This document shows, one piece after another, positions 1 to 64,000 of a DNA stretch of 64,000 nucleotides. Made by a program: the position numbers and the translations under genes. This stretch comes from Microcaldota archaeon (GTDB lineage Archaea > Micrarchaeota > Micrarchaeia > Micrarchaeales > Micrarchaeaceae), in NCBI GenBank assembly GCA_021818545.1, contig JAKATX010000002.1, positions 1 to 64,000 of the forward strand, in the 5' to 3' direction. The notes below the pieces were generated by a model. It ran no database searches. It had not been told where the DNA came from and was given only the letters and a program-made list of their open reading frames with translations. Every line of letters starts with the position of its first letter. Position 1 is the stretch's first letter.

Positions 1-1
1 G

Positions 2-106
2 GTCTTCAAAGGTGCATTCGGTGAGTACACATTTTCCAGAAACGTAAAAATGAAGAAGAAGGAACTGCTTTTGAAAGCAGTGGTCTACAATAGATTTTTG
101 GCTTGA
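2..106 (+). pseudogene. C-terminal end of a truncated-by-window ORF, possibly a DDE transposase tail
   Basis: Frame 2 reads VFKGAFGEYTFSRNVKMKKKELLLKAVVYNRFLA* from the window edge; resembles transposase C-termini but is too short to be sure. May be an intact gene cut by the window edge. Confidence 0.35.
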
Positions 107-207
107 ATCATAGGACTCCGCAAAAAGCGAGAGCAATTTTTGTTTATCGTGAATTATTGGACACAGTCCGGCAAACGAATGATTTAAATACTTATTTATT
201 CACAATA

Positions 208-272
208 GAATCATGAATGAATCATGAAGGATTTGAAATTGATTCATTACCAAATCTCCCATGATTCATGAA
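208..272. promoter_or_regulatory. Putative operator: repeated GAATCATGAA / GATTCATGAA boxes upstream of the HTH gene
   Basis: Exact GAATCATGAA at 208-217 and 219-228 (11-nt period), GATTCAT at 241-247, GATTCATGAA at 263-272; A/T-rich TATA-like stretch at about 187-200. Confidence 0.4.
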
Positions 273-280
273 CCAATGGT

Positions 281-850
281 GTGACAATGCCATCAAGACG
301 CCAACTTGAAAAAGATGTTGCCTCAATAAATGGGATAAAGAGGCAAGTGAAGCGTCTAAAGCGCAAGACCACTGCCAGCAGATCAAAGCTTAAGGCGATC
401 CGAGCAGAAAAAGTCGGTTCCGACCTACTTACACTCCTAAAGTACCTAATGGACGAGAATCGCTCTACCAAGCTTCTACTTGACCAGATATCAAAATCCG
501 TAAACAAGATAGAGCAGGAGCTAAACGAGGTTGAAGAAGTAGAAGAGATAAACCCGCCACCTGCACCAACGCAGGAAATCCAGGCAGAACAACCTCGCCG
601 CGAGCTGCCGATATCTAGGATAGACGCTGACATAATAGAGTTCATACAGCGTTCTCCCAACGGTATGGTCTGCGCTGACGATGTCAAGACAAAATTACGC
701 TACAAGGGCCGCAATGCGGCATGCACAAGGCTGAACAAGCTTTACAGGGAAGGGCTTCTAGAGAGGCACCAACTGGGTCACAGAGTTTATTACAAATTTG
801 ATGCTGGCAAGGCGACTAAAGAAGTGCTTATTCTTTCACCCCCACAGTAA
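281..850 (+). CDS. Coiled-coil protein with C-terminal winged-helix-like domain (possible transcription regulator)
   Basis: Basic coiled-coil N-terminus; C-terminal ADIIEFIQRSPNGMVCADDVKTKLRYKGRNAACTRLNKLYREGLLERHQLGHRVYYK resembles a wHTH. Confidence 0.6.
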   Translation: MTMPSRRQLEKDVASINGIKRQVKRLKRKTTASRSKLKAIRAEKVGSDLLTLLKYLMDENRSTKLLLDQISKSVNKIEQELNEVEEVEEINPPPAPTQEIQAEQPRRELPISRIDADIIEFIQRSPNGMVCADDVKTKLRYKGRNAACTRLNKLYREGLLERHQLGHRVYYKFDAGKATKEVLILSPPQ

Positions 851-888
851 AAAGGAGCCTGCATTGAGAACCTGCGGGCTCCTTTTTT
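849..888 (+). terminator. Strong hairpin with T-tract (intrinsic-terminator-like)
   Basis: AAAAAGGAGCCTGCA-TTGAGAACC-TGCGGGCTCCTTTTTT: 15-bp stem with one G-U, 9-nt loop, T6 tail. Confidence 0.7.
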
Positions 889-1019
889 AAAGCTTAGGGG
901 TGAAATCCTGCCCGTTTCGGGCAAACATACTGGCAAGGCGACTAAACCAGGGAGGGCGGCAACGCCCCAAAAATACAACAACCAATATATAGTTTATTCG
1001 CGCAATAAAAGCGGTTGAT

Positions 1020-2354
1020 TTGATGAAGGTAAAAATAGGGAAGAAGACTAATGATATAATAAAAAGGGATTCAAAGGTCATATTGACAGTTACGCGAGAA
1101 ACCTACCCTTTCATGCCAGATCATGTGGATGGCGAATTCGTCTATGACGTTGAGGGCAACAAGTTCATTGACTTTTCAAGCTTCATAAGTGTATATAATA
1201 TCGGAATGAATGGCAACAAGGAGATCAGAAGTGCAATAAAGAAACAGGTAGACAAGCTAATGCACCCTGCATTCGCCGACTTCTACAATGAGATGCCAGT
1301 GAGATTCGCGGAAAAGCTAATGAAAATGACACCTCCTTCGTTCAACGGCAAAGTGTTCTTCTCGAATTCAGGCACCGAAGCGGTAGAAGCCGCGATAAAG
1401 TTCTCCAAGATATTCACGAAGAGGCAGTATCTGATGGCCTTCTATGGGGGCTTTCACGGAAGGACGATGGGCTCCCTATCGCTTACTGCATCAAAGATAG
1501 TGCAGAAGGAAATGTTCGGGCCTTTCAATTCCTCCATCCACGTTCCATACGCCTACTGCTACAGGTGCCCGCTTCATCTTGAGTACCCATCATGTGGCAT
1601 AGCATGCGCTGATTATATAAGGAAATATCCGCTTGCAAAAGAGATATCAAAGAATGAACTGGCCGCCATAGTGATGGAACCGATACAAGGGGAGGGCGGC
1701 TATGTCGTCCCGCCAAAGGAATTCGTCAAAGAAATCAGGAAAATAGCTGATGATGCCGGTGCCATACTCGTATCCGATGAGGTCCAGGCAGGCTACATGA
1801 GGACCGGAAAGTTCTTTGCCATGGACAATTTCGGCGTCCAGGCTGACATATACACAATGGCGAAATCCATAGGCGGAGGAGTACCAATGGGTGCCACTCT
1901 CGTAAGGGGATCCCTAGGTAACATACCTGCAGGTTCACACTCCACTACATTCGGCGGCAATCTTCTGGCCATAGCGGCTGCAGAGGCCTCAATAGATTAC
2001 ATAAACAAGAATATGCCGAGCCTACAGACCGGAATAATAAGAAAGGGCGCCTATGTCATGAAAAGACTGGAGGAGATGAAGGACAAGTACGAGATAATAG
2101 GCGATATCAGGGGCATTGGCCTGATGATAGGCGTAGAATTCGTTAAGAACAGGAAAACTAAGGAGCCTGCCATAACGGAGAAAGATAAAATCGCCGATGA
2201 CTGTTTCGCAAACGGACTAATAGTACTGCCTGCGGGGCAGTCTTGCATAAGGATAATACCTACGCTGACAATAGATGACAAGGTGCTTGCCAACGGGATG
2301 GACGTGTTCGAGGAAGCCGTTCGCAGTGCGAACTCAAAGCTTCTCAAGAAGTAA
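1020..2354 (+). CDS. Class III PLP aminotransferase (acetylornithine/4-aminobutyrate family)
   Basis: FFSNSGTEAVEAAIK, GFHGRTMGSLS, ILVSDEVQAGYMRTGKFFA, TMAKSIGGGVPMG, STTFGGN motifs. Confidence 0.9.
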   Translation: MMKVKIGKKTNDIIKRDSKVILTVTRETYPFMPDHVDGEFVYDVEGNKFIDFSSFISVYNIGMNGNKEIRSAIKKQVDKLMHPAFADFYNEMPVRFAEKLMKMTPPSFNGKVFFSNSGTEAVEAAIKFSKIFTKRQYLMAFYGGFHGRTMGSLSLTASKIVQKEMFGPFNSSIHVPYAYCYRCPLHLEYPSCGIACADYIRKYPLAKEISKNELAAIVMEPIQGEGGYVVPPKEFVKEIRKIADDAGAILVSDEVQAGYMRTGKFFAMDNFGVQADIYTMAKSIGGGVPMGATLVRGSLGNIPAGSHSTTFGGNLLAIAAAEASIDYINKNMPSLQTGIIRKGAYVMKRLEEMKDKYEIIGDIRGIGLMIGVEFVKNRKTKEPAITEKDKIADDCFANGLIVLPAGQSCIRIIPTLTIDDKVLANGMDVFEEAVRSANSKLLKK

Positions 2355-2383
2355 AGCGGGGTTTGTCAAATTAAAGGGATTCG

Positions 2384-3802
2384 ATGGATGAACCCATAAG
2401 CGAGCTTATTTCTGGATTGCCTTATTCGTATGAGGCAAGCCATGTAGCGGCGCAAATAAAAGATGACTATGATAAATACGAAGGCAAAGATGTTTCATTA
2501 GCCGGTCGCATAGTTGCTGTCAGGGCTTCCGGCAAACTAATTTTCCTGGACGTGCTGGACGAAAGCGGAAAGATACAGTGCTATATAGAGTTCTCCGCTA
2601 TAGGGGAGTCACAATTCTCGCAGGCAAAATCGTACAATGCAGGAGACATAATAGGGGTAGCCGGAACCGTATTTAAGACGAAGGCAGGTGAGATAACAAT
2701 CAAAGTGGTCAAGGTCGTTCTTCTGGCCAAGTCCATTAAGCAGCTACCTGACAAATGGCATGGCCTGCAAGACGTTGAGATAAGATACAGAAAGCGCTTC
2801 CTGGACCTCATAGTAAATCCAGAAGTAAGGATCATATTCAAGAAGAGAAGCGCAATAATAAGGGCGATGCGCGCGTTCCTGGAAGGCAAGGGTTTCATAG
2901 AGATTGAGACTCCCGTGATACAGCCCCTGTATGGCGGAGCCGATGCAGAGCCATTCAAGACATTCGTCAACACCCTGGCGGAGGAAGATTATCTTAGGAT
3001 AGCTAACGAGCTTTACCTGAAAAGGCTCGTGATAGGTGGCTTCAATAAGGTTTACGAGATATACAAAGCCTTTAGGAACGAGGACATAGACACCACGCAT
3101 AGCCCCGAATTCACCATGGTAGAGCTGTACCAAGCGTATACTGACTATAACGGCATGATGGAGACTGCAGAAAACATGCTGCAACACATAGTAAAATCTG
3201 TGTGCCAATCAACCACGGTCAAGTACGCAGACAAAGACATAAATTTCGCGCCGCCGTTCAAGCGCATAGGCTTCATAGACAGCATAAACAAGAAGCTAAA
3301 CGTCGACGTGCTGAAGCTGAGCGATCAAGAACTGTTTGAAGTTGCAGAATCCCACAAAATAAAATTCGACAAGGGCAAGCGAAATAGGGCGCATGCATAT
3401 GAAAAACTTTTGGAAACGCTCGTTCAGCCGGAGATTCTGGATCCAACATTCGTTGTCGATTTCCCAAAAGAGACATCCCCGCTAACGAGGCCCAAACGCG
3501 GCAATCCCGATCTTGTAGAACGCTTTGAACTTTATGTGTGTGGGATCGAACTTGCAAACGCATATTCCGAACTGAACAACCCCTTCATTCAAAGAAAAAA
3601 TTTCGAGCAGCAGGAGGAGCGTGCCCGTTCGGGCGACAAGGCCGCCGAACCTCTGGACAGCGATTTCGTGGATGCGCTCGAATACGGCATGCCACCCACG
3701 GGCGGCATGGGATTGGGGGTTGACAGGCTGGTAATGTTCCTTACGGACAAGCAGTCCATAAAGGAAGTAATACCGTTCCCAATGGAGAAAAGGCAGAAGT
3801 GA
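2384..3802 (+). CDS. lysS: Lysyl-tRNA synthetase, class II
   Basis: OB-fold N-terminus; class II motifs (RKRFLDLI, FRNEDIDTTHSPEFTMVELYQAY, GGMGLGVDRLVMFLTD). Confidence 0.95.
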   Translation: MDEPISELISGLPYSYEASHVAAQIKDDYDKYEGKDVSLAGRIVAVRASGKLIFLDVLDESGKIQCYIEFSAIGESQFSQAKSYNAGDIIGVAGTVFKTKAGEITIKVVKVVLLAKSIKQLPDKWHGLQDVEIRYRKRFLDLIVNPEVRIIFKKRSAIIRAMRAFLEGKGFIEIETPVIQPLYGGADAEPFKTFVNTLAEEDYLRIANELYLKRLVIGGFNKVYEIYKAFRNEDIDTTHSPEFTMVELYQAYTDYNGMMETAENMLQHIVKSVCQSTTVKYADKDINFAPPFKRIGFIDSINKKLNVDVLKLSDQELFEVAESHKIKFDKGKRNRAHAYEKLLETLVQPEILDPTFVVDFPKETSPLTRPKRGNPDLVERFELYVCGIELANAYSELNNPFIQRKNFEQQEERARSGDKAAEPLDSDFVDALEYGMPPTGGMGLGVDRLVMFLTDKQSIKEVIPFPMEKRQK

Positions 3803-3805
3803 AAG

Positions 3806-4771
3806 TCAGCCGAGCCCACTTACCACGCCCTTAAGTTTGACAAAGTCTGCTTCTATCAATGGGAGGTTTGTCCTAATCCTAACTGCAGCTGCCGGATGTA
3901 GCGTTATGAATAACTTACGCCCTTCGCGTTCGATTACTGTACCATGGTTATGTGATACTGATGTTATCCCTGCAAGTGTTTTTGCTGATACTGTGCCAAG
4001 TAGCACCACAAATTCTGGATTTACGATATCTATCTGCCGCATCAGGAACGGCTTGCACAGGGCGATCTCTGAATCATTAGGCACCCTGTTATTCGGGGGA
4101 AAGAACTGGACCACGCTTGTTATGTAAAGGTTTTGCCTTCGCAATCCCGCTTTCCTTATCAAGCTGTCCAAAAGCTTTCCACTGCGCCCAACAAAAGGCC
4201 TGCCCATCATGTCCTCCTTCTGCCCCGGGGCCTGCCCAACTAGCATGACTTTGGCATCCGCCCTGCCTTCCCCAGGCACAAATCTCCTGCTTAGCCCCCA
4301 GTTGCCATGCTTTTTGTGCAATCCTGAATATTCGCGATTGAGCTCCTGGAGCCGTTCCAGTTTATCTATGTACGCATCAGCGCATTTTATCAGCGCTATA
4401 TGGTTTTTGAACTTAAGCTCTGTAACGGCTTTATCCGTGCTGAGCCATCTGTAACCAGCATGTTCATGTGATACCATAACAGTGCTTTTGCCGTTTGCCT
4501 CTCCAAGGAACATCATTACCTCTTTTTTTATCTTGGACTTGCCGCGCATAAGCCAATAAGTCATGCTTTCGCGGAAGAACGGCAATGGCTTTATGGACAG
4601 TCCTGCCTCCTCATATGTCTCCCTTACGGCGGCTTCAAGCGCGCTCTCGCCTTTCTCTATATGCCCTTTCGGCAGGTCAAGCAACCCATCACTGTGGCAT
4701 AAGAACAGGAATTCTCTTTTCGAGGCGGCATAACGATATACCAGTATGCCTGCAGAGAATTCAAATTCCAT
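3806..4771 (-). CDS. NUDIX hydrolase fused to family 4-type uracil-DNA glycosylase
   Basis: Full Nudix box GHIEKGESALEAAVRETYEEAGL; UDG motifs GQAPGQKEDMMGRPFVGRSGKLLD, PPNNRVP, LHPAAAVR. Confidence 0.9.
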   Translation of the reverse strand: MEFEFSAGILVYRYAASKREFLFLCHSDGLLDLPKGHIEKGESALEAAVRETYEEAGLSIKPLPFFRESMTYWLMRGKSKIKKEVMMFLGEANGKSTVMVSHEHAGYRWLSTDKAVTELKFKNHIALIKCADAYIDKLERLQELNREYSGLHKKHGNWGLSRRFVPGEGRADAKVMLVGQAPGQKEDMMGRPFVGRSGKLLDSLIRKAGLRRQNLYITSVVQFFPPNNRVPNDSEIALCKPFLMRQIDIVNPEFVVLLGTVSAKTLAGITSVSHNHGTVIEREGRKLFITLHPAAAVRIRTNLPLIEADFVKLKGVVSGLG

Positions 4772-4780
4772 CGTAATACC

Positions 4781-6376
4781 TCAGGCCAATTGGTTGGCCA
4801 CATTGTATGCTGGGCACAGCGCCCCATTCAATTCCTGGGGCTGGGAACCGCCGCTGAAGAAATCGTAAACTTCGCTTTCGAAATAGTTGGTTGCAATAAG
4901 GTTTAAAGTGCAGAAAGGCCCGCCCGCGCCGCTGCTGTTGTAAGCCGGCGCTATGAACTGGTAATTCGCATATGCATTCTGTGGCGCACTGCCTGCAGTT
5001 GTGCTGCTTATAACATACGGCACAGAGAAATATGCAAGGTTAAGGTATGTGCCATTATACACCACTGCTTCATGCAGTGAAATGCCATTATTCAGCAGAA
5101 GCGTGCCAGCCTTTAGTACTGTCCCGCCGATTGGAAGTGTGAATGTGGAAATAGGCGCGTTGCTTGGCGTCACTACAACAAAAATAGATCCATTTCCATC
5201 ATACGTTGAATTGTGCAGGGAGAATAGATAGCTTTGCATGCCATCGGGCAGGTTTAGCTGCAGCTGCCCCAGCACGGTGATATTCATTTTGGCGTACTCC
5301 AGAGAGCTGCCTATTCTGGAAGCCTCGCCTGACGCCCCGACGCTGCTGTGGTTAAGGGCGGATAACGGTGCAAGGTTAAGCGCTTGGCCATACGGCAGCG
5401 CCAAGACGAGCACGATTACCGCCATGGCGAGAGATACGATAATCGGTATTAGAAGGGCATTATCAAAGCGCCACACTTTCCTGTTGCGTTTCGCTGCTTT
5501 CCTTATCCTGTAAAGTTTCAAGCCGTATTTATCCGCTGCCAATATAATTATTACAAGCGCAGCATAAAAAAGCAATTGCCCTGCAAATTCATGGAAGGTG
5601 CTTAGCCCAGCGCTGGGCCCCACAGTTATCCATGTATACGATATGTAAAACATCCTGATTATGTTGAATACTAGCATCAGGGCGACTGCCGATGCAATCC
5701 ATATGGACTTCCTCAAAATACTCCCTTTCATAAGATAGGCTATCGGGACCAGGAGCATGACCAGCGCTATGAAGAGCCCCAAGTCTGTGCATGTGCTTGC
5801 TATTGTTATGGGTACAGAAGACGCGCTTCCATACAATATTCCGCTGCTAGCCACATTCAATCCTGCCAGATGCAGCAATCCATAGACACCGGCTGCACTG
5901 CCAGCAGTAAAACCGCCGTTAAGGGCAACTATCGGAGTAAGGATGAGCGGGGAGGCGAAAAGCGCATATATCATGACAAACTTTAGTTTATTGAGGCCAT
6001 CAATTCCGAATATAACTAGTATGAGCGCTGCCAATAGAACGGCAGATAAAAGCGCGTCTACCCTATATAGCACAAACAGGTAAGAAAGCGCAACGCGCAT
6101 GTAGGATAGCAACGCAACATACGCCGCAAATACTGCTATGCCGTATGTCACCCTTTTTCTATCAAAGCGGAAATCAACATCCTCTTTAAGCGAGAAAATA
6201 AGGAACAGCGGCAGCATCAGCATTACTACTGCTATGTAAGTATTCGGGTTGCTGTCACTTATCGTAAGGCTGGTTATACCAAGCGTAGGCGCGAAACCAA
6301 TCAGGAATGTGACCAAAAGGGTCGCCATACCCAAAAGCTTTGTTTTATCATCGGCGACAGCCTTTTTGATGACCAA
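4781..6376 (-). CDS. Exosortase/archaeosortase family protein with long C-terminal ectodomain
   Basis: Multi-TM; C/R/H triad in TCTDLGL, NIIRMFYI, FHEFAGQLLFY. Confidence 0.8.
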   Translation of the reverse strand: MVIKKAVADDKTKLLGMATLLVTFLIGFAPTLGITSLTISDSNPNTYIAVVMLMLPLFLIFSLKEDVDFRFDRKRVTYGIAVFAAYVALLSYMRVALSYLFVLYRVDALLSAVLLAALILVIFGIDGLNKLKFVMIYALFASPLILTPIVALNGGFTAGSAAGVYGLLHLAGLNVASSGILYGSASSVPITIASTCTDLGLFIALVMLLVPIAYLMKGSILRKSIWIASAVALMLVFNIIRMFYISYTWITVGPSAGLSTFHEFAGQLLFYAALVIIILAADKYGLKLYRIRKAAKRNRKVWRFDNALLIPIIVSLAMAVIVLVLALPYGQALNLAPLSALNHSSVGASGEASRIGSSLEYAKMNITVLGQLQLNLPDGMQSYLFSLHNSTYDGNGSIFVVVTPSNAPISTFTLPIGGTVLKAGTLLLNNGISLHEAVVYNGTYLNLAYFSVPYVISSTTAGSAPQNAYANYQFIAPAYNSSGAGGPFCTLNLIATNYFESEVYDFFSGGSQPQELNGALCPAYNVANQLA

Positions 6377-6483
6377 CCGAACACCTTAGTCCTCAGCCGA
6401 AATGGGCTTCATCACCTTTTCAGTAGTTACTCTTTTCCTCACAGGACAGAGATAATTTATACCTAAGTATTAATAACTATTGC

Positions 6484-6948
6484 GTGAAGCCGATGCCTGC
6501 CTCCTCTAAAAAAATTAAAAAATACGTTTATGTTAAGCACACGGCTGACATCGAATTTTTTGCATTTGGCAATACGCCAAGCAGCCTCCTTAAAAATTCC
6601 GTTCTTGCCCTTTCCAACGTTATTGCAGATACAAAAATGGTCTCTTCAAAAAAATCTGCAGTGCGAAGCATAAACCTGACCGCGTCATCCTATTCATTGG
6701 AGGACTTGCTGTGGAAAATCCTGCAGCGCGCTCTTTCGCATACGGATGCGGACAAACTTTTTGCCTATGCCGTAAGGTCGATGGCTATTAAAAAGCGCGG
6801 CAAAAAATATGAGGCAAAAGGCGTAATACTGTGCAAGGACAGTTCGCCAGAAGCTTCAATGCTTGATGTAAAGGGCGTATCCAAATATGACATGCACATA
6901 AGTTCAGTGCGCGGCATTTTAAAGGCGAGTGTGGTCCTTGACGTGTGA
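6484..6948 (+). CDS. Archease
   Basis: KHTADIEFFAFGNTPSSLLKNSVLALSNVI N-terminal signature and C-terminal aspartate. Confidence 0.8.
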   Translation: MKPMPASSKKIKKYVYVKHTADIEFFAFGNTPSSLLKNSVLALSNVIADTKMVSSKKSAVRSINLTASSYSLEDLLWKILQRALSHTDADKLFAYAVRSMAIKKRGKKYEAKGVILCKDSSPEASMLDVKGVSKYDMHISSVRGILKASVVLDV

Positions 6949-6952
6949 TTGA

Positions 6953-7618
6953 GTGGCAGATGCGAGATCGCACAAGAAAGAATTCATCAAGCGCGTTTTG
7001 GTGAGGCTAAAGGCGAGATACCGCACACAGATGCGCACGTCCTTGGACCATAGCGATCCATGGCAGCTTACGGTAGCTACAATCTTATCCGCCCAATCCC
7101 AGGATGTGCAGGTCAACAAAGTCACTGCCAGGTTATTCAAAGATTTTCCAACATCGGCATCGTTCTCACGAAGCCGCCCTAACAACTTATACCCTTACAT
7201 AAAAACCCTGGGGTTATATCGCAGCAAAGCCAAGAACATAATAAAAGCCGCCAAGGTGCTGGAAAGCAAGTTTGGGGGTAATGTTCCACACACCATAGAA
7301 GAACTCACGGAGATGCCGGGAGTCGGGCGTAAGACTGCAAATGTCGTGCTGTCAAACGCTTTCGGGATAAACGAAGGCATTGCGATAGATACGCATTGCA
7401 TAACGGTTTCCAATAGGCTGCATCTTGTCCACACGAAGGACGCAAAGAAAATAGAAAGTGCAGTAATGGGGATTACGCCTAAAAAAGACTGGAGCAACAT
7501 CTCACTCCTTTTCATAGCTCTTGGCAGGGATGTCTGCACTGCAAGGGCGAAATATTGCTCCAAGTGCATACTCAACGATATGTGCCCTTCCAGCGAAATA
7601 AAAGTGGTTAAACGATAG
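6953..7618 (+). CDS. nth: Endonuclease III (copy 1)
   Basis: ILSAQSQDVQVN, MPGVGRKTANVVL, AIDTHCITVSNRL, C-terminal C-x6-C-x2-C-x5-C cluster. Confidence 0.93.
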   Translation: MADARSHKKEFIKRVLVRLKARYRTQMRTSLDHSDPWQLTVATILSAQSQDVQVNKVTARLFKDFPTSASFSRSRPNNLYPYIKTLGLYRSKAKNIIKAAKVLESKFGGNVPHTIEELTEMPGVGRKTANVVLSNAFGINEGIAIDTHCITVSNRLHLVHTKDAKKIESAVMGITPKKDWSNISLLFIALGRDVCTARAKYCSKCILNDMCPSSEIKVVKR

Positions 7619-8280
7619 GCTGTCTTTTTAGCGGAGGTAAGGATTCTACATTGGCGCTATACAAAGCTGCGCAAGAAGGCAAACGCGCAGACGTCCTAAT
7701 AACGATGTTTGCGGAAAACGAATACAGCTACATGTTCCATAAACCTGCTGTAGAGTTCACGAGCCTGCAGGCGGAAGCCCTAGGAATAAAACAGATAATA
7801 GGGAAGACAATTGGGAAGAAGGAAGCCGAACTGCGCGACCTAGAAGACATAATAGTTCGAAGTGGGGTAAAAGAACTAATTACCGGAGCGGTTGCCAGCA
7901 AATACCAGAAGGACAGGATAGACGCAATATGCGAGAAGCACGGCATAAAGGCAATAGCGCCCCTATGGGGCATAGAGCCGCTGTCCGAACTTCGCGAGAT
8001 AGCCGCATCGTTTGATGCGATAGTAACACACGTTTCTGCGGAGGGTTTTGATCAAAGTTTCCTTGGTAAAAAGATAGATGATGAAATGATAGAAAGACTT
8101 ATTAAATTGTACAACAAGTATAAGGTCAACATGTCCTTCGAAGGAGGCGAGGCCGAGTCGTTCGTCCTGGATATGCCTTTATTCGCTAAAAAGATAAGGA
8201 TTCTGAAGGCGCATACACTTTGGGATGGACAGGTTGGCACGTACGTGATAGACAAGGCGGAACTTGAGGTCAAAGCATGA
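7615..8280 (+). CDS. Dph6-type diphthine-ammonia ligase (PP-loop ATPase); true start probably ATA at 7615, upstream of the called TTG 7651
   Basis: Codons upstream of 7651 read GCLFSGGKDST (PP-loop SGGKDS); body has ITGAVASKYQKDRIDAICEKHGIKAIAPLWG and FEGGEAESFVLD. Confidence 0.85.
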   Translation: MGCLFSGGKDSTLALYKAAQEGKRADVLITMFAENEYSYMFHKPAVEFTSLQAEALGIKQIIGKTIGKKEAELRDLEDIIVRSGVKELITGAVASKYQKDRIDAICEKHGIKAIAPLWGIEPLSELREIAASFDAIVTHVSAEGFDQSFLGKKIDDEMIERLIKLYNKYKVNMSFEGGEAESFVLDMPLFAKKIRILKAHTLWDGQVGTYVIDKAELEVKA

Positions 8281-9494
8281 AGGATTTATTCTCAAAGAGG
8301 AGTGCATTTGCCGTCAATCCCATAAGGGAGGAAGACACTGCAGCGGAAGAAATGAAAAGAAGCGGGATAGACGTCATAAAACTAAATACCGGCGACCCGG
8401 CAGTCTATATGCCAACTCCAGACTATATAACTGATGCTTACATAAATGCGCTTAAGCAAAAGAAGACTTCATATTCGCGGGCAGAAGGCGTGCCCGAGCT
8501 CCTCAATGCAGTCTCAAACAGGTACAAGAGGCTATTCAACGTAGATTTCGATCCAGAGAGCGTAATAACCACGCAGGGACTTTCAGAGGCCCTCGGCATA
8601 ATAAACAGCGCGCTCATAAACGAGTCTGAATATGCTTTCATCTTCAGGCCCCATTATCCTGCTTACATGACAAACATACGCCTGGCAGGAGGCGATGCGA
8701 TTTTCGGCCGGTATTACGAAGACAAAAACTGGGCGACTAATGTAGACGACGTCAAGCGCACGCTGAAGGACTCTGCCGGCAAGAGGATCAAGTACATGAT
8801 GATTACAAATCCAAACAACCCTACGGGAACTGTTCTGGACGCGAACGTGCTCAAGGAACTGGTCGACATAGCAAACGAGTATGACCTGCTGCTGATAAGC
8901 GACGAGATATATGACGAGATAGTCTTTAATGGCGCGAGGTTCACGAGCATATGCCAGATAGCCAAAGGCATCCCACATATGGTAATGAACGGAGTGTCAA
9001 AGAATTTCGATTCGACAGGTTTCAGGGTCGGCTTCATGATAGTGCCAGAAGAGGACGAAGTATCCAAGGCCCTAAAGAAAAAGTTCTCGGACTACGCCCG
9101 CATAAGGCTTTCCGTGAATACGCCTGCAGAATACGCCAGCGCAGAGGCGCTGAACAATGTAAAGCAGCATGACATCGAAATAAAGCATATGGTTAGCGAG
9201 ATACAGGACAGGATAAACCATGCCTGCAGCATACTGGATGAAAATCCATACCTGAGCTACGTGAAGCCAAATGGCGCTTTCTACATATTCCCAAAAATAG
9301 ATCTGGATAGGCTTGCCTTTAAGGATGACAAGGAATTCGTCAGCAGCCTGCTTCGTGAGGAGCATGTGCAAATAACCAGGGGTTCGGGCTTCGGGGAGCC
9401 GTCCCATATAAGGATAGTAAGCTTACCACCTAAAGAGATATTAGGTGAAGCAGTAAAAAGGATTAATCGGTTCTGTAAGAATCACGCTAAGTAG
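8277..9494 (+). CDS. Class I/II PLP aminotransferase (aspartate aminotransferase-like)
   Basis: NPNNPTGTVLD, LLISDEIYDEIVF, NGVSKNFDSTGFRVGF. Confidence 0.92.
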   Translation: MKDLFSKRSAFAVNPIREEDTAAEEMKRSGIDVIKLNTGDPAVYMPTPDYITDAYINALKQKKTSYSRAEGVPELLNAVSNRYKRLFNVDFDPESVITTQGLSEALGIINSALINESEYAFIFRPHYPAYMTNIRLAGGDAIFGRYYEDKNWATNVDDVKRTLKDSAGKRIKYMMITNPNNPTGTVLDANVLKELVDIANEYDLLLISDEIYDEIVFNGARFTSICQIAKGIPHMVMNGVSKNFDSTGFRVGFMIVPEEDEVSKALKKKFSDYARIRLSVNTPAEYASAEALNNVKQHDIEIKHMVSEIQDRINHACSILDENPYLSYVKPNGAFYIFPKIDLDRLAFKDDKEFVSSLLREEHVQITRGSGFGEPSHIRIVSLPPKEILGEAVKRINRFCKNHAK

Positions 9495-9499
9495 GATAT

Positions 9500-9570
9500 G
9501 GGCTCGTGGTCCAACGGTATGATGCTAGCCTTACACGCTTGAGATCGGAGTTCGACTCTCCGCGGGCCCA
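9500..9570 (+). tRNA. tRNA-Val (anticodon TAC)
   Basis: Acceptor GGGCTCG/CGGGCCC + A; T-arm CGGAG-TTCGACT-CTCCG; anticodon loop CTTACAC. Confidence 0.9.
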
Positions 9571-9592
9571 TTTCAGGAATTGCTGTTCCAAA

Positions 9593-9928
9593 TCAAGCCT
9601 TCTGCTTTTTGGCGGTTTTGCCCATAATCCTGTCAATTTTGTATTTTGCGGTTTCCTGCTTGTCCAGCCTGTGGTCTACCCTCAATATGATGTAAACGCG
9701 TTTTGCTCCAATATCGACAAGGGTTTTATGCGCGCTCTTGGCAGCCGCCATAACGCCATCAAAATCATCCGCTTCTATAACAGTAGCCATCGCGTTGGGG
9801 GAAAACTTGAGGCGCTTTATCCGTTTCATCGACTTAAACGCCTTACTGACGTAAGTGCCCACGCTGGGTCCGACCCCTACCGGGAATATAGTTATATCAG
9901 CTATAACTTTCGACTTGCCTTTTGCCAT
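9593..9928 (-). CDS. MTH1187-family (thiamine-binding-like) small protein
   Basis: IADITIFPVGVGPSVGTYVSKAF...SPNAMATVIEADDFDGVM; likely ATG at 9928. Confidence 0.8.
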   Translation of the reverse strand: MAKGKSKVIADITIFPVGVGPSVGTYVSKAFKSMKRIKRLKFSPNAMATVIEADDFDGVMAAAKSAHKTLVDIGAKRVYIILRVDHRLDKQETAKYKIDRIMGKTAKKQKA

Positions 9929-10086
9929 ACAATGTATTAAGGCAGAAAACATTAAAAGCAGCTCTAGGTCCTAGTTCCACAGCCATAGCCCCTAAAAGCT
10001 CAATGCTGCAGATTTAATAAGTCGCAATTTTAAACCAATATACTAAAAATATCTATAGTGTTATCTTAGTTACGAATTAATCCGGT

Positions 10087-10314
10087 GTGTTGGTGGTATA
10101 CTACTGCAAAATCTGTGGGCAGGAGCTTGATGTCGAGACATATAGGTACATCGCTTGGGGCGGCATGGCGCAAGGCCCAATATCAGATAAGGGAAATTAT
10201 ACGGAGGAAACGTTCTGCGTCAACTGCTTCACCTTGTTAAAAGCCAACCTGCTTGTTATGATAAACAAGGCAACTGCGGATCGGAAAAAGAACCAGGCGC
10301 CGCCCAATAAGTAA
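10087..10314 (+). CDS. Small zinc-ribbon-like protein
   Basis: CKIC...CVNC pairs. Confidence 0.55.
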   Translation: MLVVYYCKICGQELDVETYRYIAWGGMAQGPISDKGNYTEETFCVNCFTLLKANLLVMINKATADRKKNQAPPNK

Positions 10315-11037
10315 GTGGGCCAAAATGCAGTGCTAACGATGTTTCTCAAAAAGCCCCAAATAAAGATAAGTGAAACGGATGAAGAGAAGATCCTCACATT
10401 TGACGGCGCGGTTTTTTCCATAATCAAAAAGAGGTCAATCTATACTGGCCTCTATTGGGACTATTTCACGCCGCTGCCGTTGCTTTATGATAAGGCCAAA
10501 ATCCTGATCATAGGGCTTGGCGGCGGCACAATGCCATATCAGCTGCATCAGATATATGGAGACAAAGTCAGCGTGGACGTGGTGGAAATTAGTGGCGAGA
10601 TGGTAAGGAAAGCCGCGGAATTCAATCCCACCGTGGAGAAAATCGCAAACATAGTGGTTGGTGACGGGATAGCATATCTGAGCAATTGCGATTCCAAGTA
10701 CGATATAGTCATACTGGACGCCTATGAAAGGGGCCTCCGCATTCCAAACGAATTCTTATCGAGGTCTTTCATAGACAAGGTGGACTCCGTGCTGAAGCCC
10801 AATGGCGTATTTGGCATAAACTACATATTCAACCTCGGCCAGCTCCTTAAGTTCTACCGCTATATGGGCATGCTTAAAAGCCGCTTCAATGTGTATAGCA
10901 TAAGCGAAGGCATGTACTTGATGAGCAATCTTATCCTATTCTGCTTCAAGGGCATGGAAATCAACAGCATGCGCACTAAAATACGCGAGGGGCTAGCGCC
11001 GGATCCAAATGCCAGGCATATTTTTAGGAGGTTTTAA
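10315..11037 (+). CDS. Spermidine synthase-like / SAM-dependent methyltransferase fold protein
   Basis: ILIIGLGGGTMPYQLHQIYGDKVSVDVVEISGEMV...YDIVILDAYERG. Confidence 0.8.
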   Translation: MGQNAVLTMFLKKPQIKISETDEEKILTFDGAVFSIIKKRSIYTGLYWDYFTPLPLLYDKAKILIIGLGGGTMPYQLHQIYGDKVSVDVVEISGEMVRKAAEFNPTVEKIANIVVGDGIAYLSNCDSKYDIVILDAYERGLRIPNEFLSRSFIDKVDSVLKPNGVFGINYIFNLGQLLKFYRYMGMLKSRFNVYSISEGMYLMSNLILFCFKGMEINSMRTKIREGLAPDPNARHIFRRF

Positions 11038-11122
11038 TAAAATGGGATTCTGCATTATGGCCATGCGTTGTCACACATTTGACCTTTGCATATCCTGTTT
11101 CCTAAATGATGGATACAGAGAG

Positions 11123-11171
11123 GCCAAAGCTGCGTTATGGCCTTGCATAAACGCCCATAATGCACTTTGGC
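11123..11171 (+). promoter_or_regulatory. Long hairpin between the spermidine synthase-like gene and cytochrome b
   Basis: GCCAAAG-c-TGCGTTATGG / CCATAATGCA-CTTTGGC: 17 bp (one G-U, one bulged C), 14-nt loop. Confidence 0.65.
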
Positions 11172-11234
11172 GGTATATCATTTGATACCTTCTGCCTTTT
11201 AAGGAGAAAGCCGTGCATTCATCCTATGTATTTT

Positions 11235-12785
11235 ATGTCTACTCAAAAAAATGATGATAACGAATATTCCGATGCTCCACTTGGCAATGATGCACCGGCC
11301 AAAGGCACTGCCGGGGCGAAATCCGGCGTCCTGGACGATATAAAGCTCGTCGCTGAAGATTACACCATAAAGAGCGGTCCATCCTATGGCAACAACTTCT
11401 TCTTCACTATAGGTGTCTACCTTTTGCTTCTTTTCGGCATCCTAGCCGTTAGCGGCATGGTGATGGCGTTGTTCGGCCCATATTGGTGGAACATGACTCC
11501 ACTTGGCACATTTTTGCGCAGCATTCATCTGTGGGCCGCAGAGGCGTTCGTCACGTTGCTGTTCGTGCATCTTTTGGTAAACTTCACTACTTCGGCATTC
11601 AAGCACAGGAAGCTGATGTGGCTCGTGGGCAGCCTGATGCTGCTCCTTGTGCTTTTTGAGTACGCTTTTGGTGTAGGTCTGGGTGGCAGTCTGGTCGCGC
11701 AAACAAACCAGCAGGCCGGCGCCGATTTGTGGAACGGAATGGGACTGGGCTTTTGGATAAACCCTATGAATTCTGGCGCCGTTTATGGCTGGCACGTTGC
11801 CATAATACCAATACTCCTAATGGCTTTGATGTTTCTGCATTACGGGATTGTGCGTAAGAGAGGCTTAAGCACCCCGTACAGAAAGGATATACCATACAGC
11901 ATAGCACCGATAGACCATAAGATCATGTACAAAAGGATAGTCTATATCCTGGCGCTTGTTGTCATATTCGCCCTGGTATTCAGCGCGCCTTACATACCGC
12001 CGCTCACAATAAGCCAGGCAGCAGTGCAGCATCCCGATGCAGTAGCAAGCGCGTTCCTGAATGAATCGAATATGTCATCCGCCACTGCGACCTATTTGGA
12101 TACCATAAATCCGTATACGTTCAATACGAGGACCGTCTATGTTACGGAGCCGTATGCAGTATACCTAAACTTGACCCATTCAAATAACTCGGAGGCGCAG
12201 TTCATTGCAGAAAATGCTACGCAGCAAAACGCTACTTTATCGGATGCATATGCTTACTTCGTAGCAAATGGCAGCATATCAACAGGCATGAATTCAAGCA
12301 ATCCAATGATAAAACTGGCTTCCCAGCTTACATACATGGCACAGACCGGGGCGTACCAGCCAATACTGCAAGGAGAGGTGGAAAGCGGCGCAAACACGAC
12401 ATACGTGATAAGGTTCCTGTTTGATACCGGAGTGCTATGGGATGTGGCCACCGAGTACAATCTAACGGTGCCACAGTGGGGCATGCTAAGCGTTGGCGAG
12501 CCTCCATGGTCGCTGCAATACTGGCTCGCGCCATATAACGAGCTGGAGAATGCGACTGGCAATATCCCGTGGTGGAACGACATCGAGAATGGCACCACAG
12601 GAGCGTTTGCATTCTTGATACTCATATTGTTGCCATACATACCTGGCATAAGGGCGATACCAGACAAGCTGAAGCTTTACAAGCTCTTCTGGAACAGGTA
12701 TACGGTACCTGAAATGAGGGAGAATGCGCGCAAGGGAAAGGGGCTGTCAAAGGCATTCAAAGACGACCACCGCCCCAAGGACTGA
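11235..12785 (+). CDS. Cytochrome b/b6-like membrane protein
   Basis: Paired His on helices: HLWAAEAFVTLLFVHLLV and GWHVAIIPILLMALMFLHYGIV. Likely ATG 11235 (MSTQKNDDNEYSD); called ATG 11160 lies in the hairpin. Confidence 0.85.
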   Translation: MSTQKNDDNEYSDAPLGNDAPAKGTAGAKSGVLDDIKLVAEDYTIKSGPSYGNNFFFTIGVYLLLLFGILAVSGMVMALFGPYWWNMTPLGTFLRSIHLWAAEAFVTLLFVHLLVNFTTSAFKHRKLMWLVGSLMLLLVLFEYAFGVGLGGSLVAQTNQQAGADLWNGMGLGFWINPMNSGAVYGWHVAIIPILLMALMFLHYGIVRKRGLSTPYRKDIPYSIAPIDHKIMYKRIVYILALVVIFALVFSAPYIPPLTISQAAVQHPDAVASAFLNESNMSSATATYLDTINPYTFNTRTVYVTEPYAVYLNLTHSNNSEAQFIAENATQQNATLSDAYAYFVANGSISTGMNSSNPMIKLASQLTYMAQTGAYQPILQGEVESGANTTYVIRFLFDTGVLWDVATEYNLTVPQWGMLSVGEPPWSLQYWLAPYNELENATGNIPWWNDIENGTTGAFAFLILILLPYIPGIRAIPDKLKLYKLFWNRYTVPEMRENARKGKGLSKAFKDDHRPKD

Positions 12786-12827
12786 AAGCTAAAAAGTGAA
12801 AGCGGTTTAGCCGCTTTCACGGCTTTC
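12784..12827 (+). terminator. Hairpin after cytochrome b
   Basis: GTGAAAGCGG-TTTAG-CCGCTTTCAC (12796-12820), outer GAAAGC/GCTTTC pairing; no clear T-tract. Confidence 0.5.
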
Positions 12828-12962
12828 AAGCCCCAATGTCGTAGAAATGGTCATCCTAAAAGCACACCGAAACGGAGTTATACTAAAAAGTAGTCGTTTG
12901 CATATCGAAGCATAAGAAAGGCATAAATAGGTTCTAAAACCTTAGCTCTACTTGGTGTAAGT

Positions 12963-13514
12963 ATGACAATCGAGAAACCTTATAAGTTCACAGATATTGG
13001 GTTAGGCGTTTATCTTATAGAAACACGAGCTTTTGAGGACCACAGAGGGTACTTTATGGAAGGGTACAATAAGGAAGAGTTCGCAAAGAATGGAATAACT
13101 GCTGATTTTAACCAATATAATGTGTCTCTATCTAAGAAAGGTACTATGCGAGGGCTGCATTATCAGACAGAGCCTTACGGTCAAGCCAAGATGTTCAGGT
13201 GCGTGCAGGGAGAGATATTTGATGCTTGTGTAGATGTTAGGAAAGGATCACCGACATTCGGGCAGTCCGTATCTGCCACATATTCTGCAAATGACAAGAA
13301 GATGATGTTCGTTCCAAAAGGCTTTGCAAACTCTATATTCGCAGTAAGTGATGAGGATGCGGTAGTAGTATACATGGTTGAGGGATACCACGTTCCGGAA
13401 GCAGAGACTGGCTTAAGATGGAACGATCCTGTGTTAAGGATAAACTGGCCGATGGAACCCACGCTTTTATCTAAAAAGGACCAGAATTGGCCTCTGCTGA
13501 ATGATATAAAGTGA
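12963..13514 (+). CDS. rfbC: dTDP-4-dehydrorhamnose 3,5-epimerase
   Basis: FEDHRGYFMEGYN, KGTMRGLHYQTEPYGQAKMFRCVQGEIFDACVDVRKGSPTFG. Confidence 0.92.
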   Translation: MTIEKPYKFTDIGLGVYLIETRAFEDHRGYFMEGYNKEEFAKNGITADFNQYNVSLSKKGTMRGLHYQTEPYGQAKMFRCVQGEIFDACVDVRKGSPTFGQSVSATYSANDKKMMFVPKGFANSIFAVSDEDAVVVYMVEGYHVPEAETGLRWNDPVLRINWPMEPTLLSKKDQNWPLLNDIK

Positions 13515-14386
13515 CTTTGGTGGAAAGACTACTAGTTATAGGTGCCAGCGGGTTACTTGGCTCTAAGATATTGGAGCGTGGAAGTAATAAATATGAAGTT
13601 TATGGCACATATTCGAAGAACGCCGGGGGTGGCTTGACACAACTAGATGTTACTGACAGGAAAAAGGTGTTCGAATTGGTAGATAGCATAAAACCAAATC
13701 TTGTCATAGACTCTCACGGGCTAAACAATGTTGATTATGCAGAGTTGCATCATGAAGAAATGTGGGCTACAAATGTTGAAGGGTCAAAGAATGTGGCAGA
13801 GGCAAGTCAGGGGATAGGTGCGAAATACGCTTTCATATCAAGTGATTATGTTTTCAGCGGCAATAAGAGCCTTTACACAGAAAAAGACGCTCCAGACCCT
13901 GTGAATTATCTCGGGAAAGGTAAATGGGCACTAGAATCCATTTTAGATATATTGGACATCGATTATATAGTTGCAAGGACATCTGGTTTATACGGTATCG
14001 GCAGCAGCACAGGAAAGAAAAGTTTCATACAGTTCATAAAAGAGAATTTGCAAAAAGGCGTCAAGACGGATGTAATATCCGACCAATACAGCAGCCCTAC
14101 CCTTGTTGATGACGTTGCGGATTCATTATTCGCTCTGAGCGAATTAAATCAGAAAGGAATATTCAATATTGTGGGCAGTGATTGCATAACAAAGTATGAT
14201 TTTGCAAAATACATCTGCAACGAGTTCAATCTTGACAGCAGATTGATAAGCCCATGTAATACTGCAAGCCTATCGCAAGCAGCCAAGAGGCCAAAAATGG
14301 TAAAAATGAGCACGGACAAGCTAAAAAAAATAACGCTTAAAGTTCCAGTTGGGGTTAAAGAAGGGCTTCATATAATAAATAGATAG
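13511..14386 (+). CDS. rfbD: dTDP-4-dehydrorhamnose reductase
   Basis: LLVIGASGLLGSKIL, FISSDYVFSG, NYLGKGKWALE, ARTSGLYG. Confidence 0.88.
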   Translation: MTLVERLLVIGASGLLGSKILERGSNKYEVYGTYSKNAGGGLTQLDVTDRKKVFELVDSIKPNLVIDSHGLNNVDYAELHHEEMWATNVEGSKNVAEASQGIGAKYAFISSDYVFSGNKSLYTEKDAPDPVNYLGKGKWALESILDILDIDYIVARTSGLYGIGSSTGKKSFIQFIKENLQKGVKTDVISDQYSSPTLVDDVADSLFALSELNQKGIFNIVGSDCITKYDFAKYICNEFNLDSRLISPCNTASLSQAAKRPKMVKMSTDKLKKITLKVPVGVKEGLHIINR

Positions 14387-14393
14387 TGATTTA

Positions 14394-15386
14394 ATGAAAA
14401 TATTTTTAACAGGAGGTGCAGGTTATATAGGATCGGTATTGACAAGGGAACTGGTAAAAGCGGGCCACGATGTTACTGTGTATGACACATTCTACTTCGG
14501 AAAGGAAGCACTAAATGATGTTGAGGAAAAAGTGAGGTTAATACGAGGAGACATAAGAAAGATGACAGAAAAGGACGTTGAAGGGCAAGACGTTGTGATA
14601 GACCTTGCAGCTATGTCAAACGATCCGGCCGGAGCGCTCAATCCTGCACTTACCGAATCAGTAAATTATCGGGGAAGGGTTCATGTTGCAATGCTGAGCA
14701 AGAAGGTTGGTGTGAAGAAGTATATAGCTCCGTCTTCTGCAGGTAACTATGGATGGAGCGAGAAGCCAGTGAATGAGACTTCCCAAGTAAGCCCAATAAC
14801 TACGTATACTATATCAAACCATAAGTGGGAGCAAGATATACTTCCAATGTCAGACAAGAACTTCTGCGTTACTGTGCTTAGGCAGTCAACGGTGTACGGA
14901 GTTTCCTGGAGGATGAGATTTGACATAATAGTTAATGATTTCACCCTCCAAGTCTTCCGCGACAAGAAGATAACAATAAAGGGCAACGGAATGGAGTTCA
15001 GGCCTTTCGTGCACATCAAGGATGATTGTCAAGCCTTCATAAAAGTTATAGAAGCAGATGAAGCTCTTGTAAACAAGGAAATATTCAATGTTGGGACCAT
15101 AGGCCAAAGCCTAAGAATAAAAGATGTCATGGAAAGGGTATTCAAAACTTTGAATATAGAACCTAATTATGGTTTCGGAGAATTCATAGATAAGCGGAAC
15201 TACATAATGGACTGCAGTAAGATAGCGCGTGTTCTTGGATTCAAGCCCAAATATACGGTAGAAGACGGCGCGAAAGAAGTTTACAAAGCACTTGAAGACG
15301 GCTTCTTGAAGGTAGATGACCCCAAGACAGTTACACTCAAATGGTATAAAAGTTTAATAGAGAAGGGATTGATGCCGTCATCATAA
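14394..15386 (+). CDS. NAD-dependent epimerase/dehydratase (extended SDR), atypical active site
   Basis: TGGAGYIGS Rossmann motif; YTISN at the YxxxK position. Confidence 0.85.
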   Translation: MKIFLTGGAGYIGSVLTRELVKAGHDVTVYDTFYFGKEALNDVEEKVRLIRGDIRKMTEKDVEGQDVVIDLAAMSNDPAGALNPALTESVNYRGRVHVAMLSKKVGVKKYIAPSSAGNYGWSEKPVNETSQVSPITTYTISNHKWEQDILPMSDKNFCVTVLRQSTVYGVSWRMRFDIIVNDFTLQVFRDKKITIKGNGMEFRPFVHIKDDCQAFIKVIEADEALVNKEIFNVGTIGQSLRIKDVMERVFKTLNIEPNYGFGEFIDKRNYIMDCSKIARVLGFKPKYTVEDGAKEVYKALEDGFLKVDDPKTVTLKWYKSLIEKGLMPSS

Positions 15387-15415
15387 TAAAAAGCAAGGAT
15401 TTTAGGTAGCAAACG

Positions 15416-15457
15416 GTGCTCTGGTCCTCTTGTGCTTCCTGTTCCACTGCAGAGCAC
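15416..15457 (+). other. Stem-loop in intergenic region
   Basis: GTGCTCTG (15416-15423) / CAGAGCAC (15450-15457), extendable by G-U and C-G. Confidence 0.35.
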
Positions 15458-15544
15458 TGCAGAAACGCGCCTTTAAAATTAATTCCCTAGCGTTCCTTTA
15501 ATAATACTTGATTTGAACCTACGATTATTAACTACAAACACCAA

Positions 15545-15616
15545 TGGGCCCGGGGAGAATCGAACTCCCGGTCTTTACCTTGTGAAGGTAACGTCTTACC
15601 ACTCGACTACGAGCCC
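15545..15616 (-). tRNA. tRNA-Val (anticodon CAC)
   Basis: Minus strand GGGCTCG...TTACC-TTCACAA-GGTAA...CCGGGAGTTCGATTCTCCCCGGGCCCA. Confidence 0.9.
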
Positions 15617-15687
15617 CCAAGTATTCCGTTAGAATTTGGCAGATAACTTTATTAATCCTTTAATTTCCAATCCATACTAGTGATAGC

Positions 15688-16233
15688 ATAACAAGATTCT
15701 ACACAGGACACGGGGATTCCGGATACACTGGCACAATAGCCAGAATCAAGGTAAAGAAAGACGACAAGCTTATGGAAGCCATCGGCAATATGGACGAGCT
15801 TAACTCTGCCATCGGGGTGGCCATAGCCGAGATGCCGGATGAGCATGTATCAGAAATGCTGAAAGTGCTGCAGAACAAGCTCTTCATAGCCGGTGCGGAG
15901 CTTGCTTCATCCGGTGGTGCAAGAAGCCAGAAGGGCAAGCGCATAAGCGCAGCCGATCTAAAAGAGCTGGAAGAGGGCATAGAAGAATTGGGCGCAGCCC
16001 TGCCTAAGCTCACAAAATTCGTTTTGCCAGGGGGCAGCGCCGGCGCAGCTCACCTGCATATGGCCAGGGCGATTGCGAGAAGGGCGGAACGCGCCGTCGT
16101 CGCGCTCGATGGCAGGCATGCTGCGAGCGATGAGATGCTAAGCTTCCTCAATCGGGCATCCTCATTCCTCTTCGTATCCGCGTTATACATAAACGTGAAA
16201 GAGGGCATAGACGAGTACAACCCCGTTTACTGA
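15688..16233 (+). CDS. PduO-type ATP:cob(I)alamin adenosyltransferase; likely start ATA 15688, upstream of called ATG 15772
   Basis: Upstream in-frame TRFYTGHGDSGYTGTIARIKVKKDDKLMEAIGNMDELN matches the family N-terminus; LPGGSAGAAHLHMARAIARRAERAV, LSFLNRASSFLFVSA. Confidence 0.85.
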   Translation: MTRFYTGHGDSGYTGTIARIKVKKDDKLMEAIGNMDELNSAIGVAIAEMPDEHVSEMLKVLQNKLFIAGAELASSGGARSQKGKRISAADLKELEEGIEELGAALPKLTKFVLPGGSAGAAHLHMARAIARRAERAVVALDGRHAASDEMLSFLNRASSFLFVSALYINVKEGIDEYNPVY

Positions 16234-16742
16234 GCGCTCTCCACGTTGAAGTACTCCTTGAACTTGTCCGTTGTCTCTATCCTCTTCGTGCGGCCGACCT
16301 GCTTTCTAATAACGAACTCCTTCTCGACGAGCTCCTTCATGTAATCATAAGTGGTCGTGCCGAACGCCTTTACTACTGCGCTCTGCATCACTGGCTCGTT
16401 CTTGCTTATGTAAGCGAGTATCCTAAGCGCACCCCTGGATATGTCAGGCGCCCCTGCGAGGCCGTTCACCTTGCTGGCATACGGCTCGCGTATGCTCATC
16501 ACGTACTTGCTGCCAAGCTTTTGTATCTCAATCGCGCTGTCCCTGCCGGCGTACTCGTTGACAAGGGAGTCCATTATAGACTCCAACGAACCTATCGAGC
16601 CGAGCCCTATCGCCTTCGCCAGCTCGTCTATGCCCATGGCACGGCCGGACGCGAACAGGGCCGCTTCAGCCACCTTCTTATAATCAAGCTGTCCCGTTTC
16701 CTGCATCTGCATCACCCTCGCCAATCTTGATGAATATCTCAT
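16227..16742 (-). CDS. scpB: Segregation and condensation protein B
   Basis: wHTH protein; EAALFASGRAMGIDELAKAIG; adjacent to scpA. Confidence 0.85.
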   Translation of the reverse strand: MRYSSRLARVMQMQETGQLDYKKVAEAALFASGRAMGIDELAKAIGLGSIGSLESIMDSLVNEYAGRDSAIEIQKLGSKYVMSIREPYASKVNGLAGAPDISRGALRILAYISKNEPVMQSAVVKAFGTTTYDYMKELVEKEFVIRKQVGRTKRIETTDKFKEYFNVESAQ

Positions 16743-17442
16743 TGAAGAACTCTTCCTGGAATAGCACTATATCACCCTTGTGGGCAAGGAATAATAGCGG
16801 CACGAAAAGGTCCAGCAGCATGCTCTCCGCGTAGTTGAACTTGTTCGCGAGCGCAGCAAAAGTCACCATTCCTGTGACATCCGCGTTATCCCTCACCATG
16901 GACAAGGTGTTGTCAAGCTTCTTGTCAATATCATCAACATTTATGAGCATTGGCACAGGTGTGTTCTCCATCTCTATCCTGTACTCCCTGTGCTGCTGCG
17001 CCTTCATTGCCTCGTCGAGCGCGTCCAGCAGCTCCTCCAGCGTGACCTTCCTATGTGGCTGCATCCTGGCCCTGAGGCTGAGGGGCGTGACTTCTGGCAT
17101 GATCCTCTGGGCATGTTCCTCGTCCGCCTGGGGTTGCTGTTCCTCTATGCTGGGCAGCCCCAGCATGTCGCTTTTCATCCTGAGCAATATAGATGCTGCA
17201 AGTATTATGTTGGCGGGCACGGACAGGTCCATTGCCTTCATCGCCCTCTTGGCGGCGAGGTAGCTATCTACTATGAGCGATATGTCTACGTCCCATGGGT
17301 CGATCTGGCTGCTCTCAACGAGTTCGATCAGCAATTCGCGCCATGTGGCCTTTTTGACTAGCTCCTCTAAGTCCAGAGTACGTCCAGTATATACAACTTC
17401 GTTTACCGTGGTCGCCATTTGATTTACCTTAGGCAAGCGCAA
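16684..17442 (-). CDS. scpA: Segregation and condensation protein A
   Basis: VDISLIVDSYLAAKRAMKAMDLSVPANIILAASILLRMKSDML; C-terminal FVPLLFLAHKGDIVLFQEEFFNEIFI. Confidence 0.9.
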   Translation of the reverse strand: MRLPKVNQMATTVNEVVYTGRTLDLEELVKKATWRELLIELVESSQIDPWDVDISLIVDSYLAAKRAMKAMDLSVPANIILAASILLRMKSDMLGLPSIEEQQPQADEEHAQRIMPEVTPLSLRARMQPHRKVTLEELLDALDEAMKAQQHREYRIEMENTPVPMLINVDDIDKKLDNTLSMVRDNADVTGMVTFAALANKFNYAESMLLDLFVPLLFLAHKGDIVLFQEEFFNEIFIKIGEGDADAGNGTA

Positions 17443-17593
17443 GCATGCTAAGGATTGTTGGGTCGCTTCGAACCAACGCCTTCTATCGCCTATATTCTAA
17501 TATATTGGAAAACTATTTATATGGATTGTATACGTTCGCCAGCTGAAAAAGTCCTACAAATACGCATACTGCAAAAAGGGTTGCAACGCCTTT

Positions 17594-18775
17594 CTAGAAG
17601 TTTGTAAGAAGCGGTATCAGCATCTCATCGTCCGTAAGACCTCCGTGCATGCCGAGCATCGGCGGCCTTTCCTTCATCCTGGTTGACGTATTCGGGTACT
17701 TGTACGGCACAGCGAAATTGTCGTATGGCATTATTATGTGGGTGCCGAACCTGTACCGCAGGTCATCATCCACTTCCTTATCGCCGAAAAGGCCCGCTTT
17801 TATGGCTTCTTCAGATTCTACGAGCATCGCATGCTTGCCAAGCTTCCTGCTGAAATAATCCTCAAGCATGCGCTCCTTCCCATCTATAACGTGCAGGAAG
17901 AGCGCCCTCGGCTCGCCCCATGGCGGCATCTGCAGGAACTTCAGCATCTCGTCGTCGCTTTTCAGCTCCATGTCGTTTTTGTGCGGTATGCTGGCTTGGC
18001 CGTGATCCGCAGTTATTATCAAGTCGTATCCATGCTTCTCCAATGCCTGTCTTAGAGTAGCGCCAATCGCAGATAAAATCCCCGACATCAATGCTTCCGT
18101 CTGCTCGGTGTACGGCCCGTACTGGTGCTGCATGTGGTCCAGCATGTCATAGTAGGCGAATATGTACCTGGTTCCGCTTCTTACGTGCTCTCTTATGCTT
18201 ATCAGCATGTCCTCTAATGCTATGAAAGGCTGCACATCGCCATAACCGAACACTGCAGTCGAGAGCCCGGTGCCCAAAATGTTTTCGTTCAGCAGCGACC
18301 TGAAGCTTCCCCGCTTTTTAAGGCCATCAATCATCTTCGGCTTAGGGTAAAATGTTTTGGGGTCGACACGCCACAATTTGAGATCCTTCCCGAGCGCCGC
18401 GGAGAAGCCCAGCACGTTTATCATCATACCGGCTTCCTTGAACGGCACCTTAGTGCCCACCACTCCATGTTCGGAAGTCGGCATTCCGCTGTATATGCTT
18501 GAAAGCACGTTTCCAGTAGTGGACGGGAATATGGACGTGATCTGCCGCATGCCCAGCCATTTTGCATCCGGTATGGTTCCTGCGCGTTTATTTAGCGTGT
18601 CATTCGCAATCTTGTACCCCATTCCGTCTATTATGATGAAGACCTTGTTTCTGCTGTTGCCTATCAGGCTTCCGTGATCCGATTGCATTAGTTGCTTCGC
18701 TACGCCCAGGTTGCTGTTCTGAAAGTCCGGCAGGCGCCATCCCATAGATACAAATTCATCCTCAAGTGCGCCCAT
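17594..18775 (-). CDS. Alkaline phosphatase superfamily / nucleotide pyrophosphatase-phosphodiesterase-like
   Basis: VFIIIDGMGYK, SIFPSTTGNVLSSIYSGMPTSEHGVVG, YYDMLDHMQHQYGP, LIITADHGQ. Confidence 0.85.
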   Translation of the reverse strand: MGALEDEFVSMGWRLPDFQNSNLGVAKQLMQSDHGSLIGNSRNKVFIIIDGMGYKIANDTLNKRAGTIPDAKWLGMRQITSIFPSTTGNVLSSIYSGMPTSEHGVVGTKVPFKEAGMMINVLGFSAALGKDLKLWRVDPKTFYPKPKMIDGLKKRGSFRSLLNENILGTGLSTAVFGYGDVQPFIALEDMLISIREHVRSGTRYIFAYYDMLDHMQHQYGPYTEQTEALMSGILSAIGATLRQALEKHGYDLIITADHGQASIPHKNDMELKSDDEMLKFLQMPPWGEPRALFLHVIDGKERMLEDYFSRKLGKHAMLVESEEAIKAGLFGDKEVDDDLRYRFGTHIIMPYDNFAVPYKYPNTSTRMKERPPMLGMHGGLTDDEMLIPLLTNF

Positions 18776-18785
18776 AAGATCATCC

Positions 18786-19346
18786 TCAGTACTTGGCGAG
18801 GGATATAACGTTCTCTATGGCGATGTTTGCCCTGCCGTTAAGTCCTGTCAGTTCCACAAGGTAAGCGGCACCGATAATATTGGCGCCTATCTGCTTTACC
18901 AGATTCATCGTTGCGAGCGTAGTGCCTCCCGTTGCCAGAAGGTCATCCACTATTACTACTTTTGCGCCTTCCTCCATGGCATCCTTGTGCATCTCTATGG
19001 TCTCCTCGCCATATTCGAGCGAATAGCTGACTGACACCTTGGCGTGCGGCAGCTTCCCCTTCTTCCTGGCTGGCACGAAACCTATGCCTAATTTGTAGGC
19101 TATGACCGAGCCAACTATGAACCCCCTGGCCTCTATTCCGACCACATAATCCGGATGCAGGCTTTTTATCTCATCTGCCATCCTGTCCATGCACGCGGAG
19201 AACAGAGCGCTGTCCTTTAGCAGAGGAGTTATGTCCCGGAATATTATGCCCTTCTTAGGGTAATCAGGTATGTTGCGTATACTGCGCTTCATAGACTCTT
19301 CCAAATCCATGGAATTCCCCCACCGTATAATTGAGCGGAAAGGCAT
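18786..19346 (-). CDS. apt: Adenine phosphoribosyltransferase
   Basis: GIEARGFIVGSVIAYKLGIGFVPARKKGKLP, VVIVDDLLATGGTTLA. Confidence 0.92.
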   Translation of the reverse strand: MPFRSIIRWGNSMDLEESMKRSIRNIPDYPKKGIIFRDITPLLKDSALFSACMDRMADEIKSLHPDYVVGIEARGFIVGSVIAYKLGIGFVPARKKGKLPHAKVSVSYSLEYGEETIEMHKDAMEEGAKVVIVDDLLATGGTTLATMNLVKQIGANIIGAAYLVELTGLNGRANIAIENVISLAKY

Positions 19347-19457
19347 AATATTTTATTCATTGCTCGCCTCCAGCCACAAATTCCAGCCTAGCCTGCAATT
19401 ACCTTTCCGATTTTGGTTATGTGATAATATATAATACTCTTTACTACAAAATATCTC

Positions 19458-20147
19458 GTGAATTGCATGCTACGACTTAGCGTGATCGTCCCAACCAAAA
19501 ATGAGGCGACTGCGCCACGCATAATAAGCGAGCTTTATTCGAAGCTCGGAAAGGACACTGAAATAATAGTTGTAGACAAAAGCAAGCCGGATATGCTGAA
19601 GCCCCTATACGTAACCGGCGCAAAGATAATGGTCCAAAAGTCGAGCGGGTATACTGCTGCATTGATGGAGGGATTCTCCGTAGCCCACGGCGACATACTG
19701 TCAACTATAGACCCAGACGGAACTTATGAAGTTGATGACTTCAAAAAGGTAGTAGAGACGCTTAAGGCCGGCAATGCCGACTTTGTCAGCGGCGATAGGT
19801 CTAATAACAAGGAAGTGATAGGCTCATACCTGATGTTCGGCAACAAGTTCCTTACATCAGTCTTCAACGTCTTCTACAACCAAAAAATGCACGACGCGCT
19901 AAGCGGCTCATTCGCAATGCGCAGATCCGCCTTCGATGCAATCCGCAAGGTAAACCCCGGATCGAATAAGGCGGGCACGCTGTTCTTCGAAGCCGCTCTT
20001 GCGCTGCACGGCAAGCGCATAGCCGAGATACCGATAACTTACAAGGAAAGGCAGGGCTCCAAGCCGCAAGTGACGCGGTCAAAGCCAATGCTAGGTATTA
20101 AAATTGCTTTTTACACATTAAAGACACGTATAATTGGTGCCAAATGA
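19458..20147 (+). CDS. Family 2 glycosyltransferase (dolichol-P-mannose synthase-like)
   Basis: LSVIVPTKNEA, ILSTIDPDGTYEVDDF. Confidence 0.85.
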   Translation: MNCMLRLSVIVPTKNEATAPRIISELYSKLGKDTEIIVVDKSKPDMLKPLYVTGAKIMVQKSSGYTAALMEGFSVAHGDILSTIDPDGTYEVDDFKKVVETLKAGNADFVSGDRSNNKEVIGSYLMFGNKFLTSVFNVFYNQKMHDALSGSFAMRRSAFDAIRKVNPGSNKAGTLFFEAALALHGKRIAEIPITYKERQGSKPQVTRSKPMLGIKIAFYTLKTRIIGAK

Positions 20148-20157
20148 GTGGTGTCAG

Positions 20158-21024
20158 ATGGCTGATATAGATTTCAAGGATCCGAATAGGCGCATTGGAG
20201 CGCCAGAGCTCAAGTCCATAGCATCGGAAATCAGGGAGGACATACTCAGGATGCTCAGCGAAGCAAAATCCGGCCATCCAGGCGGCTCACTTAGCTGCAC
20301 CGACATACTGGTTTCGATTTATTTCGGCAAGATGCGCCATGACCCAACGAATCCCAAGTGGAATGATAGGGACCGACTTCTGCTTTCAAAAGGCCATGCT
20401 GCGCCGGCTCTTTATTCGGTGCTGTCCAAGTGCGGCTACTTCCCGAAAGAGGAACTCATGACGCTCAGGAAGATGGATAGCAGGCTGCAGGGGCATCCCG
20501 ATCCGAAAAAATTACCGGGAGTTGAGATACCGGGCGGTCCGGAAGGCATCGGGCTTTCAGAAGGCATAGGCATGGCTCTGGCTGCAAGGATAGACAAGAA
20601 GCCCATAAGGGTTTACGTAATAACAGGGGACGGGGAGCTGGACGAGGGTGAAGTGTGGGAGGCAGCCATGGCAGCTGCGAAGTTCAAGCTTGACAACCTC
20701 GTTGCGATAGTCGACCAAAACGGCCTGCAGCAGGAGGGCCCGACCGCAAACATAATGCCGTCAGATCCTGTGTCCGCAAAGTTCAAAGCATTCAACTGGA
20801 ACGTCATCGAGATAGACGGTAATAACATACAGGAGGTCCTTAACGCGTTGGGTCAGGCCGATAAGGCCAAAAGGATCCCTACCGCGATAGTGGCAAAAAC
20901 CAAAAAGGGCAAGGGTGTAAGCTTCATGGAAGGCAAAGTGGAATACCACAGCAAGACAATAAGTGGTGAAGTGCTGGATAAGGCCATAGCCGAAATACGC
21001 AATGGCAGCAAAGAGGGTGCTTAA
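20158..21024 (+). CDS. Transketolase, N-terminal section
   Basis: SGHPGGSLSCTDIL, GDGELDEGEVWEA, NLVAIVDQNGLQQEGPT. Confidence 0.93.
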   Translation: MADIDFKDPNRRIGAPELKSIASEIREDILRMLSEAKSGHPGGSLSCTDILVSIYFGKMRHDPTNPKWNDRDRLLLSKGHAAPALYSVLSKCGYFPKEELMTLRKMDSRLQGHPDPKKLPGVEIPGGPEGIGLSEGIGMALAARIDKKPIRVYVITGDGELDEGEVWEAAMAAAKFKLDNLVAIVDQNGLQQEGPTANIMPSDPVSAKFKAFNWNVIEIDGNNIQEVLNALGQADKAKRIPTAIVAKTKKGKGVSFMEGKVEYHSKTISGEVLDKAIAEIRNGSKEGA

Positions 21025-21026
21025 AA

Positions 21027-21959
21027 ATGGAACAAAAACCGGAATCCCTAAGGGAAGCGTTCGGGCAAGTTCTAGAGGAGCTTGGCTCCACAATGCCGGA
21101 AATCGTAGCGGTTGGCGCTGATACAACAGAGTCCATACGCACGAGCCTTTTCGGCGACAAGTTCCCGGACAGGCTATTTAACGTAGGCATAGCGGAGCAG
21201 AACATGATAGGCGTATCATCCGGCCTTGCTTTGTACGGCAAGAAGGTGATATGCGGCACTTACATGGTATTCATAGAGCGCGCCATAGACCAGATAAGGA
21301 ATACAATAGGGTATTGCAATCTGGATGTTAAAATAGTGGGCACGCACACAGGGATATCGGTTGGCCCGGATGGGGGAAGCCACCAGACCATAGAGGACAT
21401 AGCCATAATGCGTGCTCTGCCCAACATGAAAGTTGTCGCTCCGTGCGATTTTTATTCTACAAAAGCGATAACGCGGGAAGCCATAACCGCAAAAGGGCCG
21501 TTCTACATAAGGCTGCCTAGGTCAAGCCTGCCTGGCGTATACACCGATGAGAGCATCAAGATAGGCAAGGCGAACTTATTGCGCGATGGGAAGGACATAA
21601 CAATAATAGCAAACGGTATAATGGTCCAGGAGGCGCTGAAGGCCGCCGTCTCGCTCAAGGATGCCGGCATAAGCGCAAGCGTTATGGACTTCCATACGAT
21701 AAAACCTATAGACGCCGAAGCGATAATAAAGGCGGCAACCGATACCGGCAGAATAATAACCGCGGAAGACCATAACATAATCGGCGGACTGGGCTCTGCA
21801 GTGGCTGAAGTGTTATCTACGCGCCGCCCCACAATGATTAGAATGGTGGGGGTCAATGATACGTTTGGCGAATCTGGGCAGCCTGCAGAATTGATGTCAA
21901 AGTATGGAATATCAGACCGTAGCATATTTGAGAATGCCAAGGAAATGGTGAAACTATGA
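21027..21959 (+). CDS. Transketolase, C-terminal section
   Basis: [50 protein letters not shown]. Confidence 0.93.
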
Positions 21960-22633
21960 AATTCTTTATAGATAGCGCGAATATACCTATGATAGAGAAG
22001 TTTATCGACATGGGGATAGTAGATGGGGTCACAACAAACCCATCACTGCTGGCCAAGGAAGGCGCCAGCCATCCGATAGACCATCTGAAAAAAATATTGG
22101 AACTTGTCACTGGCCCCGTGAGCATAGAAGTCGTCGCCACGGATTACGAAAACATGCTTAAGGAGGCTAGATCCATAGCAAAATTGGGCAAGAACGTCGT
22201 GGTGAAGTTGCCCATGACCAAGGATGGCATGCACGCACTGCACACGCTGTCGAAAGAGGGCATAAAAGTAAACGTTACGCTTATCTTCTCCGCGAATCAG
22301 GCGCTCATAGCCGCAAAAGCTGGTGCAACCTACGTCAGCCCTTTCATAGGAAGGCTGGACGACATCAGCTTTAACGGGATGGACCTGATCAGGGACATAG
22401 TGCAGATATTCAAAAACTACCCGATAAAAACCGAAGTCCTTGTTGCAAGCGTCAGGAATCCAGTGCAGGTCATAGACGCAGCAAAGCTTGGCGCAGGCAT
22501 AGCCACGCTTCCTCCTGATGTGCTTGACAAAATGTTCATGCACCCTCTGACTGATATAGGGATAAGCAGATTCTTGGCGGATTGGAAGGGCGTTGAACAA
22601 AAATACGGCAATATATTTGATTCATTAAAGTAA
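21956..22633 (+). CDS. Transaldolase (TalC/fructose-6-P aldolase-like subfamily)
   Basis: [69 protein letters not shown]. Confidence 0.93.
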
Positions 22634-22705
22634 TGCAATAATTTAGCGTGATTCTGCTCGCTATCAGGTAATCCTGTTCAAAGATTATAGGTACCTGCAT
22701 TTATG

Positions 22706-23392
22706 CTAAAAGCGATTCTTTAACATGTAAATCGCAGTGCTTAAGCCATACATGAATTTAGACTTGGTGAGCCTCGAATTCCCGTACCTTCTCTTGTGGT
22801 ACTTAATCGGGACTTCCTCCACCTTGAAACCTCTCTTTGCTATCTGCACCTGGAAAAATGCTATTGGATTGCCACCTGGTTGTACGTTCTTCACCGCATC
22901 AAGTGCTTCCCTGTCCATTATCAGCATTCCGGTAAGTAAGTCGTGTACATGTTGACCGTAAATAATGTTATAAATAAAAGATAATGCAGTATTCCCGAAC
23001 TTAAGATATCCGCCCATAGAACCTGGGTCTAAGCCATCCATCCTGTTGCCAAGTACGAGATCCGCTTCCCCACGATTTATCATCGCCATCCCTCTCTTGA
23101 TTCCTTCTAAGCCGTGGGTTCCATCGGCGTCGAGACTGACTATCACTTCACCAGTCGCTTTCCTCAGCCCTTCGATCATAGCATTTTCAACCCCCTTGCT
23201 GTGCTGTTTGAAAGCCCGTACTCCAGTCTTCTTAATCTTAAGGAAAAATTCATTATCGCTCTTATCAACGACTATTATTTCAAGTCCTACTGGTAGCAGT
23301 TTCCTTAAATTGGAGATGGTTTCGAAAGCCGCTCTCTCCTCTTTGGTCGGCAACACTACGCTTATTGATGGTTTCATACAAATCAAATACAC
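22706..23392 (-). CDS. Family 2 glycosyltransferase, paralog of 19458-20147
   Basis: ISVVLPTKEE, LEIIVVDKSDN, VIVSLDADGTHGLE. Confidence 0.85.
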   Translation of the reverse strand: MYLICMKPSISVVLPTKEERAAFETISNLRKLLPVGLEIIVVDKSDNEFFLKIKKTGVRAFKQHSKGVENAMIEGLRKATGEVIVSLDADGTHGLEGIKRGMAMINRGEADLVLGNRMDGLDPGSMGGYLKFGNTALSFIYNIIYGQHVHDLLTGMLIMDREALDAVKNVQPGGNPIAFFQVQIAKRGFKVEEVPIKYHKRRYGNSRLTKSKFMYGLSTAIYMLKNRF

Positions 23393-23572
23393 GTATTTAT
23401 GGAGCTCAAAATAATTAATAAAGTAATCAAATCTTATATGAATAGGAATTTAATTTATACTGTATCGCCCTCTGGCAATACTTTTAAATAAAATTGAAAA
23501 AGTAACCATTATTTATCCTTTATCCCAAATAATAAGCTAAAGGCAGATTAGCTTTTTATCGGTGCATAATAG

Positions 23573-25921
23573 ATGGTTTTTGATCAAGCAGGGCAACATT
23601 ATCCGCAGAGCGGCACCAAGGACGGGCCAAAAAATGTTTTTGAAAATTTATTCAAAACTGCGGATTTAAAATTGGGCATTCTGCTATTTGTCGCCTACCT
23701 GATAATTGCCATTGTGGTTTTTGCGCCATTGTCCTCCAGGATGGCTACTGTAGCTCCGGGTTCTGGTGGTGACACATATCAGAATTTATGGGATATCTGG
23801 TGGATTGGTTACTCAACTTTTGCGCTTCATACCAGCTTCTACAGCACAAATCTGTTATATTGGCCGATTGGTGCAAACTTGGCTTACCAAACTATGGCAC
23901 CTATAGCATCGCTCATTTTTGTGCCATTCCAAGCAGTAAACTTGCAGTTTGCGTACAATGTCATGCTTCTCGTAGGCTTCGCATTATCGGGCCTTACAAT
24001 GTTTATACTGAGCGACTACGTAGTCAAAAATAAAACCGCGTCCTTCATCGCCGGCGTCGTATTCGCATTCAGCGCATTTCATATAGCACAAGCGTATGCC
24101 CACATAGATTGGATAAATATAGGCTGGGTTCCGCTAGCCATATACTTTTTCATGCGTATAGTTCATGAGAACGGCGGATTCAAAAATGCCTTGGGGTTGG
24201 GGGCATCATTCGTGCTTATTACATTCATGGGGGATATAGAGCAGTCGATAGAACTGTTGCTGGCCATATCCCTAATGCTGGCTGCATATGTTATTTTCAA
24301 CGAAACACGTAAAAAAATAATGAATAAAAAATTCATAACGTTTATTGTTTTGGCTGCCTTTATCGCATTTATTCTGGGGGCTTGGGGTTTCATTCCAATA
24401 ATCGGCGCAATCTCCCAGCCCGGCGGCCTATCGCAAGCGAATCAGCTTAACAACGTAACCTATAGCAGTATTTGGAGCACAAATCTCGGCACATTCTTGA
24501 TACCCAGCTACTATAACGGTCTATTCGATACAAATCCTGGTTCGTACTTTAATTCGACATTCGGTCCTGATCCGACAGAGACCGTTGCGTATATAGGTTA
24601 CGGTGCAATTTTGTTCGCGTCATATGGGATATACTCAGATTATAAAAAGAAGGACTATAAGCGGAGCGGTTTGTGGATAGGTCTTGCAGTGATATTCGGA
24701 CTGCTATCCATGGGCCCATCCGCAGGCTTATACCTAATTTACCATCTTCTCGGTCCATTTAACGTCATAAGGGAACCGGGCAGGTTCGACCTCATATTCA
24801 GCATGGCGATGGCGATCCTCGTTGCATTCGGATTTAACGATATCCAGATTAAAATCAATCATGGAGAAAACGCCAAGCGCAATGTCATGCTTCTTGCCAT
24901 AGCATTCGTATTAATATTAATAATAGAAAACAACGGCATTGCAATAAGTGCATCGCTTTTAAGCCAAGTCACAACACATGCGCACATACCAGTATTTTAC
25001 AGCGCTCTTGCGAATGTATCCGGTAACTTCTCCGTCCTTGAGCTTCCAGTCATGCCTAATCAATACTCAAGTCAACCAGGGTTGTACGAGGCGGAGGACA
25101 CGTACTACGTTACTGCCTCCCACAAACCAATAGTTGGCGGCGACATAACAAGGTCAAACACCACCCAAGAATTATCCCTTTACAGTATACCGATAGTGCC
25201 AGCTGCTACTGCCCTTCAACAAAATGCAACCCTATCATTTCTCCCATCCCCAGTTAATCAGGATCCTGGAAACGAATCAATACTATCCTTAAGACAATTG
25301 AATACTGCATTCATCACAGTTAATCTGGATGCCTATAGCAAAGCTTCGTCATATGTCCTAACGAGTTATCTCGAAAGCCTATTCGGCACGCCAGTTTATG
25401 CAGATAACCAAACCGTAGTCTTCTCAACATTAAACGCGACAATGAAACCAACTAGCAGTCTTTATAGGGCGTATAAAAGCTTTGTCATGTATCCATCTTT
25501 GACCCAGTGGCATCAGATAAATGTCCGGGTTAACGGCACAACCGAGTATCTATGGACGCCGGCCGTAAACGCCAGCGCCCTTTATGGAGAAATGCTGGTA
25601 TTTGCCCCATATGCAAATCAGTCGAATGCAAATTTTGATGTGATGCCTGCTTCTTACCCAATTCCTGCTAAAATAAGATTCCAAGCCACTACGAGCTTTG
25701 GAAAAGCCAATTTATCTATAGATGCATTAAACAGCGCTGGCTCACTAACGCAATTGGCCAGTATCCCAATATCCAATGGTATTGGGCCATATGTAGCAAA
25801 TGTAACGCTATCTTCAGGTCCAACCATAAATACATTAATTTTCATTCAAAATGTGGGCGGCCCAAGTTTCAATGGCACCGAGCAACTAATATTGCTGCGA
25901 AATATAACAATTACGAAATAA
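23573..25921 (+). CDS. Large multi-pass membrane protein (GT-C-like architecture), NxS/T-rich C-terminal ectodomain
   Basis: About 10 hydrophobic segments; GGDTYQNLWDIWW near N-terminus; sequon-rich C-terminus. Confidence 0.6.
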   Translation: MVFDQAGQHYPQSGTKDGPKNVFENLFKTADLKLGILLFVAYLIIAIVVFAPLSSRMATVAPGSGGDTYQNLWDIWWIGYSTFALHTSFYSTNLLYWPIGANLAYQTMAPIASLIFVPFQAVNLQFAYNVMLLVGFALSGLTMFILSDYVVKNKTASFIAGVVFAFSAFHIAQAYAHIDWINIGWVPLAIYFFMRIVHENGGFKNALGLGASFVLITFMGDIEQSIELLLAISLMLAAYVIFNETRKKIMNKKFITFIVLAAFIAFILGAWGFIPIIGAISQPGGLSQANQLNNVTYSSIWSTNLGTFLIPSYYNGLFDTNPGSYFNSTFGPDPTETVAYIGYGAILFASYGIYSDYKKKDYKRSGLWIGLAVIFGLLSMGPSAGLYLIYHLLGPFNVIREPGRFDLIFSMAMAILVAFGFNDIQIKINHGENAKRNVMLLAIAFVLILIIENNGIAISASLLSQVTTHAHIPVFYSALANVSGNFSVLELPVMPNQYSSQPGLYEAEDTYYVTASHKPIVGGDITRSNTTQELSLYSIPIVPAATALQQNATLSFLPSPVNQDPGNESILSLRQLNTAFITVNLDAYSKASSYVLTSYLESLFGTPVYADNQTVVFSTLNATMKPTSSLYRAYKSFVMYPSLTQWHQINVRVNGTTEYLWTPAVNASALYGEMLVFAPYANQSNANFDVMPASYPIPAKIRFQATTSFGKANLSIDALNSAGSLTQLASIPISNGIGPYVANVTLSSGPTINTLIFIQNVGGPSFNGTEQLILLRNITITK

Positions 25922-25945
25922 TGGCTATTTGATTGGAAGATTCAC

Positions 25946-26479
25946 ATGAACCCAACATTATTCATCGATAGGGATGGAACCATAAATAAGGATTGTCCAT
26001 ACTGTAAGAATGCGTCTGAAATAAGCATATACGAAGACGTGTACGCGCCGCTTGCAGAACTTAGCAAGAGATATCTGATAATAATAGTTACAAACCAATC
26101 CGGCGTTGCGAGGGGCTATTTCAGCGAAAACGACTTAAAGTCGATGAATGAAAGAATACAAAGCGACATAAAATCAAGAGGCGGCACAGTAGACGCCATA
26201 TACTATTGCCCCCATATGCCTGGCGCAGGCTGCAGGTGTAGGAAGCCTGCTTTGGGGATGATAGAGGATGCTAAGCGTGATTTTGAGATAGATATAAATA
26301 AGTCTTTTGTTATTGGTGATGCCGAAGTAGACATAGAAATGGCCAAATCTGCAGGGATAAAATTCATAGGCGTAAGGAACGGATCCATAAAAGACAGGGT
26401 TGAGCTTTACGCAGTTGATTTCTCAGAGGTTCTGAAAATAATAAAGATGGAAGAAGAAAAGTCAAAGCAAGAAAAATGA
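25946..26479 (+). CDS. gmhB: HAD-family D,D-heptose 1,7-bisphosphate phosphatase-like (GmhB)
   Basis: LFIDRDGTINKDCPY, IIVTNQSGVARGYF, YYCPHMPGAGCRCRKPALGM, FVIGDAEVDIEMA. Confidence 0.88.
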   Translation: MNPTLFIDRDGTINKDCPYCKNASEISIYEDVYAPLAELSKRYLIIIVTNQSGVARGYFSENDLKSMNERIQSDIKSRGGTVDAIYYCPHMPGAGCRCRKPALGMIEDAKRDFEIDINKSFVIGDAEVDIEMAKSAGIKFIGVRNGSIKDRVELYAVDFSEVLKIIKMEEEKSKQEK

Positions 26480-26489
26480 AGGTTGTTTT

Positions 26490-27449
26490 ATGCCTAAAAT
26501 AAGCGGGAAAACCATATTAGTGACGGGCGGCGCGGGATTTATAGGCAGCAATATGGTGGAATTGCTGATCAGCAAAGCTTCTAAGGTGATTGTATACGAT
26601 AACTTGAGTTCAGGCAGTTTTGATCTTATAAAACAATTTTCCACTTCTACCAAATTCAGATTTGTAAAGGCCGACTTGTTGGACGTGCCGCGGCTTAAAA
26701 AAATCATGATAGAGGAGGAACCAGATGCAATAATACATTTCGCAGCGAATCCGGACATACAATTAGGCACAAAAAATACCGGTCTCGATCTTGAACAAGG
26801 GCCAATAGCAACCCATAATCTCCTTGAAGCAGCAAGGCTAAGTAATGTCAAGTCAATTCTATATTCTTCATCCAGCGCAGTATATGGAAAGGCAGATATA
26901 AAACCAACACCAGAGAACTATGGCCCGATGAAGCCCATATCCTTATATGCAGCTTCAAAGTTGGCCTGCGAGGGTCTGATAACTGCATATAGCAACCTTT
27001 ATGGCATTAATTATTACATATACAGATTTGCTAATGTAGTAGGTAAAAATCAGACGCATGGAGTAATAGTGGATTTCATAAAAAAATTGAATAAAAATAA
27101 AAGATACTTAGAAGTCTTGGGCGATGGCAAACAGAAAAAGTCATATATAGATGTTATTGACTGTGTAGCTGCAATTATTTATGCTTATGAAAAGGCAAAA
27201 CCTAATGAGATCCTTAATCTTGCAACACGTGGCCAAACGAGTGTCGATTCAATAGCTGCGCAGGTCATTTCAAAAATTGCGCCAAAAGCAAAAATACATT
27301 ATACTGGAACTGAGCAAGGCTGGCCGGGCGATGTATCAAATACATACATAGATAATAAAAAGATGCAGAGTGTTGGAATAAAGCTTAAGTATGGGTATTC
27401 TGATGATGTAGTTAAGCATGCAATAAAAATACTTACAAATAAATACTAA
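26490..27449 (+). CDS. NAD-dependent epimerase/dehydratase (UDP-glucose 4-epimerase-like)
   Basis: VTGGAGFIGSNMVE; SSSSAVYGKA; YAASK catalytic motif. Confidence 0.88.
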   Translation: MPKISGKTILVTGGAGFIGSNMVELLISKASKVIVYDNLSSGSFDLIKQFSTSTKFRFVKADLLDVPRLKKIMIEEEPDAIIHFAANPDIQLGTKNTGLDLEQGPIATHNLLEAARLSNVKSILYSSSSAVYGKADIKPTPENYGPMKPISLYAASKLACEGLITAYSNLYGINYYIYRFANVVGKNQTHGVIVDFIKKLNKNKRYLEVLGDGKQKKSYIDVIDCVAAIIYAYEKAKPNEILNLATRGQTSVDSIAAQVISKIAPKAKIHYTGTEQGWPGDVSNTYIDNKKMQSVGIKLKYGYSDDVVKHAIKILTNKY

Positions 27450-27526
27450 TAACAAAGAGCAGCCAAAATTTGTAATATATAAAAATATTTATAATATGAA
27501 AGTTTACTGATGATTTTAATTAAAAT

Positions 27527-28099
27527 GTGAATGGTCATATAATGGATATAAAAAATGTTGAGGATTATATAAAGGAGGGAGTCGAAGCGAGGTCCTCGGT
27601 AGACCCTAAATTTATACATGAAATGGGAGAAGATATAGCAAAAAGAATGCTTAATGGTGGCAAGCTTATACTGATGGGAAATGGTGGTAGCGCCGCGGAT
27701 GCACAACACATAGCTGCAGAATTCGTATGTAAATTTGAAAAGGATAGGAAGCCTATGCCTGCATTAGCCCTCCATGCAAATACCTCCTCTTTGACTGCAA
27801 TTGGAAATGATTACGGATATGACTATGTTTATTCAAGGCAAATAGAAGCTTTTGCATCAAAGAATGACATAGTGATAGGCATCTCAACAAGCGGAAATTC
27901 AGAAAATGTAATCAAGGCAATAGACAAAGCTAACGAAATTGGGTGTCTTACAATAATTTTTACCGGTAGAAACGGTGGTAAATTGGCATCAAAAGGCAAA
28001 TATATTCTGAAAGTCAATAACGATAGAACGTCAATAATACAAGAAGTGCACATTGCCGTAGGCCACATAATATCAAAAATTGTCGAGGATAAAATATAA
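27527..28099 (+). CDS. gmhA: Sedoheptulose-7-phosphate isomerase (GmhA-like SIS protein)
   Basis: LMGNGGSAADAQHIAAEFVCKFEKDRKPMPALAL, GISTSGNSENVIKA, QEVHIAVGHIIS. Confidence 0.9.
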   Translation: MNGHIMDIKNVEDYIKEGVEARSSVDPKFIHEMGEDIAKRMLNGGKLILMGNGGSAADAQHIAAEFVCKFEKDRKPMPALALHANTSSLTAIGNDYGYDYVYSRQIEAFASKNDIVIGISTSGNSENVIKAIDKANEIGCLTIIFTGRNGGKLASKGKYILKVNNDRTSIIQEVHIAVGHIISKIVEDKI

Positions 28100-29054
28100 T
28101 AAAATTAAATTAACGCTCAGTGATTATATGGAAAAACTAAATGGTAGAAAAGTAATAGTGACAGGTGGTGCAGGTTTTATAGGTAGCAATTTAGTCGAAA
28201 GACTAGCGGATAACAATAAGGTATACGTCATAGATAACTTGAACACCGGATCAATAAAAAATCTTGAGCTTGCTCAAAAAACTGGTAATGTCCAATTCAT
28301 ACATGATGATTCCAAGAATATAAATAAGCATAATTTGGATGCAGATCTCATAATCCATTTGGGCATGTACTCGTCTTCTCCTATGTACAAGAAAAATCCA
28401 AGTCTCCTAAACGAAGTTGTGGAAGGGATGTTAAATATTCTTGAATATGCAAAGAAAAATAAAGCAGCAATAGTTTTTGCCTCAACTTCATCTATCTATA
28501 ATGGGATTAAACCACCTCATAGCGAAAGTATCGTTCCCCCAGTTACTGATTATTATACTGAAGGTAGGATATTTGCAGAACGCTTATCTGAATTGTATGC
28601 TAAACTTTTTGGGTTAGACATAGCTGCAATGCGCTTTTTTTCTGTTTATGGAAGGCACGAAGAATCTAAGAAGGAATATGCAAATTTGGTCACCCAATTT
28701 CTTTGGTCAATGGGAAAGGGCGAGCAGCCAGTCGTGTATGGAGATGGCACTCAAAAGAGAGACTTCATATTTGTTGATGATGTAGTCGATGCGCTTCTAA
28801 AAGCCTCTAAAATAAAAGGCTTTGATATATTCAATGTAGGAACGGGTAAAAGCTATACATTAAATGAGCTAATTTCTAAACTTAACAAAGTTCTGGGTAC
28901 AAGTATACAGCCCAGATATGTTAGTATGCCATCTAGCAATTACGTGATGGAGACCTTAGCAGATACTTCAAAAGCGGAAAAGCTGATAAATTTCAAGGCA
29001 CGTATAGGTTTAGATGAAGGTATATCAAAGCTTTTAAGCGAAAATAAAAATTGA
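28080..29054 (+). CDS. NAD-dependent epimerase/dehydratase, atypical active site (YTEGR)
   Basis: VTGGAGFIGSNLVERL; STSSIYNG; YxxxR instead of YxxxK. Confidence 0.85.
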   Translation: MSRIKYNKIKLTLSDYMEKLNGRKVIVTGGAGFIGSNLVERLADNNKVYVIDNLNTGSIKNLELAQKTGNVQFIHDDSKNINKHNLDADLIIHLGMYSSSPMYKKNPSLLNEVVEGMLNILEYAKKNKAAIVFASTSSIYNGIKPPHSESIVPPVTDYYTEGRIFAERLSELYAKLFGLDIAAMRFFSVYGRHEESKKEYANLVTQFLWSMGKGEQPVVYGDGTQKRDFIFVDDVVDALLKASKIKGFDIFNVGTGKSYTLNELISKLNKVLGTSIQPRYVSMPSSNYVMETLADTSKAEKLINFKARIGLDEGISKLLSENKN

Positions 29055-30052
29055 TGACCTTGTACGGCGAACGAATGATAATGACAAAGACGCCACTTAG
29101 AATAACGTTCGTTGGGGGTGGCACTGATCTTCCGGGTTATTATAGAAATAATGGTTCTGGCGCAGTAGTTTCCGCAGCTATAAACAAATATATACACATA
29201 ATCGTCAATAAGAAGTTCGACAACCACATAAGAGTAAGCTACTCGAAAACAGAAATAGTAGATAGTATAGATAAAGTGCAACACCCTACAGTAAGGGAAG
29301 CGTTAAGGCTACTTAACATAGATGGGGGTATCGAAATTGTCAGTATATCCGATATACCTTCTGGAGGTACTGGTTTGGGCTCAAGTAGCACTTTCTTAGT
29401 TGGTTTATTGAACGCTTTGCATGCATGGAAAGGCGAATTCGTAAGCCCGAAGGAGCTAGCAGAGGAAGCGGTGAAGATAGAACGCGGGATATTAAGGGAG
29501 CCTGGCGGTAAGCAAGATCAGTACATAGCAGCATATGGCGGAATAAAGCTTTTGGAATTTAATGAAGATGAAAGCGTGGCCATAAAGCCCATCATAGCTA
29601 AGGAATCGGACAACGAAGCACTAAAAAATCACTTAATGTTATTATACACCGGCATACAACGCAGTTCATCCAGCATACATTCTAAGCAGTCAAGCGAGAT
29701 ACATAAACACCTGAATGAGTACAATAAGATGCGTGATATGTCGTATGAACTATTCAATTCCATATGTTCAGGGAAATGGGCAGAGACTGGAAGGCTGCTT
29801 GACCAGAACTGGCAGCTTAAGAAGGCACTTAGTGATGGCATAAGTGATGCATCTATAGATAAAATGTATAGTAAAGCAATGGCCGCCGGAGCCGAAGGCG
29901 GTAAGCTCATAGGTGCTGGTGGTGGAGGATTCCTCCTAATATTTGCTCCTCCTGAAAAGCACGAAAATATCAGGAAGGCACTGCCTCAGCTTAAGGAAGA
30001 GCGCTTCAAGTTTGAGGCTCTTGGAAGCAATATAGTATACGTAGGAGAATAA
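29051..30052 (+). CDS. GHMP kinase, D-glycero-D-manno-heptose 7-phosphate kinase-like (HddA)
   Basis: TPLRITFVGGGTDLPGYYRNNGSGAVVSAAINKYIHI; SGGTGLGSSSTFLVGLLNAL; GGKQDQYIAAYGG; KLIGAGGGGFLL. Confidence 0.88.
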   Translation: MMTLYGERMIMTKTPLRITFVGGGTDLPGYYRNNGSGAVVSAAINKYIHIIVNKKFDNHIRVSYSKTEIVDSIDKVQHPTVREALRLLNIDGGIEIVSISDIPSGGTGLGSSSTFLVGLLNALHAWKGEFVSPKELAEEAVKIERGILREPGGKQDQYIAAYGGIKLLEFNEDESVAIKPIIAKESDNEALKNHLMLLYTGIQRSSSSIHSKQSSEIHKHLNEYNKMRDMSYELFNSICSGKWAETGRLLDQNWQLKKALSDGISDASIDKMYSKAMAAGAEGGKLIGAGGGGFLLIFAPPEKHENIRKALPQLKEERFKFEALGSNIVYVGE

Positions 30053-30073
30053 AAATAAAGTCGGTGTAGAAGA

Positions 30074-30979
30074 ATGAGGCAAAAAATGAGGCTACTTATA
30101 ACCGGGTGTTCAGGCTTCATAGGCTCAAATCTGGCGCGTCACGCATTAAATGTTGGTTATGAAGTAGTAGGTTTTGATAAGAAGGCCTGTAAAATAGATG
30201 GCATCAAGATGATTATTGGTAGTATAACCGATTTGGAAGCGGTTAAGGGGGCCATGGAAGGCGTAGATATGGTTGTACATCTTGCAGCAGTGACGTCAAA
30301 CGTTGAATTTGAAAAAAACCCTGCAAAATGCTATAACATTAACGTAAATGGCTTCATAAATACTCTAGATGCAGCAGTTTTAAATAGCTGCAAAAAATTC
30401 ATTTATGCCTCTAGCGCGGCAGTGTATACTGCAGAAAGCGGTTTTTCCGAAAGCTCGTTGATAGACATAAAGAAGCAAAGGAATCATTATGCCAAATCCA
30501 AGCTCATGAATGAGATGATAGCGGATTCATATGCAGACATATACAAGATGAACATAGTCGGTATGCGACTTTTCAATGTATTCGGTCCAGGGGAGAATGA
30601 TAAGGGCGATTACGCTAGTATAATGTCAATTTTCATAAGAGAAAATGAACAGGGTAAGCCACTGGCGGTATATGGTGATGGTAATCAGGCGCGTGATTTC
30701 ATATTCGTCGATGATGTATCAAAAGTTATATTATCTCTTCTTGAAAAAAGCATTGCACCTATATATAACGTTGGTACTGGGAAGACAACTACTTACAATG
30801 AAATTGCAGATATCATAAATAAGGATAAAAAAGTGTATGTCAAGAATCCTCTTTCAAGTTATCAACGCTTCACTAAAGCCGATACTACTAGACTATCAGG
30901 AATAATAGGTACAATGGAATTTACCTCTGTAAAAAATGGCATACAAAAGCTCCTCAAGCATGCTAATAATGCATCTTAA
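30074..30979 (+). CDS. NAD-dependent epimerase/dehydratase
   Basis: ITGCSGFIGSNLARHA; YAKSK catalytic motif. Confidence 0.87.
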   Translation: MRQKMRLLITGCSGFIGSNLARHALNVGYEVVGFDKKACKIDGIKMIIGSITDLEAVKGAMEGVDMVVHLAAVTSNVEFEKNPAKCYNINVNGFINTLDAAVLNSCKKFIYASSAAVYTAESGFSESSLIDIKKQRNHYAKSKLMNEMIADSYADIYKMNIVGMRLFNVFGPGENDKGDYASIMSIFIRENEQGKPLAVYGDGNQARDFIFVDDVSKVILSLLEKSIAPIYNVGTGKTTTYNEIADIINKDKKVYVKNPLSSYQRFTKADTTRLSGIIGTMEFTSVKNGIQKLLKHANNAS

Positions 30980-30981
30980 CG

Positions 30982-32538
30982 TCATATGAATGATTCTGTA
31001 TATCGCAGAGTTAGATTGAGAAGCCGGCCTATAAAAGGTACGCTATCTCCTACCTTGTGCAATACCTGTATTTCATCGAGATTCAAAGCCCGCATCTTTA
31101 CCAGCACTATCGGATAAACGATAAATCCTTCTACAAGCCCAAGCGCAAGTATGTACAGTGGCCTGATTGGCAGTAGCAACAATGGCAATAGAGAAATTCC
31201 AAATATTGCACCACATATTACTACTCTAATAAGTGGCCATACATCTATTTTTATGCCTAGACTGTTCAATCCTCTAGTATATAATAAAGCTAAAATTACA
31301 TTGCCTATATAAAAGTAGGCCACTATAACGCCTATTACTTGGAAAAAATAACCCAATATAAGTATGGAGATGAATTGCGCGGCAATTGCAAGTGATGTAT
31401 ACTTAAGTGCCATAACAACCTTTCCCATGCTTACTAAAAGCGAATATGAATACCCTGCAAAAATGCTCAATAAAACGCCTACACTTATGAGCGGCATATA
31501 AATAACTGTCAATTCATACGCCGAGGTAAAAACCGTTATTATTATCTGATAAGACAATACTGAGGAGTATGCTATCATAGGCACGCTAAATATAAGCCCA
31601 AAAAACAGAGAACTCTGGTAAAGATTTGCCAGTTTAAGCTTTGCCCTACGTTTTTGTATTGCATTAGCGAACATAGGAATAAGCACTGTCGATATTGAAC
31701 CGGCAACCAGATCTATTACATTGCCTATCCTCGTGGCCAATCCATACTGGCCGATTACACTAGTCGAAACCAGCAATATGCCCAAAAATATTACCGGAAA
31801 AGTGCTGAGAATGGTGTTCAACAGTCCTGTTAAAGTTATCGGCAAAGAGAACTTTAGCATATCAACTAGCCTAGCCTTAATCCCAGAAAGTCGGATTCTG
31901 AGTCTTACGTGCTTACGTATATAATAAAGCGGAACCAAAACCGCAGTTACTAACCCCGCAATGTAACCTAATATTGCTCCTAGCGGGCCAAAACCAATCA
32001 AGACTAAAAGTATGCTTATTATAGTTTGCACCAATACAAATGATACTAAAGCAATCGCAACTTCAATGTTGCTACCGAAACTAACAAGTATAGCGGTCAA
32101 TATTGGATATGTTATTGCAAAGCCGATGCTTAATAGTGCTATATAAACATAGCCCAGATACTCATACTGGGCTGTAAAATATCCTGCGATTAAATTCAGC
32201 ATTATCGCACTTACTACTGTCAAAATAATTGAAACCGCAATTAAAAAAAGTAGTGCATCAACTATGCGTATACCTATTCCATCTTTTTTATTTTTAGCTA
32301 AAAGTAGTGGTATCTCTCTATTGAAATATGCACCAAAATTCAAGCTTCCAAATGCTCCTGCAAACCCCGCTATTGCGAGAGCAACTGTATAAATTCCATA
32401 TTGCTGTGATCCTAATACTCTTGCAACTACAATAAGCATTATCGCCCCTAGTAGTAGCGATATTAGTTTAGCAATAAAAACCGAAGAGGCTATAGACGCA
32501 TGCTTTACGCCAAGGTCCCGAGCTTCTTTACTACGCAT
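30982..32538 (-). CDS. Polysaccharide/oligosaccharide flippase (MOP superfamily, Wzx-like)
   Basis: About 12-14 TM; ARVLGSQQYGIYTVALAIAGFAGAFGSLNFGAYFNREIP. Confidence 0.85.
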   Translation of the reverse strand: MRSKEARDLGVKHASIASSVFIAKLISLLLGAIMLIVVARVLGSQQYGIYTVALAIAGFAGAFGSLNFGAYFNREIPLLLAKNKKDGIGIRIVDALLFLIAVSIILTVVSAIMLNLIAGYFTAQYEYLGYVYIALLSIGFAITYPILTAILVSFGSNIEVAIALVSFVLVQTIISILLVLIGFGPLGAILGYIAGLVTAVLVPLYYIRKHVRLRIRLSGIKARLVDMLKFSLPITLTGLLNTILSTFPVIFLGILLVSTSVIGQYGLATRIGNVIDLVAGSISTVLIPMFANAIQKRRAKLKLANLYQSSLFFGLIFSVPMIAYSSVLSYQIIITVFTSAYELTVIYMPLISVGVLLSIFAGYSYSLLVSMGKVVMALKYTSLAIAAQFISILILGYFFQVIGVIVAYFYIGNVILALLYTRGLNSLGIKIDVWPLIRVVICGAIFGISLLPLLLLPIRPLYILALGLVEGFIVYPIVLVKMRALNLDEIQVLHKVGDSVPFIGRLLNLTLRYTESFI

Positions 32539-32695
32539 CTATACCTACCATACTTTCATTATATGAGATTGCAATAACTATTAGAGATCTAATCGCATAA
32601 ATACTGCGCTTTATGCTCCATATCAACGGCAACCCGTTCCACTATTGCCCACAAGATTTTTAGAAATATACCTATAAAACATTACTGGTAATCTA

Positions 32696-32875
32696 ATGAT
32701 TTTTATACATTATAAGTTTACTGCGCTTAGTAATGGTACATATTCTATCAACACGCCATTTCTGATGATGAACGTGGATATTTCACGGAACCTAATAGCA
32801 GTTCAAAAGTAATTCAAAGTGAATGCTGATGGATAAGTTGCTGATCATAGGTGCAATCTGCGCACTGTGCTCTAA
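32696..32875 (+). pseudogene. Decayed rmlC-rmlD remnant
   Basis: 32696 reads MIFIHYKFTALSNGTYSINTPFL (intact RfbC: MTIEKPYKFTDIGLGVYLIETRAF), frameshift to SDDERGYFTEPN (intact: EDHRGYFMEGYN); 32829 reads MDKLLIIGA...SK (intact RfbD: VERLLVIGASGLLGSK). Confidence 0.7.
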
Positions 32876-32949
32876 GAATTATGAATTTGGCCAGGATGGG
32901 CATGGAACGTGCGGTACTTATTCGCATTGAAAGTATTAAGAGTGGGTTT

Positions 32950-33969
32950 ATGCCAAGTACCTTCTACATCCTTAATTCGTTTTTACTCCCGACTGGTTAT
33001 AACCATATGTTTTTTGCGCAGAAAGTGGCTAATGGATTCAAGTATAACGGTTTTAATGTAAAAATTATACGCCATATACGTGATATAACCGATCCCGGTT
33101 TTGTTTTGATCTGTGATCATCCAGTATACTATAGCTTTGGTGCTAGGGATAATAAAAACGGAAACATCATGCGAGCAATACCATGGGCCATAAACCATAT
33201 AGATAAGTATGGATTCATAATGGCGCTATCTAATATGCTTAGGCACAGGGCGCTTAGGTCGCTACAGTCGCAAATAAAAGACAAGAGGATAGTAGTTATA
33301 GGCTGGTTTGTGCAAGGAGATAAGGATTTTTTTGATAAATTGGGCATGAAAATAATATTTACTGGCGAGTACTTCACTGGAAAGCCAAGATGGAGACAGC
33401 AATTGCTCTGGTATAAATTCTATACGAATAAAAAAGTAAAAAATGTTCTTCCATTGAGGCATTCGGCTGATGTAGATCCAAATAGAATAGGAGAACATTG
33501 TAAAAATGATAAATATATAGCTTCCTATGTTGGAGATAAGTCTTACATAAGGCCATACATGGATCTTTTCCAAGGTGACAATAAATATAAGATAGTGCCC
33601 ACACCGCCATATATAACAGAGGGAAAGAAGAGGGCAATATATCAAAATTCAGCAATCATAATGGGATTAAACAGTGAGCAGAATATAAAGAACAAAATGG
33701 TAGCAGAGAGAATATTTGAAGCTATGGCATATGGCGCCGTGTGCCTTACTAATAATCCGGCTGCTTTGATGGTAACTAACAGATGTGCAATCTTAATAAA
33801 TAAGAAGCAAGATTTTAAGGCCCAAATAATACGGCTATCAAATAACAAAAGGAAAATGGCATTATTAAGGAAAAAAGGACTAAAATTTATAAAAATGCAT
33901 GGCACATGGCATATAAGAGCACGTGAAGTAATACGGCTTTCAAATAAACTATACGGCGTAGGTTTATAA
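32950..33969 (+). CDS. Glycosyltransferase-like protein (CgeB/DUF3880-like C-terminus)
   Basis: MVAERIFEAMAYGAVCLTNNPAALMV...ILINKKQDFKAQI. Called start 32851 probably too early. Confidence 0.65.
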   Translation: MPSTFYILNSFLLPTGYNHMFFAQKVANGFKYNGFNVKIIRHIRDITDPGFVLICDHPVYYSFGARDNKNGNIMRAIPWAINHIDKYGFIMALSNMLRHRALRSLQSQIKDKRIVVIGWFVQGDKDFFDKLGMKIIFTGEYFTGKPRWRQQLLWYKFYTNKKVKNVLPLRHSADVDPNRIGEHCKNDKYIASYVGDKSYIRPYMDLFQGDNKYKIVPTPPYITEGKKRAIYQNSAIIMGLNSEQNIKNKMVAERIFEAMAYGAVCLTNNPAALMVTNRCAILINKKQDFKAQIIRLSNNKRKMALLRKKGLKFIKMHGTWHIRAREVIRLSNKLYGVGL

Positions 33970-33985
33970 TATATACAATGATTAC

Positions 33986-34876
33986 ATGTATAAAATTATA
34001 AGAAGCGGGCTTTTTGACTTATTTGACTTAATATCAAATATAAAAAACTGGTATTCTGTAATCCTTTTTAAATATGGCATACTTAAAAAAGCAACGTTTA
34101 TAACAAAGAATAATACAAAAGCAGAAATAAAAACAATGTCTGATTATTATGACTTCTTCAATAGCAGTCTGATTTGGTGGAATCAGAAGTTATCGCATTA
34201 CGGCAATAGGATTTCTATACAGAAAAACGTTGTTATTTTTGATGACAAAATAAAATTTATATATCATAATAAAGAGGACTTCAGTAAGACGATGCATGCA
34301 GTTCACGACGTTTTTTTATCAAATGAATATAAAGTAGGGGTAAATAATAAGAACATTGTAGATATAGGTGCTAATATAGGTGACACTGCGCTTTATTTCA
34401 TGTCAAAAGGTGCAAATAGCGTGGTTGGTTTTGAACTATTTCCAAATACTTTTGAAGTGGCGCAAGAAAACATAAAATTAAATGATGCACAAAAAAATAT
34501 AAAAATATTAAACTTTGGGGTAGACGGTAGTAAGTCAGAAATATTCATACACAGAAATGTTGTCAAAAGTAATACCGATAATATCAACTATGCACTAAAA
34601 AATAAGGACGGTGGATTGCGTAAAAAAGTCAAAATAATAACACTCGAAGACATAATAGAGCGCTTTGGGAAGCCCAATCAAATCCTAAAAATAGATTGCG
34701 AAGGGTGCGAATACGGCATAATACTAAAATCAAAGCCAAGTGTATTGCGATCATTTGAAGAAATAATATTGGAATATCATGGGGATTCAAGAAGTTTAGA
34801 AGAAAGATTATCAAATGCAGGTTTTGAAGTCGAGATACATAAAAATATAATGCACGCCCGATTGGTAAATGTGTGA
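33986..34876 (+). CDS. FkbM-family methyltransferase
   Basis: NIVDIGANIGDTALYFMSKGANSVVGFELFPNTFEVAQENIKLN; LKIDCEGCEYGII. Confidence 0.88.
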   Translation: MYKIIRSGLFDLFDLISNIKNWYSVILFKYGILKKATFITKNNTKAEIKTMSDYYDFFNSSLIWWNQKLSHYGNRISIQKNVVIFDDKIKFIYHNKEDFSKTMHAVHDVFLSNEYKVGVNNKNIVDIGANIGDTALYFMSKGANSVVGFELFPNTFEVAQENIKLNDAQKNIKILNFGVDGSKSEIFIHRNVVKSNTDNINYALKNKDGGLRKKVKIITLEDIIERFGKPNQILKIDCEGCEYGIILKSKPSVLRSFEEIILEYHGDSRSLEERLSNAGFEVEIHKNIMHARLVNV

Positions 34877-34969
34877 AAATATGTAATATAGATTCTATAA
34901 AACAAACATAATAAGCGAACTTAGCTAAAAGATTAATACACGCAAAATAGCGATACTGCAGAGTTCTAC

Positions 34970-36157
34970 TTAACGCTCATGTAGTTCTGATTTTACGATG
35001 TGCATTATAGCATCATAATAGCGCTCGCCTACTCTTATCCAATCATATTGTAATGCAATTTTTCTGGCATTTTTCTTACACTTATCTAATCTGTCTATTC
35101 TATCAATGAGCTTAACTATGATATCTGCATAATGTTTAGGGTCAAAATCCGGAGAAACAAAAACACCAGAGCTACTACCTGCAATCTGTTCAATCCCAAC
35201 CATATTAGATACGACCATCGGCAGCCCAGAACTCAGTGCATCTAAAGAAACAAGCGCTATGCCTTCATATCTGCTTGGGAAGAAAAGTAAATCAGACGCT
35301 TTATAATATTTAATCTTTTCATCCTCATTTATTTTCCCAATGAAACTTATCCTATCAGCATCTAAATGCTTTATGTAGTTATTTCTAATAAAATTTAAGC
35401 CGTTGTCATTATCAATGCCTATAACATTCAGATGTATTGGCATGTCTCTTAATAATTCCATGCTTCTTAATACTATATCAAGGCCTTTCCTAGACGGATC
35501 TGTACCTATATAAAGTATGTATACCATTCCATCATAAAATCGCATGCTACTGCGCAGTTCAGCTTTTTTTGCTTTGCCCAAAGGCTTATACTTTTTCGTA
35601 TCCGTTCCAGATACAATAACCTTAATTCGAGATTTATTTATTTTATAATATTTTATTAGTTCATTCCTGACAGAATACGAAACGCAAAACGAATAATCAG
35701 CTAGAATAAATTGATATCGTTCAATAATTTCAGCCATAAGTCTGCCAAGTATTCTCATATGTAAGCTCTTTTTCTGTGTAGATAAAATCAAATTCATATG
35801 TGTGCCATGGGCACGTTCTATGTGTATAGTATTTGGTTTTCTAATTAAAGACGCAATTAAGCTGCCCCCAAAATTACTTGGCCCTTCGCCTATAAGTACG
35901 TCGGGTTTAAGTTTTCTAGCTAGCAATGCAGAACGTATTGGATAAGTCAGCAGTTTTAATAGTTCATTATCATATGTTTTTATTGCTATTACCTTACCCA
36001 TCTTACTTTCCTTTACAAAGCTCTCATTTGCAAAGCATATATTGATTACTTCTATGCCATGCCTAACCAATGCACTGTTAATGTGGAATGTTGTGCTGCC
36101 TACTCCACCTGATTTATAATCTAATGGATTGAAAGAACATATATCAACTACCCTCAT
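34970..36157 (-). CDS. GT4-family glycosyltransferase
   Basis: SGTDTKKYKPL, ILYIGTDPSRKGLDIVLRSMELL, LLFFPSRYEGIALVSLDALSSGLPMVVSNMVGIEQI. Confidence 0.9.
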   Translation of the reverse strand: MRVVDICSFNPLDYKSGGVGSTTFHINSALVRHGIEVINICFANESFVKESKMGKVIAIKTYDNELLKLLTYPIRSALLARKLKPDVLIGEGPSNFGGSLIASLIRKPNTIHIERAHGTHMNLILSTQKKSLHMRILGRLMAEIIERYQFILADYSFCVSYSVRNELIKYYKINKSRIKVIVSGTDTKKYKPLGKAKKAELRSSMRFYDGMVYILYIGTDPSRKGLDIVLRSMELLRDMPIHLNVIGIDNDNGLNFIRNNYIKHLDADRISFIGKINEDEKIKYYKASDLLFFPSRYEGIALVSLDALSSGLPMVVSNMVGIEQIAGSSSGVFVSPDFDPKHYADIIVKLIDRIDRLDKCKKNARKIALQYDWIRVGERYYDAIMHIVKSELHER

Positions 36158-36178
36158 AAAATGCCACCGCAGATAATA

Positions 36179-37381
36179 TCAATCTAACAACTTATTAAAC
36201 ATCGCCAAAAACCTATTCAAAATAATCTTTTTGTCGAAGTACTTTAGCGCAAGTGAATGGTTCTCAAATCTTTTAGAATAAAAAGAACGGTCACTATTTT
36301 TCCTTTTGAAAAGGCGTTCTAATTGTGTCACATATGCTGTGGTGTCATTTCCATTTGTTATGGACATCTTACCGCCTAATTTCTTTATTTCAACTGCAGC
36401 CGGGTTCATTCCATTAGCCATAATATACAATCCACTAGCTAGACCTTCTAGCATACTCCTTGAAAATGTTTCGATGGCCGGAACTATCATAATATCCATC
36501 TTTCTTAGTAGTTTTATCTTTTCATAATCACTTATTTCGTTGAGGCAATGTATGTTACTATAAAAATCTGCTAATCTTTCCAGTTCCTTGGGTTGTTCCT
36601 TCCCAACAAAATAGAAATCAAAATGCCCCATTTTATCGGTCTTCCCCAAAGCAGTTATTATATCTAGCATAGCTTCCGCATTCTTGTTTTTGCCACCAAT
36701 ATGTACGACCTGCAATCTTTTTGCAGAATTAGGTCCAAATTCAAAAGAGCTTACGTCTATGAAAGTTGGTATGTAAATTATTTTACTCCTTTTGATTCCT
36801 AAACTCTTAAGATATTCTGCCTCTTCGAGATTTATAACATGATAGTAAACGTTGTTAATCACTTCCTTATTTGATAATACAAAATTCCTTAAAAACCAAT
36901 TAAAAACACTTTCTACAAACCTATGCCCAGCTATAATATATCCATTCTTTAAGTGCATACTGTGTGCTGCAATAACGTATATTTGACCCTTCCTTTTAGT
37001 AATTATATTTAAAAAATGGTCATAAATGCTATATGGAAAATATATCACTTCAGAGCCAGGCAACCTTGGATAAAAGTATAAATGATAATTTAATGGCAGA
37101 GATAATTTTATGCAATCAATGTATTTTATCGAAACAGAATCAAATCGTTTTGATATCTCTAAATAATCTTTCCTTGGCGCGCTTTTCATATCTTCGTATT
37201 TAGGTACTAGAACATCCGTTTTTATTTGATTTTCGGCAAGAAACTTTGCGATTTCATACATTTGTGCTTCTGTAGCCCTATAACTATATTTTATACTTAC
37301 TGGTGCAATCAAATCTACTTGCAAGTAATCACCATTTAGAGGCTTTCGATTTCGCATTCCCTTACCTTGTTGGGTGGCCAC
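36179..37381 (-). CDS. GT4-like glycosyltransferase
   Basis: VVHIGGKNKNAEAMLDIITAL; IMIVPAIETFSRSMLEGLASGLYIMANGMNPAAVEI. Confidence 0.8.
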   Translation of the reverse strand: MATQQGKGMRNRKPLNGDYLQVDLIAPVSIKYSYRATEAQMYEIAKFLAENQIKTDVLVPKYEDMKSAPRKDYLEISKRFDSVSIKYIDCIKLSLPLNYHLYFYPRLPGSEVIYFPYSIYDHFLNIITKRKGQIYVIAAHSMHLKNGYIIAGHRFVESVFNWFLRNFVLSNKEVINNVYYHVINLEEAEYLKSLGIKRSKIIYIPTFIDVSSFEFGPNSAKRLQVVHIGGKNKNAEAMLDIITALGKTDKMGHFDFYFVGKEQPKELERLADFYSNIHCLNEISDYEKIKLLRKMDIMIVPAIETFSRSMLEGLASGLYIMANGMNPAAVEIKKLGGKMSITNGNDTTAYVTQLERLFKRKNSDRSFYSKRFENHSLALKYFDKKIILNRFLAMFNKLLD

Positions 37382-38331
37382 TCGCTATTTATTGCTTCTT
37401 TTGTTATATCATAACCCAAACTATAGCCATAATTTTTATTCAATGTAATTATCCTAGCAATAAGATTATCAATCAGAGTTCTCCAGTGCAATACCCTTAT
37501 GTTTACATCATAAAATTTGGACACATAGTAAGAAAATAGCACGCTCTCTACAGTCAATTCTAATGGCAGCGAAGAAATAGATGTGCTTCTGCTATCTGAT
37601 CCATGCAAAGGATGATAATTTATACCCCTTTTAAACCATATCGCTTTGAACCCCCTCTTTATGGCTTCTAATGCCGCAGCTGCTTCATTACGCCCTCCCT
37701 GTTTAGTATAACAAGGCAGTTTGAAGCCTTCTAAAGCATCTCTCTTCCAGCTCATATTAACTCCATGCTGCTTAAATGTCTTAATCATATTAAATCTCTT
37801 GCCAGTGTCAACAAGCATGCCTGAAACGCCTATATACATTCCATAATTATAAAACTGTTTATCTATCGGCCTATCAATAAAAGTGTGCCTATTCATTCTC
37901 CACTTTTGCGAATCCAAAAAGGCACCTATCTTGTCAACAACATAGTTTTCTTCAGGTCTCGTTTCGATTACCAATCCTGTTGCTATGCCAACAGAATAAT
38001 ATTTGTTATGCAGTCCCACATGATCGCTAACCCAACTCTTAGATGCATAGGCATCACCATCAGTATTAATTATTATATCCGCGTCGATTTTGCCATAAGC
38101 GATATTCATGGCCTCTTCAAATCTACCTGCACTTTGCTTTATTATTTTTATATCTAAATTGTCATGGGCATCTATAGTTTCAAATACCCTCCTATCGCAA
38201 TTTTTGTCAGATGATGGCTTAAAAATAATATTTATTGCGAAATTCTTGTAAGATTGACTAGCTAAAGAATCTAGAAGTCGTGACAGTGTGCCGTTATCCC
38301 TATATACCGGAACACTTACTGCAACTTCCAT
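37336..38331 (-). CDS. GT2-family glycosyltransferase
   Basis: VAVSVPVYRDNGTLSRLLDSLASQSYKNF; DADIIINTDGDAYASKSWV. Confidence 0.85.
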   Translation of the reverse strand: MEVAVSVPVYRDNGTLSRLLDSLASQSYKNFAINIIFKPSSDKNCDRRVFETIDAHDNLDIKIIKQSAGRFEEAMNIAYGKIDADIIINTDGDAYASKSWVSDHVGLHNKYYSVGIATGLVIETRPEENYVVDKIGAFLDSQKWRMNRHTFIDRPIDKQFYNYGMYIGVSGMLVDTGKRFNMIKTFKQHGVNMSWKRDALEGFKLPCYTKQGGRNEAAAALEAIKRGFKAIWFKRGINYHPLHGSDSRSTSISSLPLELTVESVLFSYYVSKFYDVNIRVLHWRTLIDNLIARIITLNKNYGYSLGYDITKEAINSEWPPNKVRECEIESL

Positions 38332-38670
38332 TAGATCAACTTTGGTGCCTTACATACTTATTAAATTATCGATTTATAAAAATGTAAAACATTTTGCGAT
38401 AACCATTTAACAAGATTTTTATATAACTGTGCTCTTGATTGCCATAGCGAAGCGCTACCAGCGTAAAATCTGAATAATAAAATATATACCTATTGGTGGT
38501 TATTACAGTTATTAAATTATTGAATTTAGAGATAGAAATTTTATATTGGTTCACTATAATAAAAATCAAATTCTAAGAAAATGTGTAAATTGAATTTAGT
38601 TAAAAATTTAAATATACGTATCCTTATCTATCCTCTGCAATGGTCACATTGCGTGGCAAAAACAAAGTAG

Positions 38671-41001
38671 TTGGAATTAATGTCCATATCTTTAACTAAG
38701 CTCAAATTAGTCACATCGATTAAGATAGACTTATTTATATGTACAATAATTTCACTCATATCGCTAGTTAATGTCGGATTTTTCACAAACTTTGGCTATC
38801 TAATATACAACGATAACGCCCCACCACTATATCATCTAATAGATGCCTATAGAAGTCTATTTATCTGGTCTAACATACAATATTCTGGGGTTCCTAGCGT
38901 TGCATCTTCAATACCTTACATCATAATATTTAGGTTATTCGGCCATCTAGTTACAATGCTAAGTAATGCTGCGATGGGCCAAGTGTTTGTGCTTTGGTTT
39001 GTATTTAGCATAGGTGGCATAGGAACGTTCTTTTTGGTCAGAGAATTAACAAATAGCATTGGTCGATGGCAATCATATCTGGGCAGTTTTATAAGCGCGT
39101 TACTATTCTCATTGCCGCTTATAAGATATAACATAATGATACCTGCGCTATTTTTGCCATTATCTCTATTCCTAATAATAAAATGTATAAAAGCAGTAGA
39201 AATGAAAGATAACAATATCCTGCTTTATGTTTTCTTATCAATACTAAGTATTTCAACACTTTTTTCGATAAGCGGTGCATCGTTTATAATTCAAAATACA
39301 TTGATATTCTGTGTCGTAGCAATAATATTTACGGCAACATCTGGAAAAGGCACAAAGGCTTCTATTGTAAAATACTTATCCGCAATATTCCTATTATCTC
39401 TAATGATAAACGTGTCTTGGATAGTGAATCCGGCTTTTTTCACAAAAACACAATATACAAATTTCTTCAATTCTCCAATAGGTACATTTGATGTACCCAG
39501 CACTCTAATCCTAGAAAATCTTGTGTTATTCACTCCATTTCCAATTTATGAACTTAGTGTTGCTGGCATCATCTCAGTTTGCCTTATATTCATAATAAGC
39601 ATGCTGGCCTTATTAAAGGTCATACGTTCGTATAATCTAACGGGAAGGTTCATGCTCGGCATGGCGATCTCGTACCTCTTACTTTCTGGCCTAGGTTCAT
39701 TGTACGGCAAGCCATTCAATCCTATTCTCAGTACAATGATACACATTTTCCCTTACATAAACTTTATCGCTACCCCCTCAACTTCAATAAGCTATGTAAT
39801 AACGTTGTTTTTTGATATACTATTTGGTATAGGGATAGCAACTATACTTTCTTTCAGCAGCATTAAAAAATCTAAGATAATCACATTAATATGTTTAGTG
39901 GGTTTGGCATTCCTTATAATGTCATTCTTGTATACTGATTATTTTAATTCCCAGTTATATAACACGAGGTACTTAACAATATATAAATACAATTCAATCC
40001 CACCATACGTGTTCAATGCATCTTCCTACATGAACGCGCAAAACGGAGCATTCGCTATAGCAACATTGCCATCTGTTAACAATTGGCAGACTACAACATG
40101 GTATACCGGAGTAAATATATATTCTGACTTCATTTATGAGCACCCTGTATATACCGGAGGTGAAACATTTTACGATTACTTAATATATCCTTATTCTTCC
40201 ACAGAATACGCAGGAAATGTAGGTATACCTATAAGCGATGGCAATCTTACAAATGCATCTACGGCATCTAAATATTTTGGCATATTCGGAATAAAATATA
40301 TTTTACTGCAAACAGATGCTGTACAAGACACTGACTGTTGGTGCTCTGGTCATTATATATTTGATATGAATTCGATTGAAAATGTCCTAAACCAATCGGC
40401 ATATTTTAGTTTTGATAAAAAATTTAGAAATTTGACAATTTACGAGAATAAAAATTACGTCCCATTAATATATGCAGCTAACATATACGACGCTGGCAAT
40501 GCTACGGCAAATGGGATACTAACTTTGATAGGAAACAAAACATTTAATATACAAGATTCCGTAGTTTATTCGTCATATTTTAATTATTCATCTTCAAATC
40601 TCAATCAATCAAATGTAATAAACATAAGAAAATTTGATCCTCCTAAAATAACATTTGTTGAGGATTCACCTGTATCTGTTAATATAAATATAAGTAATGC
40701 AACAACGCCTTATTATCTAGTATTTCGCAATACATATAATTCGGGATGGATCGCTTCCTACAGTAACGGCACAACAATTAATTCATCAAATCATGTATTA
40801 GTAAACGGTTTTGCAAATGCCTGGTATATCAGTAAGCTAGGTAACTACTCTGTAGCTTTATATTATTCACCACAGACAATCGTATGGGCGGCGTGGTCCA
40901 TAAGTATTATGGGCATATGTACCGCATTTTATCTTTTATATGTGTGGTACGCACATGGACGGATGTTAGGGGCAAGAAAACCACGCATATCAAAGAGATA
41001 A
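38671..41001 (+). CDS. Large multi-pass membrane protein (GT-C-like architecture)
   Basis: Many TM segments, sequon-rich ectodomain, terminal TM plus basic tail. Confidence 0.55.
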   Translation: MELMSISLTKLKLVTSIKIDLFICTIISLISLVNVGFFTNFGYLIYNDNAPPLYHLIDAYRSLFIWSNIQYSGVPSVASSIPYIIIFRLFGHLVTMLSNAAMGQVFVLWFVFSIGGIGTFFLVRELTNSIGRWQSYLGSFISALLFSLPLIRYNIMIPALFLPLSLFLIIKCIKAVEMKDNNILLYVFLSILSISTLFSISGASFIIQNTLIFCVVAIIFTATSGKGTKASIVKYLSAIFLLSLMINVSWIVNPAFFTKTQYTNFFNSPIGTFDVPSTLILENLVLFTPFPIYELSVAGIISVCLIFIISMLALLKVIRSYNLTGRFMLGMAISYLLLSGLGSLYGKPFNPILSTMIHIFPYINFIATPSTSISYVITLFFDILFGIGIATILSFSSIKKSKIITLICLVGLAFLIMSFLYTDYFNSQLYNTRYLTIYKYNSIPPYVFNASSYMNAQNGAFAIATLPSVNNWQTTTWYTGVNIYSDFIYEHPVYTGGETFYDYLIYPYSSTEYAGNVGIPISDGNLTNASTASKYFGIFGIKYILLQTDAVQDTDCWCSGHYIFDMNSIENVLNQSAYFSFDKKFRNLTIYENKNYVPLIYAANIYDAGNATANGILTLIGNKTFNIQDSVVYSSYFNYSSSNLNQSNVINIRKFDPPKITFVEDSPVSVNINISNATTPYYLVFRNTYNSGWIASYSNGTTINSSNHVLVNGFANAWYISKLGNYSVALYYSPQTIVWAAWSISIMGICTAFYLLYVWYAHGRMLGARKPRISKR

Positions 41002-41055
41002 TTAAGTATTCCTAATTTATTATAAAAATGATGATAGATTGATCGGTGACAATAA

Positions 41056-42612
41056 ATGAATGCAAATCATCTGCTCAAAATATTTAGAACAAGCTTATAT
41101 GCAATACTTACTATAATGTTCTTAGCGTACTTTATATTGCTTAATAACATCACTCTCATTTTTTATTCAGTTTTTATATTTATCGCCTTCGGGCTATTGC
41201 TTTCTATTTATAATAATTATGTAGTGCATATAATTGTGATTGCAATTATATTGATTTCATCCGGTTTGATCACCTATTTTGTAAATATATTTGAGATACT
41301 CCAAATTTATGTAATAACTATTATTGCAACTATGATTCTTTCACTTATTTTAACCAGTAAATTTTCATCTAAAGTATATCTAAATTATGCCCTAGCTGCC
41401 CTAGTTGCACCTACCTTTCTTTCGATAATGGGATTTACTGACAGTTCGTTAGCTATAAATATAGTTATTGTCGGCTATTATTTGCTAGTTAGCGCTATAA
41501 TCTCAATTTCGATTAATTTTATTATGCATTACAACTGGTCGAACAGCCTAGAAAATCTTAGGAATCAGATTAACACTGTATCGGAAAAGACGAAATATAT
41601 AACGTTGATAATACCTATTATACTTCTAATGCTGCCGATTTGGCCATCTAGCTCAAATTTGGTTATAAGCAGCCTCCCATACATAAATATTACATTATAT
41701 AATCCAACAAATCTTTCTGTGAACCATCCGTTCTTATACCCAATTGAGATAAATGCGGACACCTATATAAAGATAGAAAATTATAGCACTAATAGTAATC
41801 TCGACAATCTGAGATTTTTCTATTCCAATAATTCTGAGATAAACTCATTTATAGATGTGCATGAATACCCTCATGCAATAGCACTAATGTTAAATGGCTT
41901 TGGTGCCAACGAACAAAAAACTGTAAAATTAGTATTCTTCCCAATTTATTACGGATTTAGTAATTATACCAATACAATATCAAACTCTTCATTAGCCAAT
42001 AATCTGAGTAGAGTTGTTATATCTAAGTACATAAAAGCATCATTTGGTAATCTAAGTGGAGCATACAGTAAAGTATACGTAAATAAAACAGTAACTACAT
42101 ATTATACAGAAGTAAAAAATTACACTAAAAATTTTAATGTATCTATAATTCCGTACTATTCAATAGAATCATCCTGCGTGCCATCTACAAACATATCAAC
42201 AAAAATAAATGTAACATCAGGCAGTAGAATAAGTGCTTTTGTAATCAAAAACCTTTCTGACATGCTAAATGCAGTAACGTTAAATACGACGGACCATTTG
42301 ACATACCAGTATTACCTAACCAAATTCAAGCAAAATAGTTACAACAGCAAACTTAATAGTACATCCATCCACATTAGCGCTCTTATCATGAATGAGAGTT
42401 GCATATATTATGTATTGGCAAGTCCAGTCCCAATCAAAGCAGATACATCAATAACTGAAGTTTATCCGCAAAAGCTCTCTAAATCCTATACTATTGTTGT
42501 GCCAAAGACATTAGTACATCCATACAAATCCAATTTTTCATTTATAAATAATGGGCTATCCTATCTGATAAGTTTTTATAATCACGAAATATACTATTCA
42601 TATTCAAACTAA
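41056..42612 (+). CDS. Membrane protein with about 6 N-terminal TMs and a large sequon-rich ectodomain; unknown function
   Basis: Hydropathy by eye; no recognised domain. Confidence 0.55.
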   Translation: MNANHLLKIFRTSLYAILTIMFLAYFILLNNITLIFYSVFIFIAFGLLLSIYNNYVVHIIVIAIILISSGLITYFVNIFEILQIYVITIIATMILSLILTSKFSSKVYLNYALAALVAPTFLSIMGFTDSSLAINIVIVGYYLLVSAIISISINFIMHYNWSNSLENLRNQINTVSEKTKYITLIIPIILLMLPIWPSSSNLVISSLPYINITLYNPTNLSVNHPFLYPIEINADTYIKIENYSTNSNLDNLRFFYSNNSEINSFIDVHEYPHAIALMLNGFGANEQKTVKLVFFPIYYGFSNYTNTISNSSLANNLSRVVISKYIKASFGNLSGAYSKVYVNKTVTTYYTEVKNYTKNFNVSIIPYYSIESSCVPSTNISTKINVTSGSRISAFVIKNLSDMLNAVTLNTTDHLTYQYYLTKFKQNSYNSKLNSTSIHISALIMNESCIYYVLASPVPIKADTSITEVYPQKLSKSYTIVVPKTLVHPYKSNFSFINNGLSYLISFYNHEIYYSYSN

Positions 42613-42632
42613 TCTATGCCATAATTTAATAG

Positions 42633-43784
42633 TTGATTGTAATGAAGATTGCTTTTGTGTCAGATGTCGCCTATCCATGGAACATAGGTGGGGTAGCCAC
42701 CATGGAAGAAATTGAAGCTACGATGCTGAGCAAAAAGCACGAAGTCCATTTCTTTTCCATGAGGTGGCCTGGCATGAAAAATCACTTCATTTATAAAGGC
42801 GTGCAGTACCACACATACCACAATGTAACGCAAGAAAAACTGTTCTCCCACGGCCGCCGCTCTATACGAAAAGCCATATTATTCTCAATCAATATGGTAA
42901 GGATTTTCAGATATAAATTCGACGTCATAGAAGCAAATGCATTTCCCTATCTTCATCTACCAGTTCTTAAACTATACTGTAAAATTACAGGATGCAAACT
43001 CATAATAGACGTGGCAGAGGTGTGGGATAAAAAATACTGGGATGAATATTTGGGCAAACACTTGAGCTCATTGGCTTTCTTATTTGTCAATTTCTTCTTT
43101 GGTTCTGCTGATATGTACATAATAAATTCCACAATCACAGAAAAAAAGTTAAGGGATTTTGGCATAGGTGAGCATAGGATTGGTGGCGTTTTTGCACCAG
43201 TTACTGATATGGAAATATTGTTCAAGATTAGAGAAAAGCATCATGATTATAACAAGCATAAAATAGTATTCTCTGGACGTCTCATAAAAGAGAAAAGAAT
43301 CGATCTGATGCTCAAGGTAATAAAAAAAGTTACGAAATCAGTGCCTGATGTGAACGCAGTAATAATAGGCAACGGGCCGGAAAGGGCCACCATACGAAAA
43401 ATTATAAATGAGTTAGGTATTAAGCGCAATGTCCAGCTTAAGCCATTCTACAGCCATAGTCAAAAATCAGAATTATACAATGAAATAGCCACATCTGCCA
43501 TTTTCCTGATGATGTCTGAACGCGAAGGGCTTAGTATAATAACGATAGAGAGTATAGCACTAGGCACGCCAGTCATCCTGCCTGATTACTCTCCGATACC
43601 AAAGGAAGTCAGGGACATGTGCGTAGTTGGTACTGAAGAGGAACTACCGGGCAAGATAGCCGAGATCCTTAATGGCTCTAGCAAAAGAAAGTACATTAAG
43701 CACGATGGTAACTTGTCTATCTTTTCCGCAGCAAGAACACATGAATTCTACAGCAATGTATTCGGTAAGTTGGGGCTTGAATAA
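42633..43784 (+). CDS. GT4-family glycosyltransferase
   Basis: MKIAFVSDVAYPWNIGGVATMEEIEATML; IVFSGRLIKEKRIDLMLKVI; SEREGLSIITIESIALGTPVILPDYSPIPKEV. Confidence 0.9.
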   Translation: MIVMKIAFVSDVAYPWNIGGVATMEEIEATMLSKKHEVHFFSMRWPGMKNHFIYKGVQYHTYHNVTQEKLFSHGRRSIRKAILFSINMVRIFRYKFDVIEANAFPYLHLPVLKLYCKITGCKLIIDVAEVWDKKYWDEYLGKHLSSLAFLFVNFFFGSADMYIINSTITEKKLRDFGIGEHRIGGVFAPVTDMEILFKIREKHHDYNKHKIVFSGRLIKEKRIDLMLKVIKKVTKSVPDVNAVIIGNGPERATIRKIINELGIKRNVQLKPFYSHSQKSELYNEIATSAIFLMMSEREGLSIITIESIALGTPVILPDYSPIPKEVRDMCVVGTEEELPGKIAEILNGSSKRKYIKHDGNLSIFSAARTHEFYSNVFGKLGLE

Positions 43785-44060
43785 TTATTCCAGCCTCTTT
43801 ATTATATGGTATCCAAATTCTGTCTTCACGATGTTTGAAACGTCGCCTTTGTTCAATTTGAAGGCTGCCTCCTCAAATGGCTTTACCATCTCCCCGCGTC
43901 CAAAAAGGCCCAAATCTCCACCATGTTTCCTGGATCCGTCTAGAGAATACTGTTCGGCAAGTTTCGCGAAGCTTTCCCCGGCCTTTATCTTACCAAGTAC
44001 TTCCTGGGCTGTGGCTTCATTCTTCACAAGTATGTGCGCGCACCTTATTTTGTTTGACAT
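43785..44060 (-). CDS. Parvulin-type peptidyl-prolyl isomerase
   Basis: [65 protein letters not shown]...[12 protein letters not shown]. Confidence 0.93.
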
Positions 44061-44253
44061 AAAAACCCAATAAAATACTACGACATGCAATAATAAAAAT
44101 ACCGCAGCAACGGCGAAGTCATATTACCGGCATACATATAATAAAAAGCAATTTTTTTAATATTCCACATTGTAGCCTATAACACATGGAAGTGTTCAGG
44201 ACGCCATATCGATGTGCCATATCAAGTGAGATACCAATAAACCACGTGCTAAG

Positions 44254-45141
44254 ATGAAATTACTAAACTCAATGCCGCCATACAACCTTTTCGGTCTTGA
44301 AGAGCAGGACTATAAGTCTGCCAAAGTAGTTGCCATACCCGTCCCATACGACTCCACTGTCACATACAAGTCTGGTAGCAGGGAGGGGCCAAGAGCCATA
44401 ATAGAAGCGAGCAGGAACATGGAGCTATACAGCGATGAATTGCGGGATAATCCAAGCAAGATAGGTATCTATACCACGGAGGAACTGGAACCGGACTTCA
44501 GCTCTCCGCAAAATACAATATCTAGGATCGAAAAAGAGGTATCCATAGTTTTAGATGAAGGCAAGATACCGTTGCTGCTTGGCGGTGAGCATACAATATC
44601 ATTGGGATCCATAAACGCGCTTTCAAAGAGGGACAAGAATTTCACAGTGCTACATTTCGATGCGCATTCGGATTCTAGGGACGAGCTTTTCGGGACTAAG
44701 TATTCGCATGGGTGCATTATGGCGCGCGCCAGGGAGTTAGTCAAGAGTTGTTATAGCGTAGGGGTAAGGAGCATAGATGACCAAAGCGCGGCAAAATATT
44801 CGGACGAGATACTTTTTATGAAAGACCTCTACGGCATGAGCACCGTAGACGCAATAAACACGATTAGGAGCAATACGCTGAAGGACATATACCTTACTAT
44901 AGATCTGGACGTATTGAATCCAAGCGAAATGCCCAGTGTAGGAACGCCAGAACCTGGCGGTTTTAGTTACCAGAAACTCAGGGAGATACTGAAGGGCTCA
45001 CTAGTGGCTAAGAACGTGATAGGCCTAGATTTTACAGAGTTAAGCCCCATACCTGCGCTTGTTGCTCCAAATTATCTTGCAGCCAAGTTGATATACGATA
45101 CGATAGGGTACATATGGTCGCCATCAGCGCAGCAATTCTAA
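44254..45141 (+). CDS. speB: Agmatinase / ureohydrolase
   Basis: LLGGEHTISLG, VLHFDAHSDSRDE, YLTIDLDVLNPSEMPSVGTPEPGGFSY. Confidence 0.9.
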   Translation: MKLLNSMPPYNLFGLEEQDYKSAKVVAIPVPYDSTVTYKSGSREGPRAIIEASRNMELYSDELRDNPSKIGIYTTEELEPDFSSPQNTISRIEKEVSIVLDEGKIPLLLGGEHTISLGSINALSKRDKNFTVLHFDAHSDSRDELFGTKYSHGCIMARARELVKSCYSVGVRSIDDQSAAKYSDEILFMKDLYGMSTVDAINTIRSNTLKDIYLTIDLDVLNPSEMPSVGTPEPGGFSYQKLREILKGSLVAKNVIGLDFTELSPIPALVAPNYLAAKLIYDTIGYIWSPSAQQF

Positions 45142-45166
45142 TAGAATAAGCCGTAATAGCGATAAT

Positions 45167-45622
45167 ATGCCTGAAAATCAATGCCTTTTTTGCTCAATAG
45201 CCAACGGGGATAGCAAATCGTATAAGGTATTCGAGAATAACAAATACGTTGCATTCCTTGATATATTTCCGAATATAAGGGGACAAACGCTTGTCATACC
45301 AAAGGAGCACTATGATAGCTACGTATTCAATTTGAACGACAGCGAGATATCCGACTTCTTCATAGCAGTAAAACATGTGGCAGGTCTGTTAGAAGCCAAA
45401 TTGGGTGTTGGAAGGGTGAACATGGTGCTTGAGGGTACAGGAGTTAACCACCTCCATGCGAAGCTGTATCCTGCCATAGGCATGAAAAAGAAGGGATTCA
45501 AGGAGGTTATAGCGAAGGATACAATATACTTTGAAAACTATAGCGGCTATGTAACTACCCTGATGGGACCAAAGGCCAGCGAAGCAGAGCTTCTTGCCCT
45601 ACAAAATGAGATACTAAAGTAA
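45167..45622 (+). CDS. HIT-family hydrolase
   Basis: CLFCSIANGDSKSYKVFENNKYVAFLDIFPNIRGQTLVIPKEHYDSY; GVNHLHAKLYP. Confidence 0.85.
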   Translation: MPENQCLFCSIANGDSKSYKVFENNKYVAFLDIFPNIRGQTLVIPKEHYDSYVFNLNDSEISDFFIAVKHVAGLLEAKLGVGRVNMVLEGTGVNHLHAKLYPAIGMKKKGFKEVIAKDTIYFENYSGYVTTLMGPKASEAELLALQNEILK

Positions 45623-45663
45623 CCATGCCATAAGAAATCTATTGCATCGAAGTGCGGTACATT

Positions 45664-45737
45664 CGCCCTTGCCGGGATTTGAACCCGGATCATAGGCTCC
45701 GCAAGCCCATGTTCTATCCAAGTTATACTACAAGGGC
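45664..45737 (-). tRNA. tRNA-Arg (anticodon GCG)
   Basis: Minus strand GCCCTTG...TGGGC-TTGCGGA-GCCTA...CCGGGTTCAAATCCCGG-CAAGGGC. Confidence 0.9.
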
Positions 45738-45811
45738 ATATCAGCGAAAGTGAAATAATATGTATAAATATAATAGCCTATGTTAATTAAAGACTACTGC
45801 GGTAATGCACC

Positions 45812-46858
45812 ATGGCGTACCATAATTATCTGACCATACTAATACCGTGTGCAGTGGCATTTGCCATATCCGTAATATCGCTGCTCTTCATAAAAGGCTA
45901 TATGTTAGAATCCGGCGTAACTTCGCCAGACCACAATAAGAAAACGAAACCTACGCTACCTAGCAGCGGAGGCGTTGCAGTTGCGTTTGGGTTTACACTT
46001 GGTGTTCTTACCTACATTTTTGGTTCAAGTTTCAGCTTTTTCAATCCCGCTATAGCCTCATTGGAATACCTGTTCGCAACATTGCTGTCCGTTATGCTTA
46101 TCGCATTTGTGGGCTTTTTGGATGACATAAACGTCAAGAGGGATATGGTTAAGACAACCGATATGATGGACACCAGGAAAGGCCTGAAGCAATGGCAGAA
46201 ACCGTTGCTTACACTGATAGGCGCAGTGCCGCTGATTGCAATCAATGCGGGAGTTAGCATAGTACGCATCCCATTCATAGGCACGGTGTCATTTGGCGTG
46301 CTATACCCTTTGGTTATAATACCGCTGGCCGTGGTTTTTGCATCAAATGCATTCAATCTTCTCGGCGGTTTTGATGGGATCGCAGGCGGTACGGGTCTGG
46401 TCGCAAGCTTGGCAATGCTCGTATACAGCGTCGTATACGGCTCGCCAGCAGGCGCCTTGATAACGGCTGCCCTGTCCGCTTCCATAGCAGCATTCCTGCT
46501 GTTCAACATTTATCCTTCAAAAATTACCCCTGGTGACAGTTTCACATATTTCGTAGGCACGACCTTGGTGGTTGCCATGATATTGGGCAACATGGAGTCA
46601 TTCGGCATCATGGTATTCATGCCATGGATAATAGAGTTCGTGCTTCATGCAAGAAAGAAGTTCAAGGTTACTGATCTGGGCAAACTAAGGGGCGACGGCA
46701 CCCTTGAACCGCCGTATGGCAAGAAAATATACAGCTGGACGCATGTGATAATGAACCTAAAGCGCTGCAAGGAGTGGGAAGTATCTATGTACATGTGGCT
46801 TATAGAATTTGGCTTCGTCCTGCTGGCATTCGGGCTTAAGGCAGCTTCATTGCTTTAG
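45812..46858 (+). CDS. Polyprenyl-phosphate HexNAc-1-phosphate transferase (GT4/Alg7-WecA-MraY superfamily)
   Basis: KPTLPSSGGVAVAFGF; GFLDDINVKR; NAFNLLGGFDGIAGGTGLVAS. Confidence 0.9.
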   Translation: MAYHNYLTILIPCAVAFAISVISLLFIKGYMLESGVTSPDHNKKTKPTLPSSGGVAVAFGFTLGVLTYIFGSSFSFFNPAIASLEYLFATLLSVMLIAFVGFLDDINVKRDMVKTTDMMDTRKGLKQWQKPLLTLIGAVPLIAINAGVSIVRIPFIGTVSFGVLYPLVIIPLAVVFASNAFNLLGGFDGIAGGTGLVASLAMLVYSVVYGSPAGALITAALSASIAAFLLFNIYPSKITPGDSFTYFVGTTLVVAMILGNMESFGIMVFMPWIIEFVLHARKKFKVTDLGKLRGDGTLEPPYGKKIYSWTHVIMNLKRCKEWEVSMYMWLIEFGFVLLAFGLKAASLL

Positions 46859-47161
46859 GACAAGCTTGCTGCGCGCATTTACGTGCTTCTTCAGCGCCTT
46901 CTTCTTGAAGTTGCTGCTCCTTACTATGTAAAGCCGCGTTCTCTTCCTGTGGCCTTTCGCAAGCTCTATGTCAGATAAGTTTATGAGGCGCTTGCGTCCT
47001 GCATAATTGGCGTACATCGAGGCCTCATTTACAAGGTCCTTGACCGTGTCTTCGAGTTCCTTTTCAAGGCTGACTACCGCCTTTTCATTGACCTTCTCGG
47101 CGCCAGCCTCCCTTATAAACTGTTCGATGTCATAAAGGCTAAAACCGCGCTGCTTGGCCAA
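46847..47161 (-). CDS. Archaeal histone-fold protein with basic C-terminal extension
   Basis: GFSLYDIEQFIREAGAEKVNEKAVVSLEKELEDTVKDLVNEASMYANYAGRKRLINLSDIELAKG + HRKRTRLYIVRSSNFKKKALKKHVNARSKLVLKQ. Likely TTG 47161 preceded by GAGGGGGTG. Confidence 0.75.
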   Translation of the reverse strand: MAKQRGFSLYDIEQFIREAGAEKVNEKAVVSLEKELEDTVKDLVNEASMYANYAGRKRLINLSDIELAKGHRKRTRLYIVRSSNFKKKALKKHVNARSKLVLKQ

Positions 47162-47296
47162 CAAAGCACCCCCTCGTAGAACAAAGATAGCTTTGCAAAG
47201 GAAAGTTTTTAAATGAACCTCAAAGTCACGAATAGTGGCATTCATTAAAAACGGAAAAATATCGTCACAAAATACTTTTACCCAAAAAATACAGAA

Positions 47297-48295
47297 TCAG
47301 ATTAAAGATACTACGACTGTAAACAGGGCCACGGCTATATTGTCGTCTATGTGCAGCCTAATGCTCTCCACAACCGCGAAAACCAACCCTATGAGCGGGG
47401 AGTAGATGCCTATAACGAAATAGCCTAGCACGGTTACAACAGCGAAATATCCAAGCAGCCCTTGCAGCGACTTGGACTTGTTGTGCGGCAGTTTTATGCT
47501 CCCAAACAGCGTCCCGGTTATAGTCGCTGCAGAATCTCCAAATAAAAGCGCTATTAGGCCAAGGAGTGCCAGTTGGCTATTGGCTACCATTCCAAGTATT
47601 ATGGTAACGCCTATGGCGAGATAGAAAGCTCCAAGCCCAAAAGTCGTCTTGCCTCTTTCCATAGAGTGCAGGAATTCTCCGAACGGGGCGTCGGGCGACC
47701 CGCTTACCACATTGCTGTATATAAGGCCCAGGATAATGGCTGCGAACACAATCGTCCTGGAGTAAATTCCGAAGATTAGCATGGCTGCCATTACGCCAGC
47801 CCCTATCGCTATCTGAAAGATGTCGCGCTTTATCTCCAGATTTCCCCTCCTGGATCCAGATTTGAACTTGGTCTTATTGCTATTAAGGCGGAATACCTTC
47901 TCGTTTGATATGAGCCCTATTGTACCGCCAATAGCCATGGATGCCATGAAGTCAATCGTATGCACGCCGAATGCTGTAGACAGGCAAAGCATGAGTAGGA
48001 GTGCGCTTATGATGAATACGTTGAATCCGCTCGCGTAGCTTGCGTAGCAGAACGATACCAGTGCGAAGAACATTGTCAAGGAGAGGAGTCCTATCACCAT
48101 GGGCAGGGATGTCACGCCAGCAGGCCCGGCATACCAAGCCAGTGCCACTACAAGTGAGAGCAGGAATGTGGCTGCGAACATCACCCGTGTCCTGAGGTCC
48201 TTTGACGTGCTGAGCGTGAACAGTGCGGCGCCCCCTAGGCTCAGGAGGAGGAACAATGCGAAGAAGGCATAATACAAGGTATCAACCTGTTGCAT
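47297..48295 (-). CDS. Polyprenol/dolichol kinase-like (CTP-transferase superfamily) membrane protein
   Basis: LLFGDSAATITGTLFGSIKLPHNKSKSLQGLLGYF signature; multi-TM. Confidence 0.7.
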   Translation of the reverse strand: MQQVDTLYYAFFALFLLLSLGGAALFTLSTSKDLRTRVMFAATFLLSLVVALAWYAGPAGVTSLPMVIGLLSLTMFFALVSFCYASYASGFNVFIISALLLMLCLSTAFGVHTIDFMASMAIGGTIGLISNEKVFRLNSNKTKFKSGSRRGNLEIKRDIFQIAIGAGVMAAMLIFGIYSRTIVFAAIILGLIYSNVVSGSPDAPFGEFLHSMERGKTTFGLGAFYLAIGVTIILGMVANSQLALLGLIALLFGDSAATITGTLFGSIKLPHNKSKSLQGLLGYFAVVTVLGYFVIGIYSPLIGLVFAVVESIRLHIDDNIAVALFTVVVSLI

Positions 48296-48304
48296 GCGAC
48301 TACA

Positions 48305-50152
48305 TCATATTATAGAAATTATCCACGCCGCGATTATAAAGCAGCCTACTATTGTTATTGGCACAAGAACCTTGGCCAAGGCTATTACGGAATTGGCCAC
48401 CTGCAGCATCCTCTCCCTGACGTTCCTACCCCATATCTGGAAGTTCTTTATGCTTGTATTGGCGTAGAACGCATCAACCGGTGCCATGTCCTTCAGCGCC
48501 GCTTCTATCGCCTTGTCAACGAGGCCCACTAGCTTTGTGTAGCCCGTATGCCTGCCTAGCACGTTGCTTGCGTTCTTGCTAAGCGAGTTGACCTCGTGCG
48601 TGTCGGTCGTGTATACCTCGGCAGTTATCTTGTACTTGCCCTTTATATGCTCCACCAAGCGGGTCCTTAGGGAAGGCAGCATGTTGTTGGCGTTGAACTG
48701 CACAATCCCGACTCTCAGTTTGTTTATGTCGAATACTGCCGCGTTTATGTTTCCGTGCGCAATGTCCTCCGGGGTGCCTAGCTTGTAATAAGCCTCCATG
48801 CGTGCGGAGCCGAACGCCAGCCCCTTGCTCGCGCCCCTTAGCGGCTTGCCCATCCTATTTATCGCCTCCATGTAATCGTTCATGTACTGGGAGTTGAATC
48901 CCACTCCTTCGAGTTCCTTCTTGTCCGCACCCTCAAGGCGCGAGTTATGGGCGTCAATTAGCATGACATAGCTGCTCGTGTTCTTTATGAGCTGTGCGAA
49001 TAGCAGCGCGGCATCGGGCGATATGTCCTCCGTTACCTTGGGTGCCCTAGTGAAAGTAACGAATGCAAGCTTTCCTAATCCAATCTTCTTCACAGTAGCA
49101 TTATTGTAAGTGCTTTCGAAATACTCCGCTGCGCCGCCGAGCTTCGCCGCATTGGATACTGATGAGTCGAGCGCGGAATACAGCTGCGTTATCTGCCAGG
49201 ACGATACCGGATTGAAGTCCTCATTGACCGCAGCGTGCATAACAAAGCCATCGGCGCCATACCTGTCGTTGATTCTTTTTTCGAGTATATATGGGAAATT
49301 GCTTCCGCCTATGGTTCCTGCAGGGCCGTAATGTATCGCAGGCAGGAAGAATATGGACTTTATCCCGCCCGCCTTGTCCTTAATCACCAGAGTACCGCAT
49401 TCTATATCCGCGGTGCTTCCGAATTTCGGGCCGAAAGGCGACGTTATCTTGGTATCAAATAGCAGGCTCTGGAACATCTTTGAGAAGGCATCTATTGCAG
49501 GGAAACCCATGCTCTTCTCCATAGGCTTGTCGAATATGTATAGTATCCCGTAAGTCATCATTATGAAGATGAATATGCCTACGTAAAGCTTTATGAAAAG
49601 CAGTTGTATAGATTTTGATACTATGAATAGGAAGCTGGCTGCAGGTATGAACGTCAGTACGTTTAGCGTAGGCTGTACAAGCGCGCTAAGGACGCCGCCC
49701 TTCTTCCTGCCGAACATTACCTTGTTTACGAATAGCCACCACGCCACTATGCTAGCGTCGCCGACCAGCACTATAACTCCGGCTATGCCATACAGCGCAT
49801 GCAGCATTGTCGTAGCGCTGGCCACTATAACAAATACGGAATAAAACATCTGACCTGCAACCGCAACGAATAATATGTGCTTTATCCCTGCCTTCCACCT
49901 AAGCACTTTTATGAATATCGCAGTAAGGACCGTCGGCAGCGTTATGCCTATGATTCCGGTTATGAGTCCGCCAACCACTATCCTGTCGGCATCTAACCCC
50001 AACTTTCCCCAATTGACCAGTGCAACGGCGGCTATGCCGGTTATGACGCTAAACGCTAGCAGGAAGGTAAAAATGGAAGATTTGCTGGGCAACTGCTTCC
50101 TGAAAAGCTCGTTGTTGGAAAATAAGTTACCCCCATCCTTTGCAGGCGGCAT
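48305..50152 (-). CDS. DUF2070-like archaeal membrane protein
   Basis: N-terminal TM cluster; soluble domain with HYGPAGTIGGSNFPYILEK and LIDAHNSR. Confidence 0.7.
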   Translation of the reverse strand: MPPAKDGGNLFSNNELFRKQLPSKSSIFTFLLAFSVITGIAAVALVNWGKLGLDADRIVVGGLITGIIGITLPTVLTAIFIKVLRWKAGIKHILFVAVAGQMFYSVFVIVASATTMLHALYGIAGVIVLVGDASIVAWWLFVNKVMFGRKKGGVLSALVQPTLNVLTFIPAASFLFIVSKSIQLLFIKLYVGIFIFIMMTYGILYIFDKPMEKSMGFPAIDAFSKMFQSLLFDTKITSPFGPKFGSTADIECGTLVIKDKAGGIKSIFFLPAIHYGPAGTIGGSNFPYILEKRINDRYGADGFVMHAAVNEDFNPVSSWQITQLYSALDSSVSNAAKLGGAAEYFESTYNNATVKKIGLGKLAFVTFTRAPKVTEDISPDAALLFAQLIKNTSSYVMLIDAHNSRLEGADKKELEGVGFNSQYMNDYMEAINRMGKPLRGASKGLAFGSARMEAYYKLGTPEDIAHGNINAAVFDINKLRVGIVQFNANNMLPSLRTRLVEHIKGKYKITAEVYTTDTHEVNSLSKNASNVLGRHTGYTKLVGLVDKAIEAALKDMAPVDAFYANTSIKNFQIWGRNVRERMLQVANSVIALAKVLVPITIVGCFIIAAWIISII

Positions 50153-50161
50153 CGAAACACT

Positions 50162-50869
50162 CTACTTCCCGAATCTCCTTTGTCTTGTTGAAAAGTTCCT
50201 AATGGCCCTCTCCAAATCCTTCTTGTTGAAATCGGGCCAGTACTTCCTAGCAAAATAAAGCTCGGAATAACCCGACTGCCATGGAAGGAACCCTGAAAGC
50301 CTCCTTTCCCCGGATGTCCTTATTATAAGGTCGGCATCTGGCAGGCTCGAAGTCCTTAGATACGCCCTTATTATGTTCTCGTTTATGCTGCGTATCCTGT
50401 TGCCCTTCTCAGCTATGAGGCGCTTTACTGCATGCACTATGTCATCCTTGCCGCCATAGCCTATCAATATGTTTATGGAGAAATCCTTGAAGTTGCGGGT
50501 TCTGCGTTCCAGGCCGTGCAGGGCAGTCCTAACTGGCACGGGAAGCATCGTAAGGTTCCCCATCACCCTTATCCTCGCCCCGTTGTTCTTGAGCGTCTGG
50601 AATATCTGCTTGTCATTCGCCATCTTGGTGTATAAGCCGTAAAGGATTGACAGTTCAGTCTTGCTTCTGCTGGAGATATTTTCAGTCGACAACGCCCATA
50701 CTGTAAGCGTCTTTACCCCGAAGTCCTTGGCCCATGTGCTGAAATTTATGAACTTCTCTATGCCTAAATTATAGCTGCTGTAAAGCCTGGACCTATGGCT
50801 CTTGGACCAGCGCCTGTTTCCGTCAGGTATCAGGGCAATATGGTTAGGTACGTACTCTAATCTTGCCAT
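50162..50869 (-). CDS. uppS: cis-prenyltransferase (undecaprenyl diphosphate synthase family)
   Basis: HIALIPDGNRRWSKSH; TVWALSTENISSRSKTEL; DLIIRTSGERRLSGFLPWQSGYSELYF. Confidence 0.93.
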   Translation of the reverse strand: MARLEYVPNHIALIPDGNRRWSKSHRSRLYSSYNLGIEKFINFSTWAKDFGVKTLTVWALSTENISSRSKTELSILYGLYTKMANDKQIFQTLKNNGARIRVMGNLTMLPVPVRTALHGLERRTRNFKDFSINILIGYGGKDDIVHAVKRLIAEKGNRIRSINENIIRAYLRTSSLPDADLIIRTSGERRLSGFLPWQSGYSELYFARKYWPDFNKKDLERAIRNFSTRQRRFGK

Positions 50870-50923
50870 AGGTTCACATCCACACCCAATGCTAGGATGT
50901 CAAATAGTTCTTAAAATATCACT

Positions 50924-50990
50924 TATATATGCCTGCAATTCTTAAATACCTTAGCGTTTCAACTACATCTGCAGACCGTCGTGAAACGCC
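50924..50990 (+). repeat. 67-nt direct repeat, copy R1 (TATA-like + GCGTTTCA...TGAAACGC inverted repeat)
   Basis: 63/67 identical to 51778-51844. Confidence 0.9.
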
Positions 50991-51019
50991 AGTGTCCACT
51001 CCTATCCTAAAAATCATGA

Positions 51020-51742
51020 TTATCTCTCTGCACACATTATGCCGCCGTTAACCGATACATTATAATCTTTTTTGATTGAGAATCCATTTGCTTCTAAGTC
51101 CCGCCTTGCAGCTATACGTCTAGGTTGTTTGTGCCATTCAAGCATTACGCCGTATACTCTTTTGTTCATAGGTTCTCGGAATATCAGTTCTTCTCCACCT
51201 TCTATATCACACTTTATTGCTATCGGCCCGCTTGTCTTATCAATCAAGGTTGCTAGTGGTAATATCCTTACCTTTATGCCTCCTCTGTCCCCTTCAGACA
51301 GAGCATTCAGCCCTATGACATTCTTCCTAAATAATGAAAGCTCCGTTTTTCCATGGTAATTGGATACTGCAACATTAATTGGTTTTATCTTTGCCTTGAG
51401 TGGGCACTTCTCAACCTTTTTAACTAGTTCGGAATACGCAAATGGTGAGGGTTCGCATGCTATAACCCTTCTGACGTTTTGGAACTGCGCGAAGTAAATA
51501 GAACTATCTCCAATATTTGCACCTAAATCTATAACAGTGGTGTTCTTTTGCATGTGTGAAGCGAGCCACCAATATTCTTGCATCATGAACCTATCCGTGA
51601 ACAGCAGCCATTCAGAATATATCTGTTCCATCCTATCTATTGTCCTTATAGGGTGGAGTATAATGTTTTTTAGGTTAGGTCTTATGGGTGAATAAAGGTG
51701 CACCAGTAATTCACGGTTGATCAAATGCACAATAACCAACAT
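51020..51742 (-). CDS. FkbM-family methyltransferase, bracketed by repeats R1/R2
   Basis: TVIDLGANIGDSSIYFAQFQNVRRVIACEPSPFAYSELVKKV; AIKCDIEGGEELIF. Confidence 0.87.
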   Translation of the reverse strand: MLVIVHLINRELLVHLYSPIRPNLKNIILHPIRTIDRMEQIYSEWLLFTDRFMMQEYWWLASHMQKNTTVIDLGANIGDSSIYFAQFQNVRRVIACEPSPFAYSELVKKVEKCPLKAKIKPINVAVSNYHGKTELSLFRKNVIGLNALSEGDRGGIKVRILPLATLIDKTSGPIAIKCDIEGGEELIFREPMNKRVYGVMLEWHKQPRRIAARRDLEANGFSIKKDYNVSVNGGIMCAER

Positions 51743-51777
51743 TTAGTATGTACTACTAATAATCCTAAATCATCGCC

Positions 51778-51844
51778 TATATATGCCTGCAATTCTTAAA
51801 TACCTTAGCGTTTCAACTACACTTGCAGGCCGCCGTGAAACGCC
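51778..51844 (+). repeat. 67-nt direct repeat, copy R2, immediately upstream of the RFC large subunit
   Basis: 63/67 identical to R1; all mismatches within the loop of the inverted repeat. Confidence 0.9.
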
Positions 51845-51861
51845 TCCTTTGATACGGCAAT

Positions 51862-53106
51862 GTGCTTGGTGTGCGAATGGAAAGCTCTCAGTACGGCATA
51901 ACCGCAGAATCGCTTGATGAGATAATAGGCAATTCAGCAGCGGTGGCAGAGTTGCGGAAGTTCGCCAGTGACATAGAGCGCGGCGTGAAGCGCCGCCCAA
52001 TGCTGATATACGGTCCGTCAGGTACAGGAAAGACCGCGGCTGCGCATGCATTGGCATCAGAGTTCAAATGGAACATAGTGGAGCTTAGCGCCAGCGATTA
52101 CAGGGATAAGGAGACAATCGAGAAGGTGCTGGTTTCAGCATCCAATTCCAGGACGCTATTCGGCAAGAGGAACGTGATAATACTGGACGAGATAGATGAA
52201 CTGGCCCCGAAGTTCGACAAGGGGGCCAATACCGCAATTCCCAGGCTGATACGCGAGTCTAAGAGCCCAATACTCCTGATAGCGAACGATAAGTGGGACA
52301 AGAGCATAACATTCCTGCGCGGGCTTACCGATGACGCCATGTTCATGAAGGTGCCGAACGAGACGATGGCGGCTGCCTTGGCAAAGCTTTCCCGAAGCCA
52401 TGGCTTGGGACTCAGCAGCAATACAATAGCAGCCATAGTGAAGACGGCATCCGGCGACGTACGCAGCGCTTTCATAGACGCATTCGCACTCTCGGGGGCC
52501 GGCGACGAAGCCGCAGACATAATAGGGTTGCGCAACAGGAAGGCCGACGTGTTCACCGCGCTGGACCGCATATTCGCAGCGTACACGATAAACGCATCGC
52601 AGACGGCCGCACGCTCTATGCCGGAGGACATGGAGCTGGAGATGGTGGTGAATTGGATGGAGGAAAACATCCCTAACAGGTACACGTACGCATCTGAACT
52701 ATCTGCCGCTTATGATTCCATCGCGCGGTCGACAATGTTCCTATCGAGGGCCACAAGATCGCAGAACTACGGCTACTGGAAATACTCGGGCCTGCTGGCG
52801 TCTAGCGGAGTGGCGCTTGCAAAGCAGCACACCCCGTCAACGTTCAAGAGATACGCGTTCCCAAGGATAATAAAGGAGCTGAGCGTGTCAAAGGAGGACA
52901 GGGGCGCAGGCAAGGAAATAGCAGCCAAGATGCGGCGCAAGATACACGCAAGCATGAGGGTCATAGTCAACGACTACATCCCAATGTCCAAAATGATGAT
53001 TGACATGGCAGGAAAGCGCGGCATGTCCGATGATGCGAAGAGGTTCTTCGAATCCACATACGGCCTGTCCGAAAAGGAAATAAAATGGCTTTCAAAGAAG
53101 ATTTGA
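51862..53106 (+). CDS. rfcL: Replication factor C large subunit (clamp loader AAA+)
   Basis: IIGNSAAVAELRKFASD, LIYGPSGTGKTAAAHALA, VIILDEIDEL; ATG 51877 is an alternative start. Confidence 0.88.
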   Translation: MLGVRMESSQYGITAESLDEIIGNSAAVAELRKFASDIERGVKRRPMLIYGPSGTGKTAAAHALASEFKWNIVELSASDYRDKETIEKVLVSASNSRTLFGKRNVIILDEIDELAPKFDKGANTAIPRLIRESKSPILLIANDKWDKSITFLRGLTDDAMFMKVPNETMAAALAKLSRSHGLGLSSNTIAAIVKTASGDVRSAFIDAFALSGAGDEAADIIGLRNRKADVFTALDRIFAAYTINASQTAARSMPEDMELEMVVNWMEENIPNRYTYASELSAAYDSIARSTMFLSRATRSQNYGYWKYSGLLASSGVALAKQHTPSTFKRYAFPRIIKELSVSKEDRGAGKEIAAKMRRKIHASMRVIVNDYIPMSKMMIDMAGKRGMSDDAKRFFESTYGLSEKEIKWLSKKI

Positions 53107-53117
53107 AACGGCATGGC

Positions 53118-53150
53118 AATATCGGGAAAAAAGGAACCAATTATATATGT
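53118..53150 (+). promoter_or_regulatory. Promoter copy A (BRE/TATA-like), shared with 54490-54523
   Basis: AATATCGGGAAAAAAGGAACCAATTATATATGT. Confidence 0.65.
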
Positions 53151-53178
53151 GCTGTAGCAAAGTAAAAATAGTAGAGGT

Positions 53179-53934
53179 GTGGTTTTGGCTGAACACGAGG
53201 CAACTATTCTTGGGAAAAACAACTGGACTCCGGAGACTTTACCTTCTTTGCTTAGGCATGACGAGACTTCATTGCGAAGTGGCACGTTTGAGGTATCCAG
53301 CTTCAACGAGAAGGATGACAAGAATCTTGACGTTGTCCTACTTTCAAGTTTCGAGGAGCGCGTGGAAGATATACTTAACAACCTGCAGATACGCCATATA
53401 ACCCAGCACCATATAAACTACAGCGACAGCAATGGCAGCAAGACGTGGACAGACGAGACCGGCCAGCAGAAGCCATACATATACACGCCTGATTTCGATT
53501 TGGATAGCCCAAAGTACAACGGCAAGACCGTGATACTGGAACCGCACGGAGGCAGGTACTTCAAGGACAAGTTCTTTGATAAGATGATACGCTTCATGGA
53601 TTCTAAGGAGCACAACAGCGACTACTACCTCATAATGATAACCGAGAGGCCGGTAGAAGAGATAAACGCTATGCTCGAGAGCTATGCCAGGCGGCGCCAC
53701 ATACAAAGGAAGCTGGACGTGTCGAACATATGCGACAAGATAGTGAATACGCGGGAGAGGACGGACGATGAGATGCATAGCAGGGTCGAAACAACTGACC
53801 CGAAGGATGCCGCAAAACCGCACTGGGCCGATGCCCAGAAGGTCAGCGACGAACTCGGAGGCATGAAACGTTTTGATGACCGCGAGTTCATACGCACTCT
53901 TATAAGGCTTAAGGAAGACGACATTGTGGATTAG
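53179..53934 (+). CDS. PD-(D/E)XK-like protein, paralog A
   Basis: SSFEERVEDILNNLQ...YIYTPDFDL...KTVILEPHGG: E / PD / E-x-H motif order; homologous to 54541-55263. Confidence 0.65.
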   Translation: MVLAEHEATILGKNNWTPETLPSLLRHDETSLRSGTFEVSSFNEKDDKNLDVVLLSSFEERVEDILNNLQIRHITQHHINYSDSNGSKTWTDETGQQKPYIYTPDFDLDSPKYNGKTVILEPHGGRYFKDKFFDKMIRFMDSKEHNSDYYLIMITERPVEEINAMLESYARRRHIQRKLDVSNICDKIVNTRERTDDEMHSRVETTDPKDAAKPHWADAQKVSDELGGMKRFDDREFIRTLIRLKEDDIVD

Positions 53935-54043
53935 TCCATCCGTTGCCTAATGCGGTGCATCGCTTACTGCTTCGGTCTTGCGCGGACCGCCCAAGCAAAT
54001 GTTTATAAGAGCGCAATCAGATAACATCAATATCGGTGTCAGC

Positions 54044-54472
54044 GTGTGGTATAACATATACTGTATTGTGAAGGCTACTGCGAAGCCCAATGGCCAGCCC
54101 GGCGAGAACAAGCAATGGCATGAGCCAAAAGAGCTTGTGTACCTGATATTCAATTCATTGCGCGGCATAGAGTATGACCACAGGGGCAAGGATTCCAGCA
54201 TATTCATGGACGCTTTGGACTCCCCCGGCGGCCAGAAACTGATGGAATCGGCGAAGAAGGAGAAATTTGAGGAGGACAATGCGGAGATATACTACGAAAG
54301 CAAAGATTTCAGCGACCTCAACAGCGGGGAACACAGCTTCAGCATAGCAATAGATTCTTTTGATACGGCAGCGGCGCTAAATGACTACATAAAAGGCAAG
54401 AAAGCGGAGGAGACCATCTGGATAGCCGGAATGTACGTGCATGTGGGTGACCTGGTCCTGCCAGCGCTCTGA
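54044..54472 (+). CDS. Small protein of unknown function between the two paralogs
   Basis: ORF with TATA-like GTTTATAAG at 54001-54009; likely GTG 54044 (MWYNIYCIVKATAKPNG). Confidence 0.6.
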   Translation: MWYNIYCIVKATAKPNGQPGENKQWHEPKELVYLIFNSLRGIEYDHRGKDSSIFMDALDSPGGQKLMESAKKEKFEEDNAEIYYESKDFSDLNSGEHSFSIAIDSFDTAAALNDYIKGKKAEETIWIAGMYVHVGDLVLPAL

Positions 54473-54489
54473 TGGTTCCCCGGGCCAAG

Positions 54490-54523
54490 AATATCGTCAG
54501 GAAAAGGAACCTCTTATATATGT
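54490..54523 (+). promoter_or_regulatory. Promoter copy B (BRE/TATA-like)
   Basis: AATATCGTCAGGAAAAGGAACCTCTTATATATGT. Confidence 0.65.
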
Positions 54524-54540
54524 AACTGCATCTAATAAAA

Positions 54541-55263
54541 TTGATTGAGGGTGTAGCTGTGACTGAGGAAACGAACCCTGCTTCTACCAAGGGCCGGGAA
54601 TTTGTTGACGCTGTGTCAAAGCTTTTGAGGCAGAATACGGGCCCATCGGCCTTGGATGCTCCGGCAGAAAAAAACAATTCCTTCAACGCGGTCCTTGCAT
54701 CTAGTTTCGAGGAGCGCGTGGAAAGCATACTGAACAAGCTGCAGATGGGGTACATAGAGCAGCACCATATTCAATACCTTAACAAGCAGGACGGACGCAT
54801 GCACGTCTATACTCCAGACTTCGACCTGACAGACACCAAGTACAACGGAAAGACTGTGATACTCGAGCCGCACGGCGGCGACTACTTCAACTACGATTTC
54901 ATAAGGAAGATGAAGGCATTCATGGAGTCCAAAGAGCATGATGATTACTACCTTGTCATAATAACCGAGATGCCTGTGGAAGAGATAAAAAAGAGGCTGG
55001 CAACCACCATGGTATCCAAGCATTCCGGCCAGTACTTCAAGGACCTGGAAATTTCAGACATATGCGACAAGCTCATAAACACCAGAAAGAGGGGCTCAGA
55101 AGAGATGGCCCAGCCTTACGGGCTGCCCCCTGAGATGGCCGACAAGCCGTACGCATCAGATGCCGCAAAGTTGGCCGAAGACTTGGGCGGCATGGGTGAG
55201 TTCGACGAGCTGGAATTCATGCGCCAGCTAATCAAGTTCAAGCGCGAAGGATCAATGGATTGA
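54541..55263 (+). CDS. PD-(D/E)XK-like protein, paralog B
   Basis: SSFEERVESILNKLQ...HVYTPDFDL...KTVILEPHGG; same C-terminus pattern (DLGGM..FD..EF.R.LI). Confidence 0.65.
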   Translation: MIEGVAVTEETNPASTKGREFVDAVSKLLRQNTGPSALDAPAEKNNSFNAVLASSFEERVESILNKLQMGYIEQHHIQYLNKQDGRMHVYTPDFDLTDTKYNGKTVILEPHGGDYFNYDFIRKMKAFMESKEHDDYYLVIITEMPVEEIKKRLATTMVSKHSGQYFKDLEISDICDKLINTRKRGSEEMAQPYGLPPEMADKPYASDAAKLAEDLGGMGEFDELEFMRQLIKFKREGSMD

Positions 55264-55286
55264 AATTGGCTGCGGACTCTGTGTTC

Positions 55287-56561
55287 CTACTTGAATTCTG
55301 ACATGCTTCTTTGTTTCTTTTTCCTGCCTACTGCGCCCACTCCTTTGTTATCTATAAGATCAAGCTTCCCGAAAACCCCGTCGTATCCCGGGGTTATTCG
55401 TATGGTCTCGTCGCGTATGTTGCGTATGGCATCGGCAATCAGGTCATTCGACAGTTCGCCTATCTTCTCAATGTCAACCGCGCCCAATATGCCGAACTCC
55501 GATCCTAGCGCCGCTATCATGCTGTCATACGTGCTATTGACTACTGGCGAGTAAGTGGTCTTCTTCAAAACGTACGCTATGACTTCCCTGAGGGGCACCA
55601 TGTGTACATACGGCACCGCCCAGGCGGGTGTGTAGCCGACCGGCCTGTCCGCAAGGTCGTTTACCCTATGCAGCACCCCTATAACCAGCCTCTTGCCGCA
55701 GACAGGGCACTTGGTCAGCTTGTTGGTATCAGGATCAACGGAGAAGTTGCATTGCCTGTGGCCGTCATAATGGTATTTGCCCTCTTCCGGATAGAATTCT
55801 ATGGTCTGCTTGAACGAACGGCTTTCCCTGTCCGTTATGGCCTTTATAACGGAGCTGTACCTGATCTCATCGTCTTTTATCTCTAAAACATTCGCCTCCC
55901 TCCCCATCTTCTCCGGCGAGTGCATGTCGCTGTTTGAAATCAATGCGTACTTATCCAGCGCGGATACCCTCCAATTCATTTTCGGATCCGAACTTAGCCC
56001 GGTCTCAAGCGCATGTATATGCTTCTCTTGGTCCTGGTACGCCTCCTTCATGGAGTCGAATCCCGAGAACGCCCCGAAAACCCCGAAGTACGGTGTCCAC
56101 GCGTGTGCAGGGAAGACGAACGCATTCTTGTCTGCGCCGAATGCCTTCTCTACCAGCTCCGCGGCCGACATGGACAGCGCCGGCCTTCCATCGGAGCGCA
56201 GAGAGCCGAACCTCGAAAGCTCCGCGTTAAGCGCGTCCACCGACTCTATGGATGGCATGAGCATGCAGTTGTGTATCTTTTTTACGGTGTTGTCCCTTCC
56301 GGTGAATATGGTGGATACCTCAGAGCCCAAGACGAACCTGACCTTGGATACCGATCCCTTGATTTTGAATAGGCCGCTATCCCCTACTGGCTCCAATGTC
56401 CTTTTGATCTCGGCGAGCCAGTCAGGATGCGTAAAGTCGCCTGTGCTTATGAGGTTTATGCCCTTCTCCAGTGCGGCAGCCTCAAGCACCTCGAGCGTTA
56501 TTCTGCTGCTGCATGCCATGGCGTACCTGGAGTGTATGTGCAGGTCAGCTACAACTTCCAT
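55287..56561 (-). CDS. Endonuclease Q-like PHP-domain protein
   Basis: ADLHIHSRYAMACSSRITLEVLEAAALEKGINLISTGDFTHPDW; NSDMHSPEKMGREANVL; C-x2-C zinc elements. Confidence 0.88.
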   Translation of the reverse strand: MEVVADLHIHSRYAMACSSRITLEVLEAAALEKGINLISTGDFTHPDWLAEIKRTLEPVGDSGLFKIKGSVSKVRFVLGSEVSTIFTGRDNTVKKIHNCMLMPSIESVDALNAELSRFGSLRSDGRPALSMSAAELVEKAFGADKNAFVFPAHAWTPYFGVFGAFSGFDSMKEAYQDQEKHIHALETGLSSDPKMNWRVSALDKYALISNSDMHSPEKMGREANVLEIKDDEIRYSSVIKAITDRESRSFKQTIEFYPEEGKYHYDGHRQCNFSVDPDTNKLTKCPVCGKRLVIGVLHRVNDLADRPVGYTPAWAVPYVHMVPLREVIAYVLKKTTYSPVVNSTYDSMIAALGSEFGILGAVDIEKIGELSNDLIADAIRNIRDETIRITPGYDGVFGKLDLIDNKGVGAVGRKKKQRSMSEFK

Positions 56562-56562
56562 A

Positions 56563-57219
56563 TCATGACCTCTTATCCACGCCGTTCATCGGGCATATGC
56601 CATTAACCGGGCACTTGCTGCAAATCGGAACGGCGCCGCAGATGCTCTTGCCATGCGCCTTTAGGACGTACGCAAAGTTGTGCCAGTAATCTTTCGGTAT
56701 CTCGGCCTTTAAGTCGGCTTCGATCTTGTCGGGGTCCTTGTTCTGGCTCAAGCCCAGCCTGTATGACAGCTTTATCACCCACGTATCAACCGGTATGCCG
56801 CTGATTATGCCGTATGCGTTTATGAGTATGGTATTCGCAGTCTTCCTGCCTATCCCGGGCAGCATGGTCAGCGCCTCCATCGAGTCAGGCACCTTCCCGC
56901 CATGCTCGTCGCGTATTATGGTGCACGCCTTTATGATGTTCCTTGCCTTATTGCCGGCGAAGCTCGAGCTTCTTATGTAACCGATGAGCTCCTGCTCGTC
57001 CGCCATTGCATAATCGCCAGCCGCCTTGTATCTGGAAAATAATTTTGGCGTCAGCCTGTTCACGACCTCGTCCCGCGTCTGCGCCGAAAGTATGGCTGCC
57101 ACGAGGAGATCGATCGGGCTGCCGAAGTCAAGATAATACTTGGCTCCTCTGTAATGGTTCTCTAGCCTCTTGGCCAGTAACTTCGCGCCGTCCTTGTCGA
57201 GAAGCTTTGCGGATCCCAT
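56563..57219 (-). CDS. nth: Endonuclease III (copy 2)
   Basis: ILSAQTRDEVVNRLTPKLF, LPGIGRKTANTIL, VDTWVIKLSYRLGL, four C-terminal Cys. Confidence 0.9.
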   Translation of the reverse strand: MGSAKLLDKDGAKLLAKRLENHYRGAKYYLDFGSPIDLLVAAILSAQTRDEVVNRLTPKLFSRYKAAGDYAMADEQELIGYIRSSSFAGNKARNIIKACTIIRDEHGGKVPDSMEALTMLPGIGRKTANTILINAYGIISGIPVDTWVIKLSYRLGLSQNKDPDKIEADLKAEIPKDYWHNFAYVLKAHGKSICGAVPICSKCPVNGICPMNGVDKRS

Positions 57220-57356
57220 AGCATTAATTCATAAGCCAGATATTAATATTGCATGTGTGCGCGTGCGATCGCGTATCATCGAATGCGGTAATGCATAGCT
57301 TATTAAAATATCCTATCCATTCTTAAATGAAATAGGCAACCTAAATTCGTGATGCT

Positions 57357-58589
57357 ATGCAAGTTTTGTATCCCAAGCGATTCCATGTTTTCATGCTGTT
57401 CACTCTGATCTCAATGTCATTGCTGGGATCCTGCGTGTCATACGCATCGCCCGCCAACGCCACCCAATACACCGTAAATTCGATAAACATAGGCCTGGGA
57501 GCATATTGGTTGGCATTTTCACCTTCAGGCACGCTTGCTTACGTAACGAATCAAGGCAGTTCAAGCGTCAGCATAATAGACGTTGTTAACGGTACGCTAA
57601 TACACAGCGTAAAAGTCGGATTGTCACCTTATGGTGTGGCTTTCAGCCCTTCCGGTTCCGTGGCTTACGTCACTAATGGCGGGGGCACGGCTGTCAGCGT
57701 GATAAACACCACTACGAGCAATGTCGTTAATACCATAACGGTAGGCTCAAACCCTTCCGGCATCGCATTCTCTCCGTCAGGGAAGTTCGCCTATGTAACG
57801 AACTTCGACAGCCAGAGCGTCAGCGTGATAAATGTAACGTCCAGCAAGGTGGTAGGGACCATAGGCGTAGGCCTTAGCCCGTTTTGGATTGCGATAAACC
57901 CTTCAGGCACGCTGGCTTACGTAGTCAATTCCAACAGCAACAACGTGAGCGTGATAAGCCTGGCAGCGAACAAGGTTGTAGGGTCAATAAACGTGGGGTC
58001 CTACCCAAATTCAGTCGCTTTCTCGCCATCAGGCGCAATAGCGTACGTAACGAACAGCCGTGACAACGATGTGAGCGTCATAAACGTAAGTGAAGGCAAA
58101 GTCACTGCCACAATACAGGTAGGCGGTGCGCCCGACGCCGCCGCATTTGCCCCGTCAGGCGATTTGGCTTACGTGACTAACTGGGATGACAATGACGTGA
58201 GCGTGATAAATGTAAGTGAAGGGAAGGTGGTATCAACAATAGGCGTCGGCACCAGCCCATCGTGGATTGCGATAAACCCTTCAGGCACGCTTGCTTACAC
58301 CTCAAATTATGGCGATGGCACTGTCAGCTCAATAGTACTTGCACAGCCAAGTGTCAATGTCTCATCCACCAGCACGGTAACAACTGCGCCTACGACTACA
58401 GTGGCGCAGGCGCCTGCGGCTAATACAACCACCTCTATCGCTCCGCAGAATTCAAACTCCTCAACGCAGCCCATGCACCAAGCAGCCCAGCAAGGCGGAA
58501 GTCCGAGTTCATACCTCCTAATACTGGGTGCCGTAGTGGTTGTTATAATAGTCGCGGCCGGCTATCTCATAGTTTCCAAGAAAAAGTGA
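57357..58589 (+). CDS. Secreted/membrane-anchored YVTN-type beta-propeller protein
   Basis: Signal-like N-terminus; tandem FSPSG..AYVTN...VSVINV repeats; Thr/Ser/Ala-rich linker; C-terminal TM + KKK. Confidence 0.88.
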   Translation: MQVLYPKRFHVFMLFTLISMSLLGSCVSYASPANATQYTVNSINIGLGAYWLAFSPSGTLAYVTNQGSSSVSIIDVVNGTLIHSVKVGLSPYGVAFSPSGSVAYVTNGGGTAVSVINTTTSNVVNTITVGSNPSGIAFSPSGKFAYVTNFDSQSVSVINVTSSKVVGTIGVGLSPFWIAINPSGTLAYVVNSNSNNVSVISLAANKVVGSINVGSYPNSVAFSPSGAIAYVTNSRDNDVSVINVSEGKVTATIQVGGAPDAAAFAPSGDLAYVTNWDDNDVSVINVSEGKVVSTIGVGTSPSWIAINPSGTLAYTSNYGDGTVSSIVLAQPSVNVSSTSTVTTAPTTTVAQAPAANTTTSIAPQNSNSSTQPMHQAAQQGGSPSSYLLILGAVVVVIIVAAGYLIVSKKK

Positions 58590-58720
58590 GGGATACCGCA
58601 CATCGCGTTGGGATGCGCCATAATCGTACCATGGCGCCTTGCGGCAATTGATTTACCTGCGCCCACACCGCGTCTCAATTACGTATTTAAATAATTTCGT
58701 GCATATGTTACTGTTAATCA

Positions 58721-61518
58721 TGTCAAACGCAAATCCTGATATAAAGGTAGGCAGCCTTTCTAGCTTCAAACTTTCAGACGGCAAGCAGGTCAACTACTAC
58801 TCCTTGCCATACCTGGAATCTAATGGCATAGGCAAGGTATCAAAACTCCCGTTCTCAATAAGGGTGGTCCTCGAGTCGTTACTCCGGAATTTGGACGACC
58901 ACGAGGTCACACACGATGACGTTGTAGAGCTGGCCAACTGGGACGCAAAGGCGCCGAAGGACATTGACATACCGTTCAAGGTTTCGCGCATACTGATGCA
59001 GGACTTCACCGGAGTGCCTGCGGTGGTGGACATCGCCGCGATGCGGGATTACGTAGTGGGGATTGGCAAGCCCGCAGGCCTTATACACCCTATAGTTCCT
59101 ATTGATTTGATAATAGACCATTCAGTGCAGGTCGACGCGTTCAGCGTGGCCAACGCGATAGAGATAAACCAAGAAAAGGAGATGGAAAGGAACGCGGAAC
59201 GCTACCAACTGCTGAAGTGGGGCAGCCAGGCGTACGAAGGCTTCAGGGTGTTCCCGCCATCGGCGGGCATATGCCACCAGGTAAACCTGGAGTACCTTGC
59301 GACATGCGTTTCTACTAAGCAGACGAAGGATGGCGCAGTCGCCATGCCAGACACGCTGGTAGGGACCGACTCCCATACCACCATGATAAACGGCCTGGGC
59401 GTTGTGGGTTTCGGGGTGGGCGGCATAGAAGCCGAAGCTGCCCTTCTTGGGCAACCTGTGTCCTTCGTGATGCCGAAGGTGCTTGGCGTCCACCTAAAAG
59501 GAAAGCTGAACGACGGAATAACCGCGACTGATTTTGCGCTTACGCTTACAAGAATGCTCAGGGAGAAGGGCGTTGTCAGCATGTTCGTCGAGTTCTTCGG
59601 GGACGGGCTGAAAAGCCTATCGCTACCCGACAGGGCCACGCTGTCAAACATGTGCCCCGAATACGGCGCGACAATAGCGTTCTTCCCTGTCGATGAAGAG
59701 ACGCTCAGGTACATGAAGAGCACGGGCAGAAGCGATGCACAGATAGAGCTGGTCCGGAAGTACTACGAGGCCCAGCAGATGTTCAACGTAGATTACTCCA
59801 AGGTGGAATACAGCGACGTATTGGACGTCGACCTAAGCAAGATAGTGCCTAGCGTATCGGGACCGAGCCAGCCGAAGCAGCAGATACCGCTGGGCAGCAT
59901 AGCCAAGGAATTCTATGACATATTCATGCTTGAGACAGGGAAGGAGGCCCATGAACACGAGGTGGCCAAGGAAGACAGCACGCGCTGGAACGAGGAAAGC
60001 CCGCTGACCGGCAATGGCACTAATGGGGCGGACCATCCTCTGCGCAAGATCAAAAGCGTAAATATAAAGTACGATGACGGCTACGAGACCACGCTATCTG
60101 ACGGCGACGTGGTGATATCCTCCATAACAAGTTGCACCAACACGAGCAACCCGTACGTAATGATTGCAGCAGGCCTGCTGGCCAAGAAGGCGCTGGAGAG
60201 GGGCCTGAAGGTCGATACAAGGAAGGTAAAGACGAGCCTGGGGCCGGGATCAAGGGTGGTCACGCGCTATCTGGAGAAGGCGGACCTGATAAAGCCGCTT
60301 GAAAAGCTCGGCTTCGACCTGGTAGGATACGGATGCATAACGTGCATAGGCAACAGCGGCAAACTAATAGACAAGCAGAGCGATGCGATAAATTCAAACG
60401 GCCTCGCCGTGGCCGCCGTATTGTCCGGCAACAGGAACTACGAGGCCAGGATACACAGGGACGTCAAGGCGAATTACCTTATGTCCCCGCCCCTACTGGT
60501 GGCTTTCGCCATAGCGGGCACGGTGCTGAAGGATCTTACGAATGAGCCTCTGTCCAAGAACGACAAGGGAGAGGACGTCTACCTTAAGGACATATGGCCC
60601 ACCAAGGATGAGATAAACGAGACGATAAAAAATGTGCTCAGCACGGACATGTTCGACAAGGAGTACGGCAGCAACATATTCAAGGTCAACCCCTACTGGA
60701 ACGACCTCAAGAGCCCGACCGGGGAGATGTATGGCTGGGAGGATAGGAGCACATACATAAGGCGCCCGCCTTTCTTCGATGGCTTCAGCGTGAATGGCGA
60801 GAGGGCAATAGAGCAGATAAAGGGCGCAGCCGTATTGGCCGTTTTCGGGAATTCATTGTCAACCGACCACATATCTCCGGCAGGCGCAATAGGGACGGAC
60901 AGCCCTGCAGGCAAATACTTAATGGAACACGGGGTCAACTCGTCTAATTTCAATACGTACGGATCAAGGAGGGGCAACCACGAGGTCATGATGCGCGGCA
61001 CTTTTGCGAACAACAGGATAAAGAACCTGATGCTTCCAGGGATCGTCGGGGGCTTCACCATCCACATCCCGACAAATCAGAAAGTGCCCATATACGACGC
61101 CGCAATGCTTTACAATGCCTCGGGTACACCATTGGTGGTGATAGCAGGGGAAGAGTACGGGTCCGGGAGCTCAAGGGACTGGGCTGCAAAAGGCCCTATG
61201 CTATTGGGCGTAAAGGCAGTCATGGCAAAAAGCTTTGAGAGGATACACAGGAGCAACCTGATAGGGATGGGCGTCATGCCATTGCAGTTCACAAGCGGCC
61301 ATGATGCGGAATCGCTGCAGATAGACTTCGCCAAGCCCATAGACATAGGCATATCCGCTGGCATGAAGCCAAGGGACAAGATATCGATTCACTATTTCAG
61401 GCGCGACGGCTCGGAGGGCAGCGCAGAACTCCTCAGCCGCATAGACTCCCAGGTGGAGTTAGAGTATTATAAAGCTGGTGGTATACTAAATTATGTGATA
61501 AAGAAGCTGGCCAAATAG
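58721..61518 (+). CDS. acnA: Aconitate hydratase (AcnA type)
   Basis: GTDSHTTMINGLGVVGFGVGGIEAEA; SSITSCTNTSNPYVM; GYGCITCIGNSG; GEEYGSGSSRDWAAKGP. Confidence 0.95.
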
Positions 61519-61541
61519 ACAGTACGGCCACTTTTACATCC

Positions 61542-62915
61542 TTGAAATACAAAGCGGGTTCAATTTCTATGGCTAAAGAGTATGATGTAATAATAGTCGG
61601 CGGCGGCATAATAGGGTCCGCGCTCCTGTACACTATAAGCAGGTACGTGAGGCCCAAGAGCATACTGCTCATGGAGAAGTACGGAGACGTTGCGATGCTC
61701 AACTCCAACAGCATAAGCAATTCTCAGACGCTGCACTGGGGGGACGTCGAGACAAACTACTCGATAGACAAGGCCAAGAAGACGAAGGCGGCATCAGAGC
61801 GCGTGCTCAGGTTCACGTCCAAGCTGCCCAGCGCAGAGCGCGCAGCCGATATACAGGAGTGCCAGAAGATGGTGCTTGGGGTCGGCGACAAGGAAATCGA
61901 TATAATAGACAAGATATTCTCGCCGCAGTTTAGGGGGCTCTTCCCTGGCGCGAAGAAGATAGGCCGCGAAGAGCTGGCCAAGATAGAGCCAAATGTCGTA
62001 AATGGCAGGGATCCAAAGGAGAAGCTGTCGGCCATACTATCCGATACAGGCCATATGGTTAACTTCAATGCCTTGGCCCATTCCCTTGTAAACCAGGCCA
62101 TTGCAACGAAGGGCGTCAAGGTCGATGTGCTGTTCAACACGAACGCGGACATGATAGAGGAGCGCGAGAGCGACAACAGCGTGTTCGCCAATGGAGAAGA
62201 GTACAAGGCCAGGTTCGTGGACGTAGCGGCCGGCACGTACAGCCTCTTCTTCGCGAAGAGGATGGGGTACGCGCAAGACCTGTCATCGTTGTCCGTCGGC
62301 GGAAACTTCTACTACTCAAACAAGGTTCTCAACGGGAAGGTCTACAGGGTCCAGATCGGCGGCATACCGTTCGCTGCGGTGCACGGCGACCCAGATATAA
62401 CTGACCCGAATATCACCAGGTTCGGCCCGACCGTATCAATTGCGCTCAGGCTGGAAAGGTATGAACCTGGCACAAGAATGGACTACCTCAAGACGGTAAA
62501 GTTCGACGCCGCCACAATGTCAACCATAAGCAAGATATTCCTGGGCGACAAGGACGTGAGGCACATACTTAAGAACAACATGCTTTACATGCTGCCCGGG
62601 ATAGGCAAGAGCCTTTTCCTGAAGAACGAGGTGCAGACAATAGTCCCATCGCTAAAGGGAGGGGACCTGCACTTCGCCAAGGGCATAGGCGGCATAAGGC
62701 CGCAGATAATAGATGAGAAGAAGAAGGCCTTGATGCTTGGCGAGTCGAAGATACCCGGCAGGCACAACATAATATTCAACATAACCCCGTCGCCCGGCGC
62801 AACTTCGTGCCTATCAATAGCGTTGGAGGATGCGATACACATAGCGAAAGTCCTCGACATCGGATTCGAAAGCGAGGCGTATGAGAAGGAGCTAGGGCCG
62901 ATAAAGTACAAGTAG
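61542..62915 (+). CDS. mqo: Malate:quinone oxidoreductase-like FAD protein
   Basis: YDVIIVGGGIIGSALLYTISRY; SNSQTLHWGDVETNY; GNFYYSNKVLNGKVYRVQIGGIPFAAVHGDPD. Confidence 0.87.
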   Translation: MKYKAGSISMAKEYDVIIVGGGIIGSALLYTISRYVRPKSILLMEKYGDVAMLNSNSISNSQTLHWGDVETNYSIDKAKKTKAASERVLRFTSKLPSAERAADIQECQKMVLGVGDKEIDIIDKIFSPQFRGLFPGAKKIGREELAKIEPNVVNGRDPKEKLSAILSDTGHMVNFNALAHSLVNQAIATKGVKVDVLFNTNADMIEERESDNSVFANGEEYKARFVDVAAGTYSLFFAKRMGYAQDLSSLSVGGNFYYSNKVLNGKVYRVQIGGIPFAAVHGDPDITDPNITRFGPTVSIALRLERYEPGTRMDYLKTVKFDAATMSTISKIFLGDKDVRHILKNNMLYMLPGIGKSLFLKNEVQTIVPSLKGGDLHFAKGIGGIRPQIIDEKKKALMLGESKIPGRHNIIFNITPSPGATSCLSIALEDAIHIAKVLDIGFESEAYEKELGPIKYK

Positions 62916-64000
62916 CTACTTCCTTTCGCCTACTGGCACGTACTGCAGATCAAGCGGTCCGGAGTAGTATTCTAGCGGCCTGAATATCCTATTGTCCTTC
63001 CAGTATTCTATCATGTGCGCGCACCAGCCGACTATCCTGCTCGCCGCGAATATCGGCGTGAACATCTCTATCGACATGCCCATCGAAACGTATATCGGCC
63101 CGGCGAAGAAGTCTATGTTGGGCCATATCCCATGCGTCTTGCCCAGCCTGTCTATCATCATCTTTTCGGCCCTTAGCGCTATCGCGGTAAGGGTCTTTAC
63201 CTCCTGCGACTCGTTCTCCTGCAGCGACATAAGATCGTTCTTGATTATCATGGCACGGGGGTCATACGTCTTATAGACGCGGTGCCCGAAGCCCATTATC
63301 TTATTCTTGCCCTTTAGCGCCTCGTCTATGTAAGTTTCCGTGTTATCCGGGTCGCCTATCGTCTTCATCATCTTTAGCGCTGCCTCGTCCGCGCCTCCGT
63401 GCAGCGGCCCCTTAAGCGCGGCTATCCCTGATGTCACAGCCGAGTACAAGTCAGCCAGGGTGGAACCGGCCACGAGCGTGGAGAAAGTGGATGCGTTGGA
63501 GCTGTGCTCCGCATGCAGTATCAGCATAAGGTCCAGGAGCTTCGCGTCCTTCTGCGACGGCTTTGTGCCGTTCATCATGTAAAGCAGGTTCTCTGCATGG
63601 CTTAGCGAGCTGTCAGGCTGCACATAGCCGCCTCCTCTCCTGTATCTTCCTATCGTGGCAACGATGCTGGCCATCTTGGATATGAGATTCACGCCCCTGT
63701 CCAGGTTGGCGGATTCCGTCCTGTCATCCATCTTGTTGTCGTATGCCGACAGCGCGGAAACTGCACTCCTGAGCGTGTCCATCGGATCCTGCTTCTTTGC
63801 GAATTCCTCTATGACATCTATTACCATATCGGGCAACGGCCTTGCATCGATCAACTTCTTCTTGAACGAATCCAGCTCCTCATTTGTCGGCAGGTGCCCG
63901 TAAAGTATTAGGTAACACACCTCCTCATAGCTTGAATTCTTGGCGAGTAGGTCTATAGAATAACCGCGGTAGTAAAGCCTTCCAGCCGTCCCGTCAACTT
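62916..64000 (-). CDS. gltA: Citrate synthase (5' end beyond window)
   Basis: Minus frame continues VDGTAGRLYYRGYSIDLLAKNSSYEEVCYLILYGHLPT to the edge; KGPLHGGADEAALKM, GFGHRVYKTYDPRA. Confidence 0.93.
   Translation of the reverse strand, partial: VDGTAGRLYYRGYSIDLLAKNSSYEEVCYLILYGHLPTNEELDSFKKKLIDARPLPDMVIDVIEEFAKKQDPMDTLRSAVSALSAYDNKMDDRTESANLDRGVNLISKMASIVATIGRYRRGGGYVQPDSSLSHAENLLYMMNGTKPSQKDAKLLDLMLILHAEHSSNASTFSTLVAGSTLADLYSAVTSGIAALKGPLHGGADEAALKMMKTIGDPDNTETYIDEALKGKNKIMGFGHRVYKTYDPRAMIIKNDLMSLQENESQEVKTLTAIALRAEKMMIDRLGKTHGIWPNIDFFAGPIYVSMGMSIEMFTPIFAASRIVGWCAHMIEYWKDNRIFRPLEYYSGPLDLQYVPVGERK

Follow-up and report, generated by a model that had tools for sequence, protein, structure and literature searches.

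A Microcaldota family of putative PD-(D/E)XK nucleases related to T7 endonuclease I, with histidine at the motif III lysine position

Genes A, M and B represent a real, conserved and previously unannotated nuclease family and module. We hold it to be reasonably likely that A and B are DNA endonucleases under common regulation which depend on metal and belong to a PD-(D/E)XK family restricted to Microcaldota. This family is related to T7 endonuclease I, a phage enzyme with branched DNA as its substrate. The two are probably active enzymes, selective for DNA structure or for incoming DNA, and M would be their dedicated small partner. The genes are located in a window of 64 kb, the whole stretch of DNA analysed, which is part of the 105-kb contig G000:C7; the source assembly (G000) comprises 711 kb in 13 contigs and is about 60% complete. 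According to the records of a motif-pattern scan, close relatives of the window genome are Candidatus Micrarchaeota MAGs and Ca. Micrarchaeum sp. A_DKE, Microcaldota being the current NCBI phylum name for Micrarchaeota. A literature search returned nothing on the A/B family or on a PD-(D/E)XK family with histidine for lysine.

Results

Gene A (53179..53934, forward strand) encodes a T7-endonuclease-I-like PD-(D/E)XK protein of 251 aa, and gene B (54559..55263, forward strand) its paralog of 234 aa, counted from GTG 54559. Gene M (54044..54472, forward strand) starts with GTG and specifies a 142-aa acidic protein (pI 4.85) in which no known domain was found. All three open reading frames lie where an earlier note on this DNA had placed them, and the paralogy it had claimed is evident: A and B are 46% identical and have every block listed there in common, namely SSFEERVE.IL, YTPDFDL, KYNGKTVILEPHGG, DYYL..ITE.PVEEI and ICDK..NTR. 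Residues E59, P104-D105 and E121-P-H123 of A align with E57, P92-D93 and E109-P-H111 of B, where the B numbering counts from TTG 54541 at the opening of the frame and not from GTG 54559. The start of B is nonetheless most likely GTG 54559 (VTEETN...) rather than this TTG, since B orthologs begin at the matching codon. In an alignment of six upstream regions, conservation is confined to the promoter element and the first codons. Moreover, A, M and B are all under purifying selection: dN amounts to 0.17-0.37 versus a dS that exceeds 1.1 or is saturated (for gene A, dN is about 0.2 and dS above 1), with dN/dS of about 0.12-0.2 where dS is unsaturated. Thus, all three are selected proteins.

The promoters of A and B are duplicated, as had been proposed. 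The 21-mer AAAGGAACCnnTTATATATGT is present at 53130-53150 and 54503-54523, both on the forward strand, as AAAGGAACC-AA-TTATATATGT ahead of A, a BRE/TATA-like element with a specific GGAACC part, and as AAAGGAACC-TC-TTATATATGT ahead of B. No third match occurs in the window at up to three mismatches (0.02 expected in shuffles), and the same two sites are the sole matches in the 711-kb assembly, where at 60% completeness a further site is possible. Two better relatives, G006 and G036 (92-96% complete), gave the same result: the element AAAGGRAYCnnTTATATATGT precedes A and B in all three genomes, and G036 has matches at the A and B promoters only, G006 at these and at one weak site. This third, weaker copy (L177, G006:C9:26229-26249, three mismatches) is located between small open reading frames and may mark another co-regulated gene or be due to chance. 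M has instead its own TATA-like box (TTTATAA, about 54002-54008, forward strand), as the earlier note had it, which differs from the A and B promoters and lacks the shared element. A sigma-70 promoter scan found nothing, the model being irrelevant for archaea.

The three-gene arrangement recurs, with an identical A-M-B order in G006 and G036, making three genomes together with that of the window; homologs are hence found together. M remains without a recognised domain, in agreement with the original description: Pfam, PDB sequence and fold searches gave no match, and the M model is poor (pLDDT 60). Homologs of M were found beside nucleases of the same clade only, save one weak match, and the M-linked nucleases constitute one clade in the tree (support 98/90). 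In G054, from another family, an M homolog of 35% identity lies directly upstream of the one nuclease that clusters with A and B, the same gene order as M-B.

The neighbours named in the earlier note were correctly identified: the RFC large subunit (NCBIfam E = 7e-82), a TIGR00375 PHP protein, which we take to be the EndoQ family, and Nth, through a HhH-GPD glycosylase match. As a clue to function we rejected this neighbourhood as weak, because the neighbours differ among relatives; the left neighbour in G006 is an enolase-like gene, and G077, of the same genus, possesses Nth-EndoQ with the module absent there and a distant nuclease elsewhere in the genome. Outside the genus, family members mostly sit among unrelated housekeeping genes in heterogeneous contexts. 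The window also encodes a YVTN-type repeat (beta-propeller-like) protein at 57357-58589, with an apparent signal peptide and a C-terminal membrane segment, which adjoins Nth in G036 too.

With B alone as query, a search of the phylum recovered relatives in 56 genomes, and a profile search placed the family in 80 of 303 Microcaldota genomes (35 of the 97 good ones), nearly all members belonging to two families of one order. The motif-pattern scan across 85,462 species genomes, with a narrow pattern from a narrower alignment than the full 23-member set, yielded matches in Microcaldota only, although some record titles say Marsarchaeota. Members are as little as 20-30% identical to one another, and yet the residues PDF and EPH do not vary freely. 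Among 71 aligned members, the motif I glutamate (E57) is kept in 69, PD in all 71, the motif III glutamate (E109) in 70 and a basic residue in the next helix (K/R123) in 67. The histidine in place of the usual lysine, first pointed out for A and B only, is a conserved feature of the family: the 89 members with a readable motif III have His (83), Lys (4), Asn (1) or Gln (1) at this position. In the tree, whose deep branches are weak, the lysine-bearing group from genus g13 falls within histidine-bearing members, and its lysine thus looks like a reversion. Two family members lie side by side in G011 (L145, G011:C1:936998-938030), and two family matches fall inside one 647-aa open frame in G215 (L150, G215:C8). 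A protein of 900-940 aa is encoded directly upstream of a family member at three loci in two genera (L043:4653-7379, L049:3833-6649 and a relative in L055), one of these having a metallophosphatase domain.

Searched against the PDB, the family profile has T7 endonuclease I structures as its sole significant relatives (1m0d, E = 3.9e-7 over motif I to PD), a specific relation that the earlier note had missed. PF05367 matches 15 of 23 members, weakly (best E 2e-5), and B remains below the curated cut-off (13.8 versus 29.1 bits; A is not listed), while the endonuclease family phrog_945 matches 17 of 23. The nearest phage matches, distant at E of about 1, are mostly annotated endonucleases, one of them T7-like; in two phage endonucleases, the T7-like one included, E/D/E/K align onto E57/D93/E109/H111. 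PADLOC and NCBIfam gave no meaningful match to the nucleases, and scattered weak ones were treated as chance.

Motifs, profile and predicted secondary structure agree with the PD-(D/E)XK fold that had been suggested, and a restriction-endonuclease-like core is predicted. The AlphaFold model of B has a core pLDDT of about 92, with helices at 55-66, 118-129 and 131-135 and strands at 77-80, 87-90, 94-101, 104-111 and 136-142. Foldseek, run on B as the earlier note had advised, placed members of the superfamily on top: in the PDB weakly (E 0.009 at best) Can2, the Cas4-like SSO0001, NucS/EndoMS and RecE, and among viral structures 11 matches below 0.001, including endonuclease I, a head-completion nuclease, TnsA and DUF559 proteins. 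Where named, the matches are mostly PD-(D/E)XK nucleases; the TM-scores are low, about 0.3, and the case for the fold is therefore made jointly by motifs, profile and secondary structure.

Hjc is encoded in 254 of 303 genomes and 94 of 97 good ones, family carriers included, and in the window assembly as a separate gene (G000:C7:76740-77006). We thus rejected the family as an Hjc replacement; it is accessory rather than a housekeeping resolvase. Viral origin or carriage was likewise rejected, as three queries of viral contigs found no relatives and the phage matches are distant.

Discussion

The reading that we prefer may be outlined as follows. E57, D93 and E109 would bind Mg2+, and H111, perhaps aided by the conserved basic residue at 123 in the following helix, would take over the role of the motif III lysine. 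Migration of this lysine to the next helix has been suggested for other PD-(D/E)XK families, and superfamily variants without it exist (PMC1913061). With the in-place histidine and the next-helix basic residue both conserved, either or both may serve. The enzymes may act as dimers, whether A/A, B/B or A/B. They could assist Hjc by cutting DNA that is branched or non-canonical in some other way, or that enters the cell, a substrate assignment that we infer from the relatives alone. M would be a small dedicated partner, either a regulator or a specificity subunit.

Because the catalytic lysine is absent, activity of A and B is not assured. They might be catalytically dead descendants of a T7-endonuclease-I-like nuclease, in which the exchange of lysine for histidine ended cleavage and which now bind branched or incoming DNA, congruent with the 85 of 89 members that lack the lysine of motif III and with known inactivated PD-(D/E)XK domains in which nucleic-acid binding is retained (PMC1189080). 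However, the metal-binding residues are near invariant among members of such low identity, which is unusual in a dead enzyme, and this triad argues for an active metal-dependent nuclease. Neither is the histidine freely exchanged, with the lysine-bearing g13 group nested among histidine members, and the next helix, the proposed destination of the lysine in other families (PMC1913061), retains a basic residue. We consequently regard a dead enzyme as quite unlikely. The family could also be the nuclease partner of DNA traffic, processing DNA that is moved by a CedB/VirB4/HerA-like translocase while it is taken up, passed to or from the host or other cells, or processed at its ends. The CedB/CedD/VirB4/HerA-like translocase family is present in 149 of 303 Microcaldota genomes, sometimes beside the nuclease (examples at L047:7915-9618, L053:7686-9494 and L040:4889-6595). 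Of the 66 genomes that carry both a family member and a CedB-like ATPase (NCBIfam CedB 6e-20), 9 have the two genes no more than about 2 kb apart, compared to about 0.6 expected randomly; G054 with its M-linked nuclease is one of the 9. In Ca. Micrarchaeum sp. A_DKE (L067), an ATPase of this kind adjoins the nuclease gene. Nevertheless, this ATPase was chosen for counting after the neighbourhoods had been inspected, the linked genomes, from three genera, probably reflect two or three independent events, most family members are unlinked to it, and no close homolog was found in the genus of the window. The linkage is a lead, and the explanation built on it is in our eyes doubtful.

The earlier note had proposed a DNA-processing, repair or defence module. 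PADLOC models gave no match to A, B or M up to E 0.1. A defence or selfish module, with A/B restrained or directed by M as in a toxin-antitoxin or restriction pair, is compatible with the patchy spread (80 of 303 genomes), the empty site in G077, and a small acidic partner gene along with co-regulation. Yet we deem it quite unlikely: beyond stray single-member matches PADLOC is silent, methyltransferase or mobile genes were not recognised beside the module, and relatives were found neither in viral contigs nor, for M, in plasmids. Moreover, part of the genus retains the module stably, and M, flanked by a nuclease gene on either side, is served by a promoter of its own. Finally, a Microcaldota lineage of active PD-(D/E)XH nucleases may be envisaged, with histidine doing the work of lysine and A/B as a co-expressed heteromer that is steered by M and used on DNA entering or exchanged by host-dependent cells, a combination that we consider unlikely.

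PD-(D/E)XK is among the largest nuclease superfamilies, and the lysine of motif III is one of its hallmarks. About 90 natural proteins with a near-invariant histidine, and a few nested lysine-bearing members, offer a clean test of the replacement of lysine by histidine. In addition, little is known about how ultra-small archaea handle their DNA, and these organisms gain a previously unannotated nuclease family, together with the regulatory element and the partner gene that are dedicated to it.

Compared to known systems, the family belongs to the same superfamily as Hjc (PF01870), with possible overlap in substrate, but has no Pfam match to Hjc, which nearly all of these genomes, that of the window included, encode separately. 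NucS/EndoMS and Can2, the best PDB matches in Foldseek, have the PD-(D/E)XK core in common with it, at weak scores (E 0.009-0.03); there is however no significant sequence match, and neither a CARF nor a NucS N-terminal domain was recognised in the family. Weak sequence and fold matches also connect it to the group of TnsA, the T4 gp4 head-completion nuclease and DUF559 (PMC1189080), from which it differs in motif III and in lacking a transposition or phage structural context. From T7 endonuclease I (PF05367; 1m0d, 2pfj, 1fzr) the family is set apart by the histidine for the catalytic lysine, by scores below the Pfam cut-off, by longer proteins whose N-terminus is unstructured and whose C-terminus is extended, and by being archaeal and chromosomal. 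The two nevertheless have in common motif I S-x-(L/F)-E, the spacing, Y-T-P-D-F, and a hydrophobic strand followed by E-x-(K/H)-G, with a lysine in the following helix.
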